Part shown: positions 1 through 64,000 of the stretch, piece after piece
Numbering within the stretch: position 1 is the first letter of the stretch
Layout of the letters: the number at the start of each line of letters is the position of its first letter
Origin: Alphaproteobacteria bacterium
GTDB taxonomy: Bacteria; Pseudomonadota; Alphaproteobacteria; SMXP01
NCBI GenBank assembly: GCA_028285305.1
Contig: JANQPV010000009.1
Span: 1-64,000 of the forward strand
Direction of reading: 5' to 3'
Length of the DNA stretch: 64,000 nt
Notes under the pieces: generated by a model
Told to the model about the DNA's origin: nothing
What the model saw: the letters and a program-made list of their open reading frames with translations, nothing else
The model's database searches: none
Translations under genes and position numbers: made by a program

Positions 1-6
1 GGGCAT

Positions 7-31
7 GTTTGCTGGCCTCCTCCCAGCAAAC
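7..31. terminator. Hairpin, 9-bp stem, near left edge
   Basis: GTTTGCTGG at 7-15 pairs perfectly with CCAGCAAAC at 23-31 around a 7-nt loop, and one more A-T pair can extend the stem. No T-run follows on either strand, so it is only a possible terminator for the minus-strand genes ending at 197 or for a gene left of the window. The rest of 1-196 shows no gene. Confidence 0.35.
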
Positions 32-196
32 ACTATGAATCACTGTTCGCGAGATTTGTGAATCCCTTATCGATTCCACTTAAACCGGACCTGCTCTAGC
101 CACCTCCTTCGTATCATTGGTAAGAGCGTCTGTGTACTGATGGTGTGTGCTATTTCAAACAGTCTGTTTCGCCGATTTGAGAGTTGGTTGCAGAAG

Positions 197-496
197 CTAT
201 TCGTTAGCCAAACCCTCAATGAGCACGCAGTTGTTGTCCACTGCAGTTCGGCGGAGTCGCTTTAACGGTGCGTAATCGTCGGAGCGATACCAGGCTTCGG
301 CTTGCTCAAGAGTGTCGAACTCGATGAGTACCGGATACGCTGGTTTCCATTGCCCTTCGTGTACCGTAGAGGTGCCACCGACAACCCGGTACTTGCCGCC
401 GTAGCGGGCAACGATCGGGGCGACTTTTACGGAGTATTCCGCGAGTTTTTCGGGATCGTGGACCTCGACATTGTCAAACAAAAAAAATGCACTCAT
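197..496 (-). CDS. DUF1330 family protein
   Basis: A 99-residue protein matching the DUF1330 (dimeric ferredoxin-like alpha/beta barrel) pattern: a strand-rich N-terminus (FFLFDNVEVHDPEKLAEY), then KYRVVGG, then the family-typical VLIEFDTLEQAEAWYRSDDY segment. Members are small cytoplasmic proteins, usually without a proven reaction. I chose the ATG at 496 because AGGAG lies 6 nt upstream; an in-frame GTG at 514 lies further out and includes the ribosome site. It is the last gene of a minus-strand trio behind a secreted protein and a small unknown, divergent from a LysR gene. It may handle a small oxidised metabolite; that is inference. Confidence 0.85.
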   Translation of the reverse strand: MSAFFLFDNVEVHDPEKLAEYSVKVAPIVARYGGKYRVVGGTSTVHEGQWKPAYPVLIEFDTLEQAEAWYRSDDYAPLKRLRRTAVDNNCVLIEGLANE

Positions 497-553
497 TGGT
501 TTCTCCTGTGACAATTATGTGGGCTCATTCGGTTCGGCCCATCGGGCGACGAG

Positions 554-787
554 TCACGCTTCGCGCCAGTAGTCGTTCGCCGCGGCAACAGTTTGGAAAT
601 TCGCGGCCACCACGTGGGATATGGCGATCAGGCTGTCGGCGTTGTCTTCATATGCCGACCTCAGCCGCGTACGGATCTCTTCCGACGGCTGGGCCATTTT
701 CACAGCCGTCCGCGAGAGCTTCACCGCCAAGGCGAAGCCTTCCTCCGGTGTTGCAGTGGTAAGGCTTGGTAGCCAAGGCTCTGTCAT
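554..787 (-). CDS. Small hypothetical protein
   Basis: A 77-residue soluble, mostly helical protein that I do not recognise. The start at 787 is supported by AAAGGAG 7 nt upstream; a longer frame from 808 would include this site. It has no cysteines, signal or membrane segment. The middle (residues about 14-45) reads like a helical hairpin with alternating charged and hydrophobic residues (LAVKLSRTAVKMAQPSEEIR). It lies between the DUF1330 gene (57 nt downstream) and the secreted protein (62 nt upstream), all on one strand, so the three are probably co-transcribed. Confidence 0.7.
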   Translation of the reverse strand: MTEPWLPSLTTATPEEGFALAVKLSRTAVKMAQPSEEIRTRLRSAYEDNADSLIAISHVVAANFQTVAAANDYWREA

Positions 788-849
788 TTCGATTTCTCCT
801 TTCACCAATTGGGGACAAATCCGGCGGTGCGCTTCGCCGCCGGACCCCG

Positions 850-1605
850 CTATTTGTTGACCTTGCCGGGCAAGCTCAAGTCGCCCGACGCGATGTCGAA
901 AACATCAGCGACGCAAAAGAAGGGCGCATGAAGGTTTTCGTTCACCCGTAAGCCGACGGTCACCCCGTCGAAGGCGGCCTCCTCAACGACTGCGATCTCG
1001 TCAAATGGAACCGCAATTTCGATCGTGTCGCTGCCGATTCCAGGCTCCCAACCTGGGCTGTCCAAGAGAATGGGCAGACCCGGCCAAGTTTTGGGCAGAC
1101 GGGGCTTGGTGCCCTCGGGAATGTCGATCACCTTCAGTGCATCGGGGCCGCAGGCTTCGTCGGGCCCCAGAACGACCCAGTGGCTGTGCCAAACATCTCC
1201 GTCGTTGGTGAAGATTCCATCGCCGTTCTCGTCGAAAAGAGGCGTGTCGTCGAAATCGGGGTGAGAGGCGACCGCGAGTGCGAGAATGCCGGCACCGCGT
1301 TCGAATCCCACCTCAAAAGGATCAATGGTCGTTGGCCAGACATAGGCGAAGCCTTCACTGCCAGCAACTTTGCCGGAGGGCGTCGGCAGTGTCTTTCCGG
1401 CCGCGGCCGACACTCCCATGTGGAAAAGCGCGACTCTGTCTTTCGTGGTGATCTTTGCGTGGATGATGTCGAAAGAGGCGGTTACGGCCTCTGATTGAGA
1501 ACCGGTGATCCCGCCGGATGACGGCTCGTGGGCCAAGGAGGCCGACGACGTAAGCCACGTTGCTAAGATGTAAGCGGCGAAGACGGAAGCAGTTTTGGAC
1601 GGCAT
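850..1605 (-). CDS. Secreted protein of unknown function
   Basis: A 251-residue protein with a clear Sec signal: a basic start, a hydrophobic run (VFAAYILATWLTSSASLAH) and an Ala-rich cleavage region near residue 26. The mature part is beta-rich. It carries an acidic loop DENGDGIFTNDGD around residues 140-152 that resembles a calcium-binding loop, followed by WHSHWV. Two cysteines (EACGPD and FFCVAD) could form a disulfide. AAAGGAGG precedes the ATG at 1605. I do not recognise the family; ethylbenzene-dehydrogenase-like haem or extracellular binding domains are possible by general look only. First gene of the minus-strand trio divergent from the LysR gene. Confidence 0.75.
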   Translation of the reverse strand: MPSKTASVFAAYILATWLTSSASLAHEPSSGGITGSQSEAVTASFDIIHAKITTKDRVALFHMGVSAAAGKTLPTPSGKVAGSEGFAYVWPTTIDPFEVGFERGAGILALAVASHPDFDDTPLFDENGDGIFTNDGDVWHSHWVVLGPDEACGPDALKVIDIPEGTKPRLPKTWPGLPILLDSPGWEPGIGSDTIEIAVPFDEIAVVEEAAFDGVTVGLRVNENLHAPFFCVADVFDIASGDLSLPGKVNK

Positions 1606-1787
1606 TTCATATGCCTCCTTTCTCAAGGAAACGAGGTGGGCATGCCATGCGGCGATGAGGTCGTCGATCCGCAGTAGGGCAAACGATGGTTTGTTGCCTT
1701 TCCGCCGTGGCGATAGCTAAGCTAGCTGTTCTAAGCTGCCGTATGTAGCTGGCTAAATTCGAAAATATTGTTCGGGGATATCGAACG
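1606..1787. promoter_or_regulatory. Divergent intergenic region, LysR target candidate
   Basis: This 182-bp gap separates the LysR gene from the secreted-protein trio. It holds a cluster of AGCT-containing repeats around 1710-1755 (TAGCTAAGCTAGCT, then TAGCTGGCTA) and, close to the LysR start, an inverted repeat TTCGA...TCGAA at about 1758-1785. LysR-type proteins usually bind dyads in such divergent regions, so this is the expected operator location. The exact site is not proven. Confidence 0.35.
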
Positions 1788-2708
1788 GTGTTGAAGCTGG
1801 AAGGCATGGAAACGTTCGTCGCGATCGTTCAAGCGGGTTCTATCAGCGAAGCGGCGCGGCGATTGTCGCTTTCGAAATCTGTGGTAAGTGGCCGGCTGGC
1901 CGAACTTGAAGCTCGGCTCGGTGCCCGCTTGCTGCACCGCTCGACCCGAAAGCTCACGCTCACCGAAGAAGGTGCGGCCTTTTATGAAACGGCAGCTCGA
2001 ATCTCGCACGAACTTGCCGATGCTACTGCGGCCATCGCCGAACGCACGGGCGATCTTGTCGGCCCATTGCGAGTCGCTGCGCCGATGAGTTTTGGAACAA
2101 TGCATCTGGGGCCTGCACTTTATCCTTTTCTTAACCGGCATCCACGCATCAACCTTCTGCTCGATCTGAATGACCGAATGACCGATGTCGTTGGCGAAGG
2201 TTTTGACCTGGTTGTACGCATTGGCAAATTGGCCGATTCGAGACTGATTGCGCGCAAGCTGTGTAGCAGTCGACGCTGTGTTGTATTGAGCCCCTCCTAT
2301 GCGGCGGAACACGGCATGCCGCGGACTGTGGCCGACCTCGAAAGGCACCAGGCAATTACTTATACAAACATGCGTGTTTACGACGAGTGGCAATTTGTGC
2401 GTGAAAGGCGTACTTTTGGGGTGCGGGTGAAGAATGCTCTGCAAGTCAATAACGGCGTTGTTCAACGTGAGGCTGTTGCGGCCGGGCTTGGGATTGCGAT
2501 GTTGCCGACATTTATCGCGAGCGAGGCGGTCAAAGAGGGACGCTTAGTGGCAGCGCCATTGGAAGCTGAGCCAATCGAAGATACGATCTACGCGATCTAT
2601 TCGCCGAACCAGCACCTGGCCACTAAGGTTCGGGCCCTCGTCGATCACTTGCGCACCGTCTTTCGTGATCCGCCCTATTGGGATGCAGAGATGGGCGGCG
2701 TCACTTGA
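1788..2708 (+). CDS. LysR-type transcriptional regulator
   Basis: A 306-residue regulator. Residues 1-62 form the LysR winged helix-turn-helix (FVAIVQAGSISEAARRL, then the recognition helix SVVSGRLAELEARLGARLL and wing HRSTRKLTLTEEG). Residues about 90-295 are the periplasmic-binding-like effector domain (GPLRVAAPMSFGTMHLGP). It belongs to the subgroup that often controls short adjacent operons in answer to small aromatic or redox metabolites; the ligand cannot be read here. The start is a GTG at 1788; an ATG at 1806 would remove six residues. The natural target is the divergent trio on the minus strand, plus autoregulation. Confidence 0.92.
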   Translation: MLKLEGMETFVAIVQAGSISEAARRLSLSKSVVSGRLAELEARLGARLLHRSTRKLTLTEEGAAFYETAARISHELADATAAIAERTGDLVGPLRVAAPMSFGTMHLGPALYPFLNRHPRINLLLDLNDRMTDVVGEGFDLVVRIGKLADSRLIARKLCSSRRCVVLSPSYAAEHGMPRTVADLERHQAITYTNMRVYDEWQFVRERRTFGVRVKNALQVNNGVVQREAVAAGLGIAMLPTFIASEAVKEGRLVAAPLEAEPIEDTIYAIYSPNQHLATKVRALVDHLRTVFRDPPYWDAEMGGVT

Positions 2709-2826
2709 GCGAGAATTGCCACGTTACGGATGCCTCTGCCGATATTGTCAGGGAGGCTTTGCAATTTGTCCAAGACTCTGAGGACCGAACCGCTGCCTGA
2801 AAAAATGGTGCGTGGGGCCAGGCGAG

Positions 2827-3648
2827 ATGAGTGAACTCGGTTCTCTTGTCCCCTTCTTGCCAGTGCTGTTTCTCGCGGCGATCGGTGCGGGATTGATTGC
2901 CGGTCTCTTAGGGGCAGGCGGCGGTATCGTCATTGTGCCGATCCTCTACTACGTGATGGGAGGAATGGAAGTGGCCGATGCCGTCCGTATGCACACGGCA
3001 GTCGGGACATCACTAGCCGTCATCATCGCCACGTCCTCAAGCTCTGTATACAGTCACTATCGGCAAAAGGCCGTGGATGTTGCCGTCTTGCGCGACTGGG
3101 GGCCGCTTTTGATTGGAGGCGCCATTCTGGGCACGGTGCTTGCCAGGATCCTGTCAGCCGACTTGCTCACACTGGTGTTTGGCCTGTTCGCACTTTTGTT
3201 CGCGGTTCAGATGGGCCTGGATGCTCAATTCCAAAGTCGATCCAGCCGCTTACCGACCGGCTCCTTGAAGTGCTTTCTTGTCGGAGGGAATGGTCTGATC
3301 TCGGCCCTCTTGGGCATCGGCGGGGGTATGATCGGGGTGACGACCCTTATGTATTACGGGTATTCGATTCACCGCGCGATTGCGACGGCGGCGGGCTTTG
3401 GGCTGCTGATCAGTCTGCCGGGCGCCGCCGGGTTCATGATCGCAGGCTGGGGTGAGCCAGGGCGGCTTGCGGGCTCGTTGGGCTTTGTGAATACTGGGCT
3501 GTTTCTATCCGTCGCTCCTCTTACGGTACTCTCGGCGCCGGCGGGAGCCAGTTTGGCTCACCGGTTCGACAGAACATCCTTAAGGCGTATCTTCGCCGTT
3601 CTGATGGGGATCATCGCGATCCAAATGATTACGGATGTTTTACTCTAA
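2827..3648 (+). CDS. TauE/SafE (TSUP) family membrane transporter
   Basis: A 273-residue inner-membrane protein with about eight membrane segments in two homologous halves. Each half carries the glycine-rich family signature: IAGLLGAGGGIVIVPIL near the N-terminus and LLGIGGGMIGVTTLMYYG near residue 165. TSUP proteins export or import sulfur-containing or small organic anions such as sulfite, sulfoacetate or thiosulfate; the substrate is not evident. I take the ATG at 2827; a GTG at 2812 is an alternative with no better ribosome site. It follows the LysR gene by about 120 bp on the same strand. Confidence 0.88.
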   Translation: MSELGSLVPFLPVLFLAAIGAGLIAGLLGAGGGIVIVPILYYVMGGMEVADAVRMHTAVGTSLAVIIATSSSSVYSHYRQKAVDVAVLRDWGPLLIGGAILGTVLARILSADLLTLVFGLFALLFAVQMGLDAQFQSRSSRLPTGSLKCFLVGGNGLISALLGIGGGMIGVTTLMYYGYSIHRAIATAAGFGLLISLPGAAGFMIAGWGEPGRLAGSLGFVNTGLFLSVAPLTVLSAPAGASLAHRFDRTSLRRIFAVLMGIIAIQMITDVLL

Positions 3649-3722
3649 TTCCGCATGGTCACAAAACTGCCACTCCGGATGCATATTCCTTCGTTCCGGC
3701 TTCCCTAAGAAAGGCTTCCTCC

Positions 3723-5903
3723 ATGACTACACGCAGTCCTCTTTACAAGTCGATGTACCGGCCAAAGGTATTGGTGATCGTCGCGATGTCGCTCATCTTT
3801 GCTTCAACGAGTTTCGCAAACTCACCCGACTTAAAACGTGTCATGTTGTCGAGCGGCGGGGTGGGCTATTTCGAATATGAAGCTGAAGTAGATGGGGATA
3901 CCGAACTTGAGCTTTCCGTGCGTCTGGACCAGGTGGACGATGTGCTCAAGAGCATCGTCATTTATGACGATAAAGGGGGTGTGGGAACGATCCGACTACA
4001 AAGTCAGGCGTCACTTGACGAGATCTTTCGCGAGTTGCCCTTTGGTCCGGAAAGTCTTTCGAGTATGGACCGGATGCTCTCCGCAATGAAAGGCGCTGAA
4101 GTTCAGACAGAGGGGCCGCGCCGATTGACCGGCCGGATCGCGAGTGTCGTGAAGGAAACGGAGCGGACCGATGAAGGGCTGGCCGTTACGCGGCACCGGG
4201 TCGGCCTCATTACCGAAAGTGGTCTTCAGCACTTCATCTTGGAAAATGCGCAAACCGTGAAGTTTACCGATACGGATCTGGATGCCCGCATCAAGTCTGC
4301 CTTGGAAAAGATGGCAGACCGCTCAGCTCAAGACAACCGTACGCTGATTATCCGTTCGCCGGGAACCGAAAAGCGAAAGCTCACCGTCGGCTATGTGGCG
4401 GAAGTGCCTTTGTGGAAAGCCTCCTATCGGCTTATCTTGCCGCGCGCGGAAGCAGCCACCGAAGACAAGGAATCCGCCAAAGCCCGCATCCAAGGTTGGG
4501 CGGTTGTGGACAATGCCTCCAGTCAGGATTGGCAGGATGTGGAGCTCAAATTGACGTCGGGAAATCCTGTCACTTTTCGACAGGCGCTGTATGCCACCTA
4601 TTACGTGGATCGCCCCGAGGTGCCGCTCGAAGTCATGGGAAAGATTCTGCCCAATCCGGACGAAGGTGCGATCTCGGGTGATGAGTTGCGCCGCGAACAG
4701 GACCGGGCAAGACAGCTCGGCCGGATGCGGGATGCAGAAGGATTTGCGATGGCCGCGCCCGCTATGGAAAAGGCGATGGACGAGGTCCCGCAATCTGTGA
4801 ATTCTCTCGGTTCCGGCAACCTCTTCTTTGGCGGCAGCGATGTTGAGGAAAAGGCAGCGAGTGCGGAAAGCGCGGCGCAAATTGAGTTTGCCTTCGCCGA
4901 GAATATGAGTGTTGAGAATGGCCAGTCGCTCGTCGTTCCGATCATTGACCGGAAGATTCCAGCCGAACGCGTCTATGTATACGACCCCAAGCAACTGAAC
5001 GCAGTGGGCATCACCCATCGTCCCTTTGCTTCCGTTCGTTTGATGAACGACAGTTCGACGTCTCTGCCTCCGGGTGCGCTTACGCTTTACGAGACAGACG
5101 ACAAAGGGATCGCCTCCTTCATCGGCGATGCGCAGATGAAGACCTTGCCCAAAGGGGAAAAGCGGTTTGTCTCCTATGCGCTCGATGAAAAGACTTTCGT
5201 GGATAGCGAATATAAGGACCAGCCCGATCAGATTGTCCTTGCCAAGCTCTCGGATGGCTTTTTGATCCAAGAGAAAGTCAACAATTATAAGTATACGTAC
5301 GACCTGAAGGCGCCGGAGGAGGAACCGCGCCACCTTATTCTTGTGGTTGAAGACGGGCGGGGGGAGTTCGACAATTCCGACAAGCTGTCCTACGAAAAGG
5401 CGCAAAGCGATCACCGGATCGGGGTTGACCTTGAGGCGGGAGAACAAAAGTCGGTTGAGCTTAACTTTAGGCAAACCACGTCGACCCGGACCAGATTCCT
5501 AGACATCAATCTCAATCAATTGGGGCTCTTGTTCAAAAACGTGCCCCTCGGTCCCGAACTCAAGAAGGTGGTCGATAAGATTACGCAACTCAAAAAAGAT
5601 ATCAGCGCTGCAGATCAGACGATGGCACAAGCGCGCCGGACAATTGATGGCGTGTACAAGGAGCAAGAGCGGATTCGCGAGAACATAAAAGCGCTGCATC
5701 AAGGGGCATCGACGGATATCTATAAGCGCTATCTTGCGAAGTTAGACACCCAAGAAAACGAGTTGGAGCGGCTGAATACTCAGATCGCGGCCGCGCAAAC
5801 CAAACGCGCATCGACCCAACGGGAGCTGGAAGACCTTATCCGATCGCTCGATTTCGAAATTCGCGACGGCAGAGTGGTGCGCAGCAATCAGAAGAAAATC
5901 TAA
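3723..5903 (+). CDS. DUF4139-containing periplasmic protein
   Basis: A 726-residue exported protein. Residues about 12-33 form a signal peptide (PKVLVIVAMSLIFASTSFANS). The central part, roughly residues 200-600, has the beta-rich DUF4139 pattern, with a strand such as KRKLTVGYVAEVPLWKASYR leading into it. A Gly/Met/Glu-rich linker lies around 330-385. The C-terminal 110 residues are strongly heptad-patterned (ITQLKKDISAADQTMAQARR; ELERLNTQIAAAQ), indicating a coiled coil. Related proteins (MuiA-like and others) are poorly characterised envelope proteins. An MscS-type channel gene follows by about 70 bp, so a joint role in envelope stress is plausible but unproven. Confidence 0.85.
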   Translation: MTTRSPLYKSMYRPKVLVIVAMSLIFASTSFANSPDLKRVMLSSGGVGYFEYEAEVDGDTELELSVRLDQVDDVLKSIVIYDDKGGVGTIRLQSQASLDEIFRELPFGPESLSSMDRMLSAMKGAEVQTEGPRRLTGRIASVVKETERTDEGLAVTRHRVGLITESGLQHFILENAQTVKFTDTDLDARIKSALEKMADRSAQDNRTLIIRSPGTEKRKLTVGYVAEVPLWKASYRLILPRAEAATEDKESAKARIQGWAVVDNASSQDWQDVELKLTSGNPVTFRQALYATYYVDRPEVPLEVMGKILPNPDEGAISGDELRREQDRARQLGRMRDAEGFAMAAPAMEKAMDEVPQSVNSLGSGNLFFGGSDVEEKAASAESAAQIEFAFAENMSVENGQSLVVPIIDRKIPAERVYVYDPKQLNAVGITHRPFASVRLMNDSSTSLPPGALTLYETDDKGIASFIGDAQMKTLPKGEKRFVSYALDEKTFVDSEYKDQPDQIVLAKLSDGFLIQEKVNNYKYTYDLKAPEEEPRHLILVVEDGRGEFDNSDKLSYEKAQSDHRIGVDLEAGEQKSVELNFRQTTSTRTRFLDINLNQLGLLFKNVPLGPELKKVVDKITQLKKDISAADQTMAQARRTIDGVYKEQERIRENIKALHQGASTDIYKRYLAKLDTQENELERLNTQIAAAQTKRASTQRELEDLIRSLDFEIRDGRVVRSNQKKI

Positions 5904-5975
5904 TCTTGGAAACACCAGCCCAACCGCTCTGACACGCTATACTGGTTCCACCGATTCGAACTTAGGTAAGAGGCT

Positions 5976-7352
5976 ATGGAGCCAACGGAAGAGGAAACGG
6001 CGCCCGCCGGCTCGGCCCTCGAAGATCTTCTCCTCGTGGAGGATGCCCGCGAACTCGCCCTGAACTTGTGGGCCTGGGCTCAAGAAAGTTTGCTCACAGT
6101 CGAGGTGGCGATCCAGGTTGGCCTCATCGCAGGGGCGCTCGTGCCTGCTGCGCTCTTCGGGCCGCGCCTGAGAGATCTGATCGCGACCCAGCTCACCAAA
6201 CGCATGCCTCATGAGAGCCTGCGACGGGTGAGTAATGCGGCTTCGATCATAGCTACGCCTATCGCACTCTATCTTTCGTTGACGATCTTTCGGGTCGTGC
6301 TCGGCAGCACCGGATCTTCGGTGCGTTTGCTCGAAGCTGCGATCAGCCTGCTGACGGCGTGGATTGTCATTCGTCTGGTCACGCTTATCATCCGTTCGCC
6401 GTTTTGGTCCCGGGTGGCCTTTTATGTGGCGTGGCCGATTGCGGCGCTCGACGCCTTCGGCGTTCTCAACAATGTTGTGGAACAAATGCAGGCGCTGGCG
6501 ATCCCCATTGGGGAATCGTCCGGAGGCGAACCCGTTGACATCAGTCTGTTCGACATTGTCCGAGCGCTCGTTTACTTCGGAGCGCTGTTTTGGGGGGCGA
6601 ACTTCATTGGGTCGCTTCTCCAGAAACAGATCGAGTCGGTTGAAGAACTGACCCCGTCTCTCAAAGCGCTCATTGTCAAGATCGTCAATATTGCTTTGCC
6701 GATTGTTGCGCTTTTGATCGCATTGCAGCTGGTCGGCTTCAACTTGGCGACGCTAGCGATCTTTAGCGGGGCGGTGGGGCTCGGCATTGGCCTTGGGCTG
6801 CAACAACTGGTGAGCAACTTCATTGCCGGCTTCACGCTGATTGCGGATAAGTCCATAAAGCCCGGCGATGTCATCGAAATCGACGATACGTTTGGCTGGG
6901 TCACATCGATGCAAGCGCGCTACACCGCCATCAGAACGCGCGACGGGACCGAGCACCTCATCCCCAATGATCAGTTTATTACTGACGGCGTCATCAATTG
7001 GTCGCGGTCTGACAAAGTTGTGCGTCTCCACGCGCCTTTTGGGGTGTCTTATGGCACCAAAGATCTGCGTCACATCCAGGAGCTGGCAAAGGAGGCGGCC
7101 AAAAGCGTTTCCCGTGTGGTGGAGCGTCCATCGCCTGTTTGCAATGTGATGGAGTTTGGCGACAACTCGGTTAACTTCGACCTGCGGTTTTGGATTACGG
7201 ATCCGTCGAACGGGATGTCCAACGTGCGCAGTGACGTTTACCTCGCGCTGTGGGATAGCTTGATGGAGCACAACATTGAAATCCCGTTCCCGCAACGGGA
7301 TCTCCATGTGAAGTCGTGGTCGCCAGAGATCGCCTTGCCTCAGCGTGTTTAA
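5976..7352 (+). CDS. MscS-family mechanosensitive channel
   Basis: A 458-residue inner-membrane protein. Five or so membrane segments precede the pore helix, which has the glycine/alanine-rich MscS pattern (FSGAVGLGIGLGLQQLVSNF, about residues 266-285). The beta domain follows (DKSIKPGDVIEIDDTFGWV and IPNDQFITDGVINWS), then the alpha/beta cage domain ending PFPQRDLHV. This is a medium-sized MscS homolog with extra N-terminal helices, like MscM/YbdG-type channels. It would release solutes at hypo-osmotic shock. It lies between the DUF4139 gene and a small membrane protein, all on the plus strand. Confidence 0.93.
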   Translation: MEPTEEETAPAGSALEDLLLVEDARELALNLWAWAQESLLTVEVAIQVGLIAGALVPAALFGPRLRDLIATQLTKRMPHESLRRVSNAASIIATPIALYLSLTIFRVVLGSTGSSVRLLEAAISLLTAWIVIRLVTLIIRSPFWSRVAFYVAWPIAALDAFGVLNNVVEQMQALAIPIGESSGGEPVDISLFDIVRALVYFGALFWGANFIGSLLQKQIESVEELTPSLKALIVKIVNIALPIVALLIALQLVGFNLATLAIFSGAVGLGIGLGLQQLVSNFIAGFTLIADKSIKPGDVIEIDDTFGWVTSMQARYTAIRTRDGTEHLIPNDQFITDGVINWSRSDKVVRLHAPFGVSYGTKDLRHIQELAKEAAKSVSRVVERPSPVCNVMEFGDNSVNFDLRFWITDPSNGMSNVRSDVYLALWDSLMEHNIEIPFPQRDLHVKSWSPEIALPQRV

Positions 7353-7421
7353 GCGTTGATTGTACAATTCCGCTGGGTTGTACTAGGTGAAACCAGTAAC
7401 CGGTGGTGCAAGGAGAACTCG

Positions 7422-8012
7422 GTGAGTTGGGAACTTGTCTTTGATCTTAAAGACCAAGGTTTTCCAGCCTGGGGGACGTTTTGGTTCTTGTCGGTTCTTT
7501 TTGCGATGGGCGTGTTCATATGGGTTTTCCATCAAAAATTGGAATTGCTCAACGCAAAACTGCGCGAGTTTGCCCCCGCAGTTGTAGGGCGTGCGCTGGA
7601 TTCGGTTCGTTGGGCGCAGCCATCGGAAAGATTGGTTGGCATTCTATTTGTCTTCGTTTCGATATTTTTGACGAGCGTGTTTGGGCTGCTTGTTTATGGA
7701 AAGTACATGTCTTTGGAACGTGCTTATGATGAAATGACCTACAGTGTCGTTGAAGGAATCGTCGGGGACTTTCGTCCGGCTTCGCTTTGCGCAGATGGCG
7801 AATGGAGCGCGAGCACCAGTGCGACACCGGACGAGAATGAACCCACTACTGAGTCTTTTGTGATTGGGAATGAAAAGTTCGTATACGCGGACAATTATAT
7901 GAACACTGCCTTTCGTACTACGAGCGCCTGTGGCGGTCCCATTCGCGAAGGCTTGTACGCGAGGGCATGGCACCATGAAGGTGTCATCATCCGCTTAGAA
8001 ATTAGGAAATAG
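7422..8012 (+). CDS. Hypothetical membrane protein
   Basis: A 196-residue protein I do not recognise. It has two probable membrane helices: residues about 15-35 (WFLSVLFAMGVFIWVF) and about 70-95 (LVGILFVFVSIFLTSVFGLLVY). A C-terminal soluble domain of roughly 100 residues follows, with two cysteines (SLCADG, SACGGP) and a beta-rich end. The GTG at 7422 is chosen because AAGGAG lies just upstream; an upstream in-frame start at 7356 would nearly abut mscS. It is probably co-transcribed with the channel gene, 69 bp upstream. The soluble part is likely periplasmic, by charge pattern only. Confidence 0.7.
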   Translation: MSWELVFDLKDQGFPAWGTFWFLSVLFAMGVFIWVFHQKLELLNAKLREFAPAVVGRALDSVRWAQPSERLVGILFVFVSIFLTSVFGLLVYGKYMSLERAYDEMTYSVVEGIVGDFRPASLCADGEWSASTSATPDENEPTTESFVIGNEKFVYADNYMNTAFRTTSACGGPIREGLYARAWHHEGVIIRLEIRK

Positions 8013-8035
8013 CTGGACTCTAGGGCTTGTTCAAA

Positions 8036-8611
8036 TTAGTTGTCGCCGCCCAAGGCGCCAGTGACAACACTTTGCATAGCCTTCAGGTTCTCTTCCGTAG
8101 GCGGTAGACCGACGCTGCGCAGAAACGCCTCTCCGAAAAGCGCCGATCCGACGAGAAAGACGTTGAGCGCGGCGATGCGAACTTTTGCTTCTGAGTGTTC
8201 GTGACCCGCCGATTCTGCAAATTGATCGGATAAATCTTCGAACATGCCTTGGCCGCGGCTTTTCCACCCCATTTGCGACAACCACATGGCCAGGGCCGCA
8301 TATCCTTTTTGCCGGTATTTTTGGTCCAAAAGTTGGGCCACGGCGCCTAAGTCCAACTGGTTTGATTCAGTAGATGTCACCGCCTTTAGCTCGGTCTTCA
8401 TCTGCCTTCCGGCATGAGAAAGAAGTGCTTTCATCAGGCCCATGCGATTGCCAAAATGATAGTGAATGGCCGCGTCGGTCATGTCCAATTCACGTGCAAT
8501 TGTTTGCACCCGTACGGCATCGGGACCGCCCGAAATCAAGTGTTTTTCGGCAGCTTCCAAAATGAGCCTGCGGGCTTGTTCAGCGGGAAGCCGCTTCTTT
8601 ACGCGTTTCAA
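8036..8611 (-). CDS. TetR/AcrR-family regulator
   Basis: A 191-residue repressor. The N-terminal 60 residues form the TetR helix-turn-helix (ARRLILEAAEKHLISGGPDA, then VQTIARELDMTDAAIHYHFGN). The rest is a helical ligand domain with no close match I can name. It is divergent from an alpha/beta hydrolase gene, and the 94-bp gap between them contains a perfect 34-bp palindrome. The arrangement predicts that it represses both itself and the hydrolase until a ligand, perhaps the hydrolase substrate, is bound. Confidence 0.92.
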   Translation of the reverse strand: MKRVKKRLPAEQARRLILEAAEKHLISGGPDAVRVQTIARELDMTDAAIHYHFGNRMGLMKALLSHAGRQMKTELKAVTSTESNQLDLGAVAQLLDQKYRQKGYAALAMWLSQMGWKSRGQGMFEDLSDQFAESAGHEHSEAKVRIAALNVFLVGSALFGEAFLRSVGLPPTEENLKAMQSVVTGALGGDN

Positions 8612-8635
8612 CTTCGTCTCCCATTCAAAAGTCTG

Positions 8636-8669
8636 GACTCTTAACTTAGACTAGTCTAAGTTAAGAGTC
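8636..8669. promoter_or_regulatory. Perfect 34-bp palindrome, TetR operator
   Basis: The half-site GACTCTTAACTTAGACT (8636-8652) is followed directly by its exact reverse complement (8653-8669), with no central spacer. It lies 25 bp from the start of the TetR gene and 36 bp from the start of the hydrolase gene. TetR-type repressors bind such palindromes, and the length would admit two dimers. It could also form a long hairpin in RNA, but its place between two divergent starts argues for an operator. Confidence 0.85.
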
Positions 8670-8705
8670 TGTGATCAAGAATTTCAGATTGAAGAGGTTG
8701 GCGCA

Positions 8706-9632
8706 ATGACTGTGATGAACCGGGAAGAAGAAATCGCGCATTTGTCTCGCGTGGTCGAGGCGGCAGATTTGGACATCGAAGACGTGATCCTGCCGCGGCA
8801 CTTGCACGTTGTTTTGGGTAATATGCGATTTCACTACACGGAATGGGGTGAGCGCGGGAAGCCCGCGATCTTGTTTTTGCATGGAGGAAATCAGACGGCT
8901 CACACGTGGGATGCCGTGTGCCTTGCTCTTAGCAGGGATTTTCACTGTGTTGCTTTAGACCAGCGGGGCCATGGCGAAAGTGAGTGGTCCTACGGGCACC
9001 ACTACAGCCCGCAGGACCATGCAAAAGACATTGAGGGGTTGGTGGAGCATCTTGGTTGGAATTGGTTTGTTCTCGTCGGCATGTCCATGGGGTGTTTGAA
9101 TGGGATGCACTTCGCTGCCCGGCACTGTGGGAAGCTCGCGGGTTTTGTGGCGGTTGATGCCGGGCCGTTTGTGCAAGTTGAGGCGGCGTCCGGTATTGTC
9201 AGCTTCGTTAAAGACAATGTTGAACATGACAGTCTTGAGGACTTTGTTTCTGCCTCGCTCAAGTTCAACCCCAAACGCAGACCCGAATTGCTCCGACACA
9301 GTCTAACCCGCAGCGTTCGGCAGACCAGTGACGGAAAGTGGACTTGGAAGTCGGATCGAAGGAGGTCCCTCGATATAGCGAATATGAAAGACCTGATGAG
9401 GGAACTCGAAGATCTCGTGGATCACATGACCTGTCCGACCCTCGTCATGCGCGGTGGGGAAAGCCAAGTCTACTCCGAAAACTCAGCAGAGAGATTTGCT
9501 GGCAAGCTCGCTGATGGGCGCTGGGTGAGCGTTCCGGGTGCTGGACACACCATACAAGGAGACAATCCGAAACAATTCGTGGCGGAATTAAGGACGTTCT
9601 TGAATGAACTCGGCCGTCCGTGGGCTGCTTAA
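8706..9632 (+). CDS. Alpha/beta hydrolase
   Basis: A 308-residue cytoplasmic alpha/beta-hydrolase-fold protein. The oxyanion motif FLHGGNQTAHTWD lies at about residues 57-69, the nucleophile elbow VGMSMG puts Ser127 at the catalytic position, and GAGHTIQG near residue 283 supplies the histidine. The DQRGHGES strand motif is also present. This is the general type that cleaves C-C or ester bonds in catabolic pathways or acts as a lipase; the substrate is not evident. It is divergent from the TetR gene and almost certainly controlled by it through the shared palindrome. Confidence 0.92.
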   Translation: MTVMNREEEIAHLSRVVEAADLDIEDVILPRHLHVVLGNMRFHYTEWGERGKPAILFLHGGNQTAHTWDAVCLALSRDFHCVALDQRGHGESEWSYGHHYSPQDHAKDIEGLVEHLGWNWFVLVGMSMGCLNGMHFAARHCGKLAGFVAVDAGPFVQVEAASGIVSFVKDNVEHDSLEDFVSASLKFNPKRRPELLRHSLTRSVRQTSDGKWTWKSDRRRSLDIANMKDLMRELEDLVDHMTCPTLVMRGGESQVYSENSAERFAGKLADGRWVSVPGAGHTIQGDNPKQFVAELRTFLNELGRPWAA

Positions 9633-9658
9633 TAGTAGATGGCTCCGTATTACCGCTT

Positions 9659-10564
9659 CTAACGAAAGGCAGGCAGGACCGCCTCTGCACACAGACGTTC
9701 GTTTTCTTCCATGTGGTCCGCTGGGCAAGCTGAGTTCAGGAGAATTGTTTGAGCGCCGGCGTCGATATATTCCTTGAGGCGCGCAATGCAGTCGTCCGGA
9801 TTGCCTGCCAGCGCATACCGATGAACCAATTCGGAAAAGTCCTGATTGTATTGCTTCGACAAGCGCGTTGCCGCCATTTCGATGGCGGTCTCCCGATCCT
9901 CGTGCACCGCAAAGAAGATGAAAAGCCCAGACTTGATTGGTTCGTCTCGGTCATATTCGGCGGCAAACGTGGCAATCTGGTCTCGGCTTTCCTGCAGTTT
10001 CTCGGGCGTATACATGTAGGGCAGCCATCCGTTCCCGAAGCGCGCGCAGCGCCGCATGGCGGCTTCGCTGCGGCCGGAAATCCAAACGGGCGGTGGGGGC
10101 GACGGGCGCGGCGCAAACGAAACTCCCGGCAGATTTGTGAAAGGACCATCAAACGTTACGGTCTCTTCTGCATACAGCTTTTGTAGTATCTCAAGTGCCT
10201 CATTCGTTCGTGCGCCGCGTTCTTCGACAGGAACGCCGATCGCTTCGAATTCCTTGGCAAATTCGCCGCCCACGCCGACACCCAAGTGAAAGCGGCCGCC
10301 GGACACCAGGCTGAGTGTGGCCACTTGTTTGGCAAGGAGTGCGGGCGGATAAAGGGGAACAAGAGTGATGGCGCTGATCAGGTTGATCTTTTCTGTCGCG
10401 CCGGCTGCGGCGGCAAGCTGAATGAGGCCGTTGCCAATCGGTCCATAAAAGAACACATGCTCTCCGGTACACACGAACTCGTAGCCCAATTCCTCGGCTT
10501 TGCGCGCGTCGGCTGCTACCGAATTGATGTTTCTAAGACCTATGCCGAACTGAACCTTGCCCAT
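9659..10564 (-). CDS. LLM class oxidoreductase (F420/flavin dependent)
   Basis: A 301-residue luciferase-like TIM-barrel oxidoreductase. Family features are GIGLRNINSVAADARKAEEL at the N-terminus, LVPLYPPALLAKQVATL and SGGRFHLGVGVGGEFAKEFEA, then WISGRSEAAMRRCARFGNGW. The sequence resembles the TIGR03619-type group usually annotated as F420-dependent, though F420 use in an Alphaproteobacterium is doubtful and FMN is possible. GGGGAGAAGC directly before the ATG at 10564 sets the start, six codons inside the longest frame. It is convergent with the alpha/beta hydrolase. It may oxidise or reduce an organic substrate. Confidence 0.88.
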   Translation of the reverse strand: MGKVQFGIGLRNINSVAADARKAEELGYEFVCTGEHVFFYGPIGNGLIQLAAAAGATEKINLISAITLVPLYPPALLAKQVATLSLVSGGRFHLGVGVGGEFAKEFEAIGVPVEERGARTNEALEILQKLYAEETVTFDGPFTNLPGVSFAPRPSPPPPVWISGRSEAAMRRCARFGNGWLPYMYTPEKLQESRDQIATFAAEYDRDEPIKSGLFIFFAVHEDRETAIEMAATRLSKQYNQDFSELVHRYALAGNPDDCIARLKEYIDAGAQTILLNSACPADHMEENERLCAEAVLPAFR

Positions 10565-10590
10565 GCTTCTCCCCGATCTCACGGCGCCTG

Positions 10591-11553
10591 CTAATGGGGA
10601 GAAAAGTAGACCTCCGGGGCGGCGAAGTCGATGGCAAAATCCATGGACTTAAAGAAGTTGGCGCTGAAATACATGAACGGCTTTTCCGTTCGGTCTATAA
10701 GTTTCAAGGGCGGCGTATCGACGATCAAAATAGGTGTTGTCCATCGCTTTCTGCCGACGATTATGGATTGGTCAAGAATCTGAGCTTTGGGCTCAAAGGT
10801 GCCAACCGCGCCATCAATCTCCCATTGTTTTTGCAGCTTGCTGTAGGTGTTGCCATACCCTAGATGTCTGGCCCCCGCCCAATTTATGATGGGTACGGAA
10901 GAGCCGAGATCGAGGAGCGCCTCGACGCTTTCCCGATCAACAATCCGGGTGGCACGCACGACGGATTCGGTGACAAAGGTGGTCTTGAAAAATATGAAAG
11001 GGTAGTCGGTAAGGGTTTCGTCACGATAGGCTTTCATTCTGCGCCACTTCGCGAACTTTGCCCTGGTTTCGTTGGATGAGGGCATCAGAGTCAGCGTATT
11101 CGTTCGGGTTTGGAAATGTGCGATACGTCCTTCAAAGAAATCCAAGCTCAGAATGCCTTCCCAAGGCTTTTCTTCTTGAGCGGAAGGCATCACGGCGACT
11201 TGGACAGGCCTTATCTCAATCTCACCGACTTTGATACTTTTGAGCATGACGCGGGGAAAGAGTCCGCTTTCGGCGATTCCGTGAATGCGAAGTGAGACGT
11301 CCGAGTTTACTGATGTTTTCAGTTTTTGGTGGAGTTCGTCTGTGAGGACAGAGGTTGTTGCTCCGGTATCTATTAAGAACGGAAAGGGGCCTTGTCCGTC
11401 TACGAATGTGTCGACGACAAACAATCCGTCAGCGGTTCTTGTATAAGCGATACGCGTTTCTGTTTCGTTTGCCTGGGTGGAGGGCAATATCACTAAGAAA
11501 ACAAACAGACCTAACGCCCAAAGCTTGGTTGACTTCCTGAGCCTGTTGATCAT
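10591..11553 (-). CDS. Exported retropepsin-like aspartic protease, two lobes
   Basis: A 320-residue protein beginning with an N-terminal hydrophobic signal (KLWALGLFVFLVILPSTQA). The mature part has two candidate aspartic-protease motifs: FLIDTGATTSVL with Asp62, and ALLDLGSSVPI with Asp215. Two DxG motifs in one chain resemble the bilobal pepsin layout, whereas most bacterial homologs have one lobe and dimerise. The second motif has Leu where Thr/Ser is usual, so this half may be degenerate. AAAGGAG precedes the ATG at 11553. It likely acts in the periplasm or at the membrane. A second aspartic protease lies at 16321. Confidence 0.85.
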   Translation of the reverse strand: MINRLRKSTKLWALGLFVFLVILPSTQANETETRIAYTRTADGLFVVDTFVDGQGPFPFLIDTGATTSVLTDELHQKLKTSVNSDVSLRIHGIAESGLFPRVMLKSIKVGEIEIRPVQVAVMPSAQEEKPWEGILSLDFFEGRIAHFQTRTNTLTLMPSSNETRAKFAKWRRMKAYRDETLTDYPFIFFKTTFVTESVVRATRIVDRESVEALLDLGSSVPIINWAGARHLGYGNTYSKLQKQWEIDGAVGTFEPKAQILDQSIIVGRKRWTTPILIVDTPPLKLIDRTEKPFMYFSANFFKSMDFAIDFAAPEVYFSPH

Positions 11554-11786
11554 GCCCGACTCCTTTTGTACGAGAAGCTCCCAGCGTTTCCAGACTTTAA
11601 TCCAGCCAGTTTCGACCATTGAAGTTGACGAGGCGCCGCAGAGAGTTGAGTTATGAAGCGACTGCTACACACTTGGATACCTTATCACCGCTGCCTATAG
11701 ACGCAAGGGTGATCTATGGGAGGATGGGATTGTGCACGAAGATTTGAAGGAACGGCGGGCGCTGACGACCGGTCAGCAACATTGTC

Positions 11787-12017
11787 CTAATGCTGACGGA
11801 GACTTTGTAAAAAGTGGCGTCCTGAACGGGTGAGCCTCACGCAGTTGGTCCCGTTATCGTTCCGTGTTCGCTCCACAAAGCCCGCATCAAGCGCGTCTTC
11901 CCAGATGGAGAGCCTTGGGCAAGACGTTTTCCAAGCGTCCATCACGTCCTCGTAAGGGCGAGGCTCGGACAGAAACTCAAGAAAATCCAGGGTCAAAGCC
12001 TCATTGGACAGGCGCAT
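11787..12017 (-). CDS. Small winged-helix-like protein
   Basis: A 76-residue protein whose layout suggests a small winged helix: helices EALTLDFLEFLSEPRPYEDVMDAWK and RLSIWEDALDAGFVERT, then a hairpin TNCVRLTRSGRHFLQSL. The end is typical of MarR/winged-helix folds. I chose the ATG at 12017, with GAAAGGAT upstream, over a TTG at 12068. It follows the phosphomannomutase gene on the same strand by 96 bp. A DNA-binding role is inferred from shape only. Confidence 0.6.
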   Translation of the reverse strand: MRLSNEALTLDFLEFLSEPRPYEDVMDAWKTSCPRLSIWEDALDAGFVERTRNDNGTNCVRLTRSGRHFLQSLRQH

Positions 12018-12113
12018 AAGCCACGATCCTTTCGACACATTCCGTCTATGGTAGTTGAACTCCTGCAAGAGGTAAACGGAGATGATCCGTCTCTTGAGGC
12101 TGGATTGGACAAT

Positions 12114-13613
12114 CTAAAGCTTCTGATCGTAGTCGCCCACTTCGGGGATTTGAGACAGACGCCCATCAATATCCGCGAACATCGCGCGCATATTCTCTTC
12201 TGACGTCGGGCTTTCGACCACGACAACCAGACCCGGCACATTAGATGAAGCGCGCACGAGGCCCCAGGTGCCGTCTTCAAGGATGATGCGCACGCCGTTC
12301 ACGGTCACCAACTGCCTGATGGGCTGACCGATGATCTGTTCACCGGCTTTTTCCGCCTGCTGATAGGCCTGAACGACTTGCTCGACGACTGCATATTTCT
12401 TTTCGTCGGGGCAAAAGGGCGACATGGTAGGAGAGCCCCAGGTCTTGGGCAGGGCCTCGCGCAGATCCGCCATGCTCTTGTCCGGATTGCGATCCAGCAT
12501 ATCGAGAATGGCGATGGCCGACACCAGGCCGTCGTCGTAGCCGCGGCCAATAGGCGGATTGAAGAAATAGTGGCCGCTTTTTTCGAAACCGACAAGGGCG
12601 TTCAAATCGTGCGCCCGCCGCTTGATATAGGAATGGCCGGTCTTCCAATAGTCCGTCTTCGCACCGTTTTCCAGGAGGACGGGATCTGTTAAGTAGAGTC
12701 CAGTGGATTTCACATCGACCACAAACTGGGCGTTCTCATGGCGCGCCGACAAATCGCGCGCGAGCATAACGCCCACTTTGTCTGCAAAGATTTCTTCGCC
12801 TGTATTGTCGACGACACCGCAACGGTCGCCGTCGCCGTCAAAGGCGAGGCCCACATCCGCGTTATTGCTTAAAACAGCATCGCGCAGTGCGTGCAACATC
12901 TCCATATCTTCCGGGTTCGGATTGTGATTGGGGAAGCTGTGATCGAGGTCGCAGTTCAAAGGAACAACCTCCGCGCCGACCCCTTCCAGGACTTGGGGCG
13001 CAAACGCCCCGGCGGTGCCATTGCCGCAAGCGGCAACAATCTTGATCTTGTTCTCAAGTTTCGGCCGATCCGTCAGATCACGGATATATTGGTCTGCTAT
13101 GTCTGATACAAAAGTGTAGGTTCCGCCCTGACGGGCTTGTCCTGTATTGTTTAGGACTGTTTTCTTCAGGCGGCTCATTTCATCGGGACCAAATGTGAGT
13201 GGCCGCTGGGCGCCCATCTTAACACCGGTCCAACCATTGGCATTGTGGCTCGCGGTGACCATGGCCACACAGGGCACATCGAGAGCAAACTGAGAGAAGT
13301 ATGCGACCGGCGATAGAGCCAGGCCTATATCATGGACCTCGCAGCCGGCATTCATAAGGCCGACGATAAGTGCCTGTTTGATGGAGCCACTATAAGAGCG
13401 GAAGTCATGGCCCACCGCGATGGCCGGCCGTACGCCCAAGTCGTGAATGACGTTGCCCAGGCCAAATCCCAAAGCCTGGATCCCCATCAGATTGATTTCT
13501 TTTTCGAAAAGCCAGCGGGCGTCGTACTCGCGAAACCCCGTCGGCTTAACGAGCGGGGTTATTTCGTAAGCATGGGTGTTCGGAGAAAGGTCGGCGACGG
13601 GCTTGGGAAACAT
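12114..13613 (-). CDS. Phosphomannomutase/phosphoglucomutase
   Basis: A 499-residue alpha-D-phosphohexomutase interconverting hexose 1- and 6-phosphates, feeding GDP-mannose and UDP-glucose sugars for the envelope. The four functional loops are visible: the phosphoserine loop MVTASHNANGWTG with Ser122, the metal loop FDGDGDRCG near residue 258, the sugar loop GFEKSGHYFF, and the phosphate loop VRASSNVPG near the C-terminus. Length fits the AlgC/ManB-type dual-specificity group. CGGAG lies a few bases before the ATG at 13613. A small winged-helix-like gene follows on the same strand. Confidence 0.95.
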   Translation of the reverse strand: MFPKPVADLSPNTHAYEITPLVKPTGFREYDARWLFEKEINLMGIQALGFGLGNVIHDLGVRPAIAVGHDFRSYSGSIKQALIVGLMNAGCEVHDIGLALSPVAYFSQFALDVPCVAMVTASHNANGWTGVKMGAQRPLTFGPDEMSRLKKTVLNNTGQARQGGTYTFVSDIADQYIRDLTDRPKLENKIKIVAACGNGTAGAFAPQVLEGVGAEVVPLNCDLDHSFPNHNPNPEDMEMLHALRDAVLSNNADVGLAFDGDGDRCGVVDNTGEEIFADKVGVMLARDLSARHENAQFVVDVKSTGLYLTDPVLLENGAKTDYWKTGHSYIKRRAHDLNALVGFEKSGHYFFNPPIGRGYDDGLVSAIAILDMLDRNPDKSMADLREALPKTWGSPTMSPFCPDEKKYAVVEQVVQAYQQAEKAGEQIIGQPIRQLVTVNGVRIILEDGTWGLVRASSNVPGLVVVVESPTSEENMRAMFADIDGRLSQIPEVGDYDQKL

Positions 13614-13832
13614 ACGGGAACTCCGGTTTAGTGGGGATTTTCGGGACTCTAAGAAAGAGGAGTTGAGAAATGATTAGGGATAACGGGCCTTTAACGAGCC
13701 CGATTAAGGGCAGACCATGACGACATTGTGATCCTGTCCGCAGCGCTCTGCTCGTTCAGGTGCGGCATTCTTGACATTCCCTCACCGCCATGCAGGTTCA
13801 ACCGCACTGATCTTGATGAACGGAAATCGCGC

Positions 13833-14270
13833 ATGCCTGAACTGACACTGCAAAGAGAGTTAGACGTGCCTGTCGACAGAGCTTGGTCGGTCTTTTCCAA
13901 TTTCGGCGGCTTTCGCGACTGGGCGTTGGGTGGGACCGGGTCTCTCGAAGTCAAAGGCGAACAGGGGCCTGGCATGATTCGTCTGATCGAGGTGGAGGGC
14001 ATGGGCACGATCGGTGAGCAGCTCAAATACCTCGACCATCAATCCCGTAAACTCGGCTATGAATTGGTGGAAGGACAACCGATCGGTATGGCCGAGTATA
14101 AAGCTGATATCGCGTTTGAGGATTTGGGTGGAGGCCGGTGCAAAATCAATTGGTCGGGCGCTTATACCGCTGCGGACGGCTTTAGCGACGAAGAAGTTGG
14201 AGAGAACTTGCGCGGCTCTTGGGAGGGCATGTCGGCCTCGCTTGAGGCCTATGTGAAAGTGCAGGGCTAA
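13833..14270 (+). CDS. SRPBCC family protein
   Basis: A 145-residue START/SRPBCC-fold protein: LQRELDVPVDRAWSVFSNFG at the start and GGTGSLEVKGEQGPGMIRLI in the middle, then a beta-strand/long-helix end (GENLRGSWEGMSASLEAYVK). Such proteins bind hydrophobic ligands and sometimes act as cyclases. The ATG at 13833 begins the conserved fold; a longer frame from 13728 has no homologous look. A crotonase gene follows after 20 bp and then an acyl-CoA dehydrogenase, so it probably belongs to an acyl-CoA operon as a ligand-binding helper. Confidence 0.85.
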   Translation: MPELTLQRELDVPVDRAWSVFSNFGGFRDWALGGTGSLEVKGEQGPGMIRLIEVEGMGTIGEQLKYLDHQSRKLGYELVEGQPIGMAEYKADIAFEDLGGGRCKINWSGAYTAADGFSDEEVGENLRGSWEGMSASLEAYVKVQG

Positions 14271-14290
14271 ACGAACAGAAAGGCAAAAGA

Positions 14291-15031
14291 ATGTCCGACC
14301 TTGTACTGAGGGAAGATCGCGACGGGATCGCGTATCTGACGCTAAACCGTCCGGAAAAGTTGAACGCGCTGACGGTCGCGCTCTTTAAAGAGCTCGATGG
14401 TCACGTTGAACAGCTCGAAGGTCAGACCGGCGAAATCGGCGTGATTGTCCTCAAAGGGGCAGGCAAGTGTTTTTCCGCCGGACACGATCTGGGCGATATC
14501 GCTTCGGGTGAACAGATGCCGCGTCCGAACTATCAGTCTCACGTGATCGAGCGATTGGCGAATTTGCCTCAACCTGTGATCACCGCCGTGCACAGTCATT
14601 GCTATACCGGTGCGTTGGAGCTGGCCCTTGCGGGCGATATCATCCTAGCGAGCGACAACGCTAAATTTGCCGACACCCACGCGCGTTGGGCGCTGACACC
14701 CGTCTGGGGGATGAGTCAAAGATTGCCGCGGCGGATCGGTCAAGCCAAGTCCGCTGAGATGATGTTCACGGCAAAGACCATATCAGGACAGGAAGCCGAA
14801 CAGTTGGGGTTGGCGAATACTTGCTATCCTGAAGAGACATTCGAGGCGGATGTAGAGGCCTTTTGCCGCACTGTCCTTGAAAACTCCTGGTTTTCCTTGC
14901 GGGCCAACAAAAAGCTTCTTCTGGAGACCGATGGCATGGCCTTGGGCGACGGCTTGTCGCACGAAATCTATTACAACGAAGGGCGCGGACCGGATATGCA
15001 GGAGCGCATTAGCAAGTTCTTGAAGAAATGA
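14291..15031 (+). CDS. Crotonase family (enoyl-CoA hydratase/isomerase)
   Basis: A 246-residue crotonase-fold protein. The oxyanion-hole motif FSAGHDLGDIA lies at about residues 62-72 and HCYTGALELALAGD at about 103-116. By eye, the first catalytic glutamate of enoyl-CoA hydratase is present (ALEL), but the second region reads FADTHARWALTP where FxxPE is usual, so the second glutamate appears replaced. It may be an isomerase, hydrolase or other crotonase activity. AAAGGC precedes the ATG. It overlaps the downstream dehydrogenase by 4 bp (ATGA), indicating translational coupling. Confidence 0.9.
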   Translation: MSDLVLREDRDGIAYLTLNRPEKLNALTVALFKELDGHVEQLEGQTGEIGVIVLKGAGKCFSAGHDLGDIASGEQMPRPNYQSHVIERLANLPQPVITAVHSHCYTGALELALAGDIILASDNAKFADTHARWALTPVWGMSQRLPRRIGQAKSAEMMFTAKTISGQEAEQLGLANTCYPEETFEADVEAFCRTVLENSWFSLRANKKLLLETDGMALGDGLSHEIYYNEGRGPDMQERISKFLKK

Positions 15032-16215
15032 GCGATTTAAAGCAGTTTACGGAAGAAGTTCGTGAGTTCTTGAAGGATGCTCTGACGCCGGAGTTACGCA
15101 GGGCCGGCCAGTTGTGTGCGGGGATCTATGCGGATAAGCCCGTGGCGCTTGAGTGGCACCAGATCCTCTACAAACAAGGCTGGATCACGCCCACATGGCC
15201 TCTTGAATATGGCGGCACAGGGTGGTCCTTGGAGCAGCTCGGCATTTTTGAGCGGGAGCTTACGCTGGCTTCCGCGCCGCCTCTTACGCCCAATGCGACA
15301 CGTATGGTGGGACCAGTGGTCATAGCGTTTGGTACGGATGAGCAGAAAGAGCAGTATTTGCCGCGCATCCGGTCGGGGGAAGATTGGTGGGCGCAAGGAT
15401 ATTCCGAGCCCGGGGCCGGGTCGGACTTAGCGTCGTTGCAATGCAAAGCGGAGCGGGACGGGGATCACTATGTGATCAACGGGTCGAAAATCTGGACGAC
15501 CCACGCGCATTTTTCCAACAAGATATTCTGCTTGGTGCGGACGGACAACTCGGGCAAGCCGCAACAGGGGATCACTTTTTTGCTTTTTGATCTCGACACG
15601 CCGGGGATCGATATTCAGCCCCTTATCTCGATTTCCGGTGACCATGAACTCAATCAGGTCTTCTTTGATAATGTTCGTGTGCCTATAAGTAGTCTCTTGG
15701 GGGAAGAGAACGACGGTTGGACGGTTGCCAAATATCTTTTGCAGCATGAAAGGGGCGGGCGCTACGCAACCCGTCTTGGCGTAAAGCTGGATCAGCTCAA
15801 AACCTTTACGGCGCAGGAACCGGACGGGCAGGGTGTGGCGCTTGCCCAAAATACGGATTATGCGCGCAAGCTGGCACAGGCGGGAATCCAGTTGGAGGTC
15901 CTTGGTGCTTTTGAACAGAAGCTGTTTTCGGCTCTCAGTGCGGGCGAGACGACAGGGTCCTTGTCCTCGATGTTGAAAGTGCGGGGGACGGAACTGAGGC
16001 AGCTGGTAACTGAACTCACCATTGAGGCGGCTGCCTACTATGGATTGCCCTACCAGCCTGAAGCGCTTGCCTATGGCAGCAATGTGAGCGCGATCGGGCC
16101 AGACGATATGCTCACAGCGATGCCGCAATATCTCAACGACCGGGCGGCCTCCATCTATGCGGGGTCCAATGAGATTCAGCGGAATATCATGGCGAAAGCG
16201 GTGTTGGGGTTGTGA
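15028..16215 (+). CDS. Acyl-CoA dehydrogenase, FadE/PimC-like
   Basis: A 395-residue FAD-dependent acyl-CoA dehydrogenase catalysing alpha,beta-desaturation. Signatures: EYGGTGWSLEQLGIFEREL, the FAD/substrate motif QGYSEPGAGSDLASLQ, WTTHAHFSNKIFCLVRT, and the end IYAGSNEIQRNIMAKAVLGL. The usual MCAD-type glutamate (YEG) is Ala here (YAG), while HERGG near residue 246 supplies a glutamate at the isovaleryl-CoA-dehydrogenase position. That pattern is shared with three paralogs in this window. It overlaps the upstream crotonase and is followed by a palindromic repeat rather than another gene. Confidence 0.95.
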   Translation: MSDLKQFTEEVREFLKDALTPELRRAGQLCAGIYADKPVALEWHQILYKQGWITPTWPLEYGGTGWSLEQLGIFERELTLASAPPLTPNATRMVGPVVIAFGTDEQKEQYLPRIRSGEDWWAQGYSEPGAGSDLASLQCKAERDGDHYVINGSKIWTTHAHFSNKIFCLVRTDNSGKPQQGITFLLFDLDTPGIDIQPLISISGDHELNQVFFDNVRVPISSLLGEENDGWTVAKYLLQHERGGRYATRLGVKLDQLKTFTAQEPDGQGVALAQNTDYARKLAQAGIQLEVLGAFEQKLFSALSAGETTGSLSSMLKVRGTELRQLVTELTIEAAAYYGLPYQPEALAYGSNVSAIGPDDMLTAMPQYLNDRAASIYAGSNEIQRNIMAKAVLGL

Positions 16216-16222
16216 GGCGCAC

Positions 16223-16319
16223 CGTCATTGCGAGCCGCCGTTAGGCGGCGTGGCAATCTAGGGCAATGAACGCAGGACTAACCATCCTGGTCAGCAGCTT
16301 GCGCGGCTTCGCGATGACG
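16223..16319. repeat. Dispersed palindromic repeat, copy 1
   Basis: Begins CGTCATTGCGAG (16223-16234) and ends TTCGCGATGACG (16308-16319), which are near inverse complements. An internal hairpin GCCGCC-gtta-GGCGGC (16234-16249) and GGCAATCTAGGGC follow the left end. It lies between convergent genes. Elements of this layout are common in Alphaproteobacteria as dispersed intergenic repeats. Two more copies are at 19135 and 28160. Confidence 0.75.
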
Positions 16320-16320
16320 G

Positions 16321-17037
16321 TCATTGCTTCATCACCAAAACTTCGCGGCTCATGGAAAAAGTGCTCAGCTTGCCGAGGAACGACATGCCGAGAAGTGGGT
16401 CGCCCAAACCTTCTTTGATGACTGCGCCGGAAACGTTCCGCACAACGATATCGCCGATCTTGATCTGCTTGATCATGATGGGCGCCACATGAATCACTCC
16501 GTTGGCGGTTGAGACGGGCCGGTTGTATTTGAGATCCTTTAGCTTGATTCCAATCCGTTGGGCGTCTTTTGGTGAGAGCGCCACGTGGGTCGCGCCTGTA
16601 TCAACCAGGAAATTGATGTGCGCGCGGTTCACAAGAGCTCTCACTTCGAAATGGCCATTTCTGCCGGCCCGCAACTGTACCTTGCCCGGCTCCTTTTTCC
16701 TTTTGTCGGTGGACGGCAGAAGCTTATCGGATTTTACCAGATCGGCGGAGTACGCACTCGCGATTTCTGTCAGGTCGTCTTGGAATGTCAGGGAAAGGAA
16801 CACCACCGACATCACCCCCATCCAAATGAATACTTGTCTTGTGGAGACACGGACAGCGCTTTTGAATCCCAGGCTAGATCCGGCTAGAATTGCGGCCAGG
16901 ACAATGGCGGCGAACATGATCCTTGCGGAGGAGCCTTCGTTCGCAAGCGTTTGAGGAAAGGCCCAAAGGAGCGCTAGAATGACCACACCAAACGCAAGCG
17001 AAGCCGCCCCTATGGCAACACCGTTTTGTTGTCCCAA
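16321..17037 (-). CDS. Membrane-anchored TIGR02281-type aspartic protease
   Basis: A 238-residue protein with three N-terminal membrane segments (about residues 8-28, 38-57 and 68-85). A periplasmic retropepsin domain follows, with the catalytic motif FLVDTGATHVALSPKDAQRI (Asp146), an ADG-like stretch STANGVIHVAPI and the closing GDPLLGMSFLGKL. This is the clan AA family TIGR02281, typically single-lobed and dimeric. Its substrate is unknown. The neighbour upstream on the same strand is a DUF1289 protein, an association I recall from other Alphaproteobacteria. It is convergent with an acyl-CoA dehydrogenase. Confidence 0.92.
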   Translation of the reverse strand: MGQQNGVAIGAASLAFGVVILALLWAFPQTLANEGSSARIMFAAIVLAAILAGSSLGFKSAVRVSTRQVFIWMGVMSVVFLSLTFQDDLTEIASAYSADLVKSDKLLPSTDKRKKEPGKVQLRAGRNGHFEVRALVNRAHINFLVDTGATHVALSPKDAQRIGIKLKDLKYNRPVSTANGVIHVAPIMIKQIKIGDIVVRNVSGAVIKEGLGDPLLGMSFLGKLSTFSMSREVLVMKQ

Positions 17038-17118
17038 GACCGCCTCCTCTCAAGAGCTGCTGGTGGCAACGTAACTCAGGGGGTTTTAGAAACGGTTCGT
17101 AAACGTGGTTAAGCGCGC

Positions 17119-17376
17119 TTAAGACTCGGTGCGAGTGTGTCGGTAAGCTTGGCGGCGGGCGCGGGCTTTTTCGAGAAGGGCGGCGTCGCCGAACTGTGCT
17201 TCCCGTTCCGGCAAGGCGGCCAGGACCTCTCGCCTCTCCTCCAAACTCATGCCGCCCCAGCCGGCGATCTCTTTGAGCGTACGAAAGCAGCCTTCACAAT
17301 ATCCTGATCTGCCGTTGACGCGGCAAACAGCAAGGCAAGGCGAAGCATCGGGTTCCGGGGTTGGGAGGTCTGTCAT
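17119..17376 (-). CDS. DUF1289 cysteine-motif protein
   Basis: An 85-residue protein matching DUF1289 (YdhL-like). The conserved cysteines are SPCLAVCRV (C-x3-C) and GYCEGCFRTLKEI (C-x2-C), with W and MS in AGWGGMSLEERREVL; the four cysteines probably bind a metal or Fe-S centre. The C-terminus is highly basic (ARARRQAYRHTRTES). The start at 17376 (MTDLP) fits the family better than a further upstream ATG at 17427, but neither has a clear ribosome site. The function is unknown. The TIGR02281 protease gene lies 81 bp downstream. Confidence 0.85.
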   Translation of the reverse strand: MTDLPTPEPDASPCLAVCRVNGRSGYCEGCFRTLKEIAGWGGMSLEERREVLAALPEREAQFGDAALLEKARARRQAYRHTRTES

Positions 17377-17500
17377 GGGGTGTGCGCATAACCGATTGAG
17401 GTCCCAATTGCAAATAGGGGCTTGCATTTGAATGGACTGAATCTAGGCTCCGTCCACCAGTTATGGTTAACGCCTGTAAGCGAACGAGGAGATCCCGAAC

Positions 17501-18640
17501 ATGAGCGCCATTCAGCCGTTCCGCATCGAAATTCCAGAATCCGATCTGGACGATCTAAAGAGCAGGCTCAAGAATGCGCGCTGGCCTGAAGCGGAAACGC
17601 CCGACGATTGGACCCAAGGTGTGCCGCTTGCCTATGCCCAAGAGGTCGCGACCTATTGGGCCAACGAATATGATTGGCGGAAGACCGAAGGGATCCTGAA
17701 CGCGTTTCCGCAGTTCCTCACCAATATCGAAGGGCTGGACATCCACTTCATCCATGTGGAGAGCCCCCATGACACCGCCCGGCCCATGATCATTACTCAT
17801 GGCTGGCCCGGTTCGGTGCTTGAGTTCTACAAAGTTATCGAGCCTCTGGTTGATCCCACCGCGCATGGAGGAAGTGCGCAAGATGCGTTCCATGTGGTGT
17901 GCCCATCGTTGCCCGGTTACGGCTTTTCCGGAAAACCCTCTGAGCCCGGATGGGGCGTTGAAAAGATCGCCGAGGTTTGGGATCAGCTTATGCTTCGTCT
18001 TGGCTATGACAAATACTGGGCGCAAGGTGGCGATTGGGGTGCGGCTGTCACCACAATGATTGGTGCACAGAATAAAGGCAATTGTGAAGCTATTCATGTG
18101 AACATGCCAATTGGAGCGCCGAGCAAAGAGGCGATGGAAAATCCGAACGAGGCGGACAAGCGCGCGTTTGCGGCTCTGCAATACTACCAAGAGTGGGATT
18201 CAGGATATTCGAAGCAACAAAGTACACGCCCACAGACCGTGGGATACGGTCTTGTCGACTCGCCCGTGGGTCAGGCCATGTGGATCATCGAAAAGTTTTG
18301 GGCTTGGACGGACTGCGACGGACATCCCGAGAATGCGCTGACCAAAGATGAAATGCTCGGAAACGTCATGCTCTATTGGCTTACATCGACGGGGGCGTCG
18401 TCCGCGCGGCTCTATTGGCAGAGCTTTGGCAGATTTGCGGAAATGTCCGATGTGGAAATGCCTGCAGGATGCAGCATGTTTCCCAAAGAAGTCTTGCCCA
18501 TTGGTCGCAGTTGGGCGGAACAACGTTACAAGAACATTGTCCATTGGAACGAGCTCGACAAAGGTGGTCACTTTGCCGCCTTTGAACAGCCCGAGTTGTT
18601 TGCGAACGAATTGAGAGAGTGCTTTAAGCAGTTTCGTTAA
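17501..18640 (+). CDS. Epoxide hydrolase family protein
   Basis: A 379-residue epoxide hydrolase of the microsomal type: an N-terminal EHN domain (RIEIPESDLDDLKSRLKNAR, residues 8-28) and an alpha/beta hydrolase core with the oxyanion motif HGWPGS (100-105). Asp178 in AQGGDWGAAV is the nucleophile and the catalytic histidine lies in KGGHFAAFEQPE near residue 358. It would hydrolyse an epoxide to a diol. GAGGAG precedes the ATG. A VOC-fold protein follows after 21 bp, so the two may process the same reactive compound. Confidence 0.93.
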   Translation: MSAIQPFRIEIPESDLDDLKSRLKNARWPEAETPDDWTQGVPLAYAQEVATYWANEYDWRKTEGILNAFPQFLTNIEGLDIHFIHVESPHDTARPMIITHGWPGSVLEFYKVIEPLVDPTAHGGSAQDAFHVVCPSLPGYGFSGKPSEPGWGVEKIAEVWDQLMLRLGYDKYWAQGGDWGAAVTTMIGAQNKGNCEAIHVNMPIGAPSKEAMENPNEADKRAFAALQYYQEWDSGYSKQQSTRPQTVGYGLVDSPVGQAMWIIEKFWAWTDCDGHPENALTKDEMLGNVMLYWLTSTGASSARLYWQSFGRFAEMSDVEMPAGCSMFPKEVLPIGRSWAEQRYKNIVHWNELDKGGHFAAFEQPELFANELRECFKQFR

Positions 18641-18661
18641 GTTAGAGTCTATAGTGGCGAA

Positions 18662-19039
18662 ATGCCGTTGCAACTCACCAAATTTCATCAGATCGGCGCG
18701 CGCGTTGACGACTTCGATGCGACACGGCGTTTTTATGAAGAGACGTTGGGCGCGACCCATATCAAGACGTTTGACCCGCCCGGACTGATGTTCTTTGAGT
18801 TCTCGGGGGTGCGCCTCCTTTTTGAACGAGGCAATAAGCCCGCAACTCTCTATTTCTGGGTTGACGACCTCGACGCATCGTATACTGAGCTTCTGCAAAA
18901 GGGTATCAGCTTCGACTTGGCGCCGCACCTTATTCACAAAGACAATGAAGGTGCGTTTGGCGAGACGGGTCAGGAAGAGTGGATGGCGTTTTTCAAAGAC
19001 CCGAGTGGTAATGTTTTGGCTTTAGCGTCACGGAAGTGA
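18662..19039 (+). CDS. VOC family (glyoxalase/dioxygenase-like) protein
   Basis: A 125-residue protein with the vicinal-oxygen-chelate fold: two beta-alpha-beta-beta-beta halves, FHQIGARVDDFDATRRFYEE at the start and TLYFWVDDLDASYTELLQKG in the second half, ending FFKDPSGNVLALASRK. His near residue 8 and Glu in the first half are candidate metal ligands. Members are glyoxalases, ring-cleavage dioxygenases or resistance proteins; which one is not evident. It lies 21 bp after an epoxide hydrolase gene, suggesting an operon for oxidised organics. Confidence 0.9.
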   Translation: MPLQLTKFHQIGARVDDFDATRRFYEETLGATHIKTFDPPGLMFFEFSGVRLLFERGNKPATLYFWVDDLDASYTELLQKGISFDLAPHLIHKDNEGAFGETGQEEWMAFFKDPSGNVLALASRK

Positions 19040-19134
19040 TGATCGGTTGCCTGCATTGTTCGTGAGCGCATTGAGAGAGGCCGGTCGGCCATCACTGGCG
19101 GCCGGTGCGGCAGTTGTTTTCTGTTGGATTTCGG

Positions 19135-19258
19135 TGTCATTGCGAGGTCGTACCGCGCTTTCGCGGGCATAAACTGCTGCGGCCGCGGCAATCTAGGGAA
19201 ACAGGCACCGAGATATTTATCTCGGATCGCGTCGTCTCTGATGCTCCTCGTTATGACG
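19135..19258. repeat. Dispersed palindromic repeat, copy 2
   Basis: Begins TGTCATTGCGAG (19135-19146) and ends CTCGTTATGACG (19247-19258), near inverse complements. It contains GCGGCAATCTAGGGA in the left half, as does copy 1. It fills most of the 250-bp gap between the VOC gene and a convergent membrane-protein gene. No gene is seen in this gap. Confidence 0.7.
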
Positions 19259-19289
19259 GCCGATTTTCTGTTTGTTCTTCTGGAATGCT

Positions 19290-19826
19290 TCAGTCTGCGC
19301 GAGCCGCAAGATAGGCCGCATAAAGGATCGGCGGCAGCGCCAGCTCGATGATCATCAGTACAATAAACAAAACGTGCGGTGGTCCGACAAGGAGATATGA
19401 GAGACAACGGCCAATCCCGCCCACAAAGAAGAGGCCAAGAAGGAGCGGTACGCGGGCGAACCGCTGAGAAAAGTCTTGGGCTGTATGGATGAGGATCGCT
19501 CCATATGCGATCCAGAAGACCGCATAGAACCTCAGCTCACTGTCGACGTTCGCTGAGCGAAAGTCATCGACAGCTCCAAGCTCTGCTCCAAAGAGGCTGA
19601 ATAGGCTTTCAAAAATGGACACCGTGGTCGCAGCGCCCAAGACGAAGATCAAGGTGCCGATCAAAAGGGCAGATGCGCCCAATGTGTACAGACCAATACT
19701 GAGTGCCGTTCTTACCATCCATGCAACCTCCTTGGCCGGGCCTAAGACGAGGGCGAAGGCTAAGCCGGAGACGAGGGGGATGACGATGCGTCCAACAGCC
19801 GCGATGGCCAAAGGCATAGCTGCCAT
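19290..19826 (-). CDS. DUF4345-like membrane protein
   Basis: A 178-residue integral membrane protein with about five hydrophobic segments. The C-terminal part (RFYAVFWIAYGAILIHTA, then VGGIGRCLSYLLVG and a final helix ending LPPILYAAYLA) matches my recollection of DUF4345. The N-terminal segments extend beyond the usual domain. No clear ribosome site is seen before the ATG at 19826. The function is unknown. It lies 24 bp downstream of another membrane-protein gene on the same strand, so the two are likely co-transcribed. Confidence 0.75.
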   Translation of the reverse strand: MAAMPLAIAAVGRIVIPLVSGLAFALVLGPAKEVAWMVRTALSIGLYTLGASALLIGTLIFVLGAATTVSIFESLFSLFGAELGAVDDFRSANVDSELRFYAVFWIAYGAILIHTAQDFSQRFARVPLLLGLFFVGGIGRCLSYLLVGPPHVLFIVLMIIELALPPILYAAYLAARAD

Positions 19827-19850
19827 CCATCAAACGCGGGGCTCGGGTAT

Positions 19851-20369
19851 TTAGTCTCTGCCCGAACACTCCCGCCACATAAGTACACAACCTGCCGCCA
19901 TGCCGACGAGACCGCCAAGATAGCCGAAATCATGCATGGCACCGGCGCGGGCAAAGGCGAGTGCGTCCTGGACGTTCGGCCGCATTGCCGAGACTGGAAT
20001 GTTATCGGGGGTCATGGTGAAGAAGCTCGCAGTCAAGGTAACGGTCCCCAGAAGCAAGGTGACACCGACCGCAACACTCGCACTTTTTGAGAACGCAGTG
20101 GCAAGGTGGCTAGCGTTTTTTGGTCGTAGTCCTATGAAGCAAATCGGTACGCCGATGATCAGGCCCATCCACCAGCTGGACAGAGCCCCGACAAGAGCCG
20201 CGCCGCCGCGATGAATGAGGTGTTCGGGAAGGCCGAACTGGTGGAGCTTGAAACTAAGGAAATATTCGGGGGAAACAGTGTAGGAGATTTGGTTGTGGAT
20301 CGCACCGTAGAGGGCGCCAATGAGGCACGAGAGCATCAGCAGTATGGGGATCAACAAGAGCTTTTGCAT
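19851..20369 (-). CDS. Hypothetical four-helix membrane protein
   Basis: A 172-residue protein I do not recognise, with four predicted membrane segments: KLLLIPILLMLSCLIGALYG at the N-terminus, then ALVGALSSWWMGLIIGVPIC, VAVGVTLLLGTVTLTASFF and LGGLVGMAAGCVLMW. The loop between the third and fourth helices contains FARAGAMHDFGYLGG. The ATG at 20369 is preferred; a TTG at 20405 has its AAGGAA too close. It precedes a DUF4345-like gene on the same strand and may act with it. Confidence 0.65.
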   Translation of the reverse strand: MQKLLLIPILLMLSCLIGALYGAIHNQISYTVSPEYFLSFKLHQFGLPEHLIHRGGAALVGALSSWWMGLIIGVPICFIGLRPKNASHLATAFSKSASVAVGVTLLLGTVTLTASFFTMTPDNIPVSAMRPNVQDALAFARAGAMHDFGYLGGLVGMAAGCVLMWRECSGRD

Positions 20370-20551
20370 CTTTTTCTTGCTCTGGTCGTTTGACGACTGA
20401 AACAATTCCTTCTATGTCGTTATGGACTCTCGGAACAAGTCCACGGATGACACCTTGTGCTTGCCTCCATAGTTATCCTCGTGCCGCGTCGCGAGGATCC
20501 ACCAGGAAGGTTGTTTGTGGTGATTTCTTTCAGGCTGGTGTCTGGGGTCGG

Positions 20552-21334
20552 CTACCCCAATATTGCCGCCAGAACCAGCAAGCCCGCCAATTCCGACATC
20601 ACCTGAACGCTCCCTAAAGCATCGCCGGTCTGGCCACCGATTTGGCGCTTGAGGAACTCCGTCCAGAGATAGGTGGTCGCGGCTATGGCGAGAACGCAAA
20701 CGATTGTCTCCAGGACGCCGATGGTCAGTACCGCTACGATGAGGGCAACCAACGCGCCTTCCCTGACGTGATCAAAGCTCGCTTGGCCCGCCCCTGAGGC
20801 TTGGCCGTCCACTTGAGCGAGCGGCAAGGTGTGGGAGGCGGCGACCAATGCGGCGCGTGACAGCGCCCCGGTTGCCATTAGGGCTCCCAGAGCCTGGAGG
20901 TGGCCCTCATAATTGCCGATCTGCCAGAGGGCGCCGACTTTGATGAGCAGTGCACAAATGAGCGCGCAGGTGCCGTACGTGCCTAAGCGGCTGTCGTGCA
21001 TAATGTGCAGTTTGGCTTCTTTTGTTTGTCCGCCGCCGACCCCGTCCCAAACATCGGCGAACCCGTCTTCGTGAAAGGTACCTGTCGCCAGCAGCCCGGC
21101 TACAATTGCCAGAGCCGCACACAGGAAATGGGGCAACGCAAAAATGCCGGCGACCCAATAGACGAGCCCAGCCATCAGCCCAATGAGGGCGCCGGCAAGC
21201 GGGAAGCCCCGCATGGCTTCCGATATCCGCCGGGCACGGAGTCCTTCCGAGACCGGGAGCGGCAAGCGTGTCAAAAAGGCTATGGAGGACATAATGTCGT
21301 CCCGCCATTGTGCGAAATAGGATTTATCGGTCAT
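20552..21334 (-). CDS. cobS: Adenosylcobinamide-GDP ribazoletransferase
   Basis: A 260-residue polytopic membrane protein joining adenosylcobinamide-GDP to alpha-ribazole (or its phosphate) in the last steps of cobalamin assembly. The signature acidic loop GTFHEDGFADVWDGVGGG (about residues 85-102, several Asp/Glu for Mg binding) and the N-terminal FLTRLPLP are both present, as is the conserved DSRLGTYG. GAGGACGCT precedes the ATG. It is divergent from cobT, which makes its co-substrate, across a 90-bp gap. Confidence 0.95.
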   Translation of the reverse strand: MTDKSYFAQWRDDIMSSIAFLTRLPLPVSEGLRARRISEAMRGFPLAGALIGLMAGLVYWVAGIFALPHFLCAALAIVAGLLATGTFHEDGFADVWDGVGGGQTKEAKLHIMHDSRLGTYGTCALICALLIKVGALWQIGNYEGHLQALGALMATGALSRAALVAASHTLPLAQVDGQASGAGQASFDHVREGALVALIVAVLTIGVLETIVCVLAIAATTYLWTEFLKRQIGGQTGDALGSVQVMSELAGLLVLAAILG

Positions 21335-21424
21335 AGCGTCCTCTTCGGAACTGAACGTGCTTGTGGCAGACTCAGATATGGTCTTTGGTCGGCGTCCCTA
21401 TACACAAAGTGCGTAACTCAAGGA

Positions 21425-22456
21425 ATGACCCGCGTGTCCAATAGTTCACCATTTGACGATATTCGCTCCCTGCTGACTGCGATGGAGGGACCTGACAAAA
21501 CCGCAATGGGAGAGGCGCGGGCCCGCAATGCGGCCCTCATCAAACCGGCAGGCTCTCTGGGCCGTTTGGAAGAAATCGCTGTTTGGATGGCCGGATGGCA
21601 GGGCAAGCCTATCCCCACCGCCGACCAGCCTCAGATTGCGATCTTTGCCGCCAATCATGGGGTCGCGGCACAGGGCGTTTCGGCCTTCCCGTCAGAAGTT
21701 ACGCAGCAAATGGTCGAAAACTTTGCAGCCGGCGGGGCGGCTATCAACCAGCTGGCGAGCCTTTATGGGGCGGGCTTGCGGGTGTTTGATTTGGCCCTGG
21801 ATATGCCCACGCCCGATATCAGTGAGGCCGAAGCGCTGAGCGAGAAAGATTGCGCGGCCACCATCGCTTTTGGGATGGAGGCGGTGGCCAGCGGCGGCGA
21901 CGTGTTGATTCTCGGCGATATGGGAATCGGCAATACAACGATCGCGGCCGCTTTGTCCCACAATCTATTCGGAGGTGCGGCACGAGACTGGGTCGGGCCA
22001 GGCACCGGTGTCGATGAAGCCGGGATTCACAAAAAGATTGATGTGCTGACTAAAGCGCGCAAGCGGCATGCCACCGCGATGACGGACCCGCTTCATGTTT
22101 TGCGGACGGTTGGCGGGAGGGAGGTGGCCGCCATCGCCGGTGCGATCCTGGCCGCCCGTATCGAACGGATCCCGGTCATTCTGGATGGCTATGTTGTGGC
22201 GGCAGCGGCGGCGGTCCTTCACTCTATTAATGAGCGCACGCTCGATCATTGTATTGCAGGTCATGTCTCAGCCGAGCCCGCACACGAAGCTTTGCTTGAT
22301 CGAATCGGCAAGGATCCACTCGTTAATTTGGGGATGCGTCTCGGAGAAGGATCGGGCGCCGCGGTCGCGCTGGGTATTGTGAAGGCCGCGGTTGCATGTC
22401 ATGGCGGGATGGCCACATTTGATCAAGCCGGTGTCAGCGGAAAACTTGCAAACTGA
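21425..22456 (+). CDS. cobT: Nicotinate-nucleotide-dimethylbenzimidazole phosphoribosyltransferase
   Basis: A 343-residue enzyme making alpha-ribazole 5-phosphate from nicotinate mononucleotide and 5,6-dimethylbenzimidazole for the lower ligand of cobalamin. Motifs: KPAGSLGRLEEIAVWMAGWQ near the N-terminus, FAANHGVAAQGVSAFP, ILGDMGIGNTTIAAAL, and the catalytic Glu308 in MRLGEGSGAAVAL. AAGGA precedes the ATG at 21425; the frame stays open for over 400 bp upstream across cobS, but homology begins here. It is divergent from cobS. No other corrin genes are in the window. Confidence 0.95.
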   Translation: MTRVSNSSPFDDIRSLLTAMEGPDKTAMGEARARNAALIKPAGSLGRLEEIAVWMAGWQGKPIPTADQPQIAIFAANHGVAAQGVSAFPSEVTQQMVENFAAGGAAINQLASLYGAGLRVFDLALDMPTPDISEAEALSEKDCAATIAFGMEAVASGGDVLILGDMGIGNTTIAAALSHNLFGGAARDWVGPGTGVDEAGIHKKIDVLTKARKRHATAMTDPLHVLRTVGGREVAAIAGAILAARIERIPVILDGYVVAAAAAVLHSINERTLDHCIAGHVSAEPAHEALLDRIGKDPLVNLGMRLGEGSGAAVALGIVKAAVACHGGMATFDQAGVSGKLAN

Positions 22457-22469
22457 CAATTTGTCAGTT
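22451..22469. promoter_or_regulatory. Perfect inverted repeat at the end of cobT
   Basis: AACTGACA (22451-22458) and TGTCAGTT (22462-22469) flank a 3-bp spacer; the cobT stop codon is inside the left arm. It may be a weak terminator (followed by ATTTTG) or an operator for the acyl-CoA dehydrogenase operon starting 110 bp downstream. TGACAnnnTGTCA-type dyads are common binding sites for TetR/GntR regulators of acyl-CoA metabolism. The sequence cannot separate these two roles. Confidence 0.5.
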
Positions 22470-22578
22470 ATTTTGACGCAGAATAGGTACACCGCAAACC
22501 ACTCAAATGCGACAGCCGTAATAGACTGAAATTCAATCCCGCGGGTCTAAGTTGGCCCCCCATCGAAGGAAGCGCATC

Positions 22579-23763
22579 ATGGATTTCAATTTCACCAAGG
22601 AAGACGAAGCGTTTCGCGCAGAAGTTCGCGCGTTCATCGAAGAAAAGTACCCCGATAGCTTGAAAGGAAAAGTTCGCCGCGACGAATTGGAGCGCGAGGA
22701 CTTTCTCGCCTGGCACAAAGTCTTGGCCGAAAAAGGCTGGGTCGCACCCAGTTGGCCCGAAGAGTGGGGGGGAACCGACTGGTCAGTAACACAGAGATAT
22801 ATTTGGAACGAAGAGAACGCCCGGGCCGACACCGTTCCGCTTTTGCCGTTCGGCCTGAGCATGGTCGGTCCCGTGATCTATACGTTTGGCAATGAAGAGC
22901 AGAAGAAGCATTACTTGCCACGCATTTACAACGGGGAAGACTGGTGGTGCCAGGGCTATTCCGAACCCGGTTCCGGTTCCGATTTAGCTTCCTTGCGAAC
23001 GAAAGCTGTTCGCGAGGGCGACCATTATATCGTCAACGGCATGAAGACTTGGACCACCCTTGCTCAGTATGCGGACTGGATATTCTGCCTTGTACGGACG
23101 GACTCCGATGCCAAAGCGCAAGAAGGTATCTCGTTCCTTCTGATCGACATGAACACACCCGGCATTGAGGTCAAGCCGATCATCACTCTTGACGGCAGCC
23201 ATGAAGTGAATGAGGTCTTTTTGACCGATGTCAAAGTGCCGGTGGAAAATCTCATCGGCGAAGAGAATAAGGGTTGGACGTATGCAAAGTTCCTTTTGGG
23301 GCACGAACGCAGCGGCATTGCCGGTGTCGCCAGATCCAAACGGAATATCGACCGTCTGAAAGAGATCGCCCGTTCGGAGCTCGTTGACGGCGAACAGTTG
23401 ATCCGCCAGGCCGATTTCGAAGGTAAGCTAGCCCAATTGGAAATTGACCTCACAGCGCTCGAGTTCACAGAACTACGCACGCTGGCTTCGGAGAGCGCTG
23501 GCAAGGGGCCGGGGCCGGAGTCTTCGATCCTCAAGATCAAAGGTACGGAAATCCAGCAGAGGATTACGGAATTGACCCTGGAGGCCGTTGGCTATCAAGG
23601 CATGCCCTATCAGCGCGATTTGGGCGATAATGTTCGCCCGATCGGTCCTGAATATGCGGAAATGTCCGCGCCGACCTACTTCAACACCCGCAAAACATCG
23701 ATCTATGGGGGCTCCAACGAGATCCAGAGAAACATTATTGCGAAAATGGTTTTGGGTCTCTAA
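22579..23763 (+). CDS. Acyl-CoA dehydrogenase, PimC-like large subunit
   Basis: A 394-residue acyl-CoA dehydrogenase. Motifs: MDFNFTKEDEAFRAEVRAF, QGYSEPGSGSDLASLRTKA, WTTLAQYADWIFCLVRTD, and IYGGSNEIQRNIIAKMVLGL at the end. It lacks the MCAD-position glutamate (YGG instead of YEG) and has Glu in LLGHERSGIAG near residue 251, as in isovaleryl-CoA dehydrogenase. AAGGAAGCGC precedes the ATG at 22579. The next gene is a divergent dehydrogenase, and the pair resembles PimC/PimD or the steroid-degrading alpha2-beta2 enzymes. It is the first gene of a six-gene operon. Confidence 0.93.
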   Translation: MDFNFTKEDEAFRAEVRAFIEEKYPDSLKGKVRRDELEREDFLAWHKVLAEKGWVAPSWPEEWGGTDWSVTQRYIWNEENARADTVPLLPFGLSMVGPVIYTFGNEEQKKHYLPRIYNGEDWWCQGYSEPGSGSDLASLRTKAVREGDHYIVNGMKTWTTLAQYADWIFCLVRTDSDAKAQEGISFLLIDMNTPGIEVKPIITLDGSHEVNEVFLTDVKVPVENLIGEENKGWTYAKFLLGHERSGIAGVARSKRNIDRLKEIARSELVDGEQLIRQADFEGKLAQLEIDLTALEFTELRTLASESAGKGPGPESSILKIKGTEIQQRITELTLEAVGYQGMPYQRDLGDNVRPIGPEYAEMSAPTYFNTRKTSIYGGSNEIQRNIIAKMVLGL

Positions 23764-23859
23764 GAAGTCCCGAATTGGGCGTTCTCGCTAGCAGGCACGC
23801 GGTTGATCTGCCGTCGTGCCGGACAGCGCAACACAAAAAGCGAAACGAAGGAAACGGTC

Positions 23860-24996
23860 ATGGATTTTTCGTTCACCGAAGAACAAACGCTCCTGCGGAA
23901 CAGTATCCAAAAGTTTGTTCAAGATGAGTATGACTTCGATACCCGGCGGAAGATCATCGCCAGCGACGAAGGCATGAAAGAAGAAAACTGGCAGACACTG
24001 GCCGAGCTTGGTTTGCTGGCGGCTCCGTTTACCGAAGAACAAGGCGGCTTCGGCGGCGGTCCGATTGAAACCATGATCGTCATGGAGGAATTCGGGCGGG
24101 GTCTGGTGGTTGAACCCTATGCCCCGACCGTTATCCAGTGTGGGGGCTTTTTGCGTTATGCTGGAAGCAGTGAGCAGCAAGAAGCGCTCATTCCTCAGAT
24201 TATTGAGGGCAAGCTCAAAATGGCGTTCGCATATGCAGAGCCTCAAGGGCGCTACAACTTGGCGGATCTGACAACGACAGCCGAACAAAAAGGCGGCGAT
24301 TTCGTCATCAACGGATACAAAGCGGTTGTGATCGGTGGTCCTTGGGCGGATAAATTCATCGTCACAGCGCGCACGTCCGGTAGTCAGCGGGAGGAAAAAG
24401 GCGTTACCGTCTTTATCATCGACAAGGGGGCGGACGGCGTCTCGACCCGGGATTATCCGACCGTAGATGGATTCCGAGCGTCCGAACTCACCCTGGAAAA
24501 TGTTGTTGTCGGTAAAGATGCCGTTGTGGGCGAGGTGGATAACGGTCTGCCCCTGGTTGAGAAGATCGCCGATGAGGCCATCGCGGCATATTGTGCGGAA
24601 GCCATCGGCGCGATGAAAGTGCTGAACGACACGACGGTTGAATATTGCAAGACGCGGAAACAATTCGGTCAGCCTATCGGCAAGTTCCAGGTTCTTCAGC
24701 ATCGGATGGTCGACATGTTCATGGAGTATGAACAGTCGGTTTCGATGACCTACATGGTCAATTTGAAGCTGGAAGAAGACGAAATCGAACGCAAGAAAGC
24801 GGCATCTGGCGCCAAAGTTCAGATCGGCAAATCTGGCCGTTTTGTTGGTCAGCAGTCGGTGCAGCTCCATGGCGGAATGGGTATGACGGATGAGCTGAAT
24901 GTCGGCCACTACTTCAAACGCCTAACGATGATCGATACGGCCTTTGGAAATGTCGACCATCACTTGAAGCGTTACGCGAAGCTTTCTCAAGCCTGA
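23860..24996 (+). CDS. Acyl-CoA dehydrogenase, PimD-like small subunit
   Basis: A 378-residue acyl-CoA dehydrogenase of the divergent partner type: MDFSFTEEQTLLRNSIQKFV at the start, LAAPFTEEQGGFGGGPIETM, AYAEPQGRYNLADLTTTAEQ, and the C-terminal HGGMGMTDELNVGHYFKRL. It has no YEG or SNE motif at the C-terminus; the IVD-type position reads KIADEAIAAY, so a Glu may be there but the following Arg is missing. It is more distant from the four paralogs than they are from each other. AAGGAAACGG precedes the ATG at 23860. Probably a heteromeric partner of the gene just upstream. Confidence 0.9.
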   Translation: MDFSFTEEQTLLRNSIQKFVQDEYDFDTRRKIIASDEGMKEENWQTLAELGLLAAPFTEEQGGFGGGPIETMIVMEEFGRGLVVEPYAPTVIQCGGFLRYAGSSEQQEALIPQIIEGKLKMAFAYAEPQGRYNLADLTTTAEQKGGDFVINGYKAVVIGGPWADKFIVTARTSGSQREEKGVTVFIIDKGADGVSTRDYPTVDGFRASELTLENVVVGKDAVVGEVDNGLPLVEKIADEAIAAYCAEAIGAMKVLNDTTVEYCKTRKQFGQPIGKFQVLQHRMVDMFMEYEQSVSMTYMVNLKLEEDEIERKKAASGAKVQIGKSGRFVGQQSVQLHGGMGMTDELNVGHYFKRLTMIDTAFGNVDHHLKRYAKLSQA

Positions 24997-25006
24997 GCCC
25001 CAAGCA

Positions 25007-25690
25007 ATGGGCGATGATCCCATTACTCTCTATGGGGGTGTGCTTTCGCCCTACGTGGCGAGGGTGCGTTTGTTTGGTTATGCCAAAGGGATAGAGTTGA
25101 ACGAGGTCGCCCCTCCCGGCGGGATGATGACGGAGGAGTACAAGACCCATAACCCGATCGGCCGCATTCCGTCGATTGTGTTGTACGACGGATTTGTACT
25201 GCCAGAGTCCCAGGCGATTTGCGAATATCTTGAAGACAGATATCCGGAGCCGTCCCTGATCCCAGGAACGCCGGAGGAACGGGCGCGCATCCGGCTTCTT
25301 TGCCAAGTGGCCGATGCCTATGTGATGAAAGGGTTGATGCCGTTTTTTGCCCTTATTCGAAGCATTCCGCTTGACCTCGACCGGGCGGTGGGTTGGCACG
25401 CGCGACTGGTCGAGGCGCTCAGCCATGTTGACGCGTTCTTGGTTCCAGGCAGCCATGCGGCTGGTGATCGGATTACGCTTGCAGACTGTGCGCTGGTTCC
25501 CATGCTTTTCTATACCGATATGTTTATGCCGCCATCAGGCTACGAATCGCCCATCGGGACTTTTTCACGACTGGGTGCTTATTGGGGGTCGATACAACAG
25601 GACCCGCATGTCATAAGATTGTTGAGTGAAATGAAGCCGGTGTTGGATGCCACGTTGGCGGATGCAGGAGGGAATGCCAAACATGGATGA
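25007..25690 (+). CDS. Glutathione S-transferase family protein
   Basis: A 227-residue GST. The thioredoxin-like N-terminal domain reads ITLYGGVLSPYVARVRLFGY, then NPIGRIPSIVLYDGFVLPES with the cis-Pro and the glutathione-contacting E-S pair, and AICEYLEDRYPEPSLIPG. A helical C-terminal domain includes GDRITLADCALVPML. The Ser in LSPYVAR is a candidate catalytic residue. It starts 10 bp after the second dehydrogenase and its end overlaps the crotonase start. A role in conjugating or isomerising a pathway intermediate is plausible but inferred. Confidence 0.92.
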   Translation: MGDDPITLYGGVLSPYVARVRLFGYAKGIELNEVAPPGGMMTEEYKTHNPIGRIPSIVLYDGFVLPESQAICEYLEDRYPEPSLIPGTPEERARIRLLCQVADAYVMKGLMPFFALIRSIPLDLDRAVGWHARLVEALSHVDAFLVPGSHAAGDRITLADCALVPMLFYTDMFMPPSGYESPIGTFSRLGAYWGSIQQDPHVIRLLSEMKPVLDATLADAGGNAKHG

Positions 25691-26483
25691 CGCCTTGCTC
25701 TATGAGAAAGACGGCAGCGTTGCGACACTGACGATTAACCGCCCCGATATTCGCAATCCTTTGGGCATGCCGGGCGATGCGGAGAATTTCAACGAGGCGG
25801 CAACCCTCATTAATCAGGATCATGAGGTTAAGTGCGTTATTCTTACAGGCGCCGGCAAGGCCTTCTCCGCGGGCGGGAACGTGAAGGCTATGAAAGAGAA
25901 AGAGGGCAATTTCGCGGGCCCTGGTGTTCGGATCGCAGACGGTTATCGTCGCGGCATCCATGTGATTGTGAAATCCGTGTGGAATATCGAAGTGCCGGTG
26001 ATTGCTGCGGTGAACGGGCCGGCCATAGGTTTGGGCAACGACGTGGCGTGTCTGGCGGATATGCGCATTGCCTCGGACGGTGCCGTTTTCGGCGCAACGT
26101 TTCTCAAAGTTGGCCTTGTGCCCGGAGATGGAGGGGCTTGGCTGCTGCCCCGGGTTATCGGTATGTCCCGAGCGTCAGAACTGTTCTTCACCGGCGACAC
26201 TATTGATGCGACCACGGCGCAAAAATGGGGATTGGTGTCCCGTGTGGTTCTGCAAGAGGATTTGATGAAAGTGGCTCGCGAAACGGCTGACAAGATTTGT
26301 CTTCAGCCGCCTGATGTTTTGCGTATGACCAAGCGTCTCATGCGAACAGGACAGACCAGCAGTTTTGAAACCGTGATGGATATGTCGGCGTCGATGCAGG
26401 CGCTTGCTCATCATACAGAGGACCATGAAGAAGCACTCGATGCCTTTTTCGAGAAGCGTCCGCCCCAGTTCAAAGGTCAATAA
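25683..26483 (+). CDS. Crotonase family protein
   Basis: A 266-residue crotonase-fold protein: ATLTINRPDIRNPLGMPGDA, the oxyanion motif FSAGGNVKAM, and AVNGPAIGLGNDVACLADMR. Both catalytic glutamate positions of enoyl-CoA hydratase look changed (GLGNDVA and FGATFLKVGLVPG). The GLVPGDGGAW pattern is close to crotonases annotated as isomerases or aromatic-pathway hydratases. The start overlaps the GST stop; GGAGGG lies about 11 nt before the ATG at 25683, with an alternative ATG at 25674. It belongs to the six-gene acyl-CoA operon. Confidence 0.9.
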   Translation: MDDALLYEKDGSVATLTINRPDIRNPLGMPGDAENFNEAATLINQDHEVKCVILTGAGKAFSAGGNVKAMKEKEGNFAGPGVRIADGYRRGIHVIVKSVWNIEVPVIAAVNGPAIGLGNDVACLADMRIASDGAVFGATFLKVGLVPGDGGAWLLPRVIGMSRASELFFTGDTIDATTAQKWGLVSRVVLQEDLMKVARETADKICLQPPDVLRMTKRLMRTGQTSSFETVMDMSASMQALAHHTEDHEEALDAFFEKRPPQFKGQ

Positions 26484-26512
26484 CCCGGTAAACTTTAGGA
26501 AAGGAACGAACC

Positions 26513-26800
26513 ATGGTTGGTGTACTTGCAACAATTCGTATCAAAGAGGGGACGGCGGACGAATTCGAACCGATCGTTAGAGAACTCATGGAGCAGGTTT
26601 CCGCCAATGAGCCCGGCAATGTGTTCTATTCTTTCTTCAAGAGCCGGGACGAGGAGAACACGTACAAGGTGCTTGAGAAGTATGTGGATGACGCCGCTCT
26701 CGAAGCGCACGGAAAAACATCTCATTTTAAGGAACTTGGGGCCAAAATGGGGGCCTTTATGGCAGGAGCACCGGAAATTCAGCGATTGGATGACGTGTGA
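26513..26800 (+). CDS. Putative quinol monooxygenase (ABM domain)
   Basis: A 95-residue protein with the antibiotic-biosynthesis-monooxygenase (ferredoxin-like dimeric barrel) pattern: VGVLATIRIKEGTADEFEPI, then GNVFYSFFKSRDEENTYKVL and YVDDAALEAHGKTSHFKELG. The His in AHGKTSHF is typical of YgiN-like proteins. Members oxidise quinols or simply bind small aromatics without a cofactor. AGGAAAGGAACG precedes the ATG. It sits between a crotonase and an acyl-CoA dehydrogenase in one operon, an unusual place for this family. Confidence 0.9.
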   Translation: MVGVLATIRIKEGTADEFEPIVRELMEQVSANEPGNVFYSFFKSRDEENTYKVLEKYVDDAALEAHGKTSHFKELGAKMGAFMAGAPEIQRLDDV

Positions 26801-26823
26801 CGCCTTTTGAGTGAGGAACGGGT

Positions 26824-28050
26824 ATGGATCTGTCTTTTTCAACCGAAGACGAAGAGTTTCGCCGGGAAGTTCGCGCCTTTATCGAGCGGGAGTATGACGA
26901 CGATTTACGCCGTCAGATGGCCCAATCTAAAAACGGGTATCTGGACAAAGAAGGCCAGATGAAATGGATGAAGAAGCTGTCCAATCAGGGCTGGCTTGCG
27001 CCCAACTGGCCTAAGGAATATGGCGGGCCCGGTTGGACGCAGACGCAAAAGTACATCTTTGACGTTGAGACATCGGCTGCGGGAACGCCGCCGGTTCTCG
27101 CGTTTGGCGTCAAAATGGTTGCACCGGTCATCATGGCGTTCGGTAGCGATGAGCAAAAGCAAACGTACTTGCCGCCGATTCTCGCCAGCGACGTTTGGTG
27201 GTGCCAAGGTTATTCCGAACCCGGATCAGGATCCGACCTTGCTTCGCTGCAGATGCGGGCCGAAGATAAGGGCGATCACTTTCTGTGTAATGGATCTAAA
27301 ATCTGGACCACACTGGCTCAGCATGCGGACTGGATCTTTTGCCTGGTGCGCACCGATGCGGACGCGGCCAAACCTCAGCAAGGAATCAGTTTTCTTCTGA
27401 TCGATATGAAAACCCCTGGCATCTCCGTCGAGCCTATCGTTACCCTCGATATGCCAGTTGCCAATCAACAAGAGGTCAACCAAGTCTTTTTCGACGATGT
27501 GCGCGTGCCGAAAGAAAATTTGATTGGTGAGCTGAACAGAGGCTGGACCTATGCAAAGTATCTCTTGGAGTTTGAGCGCGGCAATGCCTATGGGCCGAGC
27601 CTTAAGCGCAGCATAGCGAAAGTGAAGTCTATTGCGGAAAACGAGCTCGTGGGAACAGGGGAACGCCTTATCGATGATTCTTCTTTTGCCGGCAAAATAG
27701 CCGACATGGAGCGTCAGATTACGGCGATGGAGTTTACGGAACTGAGGATCTTCGCCGCGCTCAGCGCAGGGGAACGTGTCGGACCTGAGTCCTCCATGCT
27801 GAAGGCCAAAGGGTCCGAGTTGGGCCAGGGAATTACTGAGCTGACCCTTGAGGCAACGGGCTTTTACACCCAGCCTTTGATGCGGGATACGTGGGCGGAA
27901 ATAAAGGGCCGTACCAACGAGCCGCGGGTTGGACCAACCTACGCCGCGCCCGTTGCGCCTTACTATTTCAACTATCGTAAGGCTTCGATCTACGCCGGCT
28001 CCAATGAGGTTCAGCGGAACATTATGGCAAAGCTGGTGTTGGGGTTGTAG
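26824..28050 (+). CDS. Acyl-CoA dehydrogenase, FadE/PimC-like
   Basis: A 408-residue acyl-CoA dehydrogenase, last gene of the six-gene operon. Motifs: MDLSFSTEDEEFRREVRAFI, EYGGPGWTQTQKYIFDVETS, QGYSEPGSGSDLASLQMRAE, and the end IYAGSNEVQRNIMAKLVLGL. The MCAD-position residue is Ala (YAGS) and a glutamate is in LLEFERGNAYG near residue 255. It has a slightly longer C-terminal loop (TWAEIKGRTNEPRVGPTYA) than its paralogs. GAGGAACGGGT lies just before the ATG. Two tandem hairpins follow the stop codon. Confidence 0.95.
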   Translation: MDLSFSTEDEEFRREVRAFIEREYDDDLRRQMAQSKNGYLDKEGQMKWMKKLSNQGWLAPNWPKEYGGPGWTQTQKYIFDVETSAAGTPPVLAFGVKMVAPVIMAFGSDEQKQTYLPPILASDVWWCQGYSEPGSGSDLASLQMRAEDKGDHFLCNGSKIWTTLAQHADWIFCLVRTDADAAKPQQGISFLLIDMKTPGISVEPIVTLDMPVANQQEVNQVFFDDVRVPKENLIGELNRGWTYAKYLLEFERGNAYGPSLKRSIAKVKSIAENELVGTGERLIDDSSFAGKIADMERQITAMEFTELRIFAALSAGERVGPESSMLKAKGSELGQGITELTLEATGFYTQPLMRDTWAEIKGRTNEPRVGPTYAAPVAPYYFNYRKASIYAGSNEVQRNIMAKLVLGL

Positions 28051-28051
28051 G

Positions 28052-28116
28052 CGAACGCGCTAAGCGTTCGTCCCGTGCGCGATGCGGCATAATAATGCCG
28101 CTTCGCAGACACGGGA
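28052..28116 (+). terminator. Two tandem hairpins after the acyl-CoA operon
   Basis: First hairpin: CGAACGC (28052-28058), loop GCTAA, GCGTTCG (28064-28070). Second: TCCCGTG (28071-28077) pairs with CACGGGA (28110-28116) and encloses GCGGCAT (28084-28090) with ATGCCGC (28095-28101). They start two bases after the dehydrogenase stop codon. No clear T-run follows, so they may stabilise the 3' end or terminate with help. Confidence 0.6.
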
Positions 28117-28159
28117 TCTCACACAAACTACTCGTAAGAGTGCAATAAAGATCCCGACT

Positions 28160-28200
28160 CGTCATTGCGAGCTGCCAATAGGCGGCGCGGCAATCCAGGA
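28160..28200. repeat. Dispersed palindromic repeat, partial copy 3
   Basis: CGTCATTGCGAG (28160-28171) followed by a GCTGCC-aata-GGCGGC hairpin and GCGGCAATCCAGG. It matches the left half of the copy at 16223; no inverse right end is found before the next gene. It lies between the acyl-CoA operon and a convergent kinase gene. Confidence 0.7.
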
Positions 28201-28229
28201 GGGCATGCACTGATTAATCGGCCTCTGGA

Positions 28230-29057
28230 TCACCATGCCTGCGTGTTGGCGCCTCCTCGCGAAGGCTGCTGCGCGAGTAGCTCTCTTGCCATCTCCGCGA
28301 TCGCCAGCGCTCCTTCAGCCGATTGACCGCTTTCCATGGACCAGCTGGCGGAGAGGCCGCAATAGGCGAGGACCCATTGCAGGAAGGTGCCGCGATCCAA
28401 TTGTGCACACTCAACGATCACGTCCAACTGCCTCTGAAAGCGTCCGCGCTCAAACGCGGTTTCATAATCCGGGTTGCACAGAATATTGGCATAATCGAAA
28501 TAGCGATCGCCGATAAGGGCCTTCGGGTCAATGGCCAGCCAGCCCCGCTCCTCGAAGTCCAGAACATTGCCATGGTGAATGTCGCCGTGGAGCACACGGA
28601 TGTCCTGCTGACAGGAAAGTAGGTCAAGGGCTGTTTGTTTTGCCTCATTCAAAATAGCGATTGCGGGGGTGTTTCCTGTCAAAGCTGAGAACCAATTCTC
28701 CAGAGGCAATAAGAAAAGCGGTGGCGAGTCATTGATGCCGTGGAGTGCAGCGATACACGCGCATAAGATCCGCGTTGCTTCATCGTCCTCGCCCTCACGG
28801 GCCATGACAGACAGAGATCGCCCGGAAGTGGCCCGCTCAAGAAGAATGGCGGTCTCGTCGGTCTTGAGGACCCTCGCTGCACCTTTTCCCTTCCACCATT
28901 CCATGAGTTGACTGCCGCGCTGTTCTTCGCGCGTGTGAGCGATCTTGAGGATGGCTGGTGTTCCCCTATACAGAACAGGCACCAGGTCGCTTGAATGGGT
29001 GGTGATGGCCTTTCCGTCCGGTTCCAGCTGCCAGCGCTTGAGATAGTCCTCGAACAT
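28230..29057 (-). CDS. APH(6)-like aminoglycoside/hydroxyurea kinase
   Basis: A 275-residue protein-kinase-like phosphotransferase. The layout fits the aminoglycoside/hydroxyurea resistance kinase family (APH(6), streptomycin 6-kinase-like): an N-terminal lobe with VLYRGTPAILKIAHTREE, then MEWWKGKGAARVLKTDETAI, the catalytic loop VLHGDIHHGNVLDF (Asp159) and metal motif WLAIDPKALIGDRYFDYANI. It could phosphorylate an aminoglycoside or an unrelated hydroxyl compound; homology alone does not prove resistance. It is divergent from an acyl-CoA dehydrogenase and is not flanked by mobile elements. Confidence 0.85.
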   Translation of the reverse strand: MFEDYLKRWQLEPDGKAITTHSSDLVPVLYRGTPAILKIAHTREEQRGSQLMEWWKGKGAARVLKTDETAILLERATSGRSLSVMAREGEDDEATRILCACIAALHGINDSPPLFLLPLENWFSALTGNTPAIAILNEAKQTALDLLSCQQDIRVLHGDIHHGNVLDFEERGWLAIDPKALIGDRYFDYANILCNPDYETAFERGRFQRQLDVIVECAQLDRGTFLQWVLAYCGLSASWSMESGQSAEGALAIAEMARELLAQQPSRGGANTQAW

Positions 29058-29187
29058 TTTTTGACTTTAGCATGACTTGGCTCCGCACAGGGAGACTGGA
29101 CCGTTGATCCATGTCGGTCCATAATCCGTCCGAACTCGGGAACGACACGGTTGGTTTCCGATGCCAAATGCCGGAAGAGGAGAGAAT

Positions 29188-30366
29188 ATGGATCTCACAC
29201 TTGGTCCTCAGTATGAAGAATTCCGCGATGAGGTGCGTGCGTTCTTGGATGACAAGCTCGACGAAGACTTGCGCCGTGATGCGCGGATTTCAGCGGGCAT
29301 GTTTCAAGACTACGAGACCAACATCCGCTGGCACCGGATTCTACATGAGAAGGGGTGGATAGCCCCCTCGTGGCCGCAAGAGTATGGCGGCACGGGCTGG
29401 GATGTCATGCAGCGCTATATTTGGGCAACGGAATCGGCAGAAGCCGATGCGCCAACCTTATTTCCAACGGGGCTCGGCATGTGCGGCCCCATGTTGATCG
29501 GTCATGGAACGGAGGAACAAAAGGCTTACTACTTGCCCCGCATTCTTTCGGGAGAAGATTACTGGTGCCAGGGCTATTCGGAGCCTGGAGCCGGCTCGGA
29601 CCTTGCCTCCCTCCAATTGCGGGCCGACAGCGATGGGGACGACTACGTTCTAAATGGCTCTAAGATTTGGACCTCGCACGCACAACATGCCAACCGTATG
29701 TTTTGTCTCGTTAGAACAAGCTCGGACGGCAAGCCCCAAGAGGGGATCACGTTTCTCTTGTTGGACATGGATACGCCTGGATTGACCGTCGAGCCCATCA
29801 TTTTCTCGTCTGGCGAGTACGAGGTCAATCAGGTCTTTTTCGATAACGCCCGTGTGCCGAAATCCAATCGTGTTGGAAAGGAAAACGACGGTTGGACGGT
29901 CGCAAAGTATCTTCTTGAGTTTGAGCGCGGAGGGGGGAATGCGGCCGGGCGGTTGCGGAGCGCGCTCAATCGACTGAAAGGACTTTCAATGGGGGAGGGT
30001 GACGCCGACTTTTTGGACAAGCTCGCTCGGGCAGAAACGCGCGTGGATGCGCTGCAGTTCACCGAGTTTCGCATTATTAGTGCGACTGGCAATGGGGGCC
30101 GGCCGGGGCCTGAGTCTTCGATCCTCAAAAATTTGTCATCGGACCTAGGGCAGCACTTATCTGAGCTTGCGATCGAAAAGCTGGGCGGCTACACAGCCGT
30201 CCATCAGCCGGAAGCCCGCGTGCCCGGCGCCAACGTGGAACCGATCGGGCCCGCAGATCAGGTTGCGGCGCTCCCTCAGTATTTAAACTACAGAGCCAGT
30301 TCGATTGCCGGCGGAAGCGATGAAGTGCAAAAGAATATCATCGCCAAGGCTGTTCTTGGATTATGA
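29188..30366 (+). CDS. Acyl-CoA dehydrogenase, FadE/PimC-like
   Basis: A 392-residue acyl-CoA dehydrogenase of the same subgroup as those at 15028, 22579 and 26824: MDLTLGPQYEEFRDEVRAFL, EYGGTGWDVMQRYIWATESA, QGYSEPGAGSDLASLQLRAD. The end reads IAGGSDEVQKNIIAKAVLGL, so the usual YEG is AGG, and Glu is in LLEFERGGGNA near residue 246. GAGGAGAGAAT precedes the ATG at 29188; nine upstream codons in frame are excluded. It stands alone on the plus strand, convergent with an SDR gene that could catalyse the third beta-oxidation step. Confidence 0.94.
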   Translation: MDLTLGPQYEEFRDEVRAFLDDKLDEDLRRDARISAGMFQDYETNIRWHRILHEKGWIAPSWPQEYGGTGWDVMQRYIWATESAEADAPTLFPTGLGMCGPMLIGHGTEEQKAYYLPRILSGEDYWCQGYSEPGAGSDLASLQLRADSDGDDYVLNGSKIWTSHAQHANRMFCLVRTSSDGKPQEGITFLLLDMDTPGLTVEPIIFSSGEYEVNQVFFDNARVPKSNRVGKENDGWTVAKYLLEFERGGGNAAGRLRSALNRLKGLSMGEGDADFLDKLARAETRVDALQFTEFRIISATGNGGRPGPESSILKNLSSDLGQHLSELAIEKLGGYTAVHQPEARVPGANVEPIGPADQVAALPQYLNYRASSIAGGSDEVQKNIIAKAVLGL

Positions 30367-30406
30367 CCCGTTTCCGGAGTATCTGAGGCGCGGACTGACA
30401 ATGGGT

Positions 30407-31324
30407 CTACGCTTTGGCGTCGCCGGCGGGCATACCCATTTTGAAAAACTTCTCGGTCTGATTGCCGCCCATGAAATAGGGTTCCGCATTGGAAAAGTCG
30501 CTGATCGTCTCCCACGCGTTTTTCACTTTCTCAGGGGTCAGATCGTCCCGGCCGAGATAAACGCCTTGGGACTCCACCAACTGGGCCCGTGCAAACACGC
30601 CAGCGCCCGCACAGAGAATCTCTCCAGTTGGGGCATCGTCGTGGACGAGAACGAGGACGCCTGGTGTAACAAATTCCGGCTGAAGAACTTCCAAGACTTC
30701 GGGCGGCATCAAATTCTCCGTCATCCGTGTCGCGGCAACCGGTGCGAGCGAGTTCACCCGGATGTTGTCTTTTTGTCCTTCCAGTTTCAATGTGTTCATG
30801 AAGCCAACCACTGCGAGCTTGGCGGCGCCGTAATTGGTCTGACCGAAGTTTCCATAGAGACCGCTTGACGAGGAAGTCATCACGATACGGCCGTATTGAT
30901 TTTCTTTCATGACGGGCCACACGGCTTTGGTCACTTGCACGGTCCCCATTAAATGGACGTCGACGACGATGCTGAAGTCACCGATTTCCATTTTGGCGAA
31001 GCTCTTGTCGCGGAGGATCCCCGCGTTGTTGATCAAAATGTCGATTTTGCCATAGGCACCCACAGCGTCCTCGACAAGCTTTGCCACTCCTTTTTCGTCG
31101 GTCACACTTGAGCCGTTTGAAATGGCTTCTCCGCCTGCGGCTTTGATCTCTTCAACAACCTTCTGTGCCGCGTCCGATGATCCTCCTGAGCCATCGACTG
31201 AGCCTCCCAGATCGTTCACCACGACCTTTGCGCCGCGTTCGGCTAAGGCCAGCGCATGTGAGCGGCCCAATCCACCGCCGGCTCCCGTTACGATTGCCAC
31301 TTTGTCATCAAAACGAAGTGTCAT
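30407..31324 (-). CDS. SDR 3-hydroxyacyl-CoA dehydrogenase, MFE-2-like
   Basis: A 305-residue short-chain dehydrogenase. TGAGGGLGRSHALALAERGA binds the cofactor, and VVVNDLGGSVDGSGGSSDAA is the long insertion typical of peroxisomal multifunctional enzyme 2 (HSD17B4). The catalytic Ser-Tyr-Lys triad lies in MTSSSSGLYGNFGQTNYGAA. Such enzymes oxidise 3-hydroxyacyl-CoA, often of branched or sterol-side-chain acids. AAGGAG precedes the ATG. It is convergent with an acyl-CoA dehydrogenase. The single SDR domain is present without the hydratase and SCP2 domains of MFE-2. Confidence 0.93.
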   Translation of the reverse strand: MTLRFDDKVAIVTGAGGGLGRSHALALAERGAKVVVNDLGGSVDGSGGSSDAAQKVVEEIKAAGGEAISNGSSVTDEKGVAKLVEDAVGAYGKIDILINNAGILRDKSFAKMEIGDFSIVVDVHLMGTVQVTKAVWPVMKENQYGRIVMTSSSSGLYGNFGQTNYGAAKLAVVGFMNTLKLEGQKDNIRVNSLAPVAATRMTENLMPPEVLEVLQPEFVTPGVLVLVHDDAPTGEILCAGAGVFARAQLVESQGVYLGRDDLTPEKVKNAWETISDFSNAEPYFMGGNQTEKFFKMGMPAGDAKA

Positions 31325-31488
31325 GAGAAGATCTCCTTACATATTCTTGGATAATTTGGTGAAACCGGCCTTGAAGGCGGAACGCGCGAAGCGCGGCTGA
31401 CAAAAAGTCAATAAAATCCGCCTTGGCATAGGGAATTTATGCCGCCGTATCAAGACCTATTTGGTACGCGTGTCGGAGTGCGCCGCTG

Positions 31489-32973
31489 CTACGCAGCCTT
31501 CTTGCCCGAGCTGTGGGATTTTCCTGGAATCGGCGTAAGGGCATGGGTTTCCAGTTCCCGTTCATAGCGTTCCAGAATGTCATCAAGCGCGCGACTGATG
31601 CGTGTGCTGTTGCGGATGAGCTCTATCTTTGGCCAGGTCGAGACTTCTCCATCCTGGATCAACGCCATGGTCTCTTCGGCTGAAATCTGGGAAAGTATCT
31701 TTCTGGGATCAAAAATGCGGCGCCTTGGGATGATGTTTACATCAGCCGTATACTGTTGCAAAGCGACGGAATAAAACATGTGGGCGAACGAGTTGATACC
31801 AGGCATTCTCCGTGTCATGAGTTTGACAACGGGCTGTGAAAGTTTGAGATTTGCTTTGATAATCTGATCCCACCAGTCCATGGCTATCGACATCATGCTG
31901 TTTTTGACGCTCGTATCTCTGACGGCCCAAAGGACGATTGGGTTCGTCTGACTGGCGATGAAGTGGTTCACACCGTAAAGGCGCCCCAATCGGCGGACCG
32001 GCATGTCCTGTGCAACGGAGCCGTCGATCCACTCAAGTTCGGGCAAGTAGGTCTTGCGGTTACCATCGAAATTCTTAGCGGCAAGGCGCACCGGAGGGAA
32101 CACGCCGGGTACAGAACAAGAGGCAACTACAGCTTCGCGTACATAAACGTGCGGTGAAGTTATGACGTTGAGTAGCCGGGACGTTTGATTCATTTGAGTC
32201 GGGGCAACGGAGATATTAATGTACAGGCCCGACTCTTCGAAGGCTTCTTCGAATGTCAGATCCGGGATCAAGTTCTCCACGGTGCGAGCCAAATAGCCGA
32301 TTGACATCGGCGTTGGCATCATACCGGCATCTTCTTTGTCGTAGTTGGTTGTAACGGCGTTCAGCAGCTCATCGGCGCTGAGCATGCTGTCCAGCTCTTC
32401 CGGCGGTCGCGTGCCGATGATACCCGCCATAAATGCGCCTCCACTGGCGCCGGAAATCACACTTGGCAACAATCCCTCTTTGTGCAGCGCACGCAGCACC
32501 CCAATATGGAAAGGCGCGAGGGAGCCCGCGCCGCTCAGCATAAGAGCCGAACGGCCGTAACAGTGACTTGCGCGTCTGAAGAAGTCCAAACGCTCTTCGA
32601 ACGGAATAACGTCATCATCGACGTCTGCCAAATGAAGAAGTGCCTTTTCCACTTCCTGCAAATAGTCGGAAATTAGGTTCTTGGTGCCAAAATAAGCGAA
32701 ATCGTAGAGCGCGTTGTTTGCGATTCCGCCTAAGTTTCCATGAATGCCTTCGTTCAGTGCAAAGAGAAGCTCGCGGTCGTCTTGATCTTTCCGTGCGATC
32801 TTGAGCATGTCGAGACGCTCGCGAATGCGGCGGAAATCGTAATTTGGATCCCGGTCTTCTTCCTTCCATTTGTCGTGTCCGAATTTCTCATCGAGCTCCA
32901 AGGCGATCTTTTGCCATTCCTTGTATGACTTCGCTTTTGAGAGCTGAGATTTGGACGCGGAAATTTTTACCAT
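31489..32973 (-). CDS. Patatin-like phospholipase/triacylglycerol lipase with DUF3336
   Basis: A 494-residue protein with an N-terminal DUF3336 region (YKEWQKIALELDEKFGHDKW and following helices, residues about 15-135) and a patatin domain. The nucleophile is Ser177 in ISGASGGAFMAG, preceded by the oxyanion loop SGAGSLAPFHIGV; the dyad Asp lies in WIDGSVAQDMP near residue 318. This domain pair is shared with yeast Tgl3/4-type lipases and SDP1. It would release fatty acids from storage lipids, a plausible feed for the acyl-CoA genes around it. GGGGGAAATAG precedes the ATG. Confidence 0.94.
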   Translation of the reverse strand: MVKISASKSQLSKAKSYKEWQKIALELDEKFGHDKWKEEDRDPNYDFRRIRERLDMLKIARKDQDDRELLFALNEGIHGNLGGIANNALYDFAYFGTKNLISDYLQEVEKALLHLADVDDDVIPFEERLDFFRRASHCYGRSALMLSGAGSLAPFHIGVLRALHKEGLLPSVISGASGGAFMAGIIGTRPPEELDSMLSADELLNAVTTNYDKEDAGMMPTPMSIGYLARTVENLIPDLTFEEAFEESGLYINISVAPTQMNQTSRLLNVITSPHVYVREAVVASCSVPGVFPPVRLAAKNFDGNRKTYLPELEWIDGSVAQDMPVRRLGRLYGVNHFIASQTNPIVLWAVRDTSVKNSMMSIAMDWWDQIIKANLKLSQPVVKLMTRRMPGINSFAHMFYSVALQQYTADVNIIPRRRIFDPRKILSQISAEETMALIQDGEVSTWPKIELIRNSTRISRALDDILERYERELETHALTPIPGKSHSSGKKAA

Positions 32974-33334
32974 CTATTTCCCCCGAATGGATCTGCACCG
33001 GCACTGTGCCCACTCAGTTTATATTGCGGTGCCACAATATTATGTAATGATTTGGTTCCAACACACAAGGAATTCGTTACTAACCCTATACGGGTCTTCG
33101 CTGATGCGGGATCACGAAAAACTGGAAAAATTGAGGCGGCTCACGGGGTAGCGCGAGCCGCCTCGAGGCTCTTTCGGCCAGAGAGAACGCAGGACTGGGA
33201 TGGATGGTCCGGCCGAAAGAAAACTATCGTTCATTGGAACCTAGCGATTTTCAGCTGAACGCAAGATGAACGCGTTCACTTAAAAAAATAAATGAAATCA
33301 AGTGTTTGTGATTGGACTGTGTGTCCTTGAGATA
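32974..33334. other. Intergenic region with terminator and possible sRNA
   Basis: This 361-bp gap lies between the patatin gene start and the end of an LLM oxidoreductase gene, both on the minus strand. It contains a tandem pair of strong hairpins (33126-33220) and an AT-rich inverted stretch CACTT...AAGTG near 33280-33305. No supported open reading frame is present. The patatin promoter should lie just right of 32973. Confidence 0.5.
33126..33164 (-). terminator. Rho-independent terminator, minus strand
   Basis: Read on the minus strand, GAGGCGGCTC (33164-33155) pairs perfectly with GAGCCGCCTC (33142-33133), followed by AATTTTT (33132-33126). A second 10-bp stem, TCTTTCGGCC at 33170-33179 with GGCCGAAAGA at 33211-33220, lies just before it. 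It would end transcripts from the oxidoreductase gene at 33335 or a short RNA made from the gap. Confidence 0.8.
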
Positions 33335-34357
33335 TCAGAGGAACAGGTCGGCCAAAAGCTCGTAGGACTTGAGCCGGGGTGCGAAATCGTGGGTAATCGT
33401 AACGATTGTCAGCTCATCTGCACCTGATTTGTCTGCCAATTCTATCAAATTGTCGCGAATCTGATCGGGCGTTCCCGTCACCCCCCGATTCTGAAACCCT
33501 GCGATTTGAGCTCTGTCGGTTTCTGTAAACGGGTAGGCGAGGGCCTCTTCATCTGAGGGGAACGGCCCGAATCGGCCCGATAGGAAGCGGAGCAGCCATA
33601 AGGAACGGCTGGCCGCGTAGCGTTCGGCTTCTTCTTCCGTTTCGGCGCACAAAACTGAGATACCAACCGACGAGAGAGGCTCTTTGAGAGTGGCGCTTGG
33701 TTTGAAGGCGTCTCTGTACGTGCTCAGGGCCGCTTCTTCGCCAACCCCGACGATAAATTTGGCGTAGCAAAAGGCCATGCCCATGGCGCCTGCGAATGCG
33801 GCGGTTTCGATGCTTGAGCCCAGCAGCCACATCTCCGGCATGCCGTCGCCTTTCGGCATTGCGTGGATGCCGTGGAGAGGATGATCTGCACCAAAATGGT
33901 CTTTGCCGGAGGCTTGCTCAAGATACTCCCTAAGTAACGAAAGTTGCTGTGGAAACACGGTAATGGGGTAGGCTTGGGGCCCGGGTTGTAAGGCGGCCAT
34001 TGTTTTTCCGTCCGTTCCCGGAGCGCGTCCAATACCCAGATCGATGCGTCCAGGGTTCAACGTTTCCAACATGCGAAATGTTTCGGCGACCTTGAGGGGA
34101 CTGTAATGGGGCAGCATGACGCCGCCGGACCCGATACGCATGGTCGAGGTTTCATGGGCAAGGCGAGTGATGAGGATCTCGGGGACCGATCCAGCAAACG
34201 AGTTCGAATTGTGATGTTCCGCCACCCAATAGCGATGATAGCCGAGCTGTTCTGTCGCCTTGGCAAGAGCGATCGTTTCTTCGACGGCTTGCCGTGCGGT
34301 GCCGCCGGCGCGAATAGGAGACTGGTCAAGGACGTTGAGTTTGAAATTCGCGGCCAT
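33335..34357 (-). CDS. LLM class flavin-dependent oxidoreductase, MsnO8/YhbW-like
   Basis: A 340-residue luciferase-like monooxygenase. Features: NVLDQSPIRAGGTARQAVEE at the start, RYWVAEHHNSNSFAGSVPEI, LPHYSPLKVAETFRMLETLN and RIDLGIGRAPGTDGKTMAAL. The pattern is that of the MsnO8/YhbW group, which uses FMNH2 rather than F420. The substrate is unknown. An acyltransferase gene lies 62 bp upstream on the same strand. A stem-loop terminator lies about 170 bp downstream. A second, more distant LLM enzyme is at 9659. Confidence 0.92.
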   Translation of the reverse strand: MAANFKLNVLDQSPIRAGGTARQAVEETIALAKATEQLGYHRYWVAEHHNSNSFAGSVPEILITRLAHETSTMRIGSGGVMLPHYSPLKVAETFRMLETLNPGRIDLGIGRAPGTDGKTMAALQPGPQAYPITVFPQQLSLLREYLEQASGKDHFGADHPLHGIHAMPKGDGMPEMWLLGSSIETAAFAGAMGMAFCYAKFIVGVGEEAALSTYRDAFKPSATLKEPLSSVGISVLCAETEEEAERYAASRSLWLLRFLSGRFGPFPSDEEALAYPFTETDRAQIAGFQNRGVTGTPDQIRDNLIELADKSGADELTIVTITHDFAPRLKSYELLADLFL

Positions 34358-34419
34358 GGGTCATCTGATCTTCTGGTTTGTCATTGCTTTAATGAATTGG
34401 CGATTCTTTGCGGAAGCGA

Positions 34420-35139
34420 TCAGTCTTTGGAATTGGGAAAGAACTTCCGCCGGGCCCATCCCCAAGTGGTGTTTCCCTTAAGCACCATTTGATAGAGGTA
34501 GTCTTCCTTCGCCTTTTCCGCCTCTTCGTCGTCAAACATTGCTTCCCGCCTTACAAAACGATCCTCTTTGCCAAAGTCCTTTACCGGTTTGGCTGGGTTT
34601 CCGGCAACTACGGTGTTGTCGGCAACATCGTCAATGACCACCGAACGGGCGCCGACAACGCTGTTCTCGCCAACGGTTACGCCCTTTCCGATGTAGGCAC
34701 CGTGACCAATCCAGGCATTGTCCTTGAGAAGAATTGGTTCGGCTTCGGGTTCTTGCGTCCTGTCCAGCAGGCCATGCCAATCGCAATCGCTTACAACAAC
34801 ATCTGCCGCCATCATGACATTGGATCCCACGTCAATATGAGCCGCACTGAGTAACTGAACGCCAGGCGAAACCAACACATAGTCCCCCAGTGAGATCTGT
34901 CCTCCGTCGGACCGTGTCGACCAGGTTGAAAACCTCGTGGTTGTGCGCCGTTCACAGATCACATGAAGATGTCCGCCCGCTTTAATTCGTTTGCCGACCA
35001 GTTCCAAGTTCCACGGTTTTTTTATGTGGGCTGCCGCGCCGATCTCGTCAAATTGAGGGTACAAGAAATGGCGCGCCCACCAATCTTCATAGGCGGCATA
35101 GAACTGTCGCATCCAATAGGGTCTGTAATCGCGGCGCAT
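34420..35139 (-). CDS. Hexapeptide-repeat acyltransferase
   Basis: A 239-residue left-handed beta-helix acyltransferase. Hexapeptide-type repeats run from about residue 85 to 190 (LGDYVLVSPGVQLLSAAHID, VGSNVMMAADVVVSDCDWHG, IGHGAYIGKGVTVGENSVVG) and end with the family-typical VVAGNPAKPV. Such enzymes acetylate sugars or xenobiotics from acetyl-CoA; the WcaF/maltose-acetyltransferase group is closest by eye. His in DCDWHGLLD is a candidate catalytic residue. AGGAAAGCC precedes the ATG. It precedes the LLM gene on the same strand and is divergent from an acyl-CoA dehydrogenase. Confidence 0.9.
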   Translation of the reverse strand: MRRDYRPYWMRQFYAAYEDWWARHFLYPQFDEIGAAAHIKKPWNLELVGKRIKAGGHLHVICERRTTTRFSTWSTRSDGGQISLGDYVLVSPGVQLLSAAHIDVGSNVMMAADVVVSDCDWHGLLDRTQEPEAEPILLKDNAWIGHGAYIGKGVTVGENSVVGARSVVIDDVADNTVVAGNPAKPVKDFGKEDRFVRREAMFDDEEAEKAKEDYLYQMVLKGNTTWGWARRKFFPNSKD

Positions 35140-35235
35140 GAGCGCAGGCTTTCCTCATTCCTTGGTACCTTTTGACCCCTAAACCTGCATAGCCTAAAGT
35201 CCAAAGCAATCGAAAAACTGAAGGAATTAAACCAC

Positions 35236-36381
35236 ATGCCTTTGGATCTTGAGACTCGCCAACAGCTTGTCGATTCCGTTTCGCGTTTTGTCCGCGAGCG
35301 CCTTGTCCCTCTCGAAGAGAAAGTCGCTGAGGAAGATGAAGTGCCCCTGGATATTGTCAACGAAATGAGGGAACTGGGTCTTTTTGGCATTTCTATTCCC
35401 ACGGATTACGGCGGCCTCGGCCTCACGATGGAGGAAGAGGTGCTTGTGGTCATGGAACTCTGCCAAACTTCTCCTGCGTTCCGTTCGGTCATTGGCACCA
35501 ATGTCGGCATTGGTAGCCAAGGCATCGTGATGTTTGGAAGCCAAGAGCAAAAAGAAGAGTGGTTGCCGAAATTGGCCAGCGGAGAGGCGATCGCGAGTTT
35601 TGCGCTCACCGAGCCGGGGGCTGGGTCAGATGCTGCGAGCGTCAAAACCACAGCCATCAAGGATGGCGATCATTATGTAGTCAACGGGACCAAGCGCTAC
35701 ATTACGAACGCCAACAAGGCGAGTGTCTTCACTCTGATGGCGCGTTCTAATCCGGACATTAAAGGAGCCAAGGGGATCACAGCCTTTGCGGTGCCCGCCG
35801 ACCTTCCCGGTATCACGATCGGCAAGCCGGAAAAGAAGATGGGCCAGCAAGGGGCGCATATCTGCGATGTCATTTTCGAAGATTGCCGTGTTCCGGAATC
35901 GTGTGTCATCGGAAAAGAAGGCGAAGGCTTCAAGGTAGCGATGCAGGTGCTCGACCGGGGCCGTTTGCATGTGTCTGCTGTTTGTACCGGCGTTGCCAAG
36001 CGCCTGGTGCGCGAAATGACTCAGTATGCGGTCGAACGTGAACAGTTCGGACAGCGCATCGGTGATTTCCAACTGGTGCAAGCTTTGATGGCTGATTCTC
36101 AAACCGAGACCTACGCCGGCGAAGCTATGGTCCTCGACGCGGCTCGCAAACTCGACAACGGCGAAGAGGTGTCCATGCTGGCCTCGTGCTGTAAACTCTT
36201 CTGCTCCGAGATGGTGGGCCGGGTGGCGGATCGGGCTGTGCAAGTATTTGGTGGAGCCGGCTATGTGGCGGACTACGGGATTGAGCGGTTCTACCGGGAT
36301 GTCAGAATTTTTCGTCTTTATGAAGGTACCTCACAGATCCAGCAATTGGTGATCGCGCGTAACCTCCTCAAGAACGTTTGA
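35236..36381 (+). CDS. Acyl-CoA dehydrogenase, classical short/medium-chain type
   Basis: A 381-residue acyl-CoA dehydrogenase unlike its neighbours. It carries the classical C-terminal catalytic glutamate in FRLYEGTSQIQQLVIARNLL, as in MCAD/SCAD, and Gly at the IVD position (VLDRGRLHVSAV). Other motifs are ALTEPGAGSDAASVKTTAIK, KRYITNANKASVFTLMARS and FGGAGYVADYGIERFYRDVR. It starts an operon with an alpha/beta hydrolase (22 bp downstream) and an L-2-hydroxyglutarate-oxidase-like gene. GAAGGAATTAAACCAC precedes the ATG. Confidence 0.95.
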   Translation: MPLDLETRQQLVDSVSRFVRERLVPLEEKVAEEDEVPLDIVNEMRELGLFGISIPTDYGGLGLTMEEEVLVVMELCQTSPAFRSVIGTNVGIGSQGIVMFGSQEQKEEWLPKLASGEAIASFALTEPGAGSDAASVKTTAIKDGDHYVVNGTKRYITNANKASVFTLMARSNPDIKGAKGITAFAVPADLPGITIGKPEKKMGQQGAHICDVIFEDCRVPESCVIGKEGEGFKVAMQVLDRGRLHVSAVCTGVAKRLVREMTQYAVEREQFGQRIGDFQLVQALMADSQTETYAGEAMVLDAARKLDNGEEVSMLASCCKLFCSEMVGRVADRAVQVFGGAGYVADYGIERFYRDVRIFRLYEGTSQIQQLVIARNLLKNV

Positions 36382-36403
36382 GCAAATCACAGGGGATTGA
36401 TTG

Positions 36404-37120
36404 ATGAGCGCCACAGCGTCTTTGGAATACAGCCGGCCGAAGCCATTGTCAGTTATGGGTGAACTGCGAGTGCCTTTCGAGATGCTCGCCTTTTCGCCAA
36501 GGACGAGGCACCTCATCAATTCGCCCAAAGGAGATGGACGCCCGGTGATGCTTATGCCCGGTTACATGGCGGGGGAGTTCTCGATGCAGCCTTTGGCCAC
36601 GTATCTAAAGATCCTCGGTTATTCCGTTCACCAATGGGGATTGGGCGTAAACCGCGGAGATGTCGAAGCCGATATCGGCAGGGTTGGAGAGCGTGTGGCA
36701 GATCTTCATTCCGAAATCGGAGAAAAGGTCACTGTGATCGGCTGGAGTCTCGGCGGCGTCATAGCCCGCGAAGTTACACGCATGTACGCGGATAGTGTCC
36801 GCGAGGTGATTACGATGGGAACGCCGATCGTTGGCGGCCCTAAGTACACATCCGTTGGCGGGTTCTATGCACGGATGCACGACATTGATCTTGATGAATT
36901 CGAAGTAGAGGTGCATGTGCGCAACGCAGAAGGTCTTGAGCAGCCGGCGACCTCCATTTACAGCCGGTCAGACGGAATCGTGGATTGGAAGGCCTCTGTT
37001 GATCCGTACAACGAGCATACGCGCCATGTGGAAGTGGAGAGTTCTCACTTCGGTCTCGGCATCAACCCCAAGGTGTGGCGCGTGATTGCAGACACGCTGG
37101 CGGGAGACGCTCGAGCGTAA
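36404..37120 (+). CDS. Alpha/beta hydrolase, lipase-like
   Basis: A 238-residue alpha/beta-hydrolase-fold protein. VMLMPGYMAGEFSMQPLATY forms the oxyanion region, VIGWSLGGVIAREVTRM the nucleophile elbow, GTPIVGG follows, and VESSHFGLGINP near the end supplies the histidine. The layout resembles PGAP1/triacylglycerol lipase-type hydrolases. No signal peptide is evident, so it is likely cytoplasmic. The ATG at 36404 is chosen over TTG at 36401. It is the middle gene between an acyl-CoA dehydrogenase and an FAD oxidoreductase, 59 bp before the latter. Confidence 0.9.
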   Translation: MSATASLEYSRPKPLSVMGELRVPFEMLAFSPRTRHLINSPKGDGRPVMLMPGYMAGEFSMQPLATYLKILGYSVHQWGLGVNRGDVEADIGRVGERVADLHSEIGEKVTVIGWSLGGVIAREVTRMYADSVREVITMGTPIVGGPKYTSVGGFYARMHDIDLDEFEVEVHVRNAEGLEQPATSIYSRSDGIVDWKASVDPYNEHTRHVEVESSHFGLGINPKVWRVIADTLAGDARA

Positions 37121-37179
37121 CTCAGCGCATCTCAGCTTTACTTGTTCGCTACGCGCGCTCGTTAGAAAGGCGGTCGCCT

Positions 37180-38289
37180 TTGGACGTTGCCAAATTCGAC
37201 ACTGTGGTGTGCGGCGCCGGCGTCATTGGTTTGAGTGTTGCGCGGCAGCTTGCACGACAAGGTAAGTCGGTCGTCCTCTTGGAGCGGCATGATGTTGTGG
37301 GCTCTGAGACGTCGTCCCGGAACAGCGAAGTCATTCATGCGGGAATCTATTACCCTTCGCAGTCATTGAAGGCTCATCTTTGCGTTCGTGGAAAACACCT
37401 CCTTTATGACTATGTGCATGAGAACAATATTTCCCATGCTAAGTGCGGGAAGCTCATCGTTGCGACGCAGGAGTCCGAACGTGAGAGGTTGGCTCAACTT
37501 GCGCGTCAAGCGCGCGAGAACGGCGTTGATGATCTCGTCCGGCTAAGTAAGCAACAAGTGGCCGACTTGGAGCCGGAAGTCGCTTGCGAAGAAGGTTTGT
37601 TATCTCCCTCAACGGGTGTAATCGATTCACACGAATTCATGCTTTCTCTCTGGGCGGACTACGAAGCTGCCGGCGGGGTGGTTGCTTTCTTATCGGAAAT
37701 TGAAAGAGTTTCAACGACGGGGCATGGATTTGATGTCGCTCTAAAGCATGAACCCGGCTTTGTTATACAGTGCCAAGAGTTTGTTAATTCGGCCGGTCTT
37801 TCCGCCGTATCGCTTGCCGCCAAAGTCGATGGATTGTCCGAAGAGTATATCCCAGAGGAGATTTTCGCAAAGGGGAGATATTGCTCGTATTCCGGGGCCC
37901 ACAGGTTTCGGCATCACATTTACCCGGTTCCGTCAGATGGCGGACTTGGCGTGCATGCAACCGTGAGCTTAGACGGGCGCGTAAAATTTGGCCCAGACGT
38001 GGAATGGTATGTAAGTCCAAGCGACCATTTAGTCACGGAAGAGATTATCGACGACTTTTGGTGCGCGATTAAGCGTTTTTGGCCTCAGGTTGAACGGGAT
38101 CGTTTGGGCCCTGATTATGCGGGGATCCGTCCAAAGCTTCATCATCAAGGCCAGCCTGCCGCCGACTTTCGCATTGACGGCTCTGACGCCCACCAGGTCC
38201 CAGGCCTCATCAATCTGTTCGGCATCGAATCCCCCGGCCTCACGGCGTCCTTGGCCATTGCCGAGCATGTTGCGGACCAACTGTCCTGA
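37180..38289 (+). CDS. FAD oxidoreductase, L-2-hydroxyglutarate oxidase-like
   Basis: A 369-residue FAD enzyme of the DAO family. FDTVVCGAGVIGLSVARQLA is the Rossmann motif and RNSEVIHAGIYYPSQSLKAH is the stretch typical of LhgO/L2HGDH. GLINLFGIESPGLTASLAIA near the end closes the FAD site. It would oxidise L-2-hydroxyglutarate or a similar 2-hydroxy acid, passing electrons to quinone or oxygen. The most plausible start is TTG at 37180, with AAAGGCGG upstream; an ATG at 37075 lies inside the preceding gene. Third gene of the dehydrogenase/hydrolase operon. Confidence 0.88.
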   Translation: MDVAKFDTVVCGAGVIGLSVARQLARQGKSVVLLERHDVVGSETSSRNSEVIHAGIYYPSQSLKAHLCVRGKHLLYDYVHENNISHAKCGKLIVATQESERERLAQLARQARENGVDDLVRLSKQQVADLEPEVACEEGLLSPSTGVIDSHEFMLSLWADYEAAGGVVAFLSEIERVSTTGHGFDVALKHEPGFVIQCQEFVNSAGLSAVSLAAKVDGLSEEYIPEEIFAKGRYCSYSGAHRFRHHIYPVPSDGGLGVHATVSLDGRVKFGPDVEWYVSPSDHLVTEEIIDDFWCAIKRFWPQVERDRLGPDYAGIRPKLHHQGQPAADFRIDGSDAHQVPGLINLFGIESPGLTASLAIAEHVADQLS

Positions 38290-38314
38290 AATTGGGTGAC
38301 TTTCGACGCCTGCC

Positions 38315-39640
38315 CTAAACGGCATCCGCCACGGCTTTTGGGACGATCTGAGGCAAGCGGGGATCGAAGACCCGCGGCATAATTGAGTTGGGCCCGAAAG
38401 TCAGGTCTTCGTCCCGATAGAGAGCCTCAAGTTCGCGGGTCGGCTCCATCCGTGCCGTCGCGGCGATGGCGTCGGCCGCCGCCTTCAACATGGCAGGCGT
38501 GAATGACGTTGCGCCGGAATCGAAGGCGCCGCGGAAAATATAGGGAAAGCAAAGAACGTTATTCACCTGATTTGGAAAATCGGATCGGCCGGTGGCAATT
38601 ATTGCATCCGGCGCCGCAGTCCGCGCGTGATCGGGCCAGATTTCGGGGTCGGGATTAGCGAGAGCAAAAATGATAGGTTTTGCCGTCATTTTTTTCACCC
38701 ATTCCGGCGACAGAAGACCTGCCGTCGACAGGCCCAAAAAGACATCTGCGTCGTCCATGGCATCTTCAAGAGTGCGGGCTGAGGTCTTCACGGCGACGGC
38801 TTCCTTTTGAGGGGACATGCCCTTCTTGCGGCCCTTATGGATCACACCCGTGCTGTCGACGACGATGACGTTCTTGCGATTGAGGCCGGCCTCGAACAGA
38901 AGGTTCAAGCATGCAATGGCCGATGCGCCTGCGCCTGAACACACCAGCTTGACGTTCTGCAGTTTCTTGCCTGTGAGCAGTAAAGCGTTTTCCATGGCGG
39001 CGAGGGTACAAACGGCGGTGCCGTGCTGGTCGTCGTGAAAGACAGGAATATTCATCCGTTTGCGGCAGAGTTCCTCAACGATGAAGCACTCTGGCGCCTT
39101 AATGTCTTCTAAGTTGACGCCGCCAATGCTGGGCTCCAGCGCGATGATGATCTCTGCCAATTTTTCTGGATCGGTCTCGTTAATCTCGAGATCGATGGCG
39201 TCAATCGCTCCGAATTTCTTGAACAAAGCGGCTTTGCCTTCCATGACAGGTTTGGCCGCTAGAGGACCAATATCACCCAGCCCCAAAACAGCTGTGCCGT
39301 TGCTCACGACTGCTACGAGATTGGACCGTGCCGTATAGAGAGATGCGGTCGAGGGATCCTTCGCAATCTCGCGGCATGGTGCCGCCACGCCGGGCGAATA
39401 GGCGAGAGCGAGTTCATACTGCGTTTCCAGCCGTTTGGTCGTTTCTATGCTGACTTTTCCCGGAGGTTCGGCGCGGTGATAGGCCAGAGCTTCTTCATCG
39501 AGTGTTGTGTGCGGGGTTCCGGGATCGCCGGAGCGATACTGTGCATAAGGCGTCTCTGGCGTTTGCCACAGCCGTCGCCAAACCTTGAACGGATTCCTCA
39601 TATGCCGAATTCCCCACAGCGTTGCCCCGATAAGGCTCAT
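38315..39640 (-). CDS. NAD(P)-dependent malic enzyme, short form
   Basis: A 441-residue oxidative decarboxylase converting malate to pyruvate. Motifs: [57 protein letters not shown], and [21 protein letters not shown] Rossmann domain follows ([20 protein letters not shown]). It lacks the C-terminal phosphotransacetylase-like domain found in MaeB-type enzymes, which are about 750 residues. The start may be at 39640 or at the internal ATG at 39601, which has GGGGAA upstream. It is convergent with the L-2-hydroxyglutarate-oxidase-like gene and gives NADPH or pyruvate from beta-oxidation-derived malate. Confidence 0.95.
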
Positions 39641-39773
39641 TGATGTCCGGAAAAGCGATGATCGTCAACCGGGACGGCGTGGGAATTGTAGATGGGCTGT
39701 ACCAACCATGAAGGCGGTAATGGCGCTATCCCAAGAGGCTTCGGGCTCTGAGGGCTCTGATGGAAAATGGAGT

Positions 39774-39800
39774 ACCCGGCGTAGGTTCTCTACGCCGGGT
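39774..39800 (-). terminator. Strong hairpin after the DUF3108 gene
   Basis: ACCCGGCGTAG (39774-39784) pairs perfectly with CTACGCCGGGT (39790-39800) around a 5-nt loop. Read on the minus strand it lies just after the DUF3108 stop codon and is followed by CCATTTTCC, a weak T-run. It is a likely terminator for that gene, and it precedes the malic enzyme gene. Confidence 0.75.
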
Positions 39801-39807
39801 CGAAGTC

Positions 39808-40659
39808 TTAACCCTGCGAGGACTGTCCAAACCGGACTTCCGTCGCGGTGCCGACAATGGCGCCAAACTCCGTTTCGATGGTTAAACGCACGGGTACCAA
39901 ATATTTGCCGTCTTCAATTCGGGCCAATTGAGCCTTTACCACTGGAAAGGGCGTGGCGCCTTTCTTGCGTGGCTTGAACCCCGCAAGTCTGGTGTATTGC
40001 AGCGTACACAGATAGCCGGGACCGCGATAGCCATGGGTTTTTCCGGACCGGATGGAAATGTTTTTGACGTGCTTGACCTTGAAATCATAGCGCCGCTTTC
40101 CATCAAAGATGGGCAGTGCTTGCCCGCAGGGTGCTTCCGGAGCAATGCTTGATCCCATGATGAGGTACATAAACGCACTTAAGGGGTCTACGGTTTCTTG
40201 CTTGAGGGCGTCTGGAACCGGGTAAGGGAAACTGTAGGCCGGTATGGCTTCGAGTTCAGTCGGCATGCGGCCATCAAACTTTAGATCTACAAATTGTTCG
40301 TCCTCAACGGTTTTGGTGTCGATGACGAATTGACGGGGGGCAACCCGTTTGCCGTCCATTTCGCCGTGAGAGTTAATCTTGTAGCGCCCCTGAAACAGCG
40401 TTTCGGCTAATCCGTCTGTTCGAATATCGGAGCGCACCGTGTAGGATTGATCGGTCCATGCGGCGCTCAAATCAATGTTCCCTAACTTTAATCCGCCAAC
40501 GAAGAAATCATATTTGATGGACAGAGTTGTACCGGGGCCTGCGGGAGAGCCAAGCGTTGCCATGTCCAAGGCTTGGGTTGACACATTTGCAGCTTGGGAG
40601 GCGGACATGGTACCCAAACTCAAAATAACGGCTAGATTTGCCAAGATGCGTCTGTACAT
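39808..40659 (-). CDS. DUF3108 exported protein
   Basis: A 283-residue protein with an N-terminal signal (RRILANLAVILSLGTMSASQAA). The beta-rich DUF3108 domain covers most of the rest: IKYDFFVGGLKLGNIDLSAA, SYTVRSDIRTDGLAETLFQG, and DPLSAFMYLIMGSS. Two cysteines are in APCGQAL and GYLCTLQYT. The domain resembles lipoprotein-binding beta-barrel proteins and probably acts in the periplasm; no reaction is known. Divergent from a small membrane protein gene across 218 bp. A strong hairpin follows its stop codon. Confidence 0.9.
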   Translation of the reverse strand: MYRRILANLAVILSLGTMSASQAANVSTQALDMATLGSPAGPGTTLSIKYDFFVGGLKLGNIDLSAAWTDQSYTVRSDIRTDGLAETLFQGRYKINSHGEMDGKRVAPRQFVIDTKTVEDEQFVDLKFDGRMPTELEAIPAYSFPYPVPDALKQETVDPLSAFMYLIMGSSIAPEAPCGQALPIFDGKRRYDFKVKHVKNISIRSGKTHGYRGPGYLCTLQYTRLAGFKPRKKGATPFPVVKAQLARIEDGKYLVPVRLTIETEFGAIVGTATEVRFGQSSQG

Positions 40660-40877
40660 AAGACCCTCATATTTGTTCGTAGCGTAAGGCTATCTTTTCG
40701 TTCCGGTCGATTTGAGACCGATTTTGGGAGATTTTTCGGCGCGCGCCTGAACACTGGATGAACAAGGTCGAGGTTAACCAAACCGAGAGGCGTGATCGGG
40801 CTTGCCCAAGCGGGCAAATTCCCGGTAGGACCTAATTTCGGCAAGGATTTTGGACGAATAGTGGAAGAAGACGAATT

Positions 40878-41267
40878 GTGGCGGATACTGATAACAAATT
40901 GTTAAGTAAAGTTTCACTCGCACGATTTTTGAAGTTCATCGGCGTTTTTGGCTTTGGGTTCGTGTATCTTGTTACCGGAACGGCTGCGTTCTTGCTGCTT
41001 TCCGTAGCTGCCTTTCTGTTTACATCGCAAACGGGTGACCGTCCTTTCTTTGATGATGGTAAACTCAACCGATTGAATCTCTTTCTTGCGCTTCTTGGTG
41101 TGCTGAATATTTTTGGTGCGTTCTTGTTGTTGCGGTTGTTCCTTGTGACTCAGAATCCGATATTTGCCTTAGCGTGCTTTGCCCTTGTAGCTGGGGCGAC
41201 GTATAGCGGATTGGTTTTGGTGCAAAAATATGATCCGTCCAGTTCTGAAAAGGGGGATCCTTCCTGA
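40878..41267 (+). CDS. Small membrane protein, unknown
   Basis: A 129-residue protein with three to four membrane segments: LKFIGVFGFGFVYLVTGTAA and LLLSVAAFLFTS, then LNLFLALLGVLNIFGAFLLL and FALACFALVAGATYSGLVLV. I do not recognise the family. Translation starts at a GTG (40878) after GAAGAAGACGAA. The TGA overlaps the ATG of the uracil-DNA glycosylase gene by one base, so the two are translationally coupled. No functional link to DNA repair is evident. Confidence 0.75.
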   Translation: MADTDNKLLSKVSLARFLKFIGVFGFGFVYLVTGTAAFLLLSVAAFLFTSQTGDRPFFDDGKLNRLNLFLALLGVLNIFGAFLLLRLFLVTQNPIFALACFALVAGATYSGLVLVQKYDPSSSEKGDPS

Positions 41268-41872
41268 TGACGTCGCCGTCTCAGACGCCTGCCCGTGCCC
41301 TTGCTGACTTATTGGGCGATATACGGGCATGCCGGGCGTGTGCTGACGACTTGCCGCACGCGCCGCGGCCTGTGGTTCAGGCAAGTTTGACCGCGCGCCT
41401 TTGTATTGCCGGCCAGGCGCCTGGGACCAAAGTGCACGCAAGCGGCAAACCTTTTGATGATCGCAGCGGCGACCGTCTGAGGTCTTGGATGGGCATTGAC
41501 CGCGACGTCTTCTACGACGAGGCGCGTGTCGCGACGATCCCAATGGGGTTTTGTTTTCCGGGGCAAGATGCCAAAGGCGGGGATCTGCCGCCGCTCAAAC
41601 GATGTGCCCAATTGTGGCGGTCGCAGATCTTTGAGGTCTTGCAGAACGTTAGGCTCATTCTTGTCGTGGGCGGATATGCGCAAGCTTGGCACCTGGGCTC
41701 GGAACGCAAGCCGACATTGACCGAGACGGTTCGGTCCTGGCGGGACTATGTTCCCGATTTTCTTCCGCTGCCTCATCCTTCGTGGCGAAATACGGGCTGG
41801 CTCAAAAAGAACCCCTGGTTTGAGGCAGAGGTGGTGCCCTATCTTCAGGAGCGGGTCAGAGATCTTGTCTAA
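41267..41872 (+). CDS. Uracil-DNA glycosylase superfamily protein
   Basis: A 201-residue member of the family 4/UdgX-like uracil-DNA glycosylases. Motif A is CIAGQAPGTKVHASGKPFDD, and the end motif is LPHPSWRNTGWLKKNPWF. Cysteines in CRACADDLP and CFPGQ...RCAQLW may bind a [4Fe-4S] cluster. It would remove uracil from DNA, or be a divergent relative. The ATG overlaps the stop of the upstream membrane protein (TGATG), and its stop is overlapped by the TTG start of the lipoprotein hydrolase. Confidence 0.88.
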   Translation: MTSPSQTPARALADLLGDIRACRACADDLPHAPRPVVQASLTARLCIAGQAPGTKVHASGKPFDDRSGDRLRSWMGIDRDVFYDEARVATIPMGFCFPGQDAKGGDLPPLKRCAQLWRSQIFEVLQNVRLILVVGGYAQAWHLGSERKPTLTETVRSWRDYVPDFLPLPHPSWRNTGWLKKNPWFEAEVVPYLQERVRDLV

Positions 41873-42845
41873 CCCAACGAAGTCTCTTTTTGCCTTTGCA
41901 TTCTGTGCGTTCATTGTTTGCGGCTGTGCCAGCCCGCTTGAGGTTGGGCTTGATACATCCGTGACCCAAGCCCCGAGATTCACCCAGGAGGGCTTTGAGA
42001 CCAAAGATGGAAAGCGTCTTGCTGTCCAGACATGGGAGTCTTCGCGGCCGTCTGCCGTGGTGGTTGGCATCCATGGCATGAATGACTATTCGCAAACGTT
42101 CGCGATGCTAGGCCCCTGGCTCGCGGATCGCGGAGTGAGTCTTTATGCGTATGATCAAAGGGGCTTTGGTGCGTCGCCCCATACTGGGACTTGGGCAGGT
42201 ACAGAAGCGATGGTCGAAGACGCTCGCGCGTTTATCAATCAGCTGAACAGTCAGCATTCGGACCTACCTGTATATGTAATTGGGGTGAGCATGGGCGCCG
42301 CGGTGACGTTGGTCGCCCTTTCGCGTGCCTCGGATCTTCCTGTGGAGGGCATCGTTTTGGTGTCTCCGGCCGTCTGGGGGTGGAGCTCCCTGAACCCGCT
42401 TTATAAGTCTGTTTTGTGGTTGGTTGCCCATACCGCGCCGGCGCAATCCTTTTCAGGAAGCGGCCTTGAGATTTGGCCCTCGGACAATATCGAAATGTTA
42501 AGAGCGAACGCGCGGGATCCCCTCATGATCAAAGAGACCCGAACCGATGCCATTTTTGGTCTGGTGAATTTGATGGAGGATGCCTACCAGAAAGCTAGGA
42601 CTGTCGACATCCCGGCTCTGATTTTGTACGGCGAAAAGGATGAAATCATTCCTGCCCGGCCTGTGGCGCATATCGTTAACGAAATGCAGCAGACCCGCCG
42701 CTTGGCCGTTTATGAGGACGGCTATCACATGCTTCTCCGCGATCTGCAGGCAGAGATCGTTTGGGAGGACATTCTGGCATGGATTGAAGATGGTGCCGTC
42801 CCGCTGCCGTCAGGAGCGGAACAATCAATGTTAACCGCCCCTTAA
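41865..42845 (+). CDS. Lipoprotein alpha/beta hydrolase, monoacylglycerol-lipase-like
   Basis: A 326-residue protein. The N-terminus KSLFAFAFCAFIVCGCASP carries a lipobox (VCGC), so it is probably a lipid-anchored envelope protein. VVGIHGMNDYSQTFAMLGPW, YDQRGFGASPHTGTW, VIGVSMGAAVTLVALS (nucleophile Ser) and YEDGYHMLLRD (His) show the monoacylglycerol-lipase-like core. The start is a TTG at 41865 that overlaps the end of the uracil-DNA glycosylase gene; GGAG lies about 14 nt upstream. The longer frame from 41748 has no family-like N-terminus. Confidence 0.85.
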   Translation: MSNPTKSLFAFAFCAFIVCGCASPLEVGLDTSVTQAPRFTQEGFETKDGKRLAVQTWESSRPSAVVVGIHGMNDYSQTFAMLGPWLADRGVSLYAYDQRGFGASPHTGTWAGTEAMVEDARAFINQLNSQHSDLPVYVIGVSMGAAVTLVALSRASDLPVEGIVLVSPAVWGWSSLNPLYKSVLWLVAHTAPAQSFSGSGLEIWPSDNIEMLRANARDPLMIKETRTDAIFGLVNLMEDAYQKARTVDIPALILYGEKDEIIPARPVAHIVNEMQQTRRLAVYEDGYHMLLRDLQAEIVWEDILAWIEDGAVPLPSGAEQSMLTAP

Positions 42846-42915
42846 ACGTCTTAAACTGGGCTTAACTGGTGTTCGGTTAGTCTCACTATTCGCGTTTGTG
42901 AATGAGTCCTAAACC

Positions 42916-43860
42916 GTGTTGCAGAAGCTAAAGTTTCAATTGGAAAGCGTCCTTCCGCCGGACTTTTCTGCCCGATTGCACGCGTGGTGGGAAGGCGTTG
43001 AATACACTCCTGCGGAAGTCTCCGACCAAGACCTGATCGCTGACGACGAAGAGGCCGCGTCCTCCTTCGACGAGGAATTGGGCGATGCCTTCGTTCGTGT
43101 TTCCCAAGGATTGTGGGGTGAAGGAAATCTGGCGCCGTCTGACGCCGGCTTTCATGGGGAACTCATTCAACGTTTGTGTCTCGACGAAGAGGTAGGGATT
43201 GCTGTCCTTGGTATCGGGTTAGGCGGCGGTGTTCGCTCCATTGCATCCGAAACTGAAGTTTGGATCGAAGGCTATGAGTCAGATCCCGATTATCTTGAAG
43301 CGGCCGAAGAACAAAACACGATGGCGGGACTGGCAAAGAAGATTACGCTGAATTCATTCAGCTCTTCTGACCCGGAGTTCCCTGAAGGTAAATTTCAAAG
43401 CTTCGTTTCGTTCGAATACCTCTACGCCGTTCCTGAAACGGATCGCAAGGGGGTTCTGGCGAGCGCCATAAAGTCCCTTCGGCAAGGCGGCAATTTATTG
43501 ATCAGCGATTTTGTTTTGGGCGCGGATGACGTATCAGTTTCCGAGAAGTTCTTTCCTCCGAGTGCGGATCCAAGTTCGCTATGGACCAAGCAAACGTACA
43601 TTGAGGAGATCCAAGGCTTAGGGGTTGGCATTCGGTCGCAAGACGATCTCACGGAACAATATCTCGATGAAGTGACGAAGGGTTGGGCCAACTGGCAAAA
43701 GGTCGCTGCGTCGCTGAAGGCGATGTACACTGATGAAAGAGATGTTGCAGAGATCAATCATGCACTCAAGACGCTTGCGGAGCTCTGGGCGGCACGTGTG
43801 GAGGCCCTTAAAAGCGGTGATATACGTCTCGTCGGACTGTTTGCGAAATCAGAGACTTGA
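42916..43860 (+). CDS. SAM-methyltransferase-like protein
   Basis: A 314-residue protein whose middle resembles a class I methyltransferase. AVLGIGLGGGVRSIA (about residues 95-110) matches the glycine-rich SAM motif, EGYESDPDYLEAAEE follows as the acidic strand, and FQSFVSFEYLYAVPETDRKG and LRQGGNLLISDFVLG as later motifs. The N-terminal 60 residues are acidic and variable. The target is not evident. The start is a GTG at 42916. It is the last ordinary-composition gene before the AT-richer small-gene block at 44149. Confidence 0.7.
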   Translation: MLQKLKFQLESVLPPDFSARLHAWWEGVEYTPAEVSDQDLIADDEEAASSFDEELGDAFVRVSQGLWGEGNLAPSDAGFHGELIQRLCLDEEVGIAVLGIGLGGGVRSIASETEVWIEGYESDPDYLEAAEEQNTMAGLAKKITLNSFSSSDPEFPEGKFQSFVSFEYLYAVPETDRKGVLASAIKSLRQGGNLLISDFVLGADDVSVSEKFFPPSADPSSLWTKQTYIEEIQGLGVGIRSQDDLTEQYLDEVTKGWANWQKVAASLKAMYTDERDVAEINHALKTLAELWAARVEALKSGDIRLVGLFAKSET

Positions 43861-44148
43861 GCGGGTCACGGCTAATTGAGGCTTCGAGTGTCGAATTGCT
43901 GATAGTCCGTACCAATGCTTTTTGTCAGGGTGCGAGTTTGGAGGAATTTTCCTACATTATGGTCCAAAAGTGGCCCTTTTATCGACAATTCCAATGAATA
44001 AGTTACTAGTCGTAAGTGGACCATCTACTATCTGTCCGCTCAGAAACGTGATCCGTTGCGGAGGGCGCTAACATTTTGAGTCAATTTGAATCATTCTGCC
44101 TCTGATTGTGTTAAATTGGGGTAACTCGAATCACAAAACAAATGCTGG
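43861..44148. other. Non-coding gap before the small-gene block
   Basis: This 288-bp stretch is AT-richer than the flanks and shows no supported gene, tRNA or clear repeat. GTCCAAAAGTGGCCC at about 43963 is a short imperfect dyad. It probably holds the promoter for the small genes downstream. Confidence 0.4.
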
Positions 44149-44343
44149 ATGAAGAAACAAAGCTCGCTAACTATTTACCTGCAGCCCGAGGCCAAACAGG
44201 ATTTCGATGAACTTAGAAACAAGCTTAGTCGCGACTATATCAAGTTTTCACGGACCCAGCTTGGTGAAATAGCGATAAAGCAGTTTTTGAGAAGGTATCG
44301 GGACGATGTTGCCCAATTGGCATTGGATCTGAACTTAGATTGA
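44149..44343 (+). CDS. Small ribbon-helix-helix-like protein
   Basis: A 64-residue protein with the order expected of a ribbon-helix-helix DNA-binding protein: an N-terminal strand SLTIYLQ, helix A PEAKQDFDELRNKLSRD, and helix B SRTQLGEIAIKQFLRRY, then an acidic tail. The strand-helix-helix fold is inferred from pattern; no specific family is recognised. Codon use is AT-richer than in the neighbours. No strong ribosome site precedes the ATG. It is the first of four small genes in a row and could regulate them. Confidence 0.55.
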   Translation: MKKQSSLTIYLQPEAKQDFDELRNKLSRDYIKFSRTQLGEIAIKQFLRRYRDDVAQLALDLNLD

Positions 44344-44362
44344 ACTCAAAGGAGGCTTGATC

Positions 44363-44551
44363 ATGGCGAAATCTAAAAACCCAGACGACGAAAAAGGATA
44401 CGTTAGAGTAATACCGCCAATTCGGAGGGATGCTGAAGGCAAGGTTATTCCATCCCGTTGTGACGTAAGGATAGATGTTAGGCCTGATGGAGATTCGTTC
44501 AAATTGGACTGCGAAACAAGAGTGAACCCAAACTATAAACCTGAAGGATAA
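44363..44551 (+). CDS. Small hypothetical protein
   Basis: A 62-residue basic, strand-rich protein that I do not recognise: KNPDDEKGYVRVIPPIRRDA, then PSRCDVRIDVRPDGDSFKLD and a Pro/Asn tail. Two cysteines are present. AGGAGG lies 7 nt before the ATG at 44363, a strong ribosome site. It begins 19 bp after the ribbon-helix-helix-like gene and ends 9 bp before the next, so the block looks like one operon. No signal or membrane segment. Confidence 0.55.
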   Translation: MAKSKNPDDEKGYVRVIPPIRRDAEGKVIPSRCDVRIDVRPDGDSFKLDCETRVNPNYKPEG

Positions 44552-44560
44552 TGTAAGAAT

Positions 44561-45244
44561 GTGGGCTTGATTAAACGATGCAACCAAGCTATGGCTCACA
44601 ATTTCGGGTTGCAAAAAATGGTGATCGAAACAGATGCCCCGGCGGAAATCGGATCAGTTGGGCGAGAACCAAACGGCGGGCTTGCAGAGGGAAGTGCTGG
44701 AGTTGGGGAAAACCTCGAGAAAAACCCCGAAAGGGGAACATCGGTTCAGCATTCTTGGACGAGATTTATAGCTAACCCTGAAGATGCGGTGGGGCATATA
44801 GCTTTCGCTTTGTTTATTAAGGAACTGCTGGGTCGCCGAGATCTTGATTTGAGCAGCAACTTGGAGAATGCCCTAAGAGATCTTTCAGATGATTCTATAG
44901 CCACGATTTATACGGCAGCTGCCAAGCGAATCAGGGACGAACATTTTATTAAGAGAGACAAACAAAACAAGATGGCCGATTTAAATCAGGACGTGCTCTT
45001 TTTGCGAATGCACGGCTTGTTCACGGACAAGTATGAGTTTCTCAATGAGAAGATCGACCAGTATATGGCAGAATCGAATATTAGATCGAACGACATAAAG
45101 TCTCGCCTTAAACTGTCACACCAAATTATGGTTGCAGCGATTGCTGGAATAATGATCGGCGTGTTTGTGTATTTGTCTTCCTCTTTACCAAGTGCATTTT
45201 CACCGTTAAATAATAGCGCTCAGTCTTCGTTGAGTGACACCTAG
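44561..45244 (+). CDS. Hypothetical protein with C-terminal membrane anchor
   Basis: A 227-residue protein I do not recognise. A low-complexity acidic/Gly-rich N-terminus is followed by a helical middle (FIANPEDAVGHIAFALFIKE, residues about 69-88; LSDDSIATIYTAAAKRIRDE) and a single probable membrane helix near residues 186-207 (IMVAAIAGIMIGVFVYLSSS). A tail-anchored soluble domain facing the cytoplasm is likely. The start is uncertain: GTG at 44561, an ATG at 44591 or one at 44618 are possible. It lies 9 bp after the preceding gene. Confidence 0.6.
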   Translation: MGLIKRCNQAMAHNFGLQKMVIETDAPAEIGSVGREPNGGLAEGSAGVGENLEKNPERGTSVQHSWTRFIANPEDAVGHIAFALFIKELLGRRDLDLSSNLENALRDLSDDSIATIYTAAAKRIRDEHFIKRDKQNKMADLNQDVLFLRMHGLFTDKYEFLNEKIDQYMAESNIRSNDIKSRLKLSHQIMVAAIAGIMIGVFVYLSSSLPSAFSPLNNSAQSSLSDT

Positions 45245-45318
45245 TGGTGCAAACGCGCGCGTGAATTCACGTTGCTCGAACCCTTCCATAAGGCCTAAAA
45301 AAAGAAGAAAGGGCCCTA

Positions 45319-45660
45319 ATGCCGCTCGAATGGATAAACAATCCCGCCACGTATCAGCAAGAGTTTTTGTTGCCAGGCGGAAGCCGAGCTCGTGTAACTG
45401 TGGAGTGTTCACCTCATCAGGATGTGGTAATCAGGGTGGAATTTGAGCCGAGGGCAAATGGAAAAGGGGTGTCCGTGCAAGTTTACTTTGTGCAAAGCAA
45501 CGGCAGAAAATTTCAAGCGTCGAGAAAAGTGGAATTCTTTGATGATGATAGGGTCGTAGGATATGGTGATACTGTTGATGGTGTTCGATTCCGGCGTCAT
45601 AGGCACGAAATCGAACGAGCGTTGGAGTTTGACGTGAGCGTGACTTCATTTGAGTACTAG
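45319..45660 (+). CDS. Hypothetical beta-rich protein
   Basis: A 113-residue protein I do not recognise. It is strand-rich (EFLLPGGSRARVTVECSPHQ, VVIRVEFEPRANGKGVSVQV) and ends in a basic/acidic helix-strand segment (RRHRHEIERALEFDVSVTSF). There is no signal or membrane segment. AAGAAAGGGCCC precedes the ATG. It lies 74 bp after the membrane-anchored gene on the same strand and is the last of the four small AT-richer genes. Confidence 0.55.
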   Translation: MPLEWINNPATYQQEFLLPGGSRARVTVECSPHQDVVIRVEFEPRANGKGVSVQVYFVQSNGRKFQASRKVEFFDDDRVVGYGDTVDGVRFRRHRHEIERALEFDVSVTSFEY

Positions 45661-46098
45661 CCCAATTAAAATCACTGAATTGTCCTGAGCCGCCTTAGAT
45701 TGTGGTTCGAACCAGAGTGTGCTGACGAAATCGAAGCCTGCTTGCCCTGTTTACCCAAATTTCGCTCAGGCTTGATCACTCACCATTTAAGTATTGCCCT
45801 CAATTGAGAAGATCACAACTCGCGGTAGTTTCCATTAACGCACATCGATCCGGTTGAGTTGGTCTCACGACGCACTAGGCCGAAGACGGACGATTTGATG
45901 GTAGCCAGTTTTGTACTATTTGGATTTGTATCGCATTCCCCGCTTCTCCTCCGTTCTTCCGCTTCAACCAATTTCTACGTGTTCATTTGGTACCCGAACT
46001 AATTTGACATCAGTATCTCTTGGGTTGAGTCGCATCCCAATGCACATCGCCCGGAATCTCTTGACACTCGCAGACAATTTCGGAAGTGTGTGGTTAGG
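45661..46098. other. Gap before the thiC riboswitch
   Basis: This 438-bp stretch holds no supported gene. A short frame at 45911-46117 has no family look and overlaps the riboswitch. TTGACA at 46061-46066 is a good -35 candidate for the riboswitch transcript, with a weak -10 (AAGTGT) 17 bp downstream. Confidence 0.45.
46061..46089 (+). promoter_or_regulatory. Candidate thiC promoter
   Basis: A consensus -35 hexamer TTGACA at 46061-46066 with a poor -10 (AAGTGT) at 46084-46089, 17-bp spacing. A start near 46095 would fit the riboswitch beginning at about 46099. The -10 match is weak, so confidence is low. Confidence 0.4.
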
Positions 46099-46215
46099 CC
46101 GAGGGGTGCTTCGTTAGGAAGCTGAGATCTTGTCGGCGATGAGCAGTCCTCAGAGTGCTCGTTGCAACACAGAATCCCTTAGAACCTGATCCGGCTAACA
46201 CCGGCGGAGGGACGG
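46099..46215 (+). promoter_or_regulatory. TPP (thiamine pyrophosphate) riboswitch
   Basis: Conserved THI-box segments appear in order: GGGGTGC (46103-46109), GCTGAGA (46121-46127), a long P3 stem region, then TCCCTTAGAACCTGATCCGG and GCGGAGGGA at the 3' side (about 46175-46212). CCG and CGG at the ends close P1. It sits upstream of thiC, the classical target. Downstream, CCGGTGTT (46253-46260) is complementary to AACACCGG (46197-46204) in the aptamer, a likely switching helix. TPP binding would lower thiC expression. Confidence 0.93.
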
Positions 46216-46244
46216 TTTCGTTGGGCGGACTGCCCCCAATCTAA

Positions 46245-48176
<1,932 letters not shown>

Positions 48177-48199
48177 CGGATTGATAGGGGAGTTCCAAG

Positions 48200-48227
48200 G
48201 CAAGGAGCGAAAAAATTCGTTCCTTGC
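48200..48227. terminator. Rho-independent-like terminator after thiC
   Basis: GCAAGGAGCGAA (48200-48211) and TTCGTTCCTTGC (48216-48227) form a 12-bp stem with one G-T pair and an AAAA loop. TCTTGTCT follows on the plus strand. It lies between thiC and a convergent crotonase gene and may serve both. Confidence 0.75.
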
Positions 48228-48244
48228 TCTTGTCTGGACTGCGG

Positions 48245-49069
48245 TTACCGCCCCTTAAACTCCGGTGCGCGCTTTTCGAGGAAAGCCATCATGCCTTCTT
48301 TGGCGTCTTCGCTCTGGAAAAGAGGAATGAGCTGCAAGAAAACGTGATGGACATGCTCTGTGAACGGCTCATTGAGTCCCATGCGCATCATGCGCTTGGA
48401 CGCCTGCACGGCAAGGGGCGCATTGTCGGCGATTTCGCGGGCGAGCTTGTTCGTTTCGGACATCAAGTCCGTGGCGGGAATGGTGCGGGACGAGAGACCG
48501 AGCGCAAGGCATTCTTCCGCCGGTAATGTCCGTCCCGTGAAGATAATCTCAGCGGCCTTGGACCAGCCGATTAATCTTGGCAAATACCAGGTTCCCCCTG
48601 ACTCCGGCAAAACACCGCGCTTGCAAAAGGCGGGTGCGAACTTGGCCGTGTCCGCCATTAACCGAATGTCGCAGCCAAGGGCCAAATCCATTCCATAGCC
48701 CGCAGCCCCGCCATTGAGTGCACAAATCGTGGGCGTGTCGATTTGATGAAGAACGGTCGGCGGTGTGTTTCGCAAATCAATGTTGCCGGCACCCACGCTA
48801 TTGGACGAGATGCCTTGACCTTGGGTCGCGCTTTGCAGGTTGAGGCCAGCACAAAAAGCGCGTCCTGAGCCCGTTAAAACAATCACGCGCACGTTCTTGT
48901 CTTCGTCGGCTTCGACCAAGAGCTCGGTTAAGCGGTCGAGCATCGGGCCCGAAATCGTATTCATGCGCTCGGGCGCATTGAGCGTGATTGTCGCTATGTC
49001 CTTTTCGACTTGGTATAGGACCTCGTCCTTAGACTCACGGGCCTCAGAGATATTGTGGGCTTCGCTCAT
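48245..49069 (-). CDS. Crotonase family protein, isomerase-like
   Basis: A 274-residue crotonase: KDIATITLNAPERMNTISGP, the oxyanion motif FCAGLNLQSAT, ALNGGAAGYGMDLALGCDIR and FAPAFCKRGVLPESGGTWYL. The FAPAFxKxGxxPExGGTW pattern and Asp in GYGMD are typical of PaaG-like isomerases rather than classical hydratases. It ends RAPEFKGR, a common crotonase terminus shared with the copies at 25683 and 54119. AGGAGGAAGAA precedes the ATG. It is convergent with thiC and stands alone on its strand. Confidence 0.92.
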   Translation of the reverse strand: MSEAHNISEARESKDEVLYQVEKDIATITLNAPERMNTISGPMLDRLTELLVEADEDKNVRVIVLTGSGRAFCAGLNLQSATQGQGISSNSVGAGNIDLRNTPPTVLHQIDTPTICALNGGAAGYGMDLALGCDIRLMADTAKFAPAFCKRGVLPESGGTWYLPRLIGWSKAAEIIFTGRTLPAEECLALGLSSRTIPATDLMSETNKLAREIADNAPLAVQASKRMMRMGLNEPFTEHVHHVFLQLIPLFQSEDAKEGMMAFLEKRAPEFKGR

Positions 49070-49303
49070 TTCTTCCTCCTGGGTGACGTTTTGGCGAACC
49101 TTATCAGGTCGCGGTCAAATGAAAAGGGCGGATCTGGGACTTCGATTTGCCCAGGAGCACGGCCTAATTGGCAGTGAGGTCTGGTCCCCATGCCTGCCTA
49201 GGGGGGAAATCTGGTTTCGACCAACACGAGTGCTCTGCCATCGCTGCTGAACGGTCCTAGATGCACCAGCAGCCGCGAAGAACGTAGTCCACGCTGTCCG
49301 CGT

Positions 49304-50518
49304 CTAATGACGGCTCAGTTGTGTGCTGAACGTTCGCATTAGGAGCACAAAGATGCAAAGTCCGATAACCATCCCGAACGCTGCAAATGCGTAAGGAGAG
49401 GACGGCCCAAATTCAACGAATATGAAGCCGGCGCTCATAGGGCCGACGACCCGGCCAAAACTTCCTGCACCCTGCATAATCCCCATGACCGAGCCCCGAT
49501 CCTTCTCGTGCGCCACTTTGGAGACCAAGCTCGCGAGCGACGGGTTGAAGATGGAATTTCCAAAGGCAAGGAACACGGTCGCAACGAACAAAAGTAGAAG
49601 TTCGGTCGTCACCATCATGAGGACAAAGCCCGTGAACATGGATACGAAGGCCATTTGAACCAAGTTCGCTTCACCAAAACGACGGGCGAGCGGACCCACC
49701 AGAAGACCTTGGGTTGTGGCGCTCAAGAGCCCTATGAACGCGAAGAAGAGACTGACGTCGCGTGGACCGAAGTCTAAAACATGCTCGGTCCAGATGGCGA
49801 ACACCGCCTCCAAAAGCGCCCAGAACGAGAGTACGATAAAGTTAAGGACCACAAATGCTGGAATAACCGGCGCTGAACGCATCCGCTCAAATGTCTCGGA
49901 CGGGTTGAGCTTTACGCTTATGGAGGTCCGGCGTTTGTGTGGCGGCAGGCTTTCCTTCAAGAAAAGGAAGACGCCGACGAATGCCGTCATGGATAAGCTG
50001 GCCGCACAAACAGACGGCAAAAAGAAATTGGCGGTTTCGATCTCTGGACCGGCAAGAAGGCCTCCAAACGCGGGGCCAAAAATGAAACCCAATCCAAATG
50101 CTGCGCCCATTAACCCCATGCTTTGCGCACGATTTTCCTCTGATGTCGTGTCTGAAATGTAGGCGTAAGCGACGGAGACGTTTCCCGCCATCAAGCCTCC
50201 GAACAGGCGTGCGGCCATGATCGCCATGATCGAATCCGCGAAGGCGAGCATGAGGTAGGAAATTGTGGCGCCTGCCATGGATATTGCGAGGACGGGCTTT
50301 CGGCCGACGCGATCGCTCATGCGTCCCCAGAACGGTGCGCCGAACATCTGACCAAGGGAATAGAGCGCGAACGTTATCGTGACCAATTCCGGGCTAGCGC
50401 CGACTTTGACGGCCATAAAGGGCAATATGGGCAAAATAATCCCAAAGCCGAGGAGGCCAATGAAGACTATTGCAAAAAGAACGATCACTCGGGTGCTCTG
50501 GTTGGAAAAAGGAACCAC
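49304..50518 (-). CDS. MFS drug transporter, TetA-like
   Basis: A 404-residue protein with twelve membrane segments. Motif D1-like LLGFGIILPILPFMAVKVGA in the first helix, motif A in GRMSDRVGRKPVLAISM after helix 2, and AFGLGFIFGPAFGGLLAG (motif C-like) in helix 5 mark a proton-driven drug:H+ antiporter of the 12-TMS group. The substrate is not evident. The start appears to be a GTG at 50518 with no strong ribosome site. It is divergent from the TPR/DUF900 protein gene across 229 bp. Confidence 0.92.
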   Translation of the reverse strand: MVPFSNQSTRVIVLFAIVFIGLLGFGIILPILPFMAVKVGASPELVTITFALYSLGQMFGAPFWGRMSDRVGRKPVLAISMAGATISYLMLAFADSIMAIMAARLFGGLMAGNVSVAYAYISDTTSEENRAQSMGLMGAAFGLGFIFGPAFGGLLAGPEIETANFFLPSVCAASLSMTAFVGVFLFLKESLPPHKRRTSISVKLNPSETFERMRSAPVIPAFVVLNFIVLSFWALLEAVFAIWTEHVLDFGPRDVSLFFAFIGLLSATTQGLLVGPLARRFGEANLVQMAFVSMFTGFVLMMVTTELLLLFVATVFLAFGNSIFNPSLASLVSKVAHEKDRGSVMGIMQGAGSFGRVVGPMSAGFIFVEFGPSSPYAFAAFGMVIGLCIFVLLMRTFSTQLSRH

Positions 50519-50747
50519 GCCAGGAACGTTAAAATTGACGGCGCATAAGTCTTTTGAAATTACGGTTTTCTCGAAGGAATGCTATACTCATGAACCAGGC
50601 AAGGCGCACGAGCGACAAAGTGTCTGTGCTTCTTGCGGGTTTCACTCCTGATTGGTGATGGGATAAAGCTGGCGCGTTTGGTTCCGAAACGCGGCTCGGC
50701 GCACCGACGGGATAAGATGTTCCGAGCTGCACGGGTGGCGAAGTGGT

Positions 50748-53219
50748 ATGGGGATTTGGGCACAAAGACTGAGATTGATTAACGCCACCCAATGGTTGGC
50801 GATCATTCTCATTGTTGCCGCGGCGTCCTTGCTCGGTGTCAAAAAGTACTCAAACTCTGCATACGAGAGCTATGAAGCTTTTTTAACGGCTGTTGAGGAC
50901 AAGGACATCCCCGATGCGATCGTTTTGAGTGAACAGACGATGCGCAAGGCGGACCGGATGCCCCGATCGAGCGAGTCCGACTTTGTCCGTTTGCAGCTCG
51001 GGGTTGCAGAAGGGCTGATGATATTGGGTGCGGCCGGTCCAGCGGGAAATCTCTATTTGGGCGCGCTCGAAAATATTCAGTCTGCAGATCCAATTGCGCC
51101 CCAGTTTCCCGCATTTGATACCGCCGACATATTTCGCGTTCACTTGGGCTTGGTGGCTGCCATGCTGCGTGAGCGCACGCCGGATCGCGCAATTAGCCAT
51201 ATACGCAATGCCCTGAAATTCCACGACACCCATGCGGACGTGTTGTCTGGTTCGGAGGATGGGGAGCGTTTGTTTCGTTTGTTGGAGGAGCTTTCCAATC
51301 AGATTGGCGATGTCGATGAGTTGGAAGTCGAACAAGTGGAAGAGCTGCTTAGTTTGAGTCGGGCTCTTGAGGACCGTGGGAAATCCGGACCCAGTGCGAG
51401 ACTCCAAGAGGCTGCGGTCAAGTCTTTGGACGGAGCGATTGAAAATCCAGATCTTGTTGCCAGATTGTCGGTCGGGGTTGCTGACTATTATTTGGATATC
51501 GAACGGCCCGGCAAGGCAGAAGATTATATTGATCGTGCGTTTCGCATTTTAAGCTCAAAATTTGGCTCTCAGGCGCCCCAAATGCTCCCGTACACAGCCC
51601 TGCAGGGACGCTTCCTGACACAGACAGGGGACCCCCGCGCGGCTATCGAAATTCTCGAGGAGGCGCTCGAAACCGTTGAGCTGTTCGGGGATCCAGATAT
51701 GCCGGGTTCCATCGAGGTCGTTGAGGCGTTGGAAGGCGCCTATGAGGCGGCGGGCGAAGACCGTGAGCGGAAAAAACTCAATCGTGAGTTCGGCTGGATG
51801 GTTGATATGGAGCGCTTCGTCGAGGCCGAAGATGAGGCCGAAGAGCAGTTGCAGGACGAGCAAGCCGCGTTGGTCTTGTTGGATGAGAGCCCGCTGGAAG
51901 AGACCGAAGCGGTTGGCGATGATCACTGGCTTGAGTTCAAAGTGCTTTACGGGACCTCTCGGCGCCGGGCCGACAGCACCAGCACCGCGAAATTCTATAC
52001 GTCGCGAACCTCGGGACGTTCTGGCGAGAGGGGCTGGGTGAAGGTTGCATTGCCGCTGGAGCCAAACGCTGATCCGTTTGCTGCAGGAGGAGGCTCCAAG
52101 TCGCGTAACGGCGAGTACATCACGCTCCATGAAATGAATGAGCAGTCAAAAGAGGACTTTCTCTTTGATCTCAATGAACGGGTTTTGATGTCCAGCCACA
52201 GCGAGACCTTCGTATTTGTCCATGGTCATGGGGTTTCCTTCGATGATGCGGCCCGGCAAACGGCTCGTTTGGCTCATGAGCTGAAGTTCGATGGCGTCCC
52301 TGTGTTTTATTCGTGGCCTGCTGAGGGAACTAAGTTTGGATATCTTGCAGATATCCATCCCGATCCCCAAGCCATGAATGATTTCCGGCTCTTTGTGGAT
52401 GAAGTCATCGACCATTCGGGAGCGGAGAAAATCCATTTCATCGCCTACGGAGTTGGTGCGCGCATTTTACTCACAACCCTAGATGAAATTGGACGGGAGA
52501 ATTCGGGGCGAACGAATTGGTCCGTTGACGAGGTCATATTGAGTGTACCGGATATGACGCGCTCTGACTTTTTAAACAAGGCGGACGGTGCGGGGAAAGT
52601 GGCCGGCCGTGTAACGCTCTATGCCTCTAATCAGGACCCCGGCTTGAAACTGGCAAAGCTTCTTGATGGGCGCCCCCGGGCGGGGGATACGACCTATCGA
52701 CCGCCGGTCGCAAATGATGTCGACACCATTGATGTGTCGATTGCCGGCGACACGAACTTTCTTCCGGGTAGAGGGATGGGCGCCAGCACCATCTTAACAG
52801 ATATGCGGGCATTGATTTGGCACGACCTGTCGCCTTCTGAGCGGTGTATGCTCGAGGCACAATCCAGGAAGGGTTTGTGGGCTTATGATGCAGACCTATG
52901 CGATGCCCAGGCCTTTGACCTTGCGTCCCGCTTGGTCTTCCAACAAGGCGCGACGCGCGCCAACGAAACCATCAATGGGGCCGTGGATGAATTGAATGCG
53001 AAGATCGCAGCAGCGGGCACGGAAGCCCGGCGGCGGCAGATCGACCAACTCAAACAGCGCTATTTAGAGGCGGGACGGCATGTGAGCGCGACCTTCAGAA
53101 AGAGTGCCGTCAGCGAGCCGGTTGTCACGCAGGATCTTCAACCCCTCAATGAAAGTGACGGAGAGGCAGTCGATGAGGCCGAAAAAGCCGAGGATCTGGA
53201 AGAAGACCTCGGCGAATGA
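50748..53219 (+). CDS. TPR + DUF900 alpha/beta hydrolase fold, active site lost
   Basis: An 823-residue protein. A membrane anchor is at residues about 14-35 (TQWLAIILIVAAASLLGV). Helical repeats like TPRs span about 40-340. A DUF900-type alpha/beta hydrolase domain spans about 400-710. The strand motif FVHGHGVSFDDA (HGHG at 492-495) is intact, but the nucleophile elbow reads IHFIAYGVGAR, with Gly568 where Ser is expected, and the later His region reads IAGDTNFLPG where GHSYF is usual. The C-terminus is acidic (EAEKAEDLEEDLGE). It is probably a non-catalytic scaffold or sensor. Confidence 0.88.
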   Translation: MGIWAQRLRLINATQWLAIILIVAAASLLGVKKYSNSAYESYEAFLTAVEDKDIPDAIVLSEQTMRKADRMPRSSESDFVRLQLGVAEGLMILGAAGPAGNLYLGALENIQSADPIAPQFPAFDTADIFRVHLGLVAAMLRERTPDRAISHIRNALKFHDTHADVLSGSEDGERLFRLLEELSNQIGDVDELEVEQVEELLSLSRALEDRGKSGPSARLQEAAVKSLDGAIENPDLVARLSVGVADYYLDIERPGKAEDYIDRAFRILSSKFGSQAPQMLPYTALQGRFLTQTGDPRAAIEILEEALETVELFGDPDMPGSIEVVEALEGAYEAAGEDRERKKLNREFGWMVDMERFVEAEDEAEEQLQDEQAALVLLDESPLEETEAVGDDHWLEFKVLYGTSRRRADSTSTAKFYTSRTSGRSGERGWVKVALPLEPNADPFAAGGGSKSRNGEYITLHEMNEQSKEDFLFDLNERVLMSSHSETFVFVHGHGVSFDDAARQTARLAHELKFDGVPVFYSWPAEGTKFGYLADIHPDPQAMNDFRLFVDEVIDHSGAEKIHFIAYGVGARILLTTLDEIGRENSGRTNWSVDEVILSVPDMTRSDFLNKADGAGKVAGRVTLYASNQDPGLKLAKLLDGRPRAGDTTYRPPVANDVDTIDVSIAGDTNFLPGRGMGASTILTDMRALIWHDLSPSERCMLEAQSRKGLWAYDADLCDAQAFDLASRLVFQQGATRANETINGAVDELNAKIAAAGTEARRRQIDQLKQRYLEAGRHVSATFRKSAVSEPVVTQDLQPLNESDGEAVDEAEKAEDLEEDLGE

Positions 53220-53228
53220 ATGCGTTGC

Positions 53229-54014
53229 CTATTTGAACTCGTGCGAAAACCTAATCGTTCCGGCGTCCAGTCCTTCGTTCACAACTGAAACACCTCCTGA
53301 TCGGATCATCCACTCCAGGCGATGATCTCTGTACTCTCGAACGAAGAGTCCTTGCTCTATGAGCTCCCGGCCTCGTTCTAAATCGTCTTGGTGGGGAAGG
53401 GTCTCTTGAACCGTCTTTTGAACACTCGGACGTTCACGCATTCGCTCCAGCCAATTGTTCAAACCGCTCCCTGCGCCGGGTGCCAGACCGAATTTTTCTG
53501 AGGCATTGAGGCAGGGGAAAACGCAGATGTCGGCTCGGCTGAATCGGTTCTCGCAGAACCAGTTTGCGTCTTGGAGATGCCGGCTCAGCCATGCTTGAAG
53601 ATTGCTTGTTTGCTCTGCCGCTCGGTCAAGCAAAGTCTTGAGAAGAGACCCCTCCGCCCTGCGAAAAGAATGCAGTTCGCCCAGTCCCCAGTTGATGGCT
53701 TCGTACTGCGTATCCATTACGACTTCGATCAAACGGGCCCTGGCTCTGTCCTGCGGTGATGTTTCAAGCAACGAGGGTTCTGGCCACGTGTCTTCGATGT
53801 ACTCAAGGATGACGGAGGACTCAAACAGGGTGGTGCCGTCGTGGACAAAGGTTGGAACCTCTGCAAGCGGATTAGCTTGCGCAAACTCGGCGGCGATTTG
53901 AGGGTCACCGCCGGCCATGGGTTGGACCAACTCAAAGTCGACGCCTTTTTCGCGTAAGGCGATTTTTACCTTTTGTGCGAAAGGCGACAAGGGATGGTCA
54001 AATACCTTTATCAT
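53229..54014 (-). CDS. Glutathione S-transferase family protein
   Basis: A 261-residue GST. MIKVFDHPLSPFAQKVKIAL opens the thioredoxin-like domain with Ser in LSPFAQKV, NPLAEVPTFVHDGTTLFESS supplies the cis-Pro and E-S pair, and VILEYIEDTWPEPSL follows. The C-terminal domain includes FSRADICVFPCLNASEKF. The start at 54014 has TTGGAG before it; a longer frame from 54071 has 19 extra residues without GST likeness. It is divergent from a crotonase gene. One of four GSTs in the window. Confidence 0.92.
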   Translation of the reverse strand: MIKVFDHPLSPFAQKVKIALREKGVDFELVQPMAGGDPQIAAEFAQANPLAEVPTFVHDGTTLFESSVILEYIEDTWPEPSLLETSPQDRARARLIEVVMDTQYEAINWGLGELHSFRRAEGSLLKTLLDRAAEQTSNLQAWLSRHLQDANWFCENRFSRADICVFPCLNASEKFGLAPGAGSGLNNWLERMRERPSVQKTVQETLPHQDDLERGRELIEQGLFVREYRDHRLEWMIRSGGVSVVNEGLDAGTIRFSHEFK

Positions 54015-54118
54015 GGGGTCTCCAATCCAGTGACTTCTGTTTTGTACCTGCAGGGGTTTTCTTTGGCCCACATTCGCCTTACCGTGAGGTTCTGGTCAAG
54101 AAAATCCGCGAGTAAACT

Positions 54119-54919
54119 ATGAGCGCAAAACCGGCTTGGTCGTACGTCACCGTTGAAGAGCAAGGAACGATTGCGATCGTTCGGTTGAACAGAGAAGAGA
54201 AGCGAAATGCGCTGTCTCTGGCTCTGATGGATGAGCTGATTTCGGTCGCACAATGGCTCCGTGTACAGATTCATTTGCATGTGGTAGTGATAACGGGAAC
54301 AAAAACCTACTTCTCGGCGGGAGCTGATCTCAATGATCCGGATGCCCGGCGGGATCAAACGGTGTTGGAGCGCAGGGAGAGCCTCCGGCGCGGGCCCTGC
54401 ATGTGCCAGGCTTGGGAAGACTTGGAACAGGTAACCCTTGCCGCGATCGAAGGCTATTGTGTGGGCGGTGCTGTCTCTCTAGCCGTGTCGTGCGATTTTC
54501 GAATTGTCGGTGATGGCGCCAGTTTCCGCTTGCCGGAAATCCCATTGGGGATGAACATGAGCTGGCAAACACTGCCCAGGTTGGCGACTTTGATCGGTCC
54601 GTCGAATGCAAAAAAGCTGACGATATTCGGCGAGCCGGTGCCCGCAGATGAGGCGTTTCGCTGGGGCCTGGTTGACGAGGTCGTTGCCGCCGGCAGTGCT
54701 TATGATCACGCGATGATTTGGGCACAGAAAGTCTCTAAGTTGCCGCCGCTTGCCGTTCGCATGTCCAAAGAGGCGATCAATGCGGCCGCTGGCGTAACGC
54801 ACCGGTCGTCGACATTCATGGACCGGGACCAGTTTCTTCTTGCCACGTCGACGGAAGACTACCGGGAAGGCATCAAGGCATTTTTCGAGAAGCGGGAGCC
54901 TGAGTTTAAGGGGCGATGA
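54119..54919 (+). CDS. Crotonase family protein
   Basis: A 266-residue crotonase: AIVRLNREEKRNALSLALMD, the oxyanion motif FSAGADLNDPDARR, AIEGYCVGGAVSLAVSCDFR and FRLPEIPLGMNMSWQTLPRL. The first glutamate position of classical hydratases reads GGAVSLA (Ser), but the second, FRLPEIP, has Glu. It ends REPEFKGR. The ribosome site before the ATG is weak. It is divergent from a GST gene and convergent with the ABC exporter gene. Confidence 0.92.
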   Translation: MSAKPAWSYVTVEEQGTIAIVRLNREEKRNALSLALMDELISVAQWLRVQIHLHVVVITGTKTYFSAGADLNDPDARRDQTVLERRESLRRGPCMCQAWEDLEQVTLAAIEGYCVGGAVSLAVSCDFRIVGDGASFRLPEIPLGMNMSWQTLPRLATLIGPSNAKKLTIFGEPVPADEAFRWGLVDEVVAAGSAYDHAMIWAQKVSKLPPLAVRMSKEAINAAAGVTHRSSTFMDRDQFLLATSTEDYREGIKAFFEKREPEFKGR

Positions 54920-54958
54920 ACGGCTCGGGCGTTTTCTAAGGCTACTCCGGTGGGCGTC

Positions 54959-56758
54959 CTACAGTCCGACCTCAGTGCCAATCTTGGTTTCAATTTTGCT
55001 TTGGCTCTGCGGTGTATTGAACTGCATCTCAGCCAAATTTGCATAAAGACCTTTTTGGCTCATGAGCGAGGTATGTGTCCCTTCCTCGCGGACGCGTCCT
55101 TTATCCATGACGTAGATTTTATCGGCGTTTTGCACGGTCGCCAGACGATGGGCGATCACCAGCGTTGTTCGCCCTTCGCGCAACCGGTCTAGAGCGTCTT
55201 GCACGCGGGCTTCTGACTCCGCATCCAGCGCGCTGGTCGCCTCATCGAGCAACAATATCTTTGGATCTCGAAGCATGGCCCGAGCGATCGAAATGCGCTG
55301 GCGCTGACCGCCGCTCAGATTGAGGCCGCGGTCGCCGACCTTCGTGTCATATCCTTTTGGCGTGTCTTGAATGAAGTCGTGAGCGGCGGCGGCTTTTGCG
55401 GCCGCGATGATCTCGTCTTCCGTTGCGTCAGGCCGCCCAAACGCGATATTGGCCCGGATTGTGTCATTGAACAGAATAACATCCTGACTGACGAGGGCCA
55501 TCGGTGCGCGCAAGCTTTCAAGAGTCACGTCCATAATGTCCTGGCCGTCAACTTTGATGTGTCCGGATGTGAGATCGTAAAGGCGAGGGAGAAGATTTAG
55601 CACGGTGGACTTGCCCGCGCCGCTTGGGCCGACCAGGGCAACCGTCTGGCCCGGCTCCACTGTAAAAGTCAGACCCCGGAGGACAGGTTCGTTCTCGACG
55701 TAGGCAAATTGCACGGCTGAAAACTCCACGTGACCTTCGGAAACCAGAAGTTCTTTTGCGTCTTCGGCTTCGATCACACGGGGCTCCTCATCAAGCAAGT
55801 CAAACACGCGATCGAGAGACGCGAAGCCCTCTTGCAGGACGTTATTGATTGTGGCGATCGCGCGAACAGCCGGTGCCGCGAGGACGAGCGCCACCACAAA
55901 GGCCACTAAGTCACCACCGCTTGTCGCACCGGATGTGATCCGGTATCCGCCCACCGAAATCACACCGCCTACGGCCAGCCCACCCACCACCTCCATTATG
56001 GGGTCCAGTTGAGCTCTGTTCTTCACGATGCGGAGATAGAGTTCATACAGATCTTGAAATTGTGCGCTTGCGCGTTGGCGCTCGTGCTCTTCCAATTGAT
56101 AGGTTTTCACCATCCGTGCACCGGAAAAGCTCTCGTTCAATACGGACGTCATTCCTCCCATGTGCTCTTGGGTATCTGCAGACGTTTTTCTCAGCCGTTG
56201 TCCTATGCGGACGATTGGACCGCCAACGATTGGATAAATCACGAGGACGAGCAGGGAGAGAACCCAATCGTAGTAGAACATCGCTCCGACAAGCACGATG
56301 ACTTGAAACACATCGCGAATACCCGTTGTGAGCCGAAGCAGCGCTTCTCTCAGGATTGTCATATCGTTGCTGAAACGGGTTGCGAGTGTACCCGCCGGAT
56401 TGCGAGTGATTTGTTGAAAGTCCCATGTCAGCAGCCGCGAAAACATCGCTTCTTGGATGTCCTTGAGGGAGCGCAGCACTGCCGTGTTCGTCAATCTTGC
56501 CTGGCCATAGAAAGCGAGACCGCGCACGGAGGTGATTGCGATAACGATGGGCATGATGAAAAGGGCGACGTTTTCGCCTTGTTCAAAGGAGTCATAGACC
56601 CATTTGATCAAATAGGAGTAGGCGCCCGACGTCGCTGCGACCAGGAGCATTGAGACCAAGCTCAGCAACAAGACACTTGTGTGTTTGTGTCCCCAAATGC
56701 GCCAAAAACGCAGAGCGACGGCATAAGAGCCGCCCTTGCCAGATTGGGTTTCAGCCAA
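54959..56758 (-). CDS. ABC exporter, MsbA-like half transporter
   Basis: A 599-residue fused permease/ATPase. Six membrane segments (residues about 20-310) precede the nucleotide-binding domain with Walker A GPSGAGKST, the Q-loop MALVSQDVILF, the signature LSGGQRQRISIARAM, Walker B KILLLDEATSALDAESEARV and the H-loop LVIAHRLATV. It is an MsbA-type exporter of lipids or drugs and would work as a homodimer. No ATG fits; a TTG at 56758 with AGGAGAAATTC upstream is the best start. The next gene leftwards is a convergent crotonase. Confidence 0.93.
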   Translation of the reverse strand: MAETQSGKGGSYAVALRFWRIWGHKHTSVLLLSLVSMLLVAATSGAYSYLIKWVYDSFEQGENVALFIMPIVIAITSVRGLAFYGQARLTNTAVLRSLKDIQEAMFSRLLTWDFQQITRNPAGTLATRFSNDMTILREALLRLTTGIRDVFQVIVLVGAMFYYDWVLSLLVLVIYPIVGGPIVRIGQRLRKTSADTQEHMGGMTSVLNESFSGARMVKTYQLEEHERQRASAQFQDLYELYLRIVKNRAQLDPIMEVVGGLAVGGVISVGGYRITSGATSGGDLVAFVVALVLAAPAVRAIATINNVLQEGFASLDRVFDLLDEEPRVIEAEDAKELLVSEGHVEFSAVQFAYVENEPVLRGLTFTVEPGQTVALVGPSGAGKSTVLNLLPRLYDLTSGHIKVDGQDIMDVTLESLRAPMALVSQDVILFNDTIRANIAFGRPDATEDEIIAAAKAAAAHDFIQDTPKGYDTKVGDRGLNLSGGQRQRISIARAMLRDPKILLLDEATSALDAESEARVQDALDRLREGRTTLVIAHRLATVQNADKIYVMDKGRVREEGTHTSLMSQKGLYANLAEMQFNTPQSQSKIETKIGTEVGL

Positions 56759-56939
56759 GTAAGAATTTCTCCTGATTTTGTAAAGGCTTAGATCGTGCTT
56801 ATAGCACAAGTCGAGAACGTCGTGTCAGTGACACGTTAACGCAAGTGTCGGGGGTCTATCGTGGGTCTGGGCGGACAGGCCGCCATTGTCATGGGCTGGG
56901 CGATTGCCTAGAGTGATTTGCAGGAAAGAAGGTTGCATA

Positions 56940-57491
56940 ATGCTCAAGCGGATCGCGCGATTGTTCATGAAAGAAGGGAGTGATCTATCAGATGATCGCT
57001 CACCGCTTCCCAGCGATACTGCGCCCACGATCCGCTCCACATCGGAAAATGCAGCGCCCAAAAAGACTGGCAAGTCGGGGCGTGCGCTGACGGGCGCGTG
57101 TCTTTGCGGAACGATCCGATACAGGTGCAGGGCAGAACCAGCTGCTTTCATCAATTGTCATTGCAAGGACTGTCAACGCTGCACCGGCAGTACCCACGCG
57201 CCGGTTCTTATGGTCCCGAGCGGCTCTGTCGAAATCGAGCAAGGCGAAACGCACTATTTCGAAAACTACGGTACGGACGGAACCTTTGTCCGCCGCCACT
57301 TTTGTCCCGGATGCGGCTCACAGATGTTCACCGAATTGCCCGATCAAGACGAGTGGATGTTCATTAAGGTTGGCTCCATCGACGATGTTAGTTCCCTCAG
57401 TCCCACCATGACGGCCTGGACCGACAGTGCGCCGCACTTTTCGCATATTCCAGACCACATCCCGGCGTTCCCCAAAAACCCACCCGCCTAG
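56940..57491 (+). CDS. GFA family zinc protein
   Basis: A 183-residue protein with the glutathione-dependent formaldehyde-activating (GFA/DUF636) fold. Zinc-binding cysteines are in GACLCGTIRYRC, NCHCKDCQRCTG and FCPGCGSQMFTE. The family includes many proteins that do not act on formaldehyde. An additional basic and acidic N-terminus of about 55 residues precedes the domain. GAAGG lies before the ATG at 56940. A nitroreductase gene follows after 16 bp, forming the start of a plus-strand run with an amidohydrolase and an MBL-fold enzyme. Confidence 0.92.
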   Translation: MLKRIARLFMKEGSDLSDDRSPLPSDTAPTIRSTSENAAPKKTGKSGRALTGACLCGTIRYRCRAEPAAFINCHCKDCQRCTGSTHAPVLMVPSGSVEIEQGETHYFENYGTDGTFVRRHFCPGCGSQMFTELPDQDEWMFIKVGSIDDVSSLSPTMTAWTDSAPHFSHIPDHIPAFPKNPPA

Positions 57492-57507
57492 AACGAGAAA
57501 GCACAAA

Positions 57508-58182
57508 ATGACCCAGCAACTCAATCTGTCTAATGATGAACTTCTGACAACCACACGGGCCGTGCGAAAACGTCTCGACTTTGAGCGCCCTGTCGAAATG
57601 GATGTGCTCAGAGAGTGTCTTGAGATCGCCCTTCAAGCACCGTCAGGTTCGAATGCACAGGGGTGGCATTTTGTTCTGATAACAGACAAAGACAAAATCG
57701 GCCAGATATCTGACTATTACAGCAAAGCGTTCGATGCTTACCGGTCTATGGACGTGTCCGCGCATGCTCTTGCCGAGGCGCAAAAGGACGAGCAAAACAA
57801 ACAGCAAATGGAACGGGTCGTCGACTCCGCTGAGTATCTGGCGGCGAACATGAACAAGTCTCCCGCTCTGCTGATTCCTTGCATAGAGGGCCGGATTGAG
57901 CCGATGGCCGATGCGGGCATGTTGAATATGGCGGCAGGCTTTTACGGTTCCATTCTGCCCGCCTTTTGGAGTTTCATGTTGGCCGCCCGCGCCCGCGGTT
58001 TAGGGACCTCTTGGACAACACTTCATCTTATGTTCGAAAAGGAGGTGGCCGGCATCTTGGGAATGGATGCAAATGCGATTACCCAGTGTGCCTTGACGCC
58101 TATCGCCTATACAAAGGGGACCGATTTTAAATTGGCCCGGCGCAAGCCTTTAGATGACGTCTTGCACGTCAATGCGTGGTAA
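57508..58182 (+). CDS. Nitroreductase family protein
   Basis: A 224-residue FMN-dependent nitroreductase-fold enzyme: TTTRAVRKRLDFERPVEMDV, then ALQAPSGSNAQGWHFVLITD (FMN binding), and PAFWSFMLAARARGLGTSWT in the second half. The family reduces nitro groups, quinones, enones or flavins with NAD(P)H. The ATG at 57508 is preferred; the longer frame overlaps the GFA gene. Its last 30 bp run into the region before the amidohydrolase start. The pair GFA/nitroreductase suggests a small detoxification operon. Confidence 0.92.
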   Translation: MTQQLNLSNDELLTTTRAVRKRLDFERPVEMDVLRECLEIALQAPSGSNAQGWHFVLITDKDKIGQISDYYSKAFDAYRSMDVSAHALAEAQKDEQNKQQMERVVDSAEYLAANMNKSPALLIPCIEGRIEPMADAGMLNMAAGFYGSILPAFWSFMLAARARGLGTSWTTLHLMFEKEVAGILGMDANAITQCALTPIAYTKGTDFKLARRKPLDDVLHVNAW

Positions 58183-58213
58183 GACGATCAACGGAACACT
58201 CGGAGGACACCTC

Positions 58214-59962
58214 ATGCACGATATCGTTATCAGGAATGGCACCGTCTTTGATGGCAATGGAAGCGCACCGCAAGATGCAGATGTCGCAATCGACAATGGT
58301 GCTATCTCAGTGGTCGGACAGGTCTCGGGAAGTGGCAAAGATGAAATTGACGCCAAAGGCAAGATCGTCACGCCGGGCTTCGTTGATGTTCACACCCATT
58401 TTGACGGCCAGGTGACGTGGGACCCCTATCTCCAGCCGTCCACATTTCACGGTGTTACGACCGTGGTGATGGGCAATTGCGGCGTTGGATTTGCGCCGTG
58501 CGCGCCGGATCGCCGGAATTGGCTCATCGGTTTAATGGAAGGGGTCGAGGATATTCCGGGTACTGCGCTGGCTGAAGGCATCGATTGGAAGTGGGAAAGC
58601 TTCCCGGAATATATGAATGCGGTTGAAGCCTCGCCGCTCGCCATTGATGTTGGCCTGCAAGTTCCTCACGGGGCGCTCCGGGCCTACGTCATGGGGGACC
58701 GGGCGGCGCGTTTGGAACCGGCCAACGAAGACGACGTGGCGAAAATGGCGGTTTTGGTCAAAGAAGCGCTGGAGGCTGGCGCCCTGGGCTTTTCCACATC
58801 GCGAACTGAGAAGCATCGGGACAAAGACGGCCATCACACGCCGACGTTCAAGGCGGAGATGCGCGAGCTCCACGGGATCGCCAAGGCGATGGGTGAAACC
58901 GGTAAGGGAGCCATTCAACTCATCGCTGACTTCTGGGATTTTGAGCCGGAATTCGCCATGATCCGCGGCATGGTCGAAGTGTCCGGTCGGCCGCTGTCGA
59001 TGACGATTGAGCAGGACGACCGGCACCCTGATATCTGGCGAAACGTGCTCGATGGGATTGGGGCCGCGGCGGAGGCCGGTTTACCCATGAAGGGGCAGGT
59101 GCCGTCACGGCCGACCTGTGTTCTGTTTGGACTGCAGACCACCCTTAATCCGTTCACGATGTACCAGACCTACCGTGAGATCTGGCCGTTTCCCCTCGAA
59201 AAGAAAGTAGAGGCGCTGCGTGATCCCAGTTTCCGGGCACGGCTTCTGGCGGAACAGCCCACTTACGACGACACACAGCTCGTCAGCTTCTTAATGACCG
59301 CCTTTCACAAGATGTATGAAATGGGGAATCCACCGAATTATGAACCGGACCCTCAGTATAGCGTCGAAGCCATCGCCAAAAGAGACGGCAAAGACCCGCG
59401 GGAAGTGGCGCTGGACATCATGCTTCAGGATGACGGACAGGCTTTGATCTTCTTTCCCCTCATGAACTATTTGCACGGTGATTTAGAAGACGTTCGCACA
59501 ATGCTCATCCATCCTCATACCACGTTCGGTTTAGGGGATGCGGGCGCTCATTGCGGCGTCTTGTGTGACGCCAGCTTCCCGTCCACATGGCTCACCCATT
59601 GGGGGCGGGACCGGACGCGTGGGCCCAAATTGCCGCTTGAATGGATCATCAAGAAGATGACGAAGGACAGCGCCAACTTGCTGGGGATTTGCGATCGGGG
59701 GACACTGGAGCCCGGCATGCGGGCGGATGTGAACGTTATTGATTTTGACAATCTCGTGCTCCACGCGCCGGAAATGGTTTTTGACCTACCGGCGGGCGGC
59801 AAGCGGCTTATTCAGCGAACGGATGGCTACACAGCGAGTATTGTAAAGGGTCAGGTCGCGTTTCGTGAAGGCGAGCCTACCGGTGTGCTGAACGGTTCGC
59901 TCATTCGCGGCGCGCAGCCCCGGCCCGCTGCCGCGTCTCCCCGTCAAGTGGCGGCCGAATGA
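58214..59962 (+). CDS. Amidohydrolase, D-aminoacylase/N-acyl-D-amino-acid deacylase-like
   Basis: A 582-residue metal-dependent amidohydrolase. The N-terminal beta domain (HDIVIRNGTVFDGNGSAP) leads to the TIM barrel with VDVHTHFDGQVTWDPYLQPS (metal-binding HxH), GNCGVGFAP, and LGDAGAHCGVLCDASFPSTW (acidic metal/base). The rest of the barrel and C-terminal beta domain (LEPGMRADVNVIDFDNLVL) fit the D-aminoacylase group (Dan/DAN). The actual substrate may differ, as many environmental homologs are untested. GGAGGACACC precedes the ATG at 58214. Next gene downstream is an MBL-fold enzyme. Confidence 0.93.
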   Translation: MHDIVIRNGTVFDGNGSAPQDADVAIDNGAISVVGQVSGSGKDEIDAKGKIVTPGFVDVHTHFDGQVTWDPYLQPSTFHGVTTVVMGNCGVGFAPCAPDRRNWLIGLMEGVEDIPGTALAEGIDWKWESFPEYMNAVEASPLAIDVGLQVPHGALRAYVMGDRAARLEPANEDDVAKMAVLVKEALEAGALGFSTSRTEKHRDKDGHHTPTFKAEMRELHGIAKAMGETGKGAIQLIADFWDFEPEFAMIRGMVEVSGRPLSMTIEQDDRHPDIWRNVLDGIGAAAEAGLPMKGQVPSRPTCVLFGLQTTLNPFTMYQTYREIWPFPLEKKVEALRDPSFRARLLAEQPTYDDTQLVSFLMTAFHKMYEMGNPPNYEPDPQYSVEAIAKRDGKDPREVALDIMLQDDGQALIFFPLMNYLHGDLEDVRTMLIHPHTTFGLGDAGAHCGVLCDASFPSTWLTHWGRDRTRGPKLPLEWIIKKMTKDSANLLGICDRGTLEPGMRADVNVIDFDNLVLHAPEMVFDLPAGGKRLIQRTDGYTASIVKGQVAFREGEPTGVLNGSLIRGAQPRPAAASPRQVAAE

Positions 59963-59978
59963 TGGGTAGGAGAGAGTG

Positions 59979-60929
59979 ATGGCAAGCTGGCAATTCACCA
60001 AAGGACTGCACGATCTGGGAAACGGCGCTTGGGCATATCTACAGCCGGACGGCGGCTGGGGCTGGTCCAATTCCGGTCTCATCACCGACGGCGATCAAGC
60101 CCTGCTGGTGGATACGCTCTTCGATGAAGTATTGACGGATGAAATGCTCCGTACCATGCAGAATGCGACGGGCTTTGAGCGGAACGGGATCCAGCAACTG
60201 GTCAACACCCATGCTAATGGGGATCATACCTATGGCAACGGACTGCTGGAAAACGCGGAGATCTATGCTTCGGAAGAGGGGGCCAAAGAGCAAGAAGAAG
60301 TGCCGCCCGAAATGCTTGCGGCCATGGTTCAGGGCGCACCGGACATGGGCGAACTGGGCCAATACGTTCTGCATTGTTTTGGTGACTTCAAATTTGAGGG
60401 CATTAAACCCCGTAAGCCCACAAAAACGTTCACGGGGGAGATGACGGCGAAGGTGGGCGACAAAGACGTGCGGCTCATCGAAGTGGGTCCGGCCCATACG
60501 CGCGGGGACGTGCTGGTTCATGTGCCCGACGACAAAGTGGTCTATACAGGGGATATTCTGTTTATAGACGGCACGCCTATCATGTGGGCAGGCCCGGTCG
60601 CCAATTGGATTAAGGCCTGTGATCTCATTATGGATATGGATGTCGATGCGATTGTGCCCGGCCATGGTCCGATAACGGACAAAAAGGGTGTATCTCGGGT
60701 CAAAGACTATTTGAACTATGTCAATGTCGAGGCGCGCAAACGATATGATGCGGGCCTGCCCGCGGACGAGGCGGCGAAGGATATTGCGCTGAGCGACTTT
60801 GACTCTTGGATCGATTCCGAACGCATTGCGGTCAATGTGGCAACGCTCTACCGGGAGTATTCGGGCGATACGTCCGAGCCCAATGTGGTCGAGTTGTTTA
60901 CGTTGATGTCGGATCTCGCCAAGCGCTAG
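59979..60929 (+). CDS. MBL-fold metallo-hydrolase
   Basis: A 316-residue metallo-beta-lactamase-fold enzyme. The metal motif THANGDHTYGN (His78, Asp82, His83) replaces the usual HxHxDH, with Asn in the second position, so one histidine ligand is missing by eye. Later ligands are GPAHTRGDVLVH, VYTGDILFIDG and PGHGPITDKKG. It could be a hydrolase, or a lyase or transferase with altered metal chemistry. GGAGAG precedes the ATG at 59979. It starts 16 bp after the amidohydrolase gene and overlaps the convergent GST end by 4 bp. Confidence 0.9.
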   Translation: MASWQFTKGLHDLGNGAWAYLQPDGGWGWSNSGLITDGDQALLVDTLFDEVLTDEMLRTMQNATGFERNGIQQLVNTHANGDHTYGNGLLENAEIYASEEGAKEQEEVPPEMLAAMVQGAPDMGELGQYVLHCFGDFKFEGIKPRKPTKTFTGEMTAKVGDKDVRLIEVGPAHTRGDVLVHVPDDKVVYTGDILFIDGTPIMWAGPVANWIKACDLIMDMDVDAIVPGHGPITDKKGVSRVKDYLNYVNVEARKRYDAGLPADEAAKDIALSDFDSWIDSERIAVNVATLYREYSGDTSEPNVVELFTLMSDLAKR

Positions 60930-61558
60930 CCTAGTTCCGGATACGCCCTTTTGTAGGCGGCACGGTCCGCCAATTGGGCGTGATAGGATCGTAGAACCGG
61001 ATACTCCGTGATCAGTCCCGTGAGGGTTGCCATGAAGCAGCTGTGTCCGATTAGAATGTCCGCGCCGGAAAACCTATCCCCGACAAGATAGTCTTTGTCT
61101 CGAAGTTCTCGTGAGAGAATCTCTGCGCGTTCGGCGAAATCCCGTTTGCCGCGCGTCGCCAGCTCAGGGTTATGGAGCGTCCCGGGCGGACGCATGCCTT
61201 CGAGCGGGCGCATTGTATTGTCAAAATACATCATCACCGCCGGATCGACTTCCGTTCCAGCAAAGACACACCATTGGTAGTAGTTTGCGCGCTCAGGTGA
61301 GCCCGTTTCTGGCGCGAGCTTTTTTTCCGGATACTCGTCAATGAGCTGCAGAACAATCGCCACCGATTCGAATATGGAATAGGTCTCTGTCCGGATGGCC
61401 GGCACGGCGCCCAAGGGCTGTATCTCCCGATAGTGAGCCGTATTCTGCTCTCCTTTGGGGAGATCGACAAGCGTGCTGGTGTACGGAATATCAAGCTCTT
61501 CGAGAGCCCACTTGGCTCTTTGTGAGCGGGTTGGGGGAAACTCGAACAATTCGATCAT
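60926..61558 (-). CDS. Glutathione S-transferase family protein
   Basis: A 210-residue GST. MIELFEFPPTRSQRAKWALE opens the thioredoxin-like domain, and REIQPLGAVPAIRTETYSIF, with a Ser-Val pair in ESVAIVLQLIDEYPEK, follows. The C-terminal domain includes RFSGADILIGHSCFMATL. The start at 61558 is preceded by GGAGG; the longer frame to 61579 adds seven residues. Its end overlaps that of the MBL gene by 4 bp, in convergent orientation. It is divergent from an ArsR regulator that lies 93 bp away. Confidence 0.92.
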   Translation of the reverse strand: MIELFEFPPTRSQRAKWALEELDIPYTSTLVDLPKGEQNTAHYREIQPLGAVPAIRTETYSIFESVAIVLQLIDEYPEKKLAPETGSPERANYYQWCVFAGTEVDPAVMMYFDNTMRPLEGMRPPGTLHNPELATRGKRDFAERAEILSRELRDKDYLVGDRFSGADILIGHSCFMATLTGLITEYPVLRSYHAQLADRAAYKRAYPELG

Positions 61559-61583
61559 GAATGCGCCCTCCGGCAACAATTAC

Positions 61584-61637
61584 TGAACTACTTGGTTAAG
61601 TAATATAAGCGTGTTATATAGTCAACTAATTAGTTCA
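61584..61637. promoter_or_regulatory. Paired inverted operator sites, ArsR target
   Basis: TGAACTACTTGGTTAAGTA (61584-61602) and the reverse-oriented TAGTCAACTAATTAGTTCA (61619-61637) agree at 15 of 19 positions when one is inverted; centres are 35 bp apart. The second contains a perfect 12-bp palindrome, AACTAATTAGTT (61624-61635). The sites lie between the GST and ArsR starts, as expected for a dimeric ArsR repressor acting on both. Confidence 0.65.
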
Positions 61638-61651
61638 CTATTGGAGTCGGC

Positions 61652-61966
61652 ATGGACCACCTAAACGCAACCTTTGCTGCGCTGAGCGATGAGACACGGC
61701 GTGCCATCCTTCATCAGTTGATGGCCGGGGAAGCCCGCCTCTCCGATCTCGCCCGTCCCTTCGATATGTCGCAAACTGCGGTTTCCAAGCATGTTCGTGT
61801 GCTGAAGGAGGCGGGATTGGTCGATATCGAAAAGCGGGGCCGGACGCGCCACTGCCGCTTAAAAGCTGAGGCGCTGAAGGATGCGTCGGATTGGCTCGCG
61901 GAATACCGCGCTTTCTGGACGCAGCAGTTTGAAAACCTCGCTCAGCATCTGAAGGAGAACAAATGA
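61652..61966 (+). CDS. ArsR-family regulator (non-metal type)
   Basis: A 104-residue winged-helix repressor: ATFAALSDETRRAILHQLMA, LSDLARPFDMSQTAVSKHVR (recognition helix), then EAGLVDIEKRGRTRHCRLKA (wing). The metal-binding cysteines of ArsR/SmtB are absent, so it is the PadR-like or 'ArsR + SRPBCC' group, which senses organic or redox signals. Inverted repeats in the upstream gap are its probable operators. Its stop overlaps the ATG of the SRPBCC gene by 4 bp, indicating tight coupling. Confidence 0.94.
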   Translation: MDHLNATFAALSDETRRAILHQLMAGEARLSDLARPFDMSQTAVSKHVRVLKEAGLVDIEKRGRTRHCRLKAEALKDASDWLAEYRAFWTQQFENLAQHLKENK

Positions 61967-62433
61967 GATTTCTTCAATCTGAAATCGGAGCAGATCCCAT
62001 TGTTATCGAAGGTGTGTTCCCAGCACCTCCGGAAAAGGTCTTTGCGGCCTTCACCGAGCCGGAACAAGTGATGAAGTGGTTTGGGCCCAAGCCAGGCGCG
62101 CTTCATTCTGCTGAAATCGACCTGAGAGAAGGCGGCAAATGGCGGTTTGTGGAGAGTTTAGAAAAAGAAAGAACGGTCGCTTTTGAGGGAACTTATCTTG
62201 AGATCGAGCGAAACCAGCGGCTCGTCTTTTCGTGGGCGAAAGTCGTGTATGAGGGTGAAGAGCGCGAAGACAGCGGAGACTCTCGGGTCGAGATCACCTT
62301 CGATCCCCATCCTGAGGGAACTCGCGTGCGCCTCATACACTCTCAGATTGACGATGAAACCATGCGACGCGGCTTCGGTGGTGGCTGGGAGCGAGGGTTG
62401 GGCAACTTGTCAGCGCACCTGTCCAACACTTAG
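61963..62433 (+). CDS. SRPBCC (AHSA1-like) protein
   Basis: A 156-residue SRPBCC-fold protein of the activator-of-Hsp90-homolog group: IVIEGVFPAPPEKVFAAFTE, VMKWFGPKPGALHSAEIDLR, GGKWRFVESLEKERTVAFEG, and a C-terminal helix RRGFGGGWERGLGNLSAHLS. It is coupled to the ArsR gene (ATGA overlap). ArsR/SRPBCC pairs are very common; the SRPBCC part probably binds a hydrophobic effector. It is convergent with a GST gene, whose end lies 18 bp downstream. Confidence 0.94.
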   Translation: MRFLQSEIGADPIVIEGVFPAPPEKVFAAFTEPEQVMKWFGPKPGALHSAEIDLREGGKWRFVESLEKERTVAFEGTYLEIERNQRLVFSWAKVVYEGEEREDSGDSRVEITFDPHPEGTRVRLIHSQIDDETMRRGFGGGWERGLGNLSAHLSNT

Positions 62434-62451
62434 AGACGTTGGTTGCGTCCC

Positions 62452-63222
62452 TTAGTCTATCTGACTGCTCGTGGGGCGGTGGTTCGCATAGATTTCAAGC
62501 ACCCATTTGCCGCCTGGATGCGACCGCCACTCTTCTAGCCAGCCATCGACGCGCGGCGGCGTCGGACTGGGCCAACTCATGGACGGCGAGGGTGGGCTCA
62601 CCCCGATTGCAAGGATCGACGCTGCCGCGAGATCGGCGATGCTGAATCGCTCGCCCACCAAAAAGCCAGAGGGCTGGACGTTTGCCTCTATGTAGTCGAA
62701 GCCTCGGCGTGTTGTCTTGAGGGCCGCCGCGACCCCTTCAGGTGAGTCACATCCCAATGCTTTGCGCAGCCGAGGTGCCATGCGCGCAGTCAAAAGACCG
62801 TACATCGTCCGTATAGCCCTTCCATGATGGACCCCGAATATTTCCGCCACATACTGAGGATGATTCAAAAGTATGTCGAACAAGGCGGCGCGGATGTTTG
62901 GGCCGATGTCCTCGTCGAATACTCTTTGAATCTCTAGTGTTCGGGCTTGCTCTTCCGGGTCTTCGGGAAGGAGCGGGCGTTCCGGGTATCTGGTGTCGAG
63001 TTGCGCCAGAATTTCCGCCGAACCGTTGACCACCTCTCCATTGTCAAACCGAACGACGGGCACTTGGCGCTGACCGGTGAGCTTTTGAACCGGCCTTGCT
63101 TGCAGGGGCGGCATGAAGGATTTCCGGATATGGGGAACGGCTTTGTGGTCGAGCCCCCAGCGCGCCTTTTCGTTGTAGTGCGAATAATTCAGTTGCCACA
63201 GTTCGACTTTGGATTTTGACAT
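62452..63222 (-). CDS. Glutathione S-transferase family protein
   Basis: A 256-residue GST: VELWQLNYSHYNEKARWGLD opens the thioredoxin-like domain, LTGQRQVPVVRFDNGEVVNG has the cis-Pro, and then SAEILAQLDTRYPERPLLPE. The C-terminal helical domain includes LVGERFSIADLAAASILAIG. The N-terminal NYSHYNEKARW replaces the usual SPxxxR with SHYNEKAR, as in several bacterial GSTs. GGAGGTCGCTC precedes the ATG at 63222. It is divergent from a TetR gene and likely repressed by it. Confidence 0.92.
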   Translation of the reverse strand: MSKSKVELWQLNYSHYNEKARWGLDHKAVPHIRKSFMPPLQARPVQKLTGQRQVPVVRFDNGEVVNGSAEILAQLDTRYPERPLLPEDPEEQARTLEIQRVFDEDIGPNIRAALFDILLNHPQYVAEIFGVHHGRAIRTMYGLLTARMAPRLRKALGCDSPEGVAAALKTTRRGFDYIEANVQPSGFLVGERFSIADLAAASILAIGVSPPSPSMSWPSPTPPRVDGWLEEWRSHPGGKWVLEIYANHRPTSSQID

Positions 63223-63235
63223 GAGCGACCTCCTA

Positions 63236-63280
63236 TTGCATGATGATTAACATGCAAATTGAGTGATGATCAACATGCAA
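63236..63280. promoter_or_regulatory. Inverted and direct repeats, TetR operator
   Basis: TTGCATG (63236-63242) and CATGCAA (63251-63257) form a 7-bp inverted repeat over an 8-bp spacer. TGATGATTAACATGCAA (63241-63257) recurs at 63264-63280 with one change, 23 bp downstream. The sites fill the short gap between a GST start (63222) and a TetR start (63293), so they are the probable operators of that TetR protein. Confidence 0.7.
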
Positions 63281-63292
63281 TAGAGGCCGCTG

Positions 63293-63868
63293 ATGCGCTA
63301 TAGTCGGGAGCATAAGGAGAAAACGAAACAAAGGATCATCCGGGTGGCCGGACGGCTCTTTCGGAAGAAAGGGTATGACGGCGTCGGTATTGATGACATT
63401 ATGGCGGCGGCCAAACTCACCAGAGGGGGGTTCTACGGATACTTCAAATCAAAAGCGGATCTGTTCGCCCATGCGATCAGTCAGCAACCTGATTTTGTGA
63501 CCCGTTTGAGGGCTCGCAATGGCAGCACGCCGCGTTCGCTGCGAGAAGCAGCCAAGAAGGAAGTGGAGGGCTATTTGCATCCCTTCCATCGGAAAATGGT
63601 TGGCGAAGGGTGTGAGCTGGCGTCACTCTCCGTAGACACCGCCAGAGCATCCAAGGCTGCGCAAGAAGGATATGCCGCCCAAGTCAAGGAACTCATTGCC
63701 GAGTTTGAGCGGGGCATGGACGATGGTCCTGCTGCGCAAAGTCGTGCGATCCGGGCCATGGTGATGTGCGTGGGCGGATTGCTCATCGCCCGCGGAATGG
63801 GCGATGACGAACTTGCCATCGAAGTCCTCGCCGCCGCCCGGGAGGGTGCGAAGCGGGAGCTGGGTTAG
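63293..63868 (+). CDS. TetR/AcrR-family regulator
   Basis: A 191-residue repressor. The N-terminal helix-turn-helix is EKTKQRIIRVAGRLFRKKGY followed by VGIDDIMAAAKLTRGGFYGY and FKSKADLFAHAI. The ligand domain contains two conserved-looking cysteines (GEGCELASLS, MVMCVGG). The TxxGxFYxxFxSK pattern is typical of TetR proteins that sense reactive or xenobiotic compounds (YcfQ/NemR-like). It is divergent from a GST gene and adjacent to a repeat array. The last 130 bp of the window show no gene. Confidence 0.93.
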   Translation: MRYSREHKEKTKQRIIRVAGRLFRKKGYDGVGIDDIMAAAKLTRGGFYGYFKSKADLFAHAISQQPDFVTRLRARNGSTPRSLREAAKKEVEGYLHPFHRKMVGEGCELASLSVDTARASKAAQEGYAAQVKELIAEFERGMDDGPAAQSRAIRAMVMCVGGLLIARGMGDDELAIEVLAAAREGAKRELG

Positions 63869-64000
63869 CACCGTGCGTTTGCTCGATTGATTCTTGATCA
63901 ACCGGTTCGTAAGATCATATCTGGAAACGTCTCATTCGCTCTGGGGCTCCATTGGTCCAGTGCGGGTGGCGCCGTCTTCGATCCCCGTTTCCGGGCATAA

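Follow-up and report, generated by a model that had tools for sequence, protein, structure and literature searches.

What does a perfect 34-bp palindrome do between a TetR-family gene and a divergent alpha/beta hydrolase gene, and why is it so long and so symmetric? In the window (the whole 64,000-nucleotide stretch of DNA analyzed here), the arm GACTCTTAACTTAGACT abuts its own exact reverse complement at 8636-8669. Complementarity between the two arms (8636-8652 and 8653-8669) is 100% and the spacer is 0, as a sequence-only reading of this DNA had described. By simple arithmetic, a perfect palindrome of this length is expected by chance about 64,000/4^17 = 4e-6 times per 64,000-nt window. The runner-up is 14 bp long in the 64-kb window and 20 bp long in a 463,997-base sample of the same genome (the window plus 20 stretches), in which the 34-bp element is the longest. 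The palindrome lies 36 bp from the hydrolase start, the distance reported earlier, and 24 bp from the TetR start, where the earlier value of 25 was off by one; the gap from start codon to start codon is 94 bp (<200 bp). Features of the locus are listed in Table 1.

Table 1. Features of the TetR/hydrolase locus, in window coordinates
Feature	Coordinates	Strand	Basis or remark
TetR-family repressor, 191 aa, TTG start, recognition helix TDAAIHYHF	8036..8611	-	ORF and domain search
Perfect 34-bp palindrome, 17-bp arms, no spacer	8636..8669		Sequence and palindrome scans
Left outer arm GACTCTTA	8636..8643		Symmetric with 8662-8669; absent at related sites
Core operator (putative) ACTTAGACTAGTCTAAGT	8644..8661		Motif from 8 orthologous loci; score 27.8
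Right outer arm TAAGAGTC	8662..8669		Mirror of 8636-8643; absent at related sites
Alpha/beta hydrolase, 308 aa, ATG start 8706, Ser nucleophile in GMSMG	8706..9632	+	ORF, motif, Pfam

The TetR protein carries a TetR_N DNA-binding domain (PF00440, residues 17-63, 39.5 bits versus a cutoff of 24). Its TTG start (8611, minus strand) is the first start codon in the open frame and is preceded, about 8 nt away, by GGGAG, and we assign the start on this basis. A search of NCBIfam yielded no close named family, with every match far below cutoff. The C-terminal domain is predicted to be all-helical at low confidence (AlphaFold mean pLDDT 67, with much of the C-terminal half <60), and the Foldseek matches listed for this model were TetR-type structures with weak E-values, the model being too weak to rank relatives.

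The hydrolase has three alpha/beta-hydrolase Pfam matches. Weak profile matches to haloalkane dehalogenases were also present; those enzymes use an Asp nucleophile, and we rejected this identity on account of the Ser nucleophile and of dehalogenase models scoring far below cutoff. Among solved structures, the closest relative by sequence is 3p2m (annotated as a possible hydrolase, E 4.5e-27), which we take to be Rv0045c. Rv0045c is described as an esterase that hydrolyzes short-chain esters (PMC2948520). Downstream, the hydrolase gene is followed in the window by a luciferase-like monooxygenase gene oriented towards it, so the hydrolase is probably transcribed alone.

The divergent arrangement recurs in eight further loci: six genomes of the same class (G013, G146, G229, G389, G390 and G391), a contig from a Proteobacteria MAG (L008) and an Embleya plasmid (L081). 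TetR and hydrolase are divergent in all eight of these other loci that have both genes, and the first aligned residues of the pair are 91-106 bp apart (231 in L008, whose alignment starts later). The paired TetRs share 36-49% identity. The eight loci are not independent, since five come from one genus. The family is sparsely distributed: among 385 genomes of the class, own genome included, 19 have a TetR relative (E<=1e-12) and 4 a hydrolase relative (E<=1e-40). Hydrolase relatives occur in 5 of 40 genomes from the family of G013 (its order gives the same 5 of 40), in the same single one of 2 from the family and order of G229, and, in a phylum sample of 398, in the own genome only; a search of phage records found none. 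With the hydrolase as query, eight homologues were recovered outside the window at E<=1e-40 (six genomes, two plasmids), and the TetR gene adjoins seven of them. The exception, on a Simplicispira plasmid (L082 692-4106), is a 39%-identical hydrolase that has no copy of this TetR gene beside it and shares an operon with an SDR gene and two CoA-transferase genes; this operon offers a clue to the reaction that the hydrolase catalyzes. Our literature searches found no description of the TetR/hydrolase pair, which is not proof of absence, and as far as those searches show the group is undescribed.

Does the palindrome accompany the pair? The sequence-only reading had suggested looking for it beside orthologs, and the outcome was divided: the central 18 bp is present in 8/8 paired loci and the 34-bp form in 0/8. 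Each paired ortholog carries two 18-bp intergenic sites with the consensus ACYTWGAnnnnTCWARGT (8/8 loci), spaced 21, 22, 23 (five loci) or 28 bp from center to center. The window departs from this two-tandem-site pattern in having a single 18-bp site, ACTTAGACTAGTCTAAGT, at the center of the palindrome (8644-8661). On a position matrix trained on the 16 sites of the eight paired loci themselves, the window core scores 27.8, above all 16 training sites, whose range among the orthologs is 14.1-27.3. Every other 18-mer in 8600-8717 stays at -6 or lower, leaving no second family site between the genes. In held-out tests, a target's own sites were removed from the matrix, or every g13 site in the case of two genus-g13 loci, and the two intergenic sites still outscored all other positions of the whole locus in 5/5 paired loci (L008, L046, L081, L077 and L010). 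Among loci never used in training, the intergenic pair ranked as the top two in L011 and L123, and one site was found in L080, a second Embleya plasmid without a hydrolase match; the wider group therefore includes single sites outside the window too. In a collection of viral contigs, the 18-bp core had no matches and one 17-bp arm had four single matches, which we put down to chance in view of how large the collection is.

The length and perfection singled out by the earlier reading proved to be unusual even within the element's own TetR family. The window site is symmetric at 9/9 core and 8/8 flank positions, compared with 5-8 of 9 and 0-4 of 8 at the 19 other sites examined, and the outer 8 bp on each side have no counterpart at any of those 19.

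The site also follows the DNA-reading part of the protein. We compared 29 TetR loci (E<=1e-10, seven duplicate loci dropped). Loci whose recognition helix reads [TS]DA[AG][IV]..HF had the site in 11/11 cases; eight of these supplied training sites, and the other three were the window, L011 and L080. Loci with other helices (SH..ILHHF, THANLLHHF, AHSTLLHHF) had it in 0/18, with nothing above a score of 9. The earlier proposal that the palindrome serves the adjacent TetR is thus borne out, at the level of sequence, for its central 18 bp, which are kept in 8/8 orthologous loci and track the recognition helix. Conservation and helix match together point to a putative autoregulatory TetR operator.

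How many genes such an operator would control can be approached by looking for further sites. Of the seven genomes scanned, six had exact consensus matches at the TetR/hydrolase locus alone; in G013, the remaining one, both locus sites differ from consensus by one mismatch. G146 carries two more sites, each with one mismatch and separated by 31 bp, which lie at an unlinked locus (L123 1016-2123) between a SnoaL-like gene and a GFA-like gene. In G124 (L011), homologues of these two genes (52% and 39% identity) flank the TetR gene and a different hydrolase gene; the curated Pfam cut-offs for the SnoaL-like and GFA-like assignments are narrowly missed in G146 and exceeded in G124. Because the G146 sites and the G124 neighbors coincide independently, they support the motif and suggest a small regulon in relatives, possibly of a detoxification or catabolic kind.

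In the genome studied here, 464 kb contained no homologues of the SnoaL-like or GFA-like genes. The site pattern with up to two mismatches matched 13 times per strand, versus 18 in a reversed control, and a second site pattern matched 8 times versus 14. Three further candidates in the 464 kb with matrix scores of 15-18 were rejected as operators: we attribute them to chance because they are unpaired, two lie over ORFs of 167-168 codons, and the reversed control itself reaches 16.2 (one site). On the earlier view that a single hydrolase is the target, the outcome is mixed: in this genome no further site exceeds the control, but in G146 the regulon appears to include a second locus.

Several other regulatory features were noted. 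One palindrome arm with one mismatch, GACTCTTAACTAAGACT, recurs at G000:C72:15335-15351 (L003 1501-1517), between a different TetR gene (25% identity) and an ORF that by eye resembles a Rieske dioxygenase. The arithmetic chance expectation for this match is ~0.03; the core site is absent there, and the neighboring TetR has another recognition helix. Within the window, a second TetR gene (63293-63868, plus strand) diverges from a GST-like gene (62452-63222, minus strand), with an imperfect palindrome, likely the operator of this second TetR, between them at 63233-63283. An ArsR-type regulator gene starting at 61652 (plus strand) likewise diverges from a GST-like gene (60926-61579, minus strand), with a palindrome at 61618-61641.

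If the core is an operator, why are the outer arms symmetric? The family shows no conservation at center positions 8-9 or in the flanks, so symmetry there is not something that ordinary selection for binding requires. A mutational by-product is one explanation, and we give it nearly even weight: a template switch during replication would have turned one flank into the reverse complement of the other, yielding the perfect palindrome in a single step and perhaps erasing a second operator, while the core stayed an operator. The process is known to create or perfect hairpins (PMC8794818). It would account for perfect symmetry at just those center and flank positions that the family leaves free (no other site has a 9/9 core), as well as for the loss in the window of the second site found in 8/8 paired orthologs. 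The state before such an event is not seen in any closely related genome, the paired TetRs being as divergent as given above, and other long perfect palindromes are uncommon in this genome, both of which count against it. The sequence-only reading had instead envisaged two dimers on the 34 bp. A version of that idea, in which overlapping sites are occupied in the manner of QacR or DarR and replace the ancestral separate pair, seems to us unlikely. The outer 8 bp are symmetric at 8/8 positions (chance ~1.5e-5 by arithmetic), and dimer-of-dimer binding to overlapping sites is described for both DarR, with one half-site poorly matched (PMC10636190), and QacR (PMC6018408). Yet no offset 18-mer between the genes rises above -6, versus 27.8 for the core, the flanks reach 4/8 or fewer at 19/19 related sites, and the outer arms match no family half-site, which argues against a second dimer. 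Still more doubtful is the fuller claim that the ancestral pair was replaced by one fused 34-bp super-operator on which two dimers bind cooperatively as a single sharp switch.

A structural role, as a leader-RNA hairpin or a cruciform rather than a protein site, would fit the strong predicted fold of the strand at the palindrome (-14.6 kcal/mol, z -4.7, DNA parameters). Any perfect palindrome folds, however; what the orthologs conserve is an 18-bp unit that is present twice and in many cases has an imperfect center, and no T-run follows the palindrome, nor did a terminator scan find one there. We regard this reading as very improbable.

Because the arms contain no family half-site, and because a template switch would have erased the usual second operator at the very place where it is now lacking, we lean towards the template-switch origin: the symmetric arms more likely arose from a palindrome-extending template switch than from selection for a second dimer. 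The element is most likely an operator of the ordinary kind whose form is unusually long and perfect.

On this evidence the palindrome is, with high probability, the operator of the adjacent TetR, a dimer of which would sit on the central 18 bp (8644-8661) and repress both tetR and the hydrolase gene until a ligand releases it. The bound protein would cover both divergent promoters at their presumed positions, and the ligand may be a small molecule, perhaps the substrate or product of the hydrolase. The geometry agrees with a general trend for TetR regulators <200 bp from a divergent neighbor usually to repress that neighbor (PMC3511530). Scans of the intergenic region for sigma-70-like promoters, one of them with a frequency matrix, returned none above shuffles. 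Read by eye, the five genus-g13 loci have a TTGAC[TA] box 17 bp before a TA[CT]TCA inside the first site. The outer arms were also considered as shared -35 boxes (GACT) and discarded, their score lying within chance. Relatives would run the same switch on two tandem 18-bp sites, plausibly with two dimers on two separate sites, and the window on one fully symmetric site with symmetric flanks; because the second site of all eight paired orthologs is missing there, the window's switch may behave differently.

Members of one TetR subgroup occur in a small number of genomes from a single class, in a Proteobacteria MAG and on actinomycete plasmids; together, these results tie the subgroup to a DNA site and to target genes: the hydrolase and, in relatives, the SnoaL-like and GFA-like genes too. 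This makes the regulator testable and leads towards its ligand. One extended perfect site versus two short ones also provides a natural contrast for relating operator number and symmetry to the sharpness of the switch.

Comparison with known systems places the locus among familiar designs. As in tetR/tetA, the repressor gene diverges from its presumed target (here across ~94 bp) with a palindromic operator between them; tetR/tetA, however, has two operators and a pump as target, whereas the window has a single site of 34-bp perfect symmetry and a hydrolase (PMC3511530). DarR of mycobacteria and Rhodococcus is likewise a TetR-family protein with a perfect palindrome, of 20 bp (PMC10636190), but it binds as two overlapping dimers, and no overlapping family site is visible in the window palindrome. 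QacR provides another long TetR-family operator, of 28 bp (PMC6018408); its center is a 6-bp non-palindromic stretch, in contrast to the spacer-free window palindrome with its conserved 18-bp core. Similar to the relatives' tandem sites is the alphaproteobacterial divergon of BetI2 in Ruegeria pomeroyi, whose intergenic region contains two TetR-type boxes (PMC12442346), although its box sequence and targets are different and its boxes share a flank, whereas the relatives' sites are separate.
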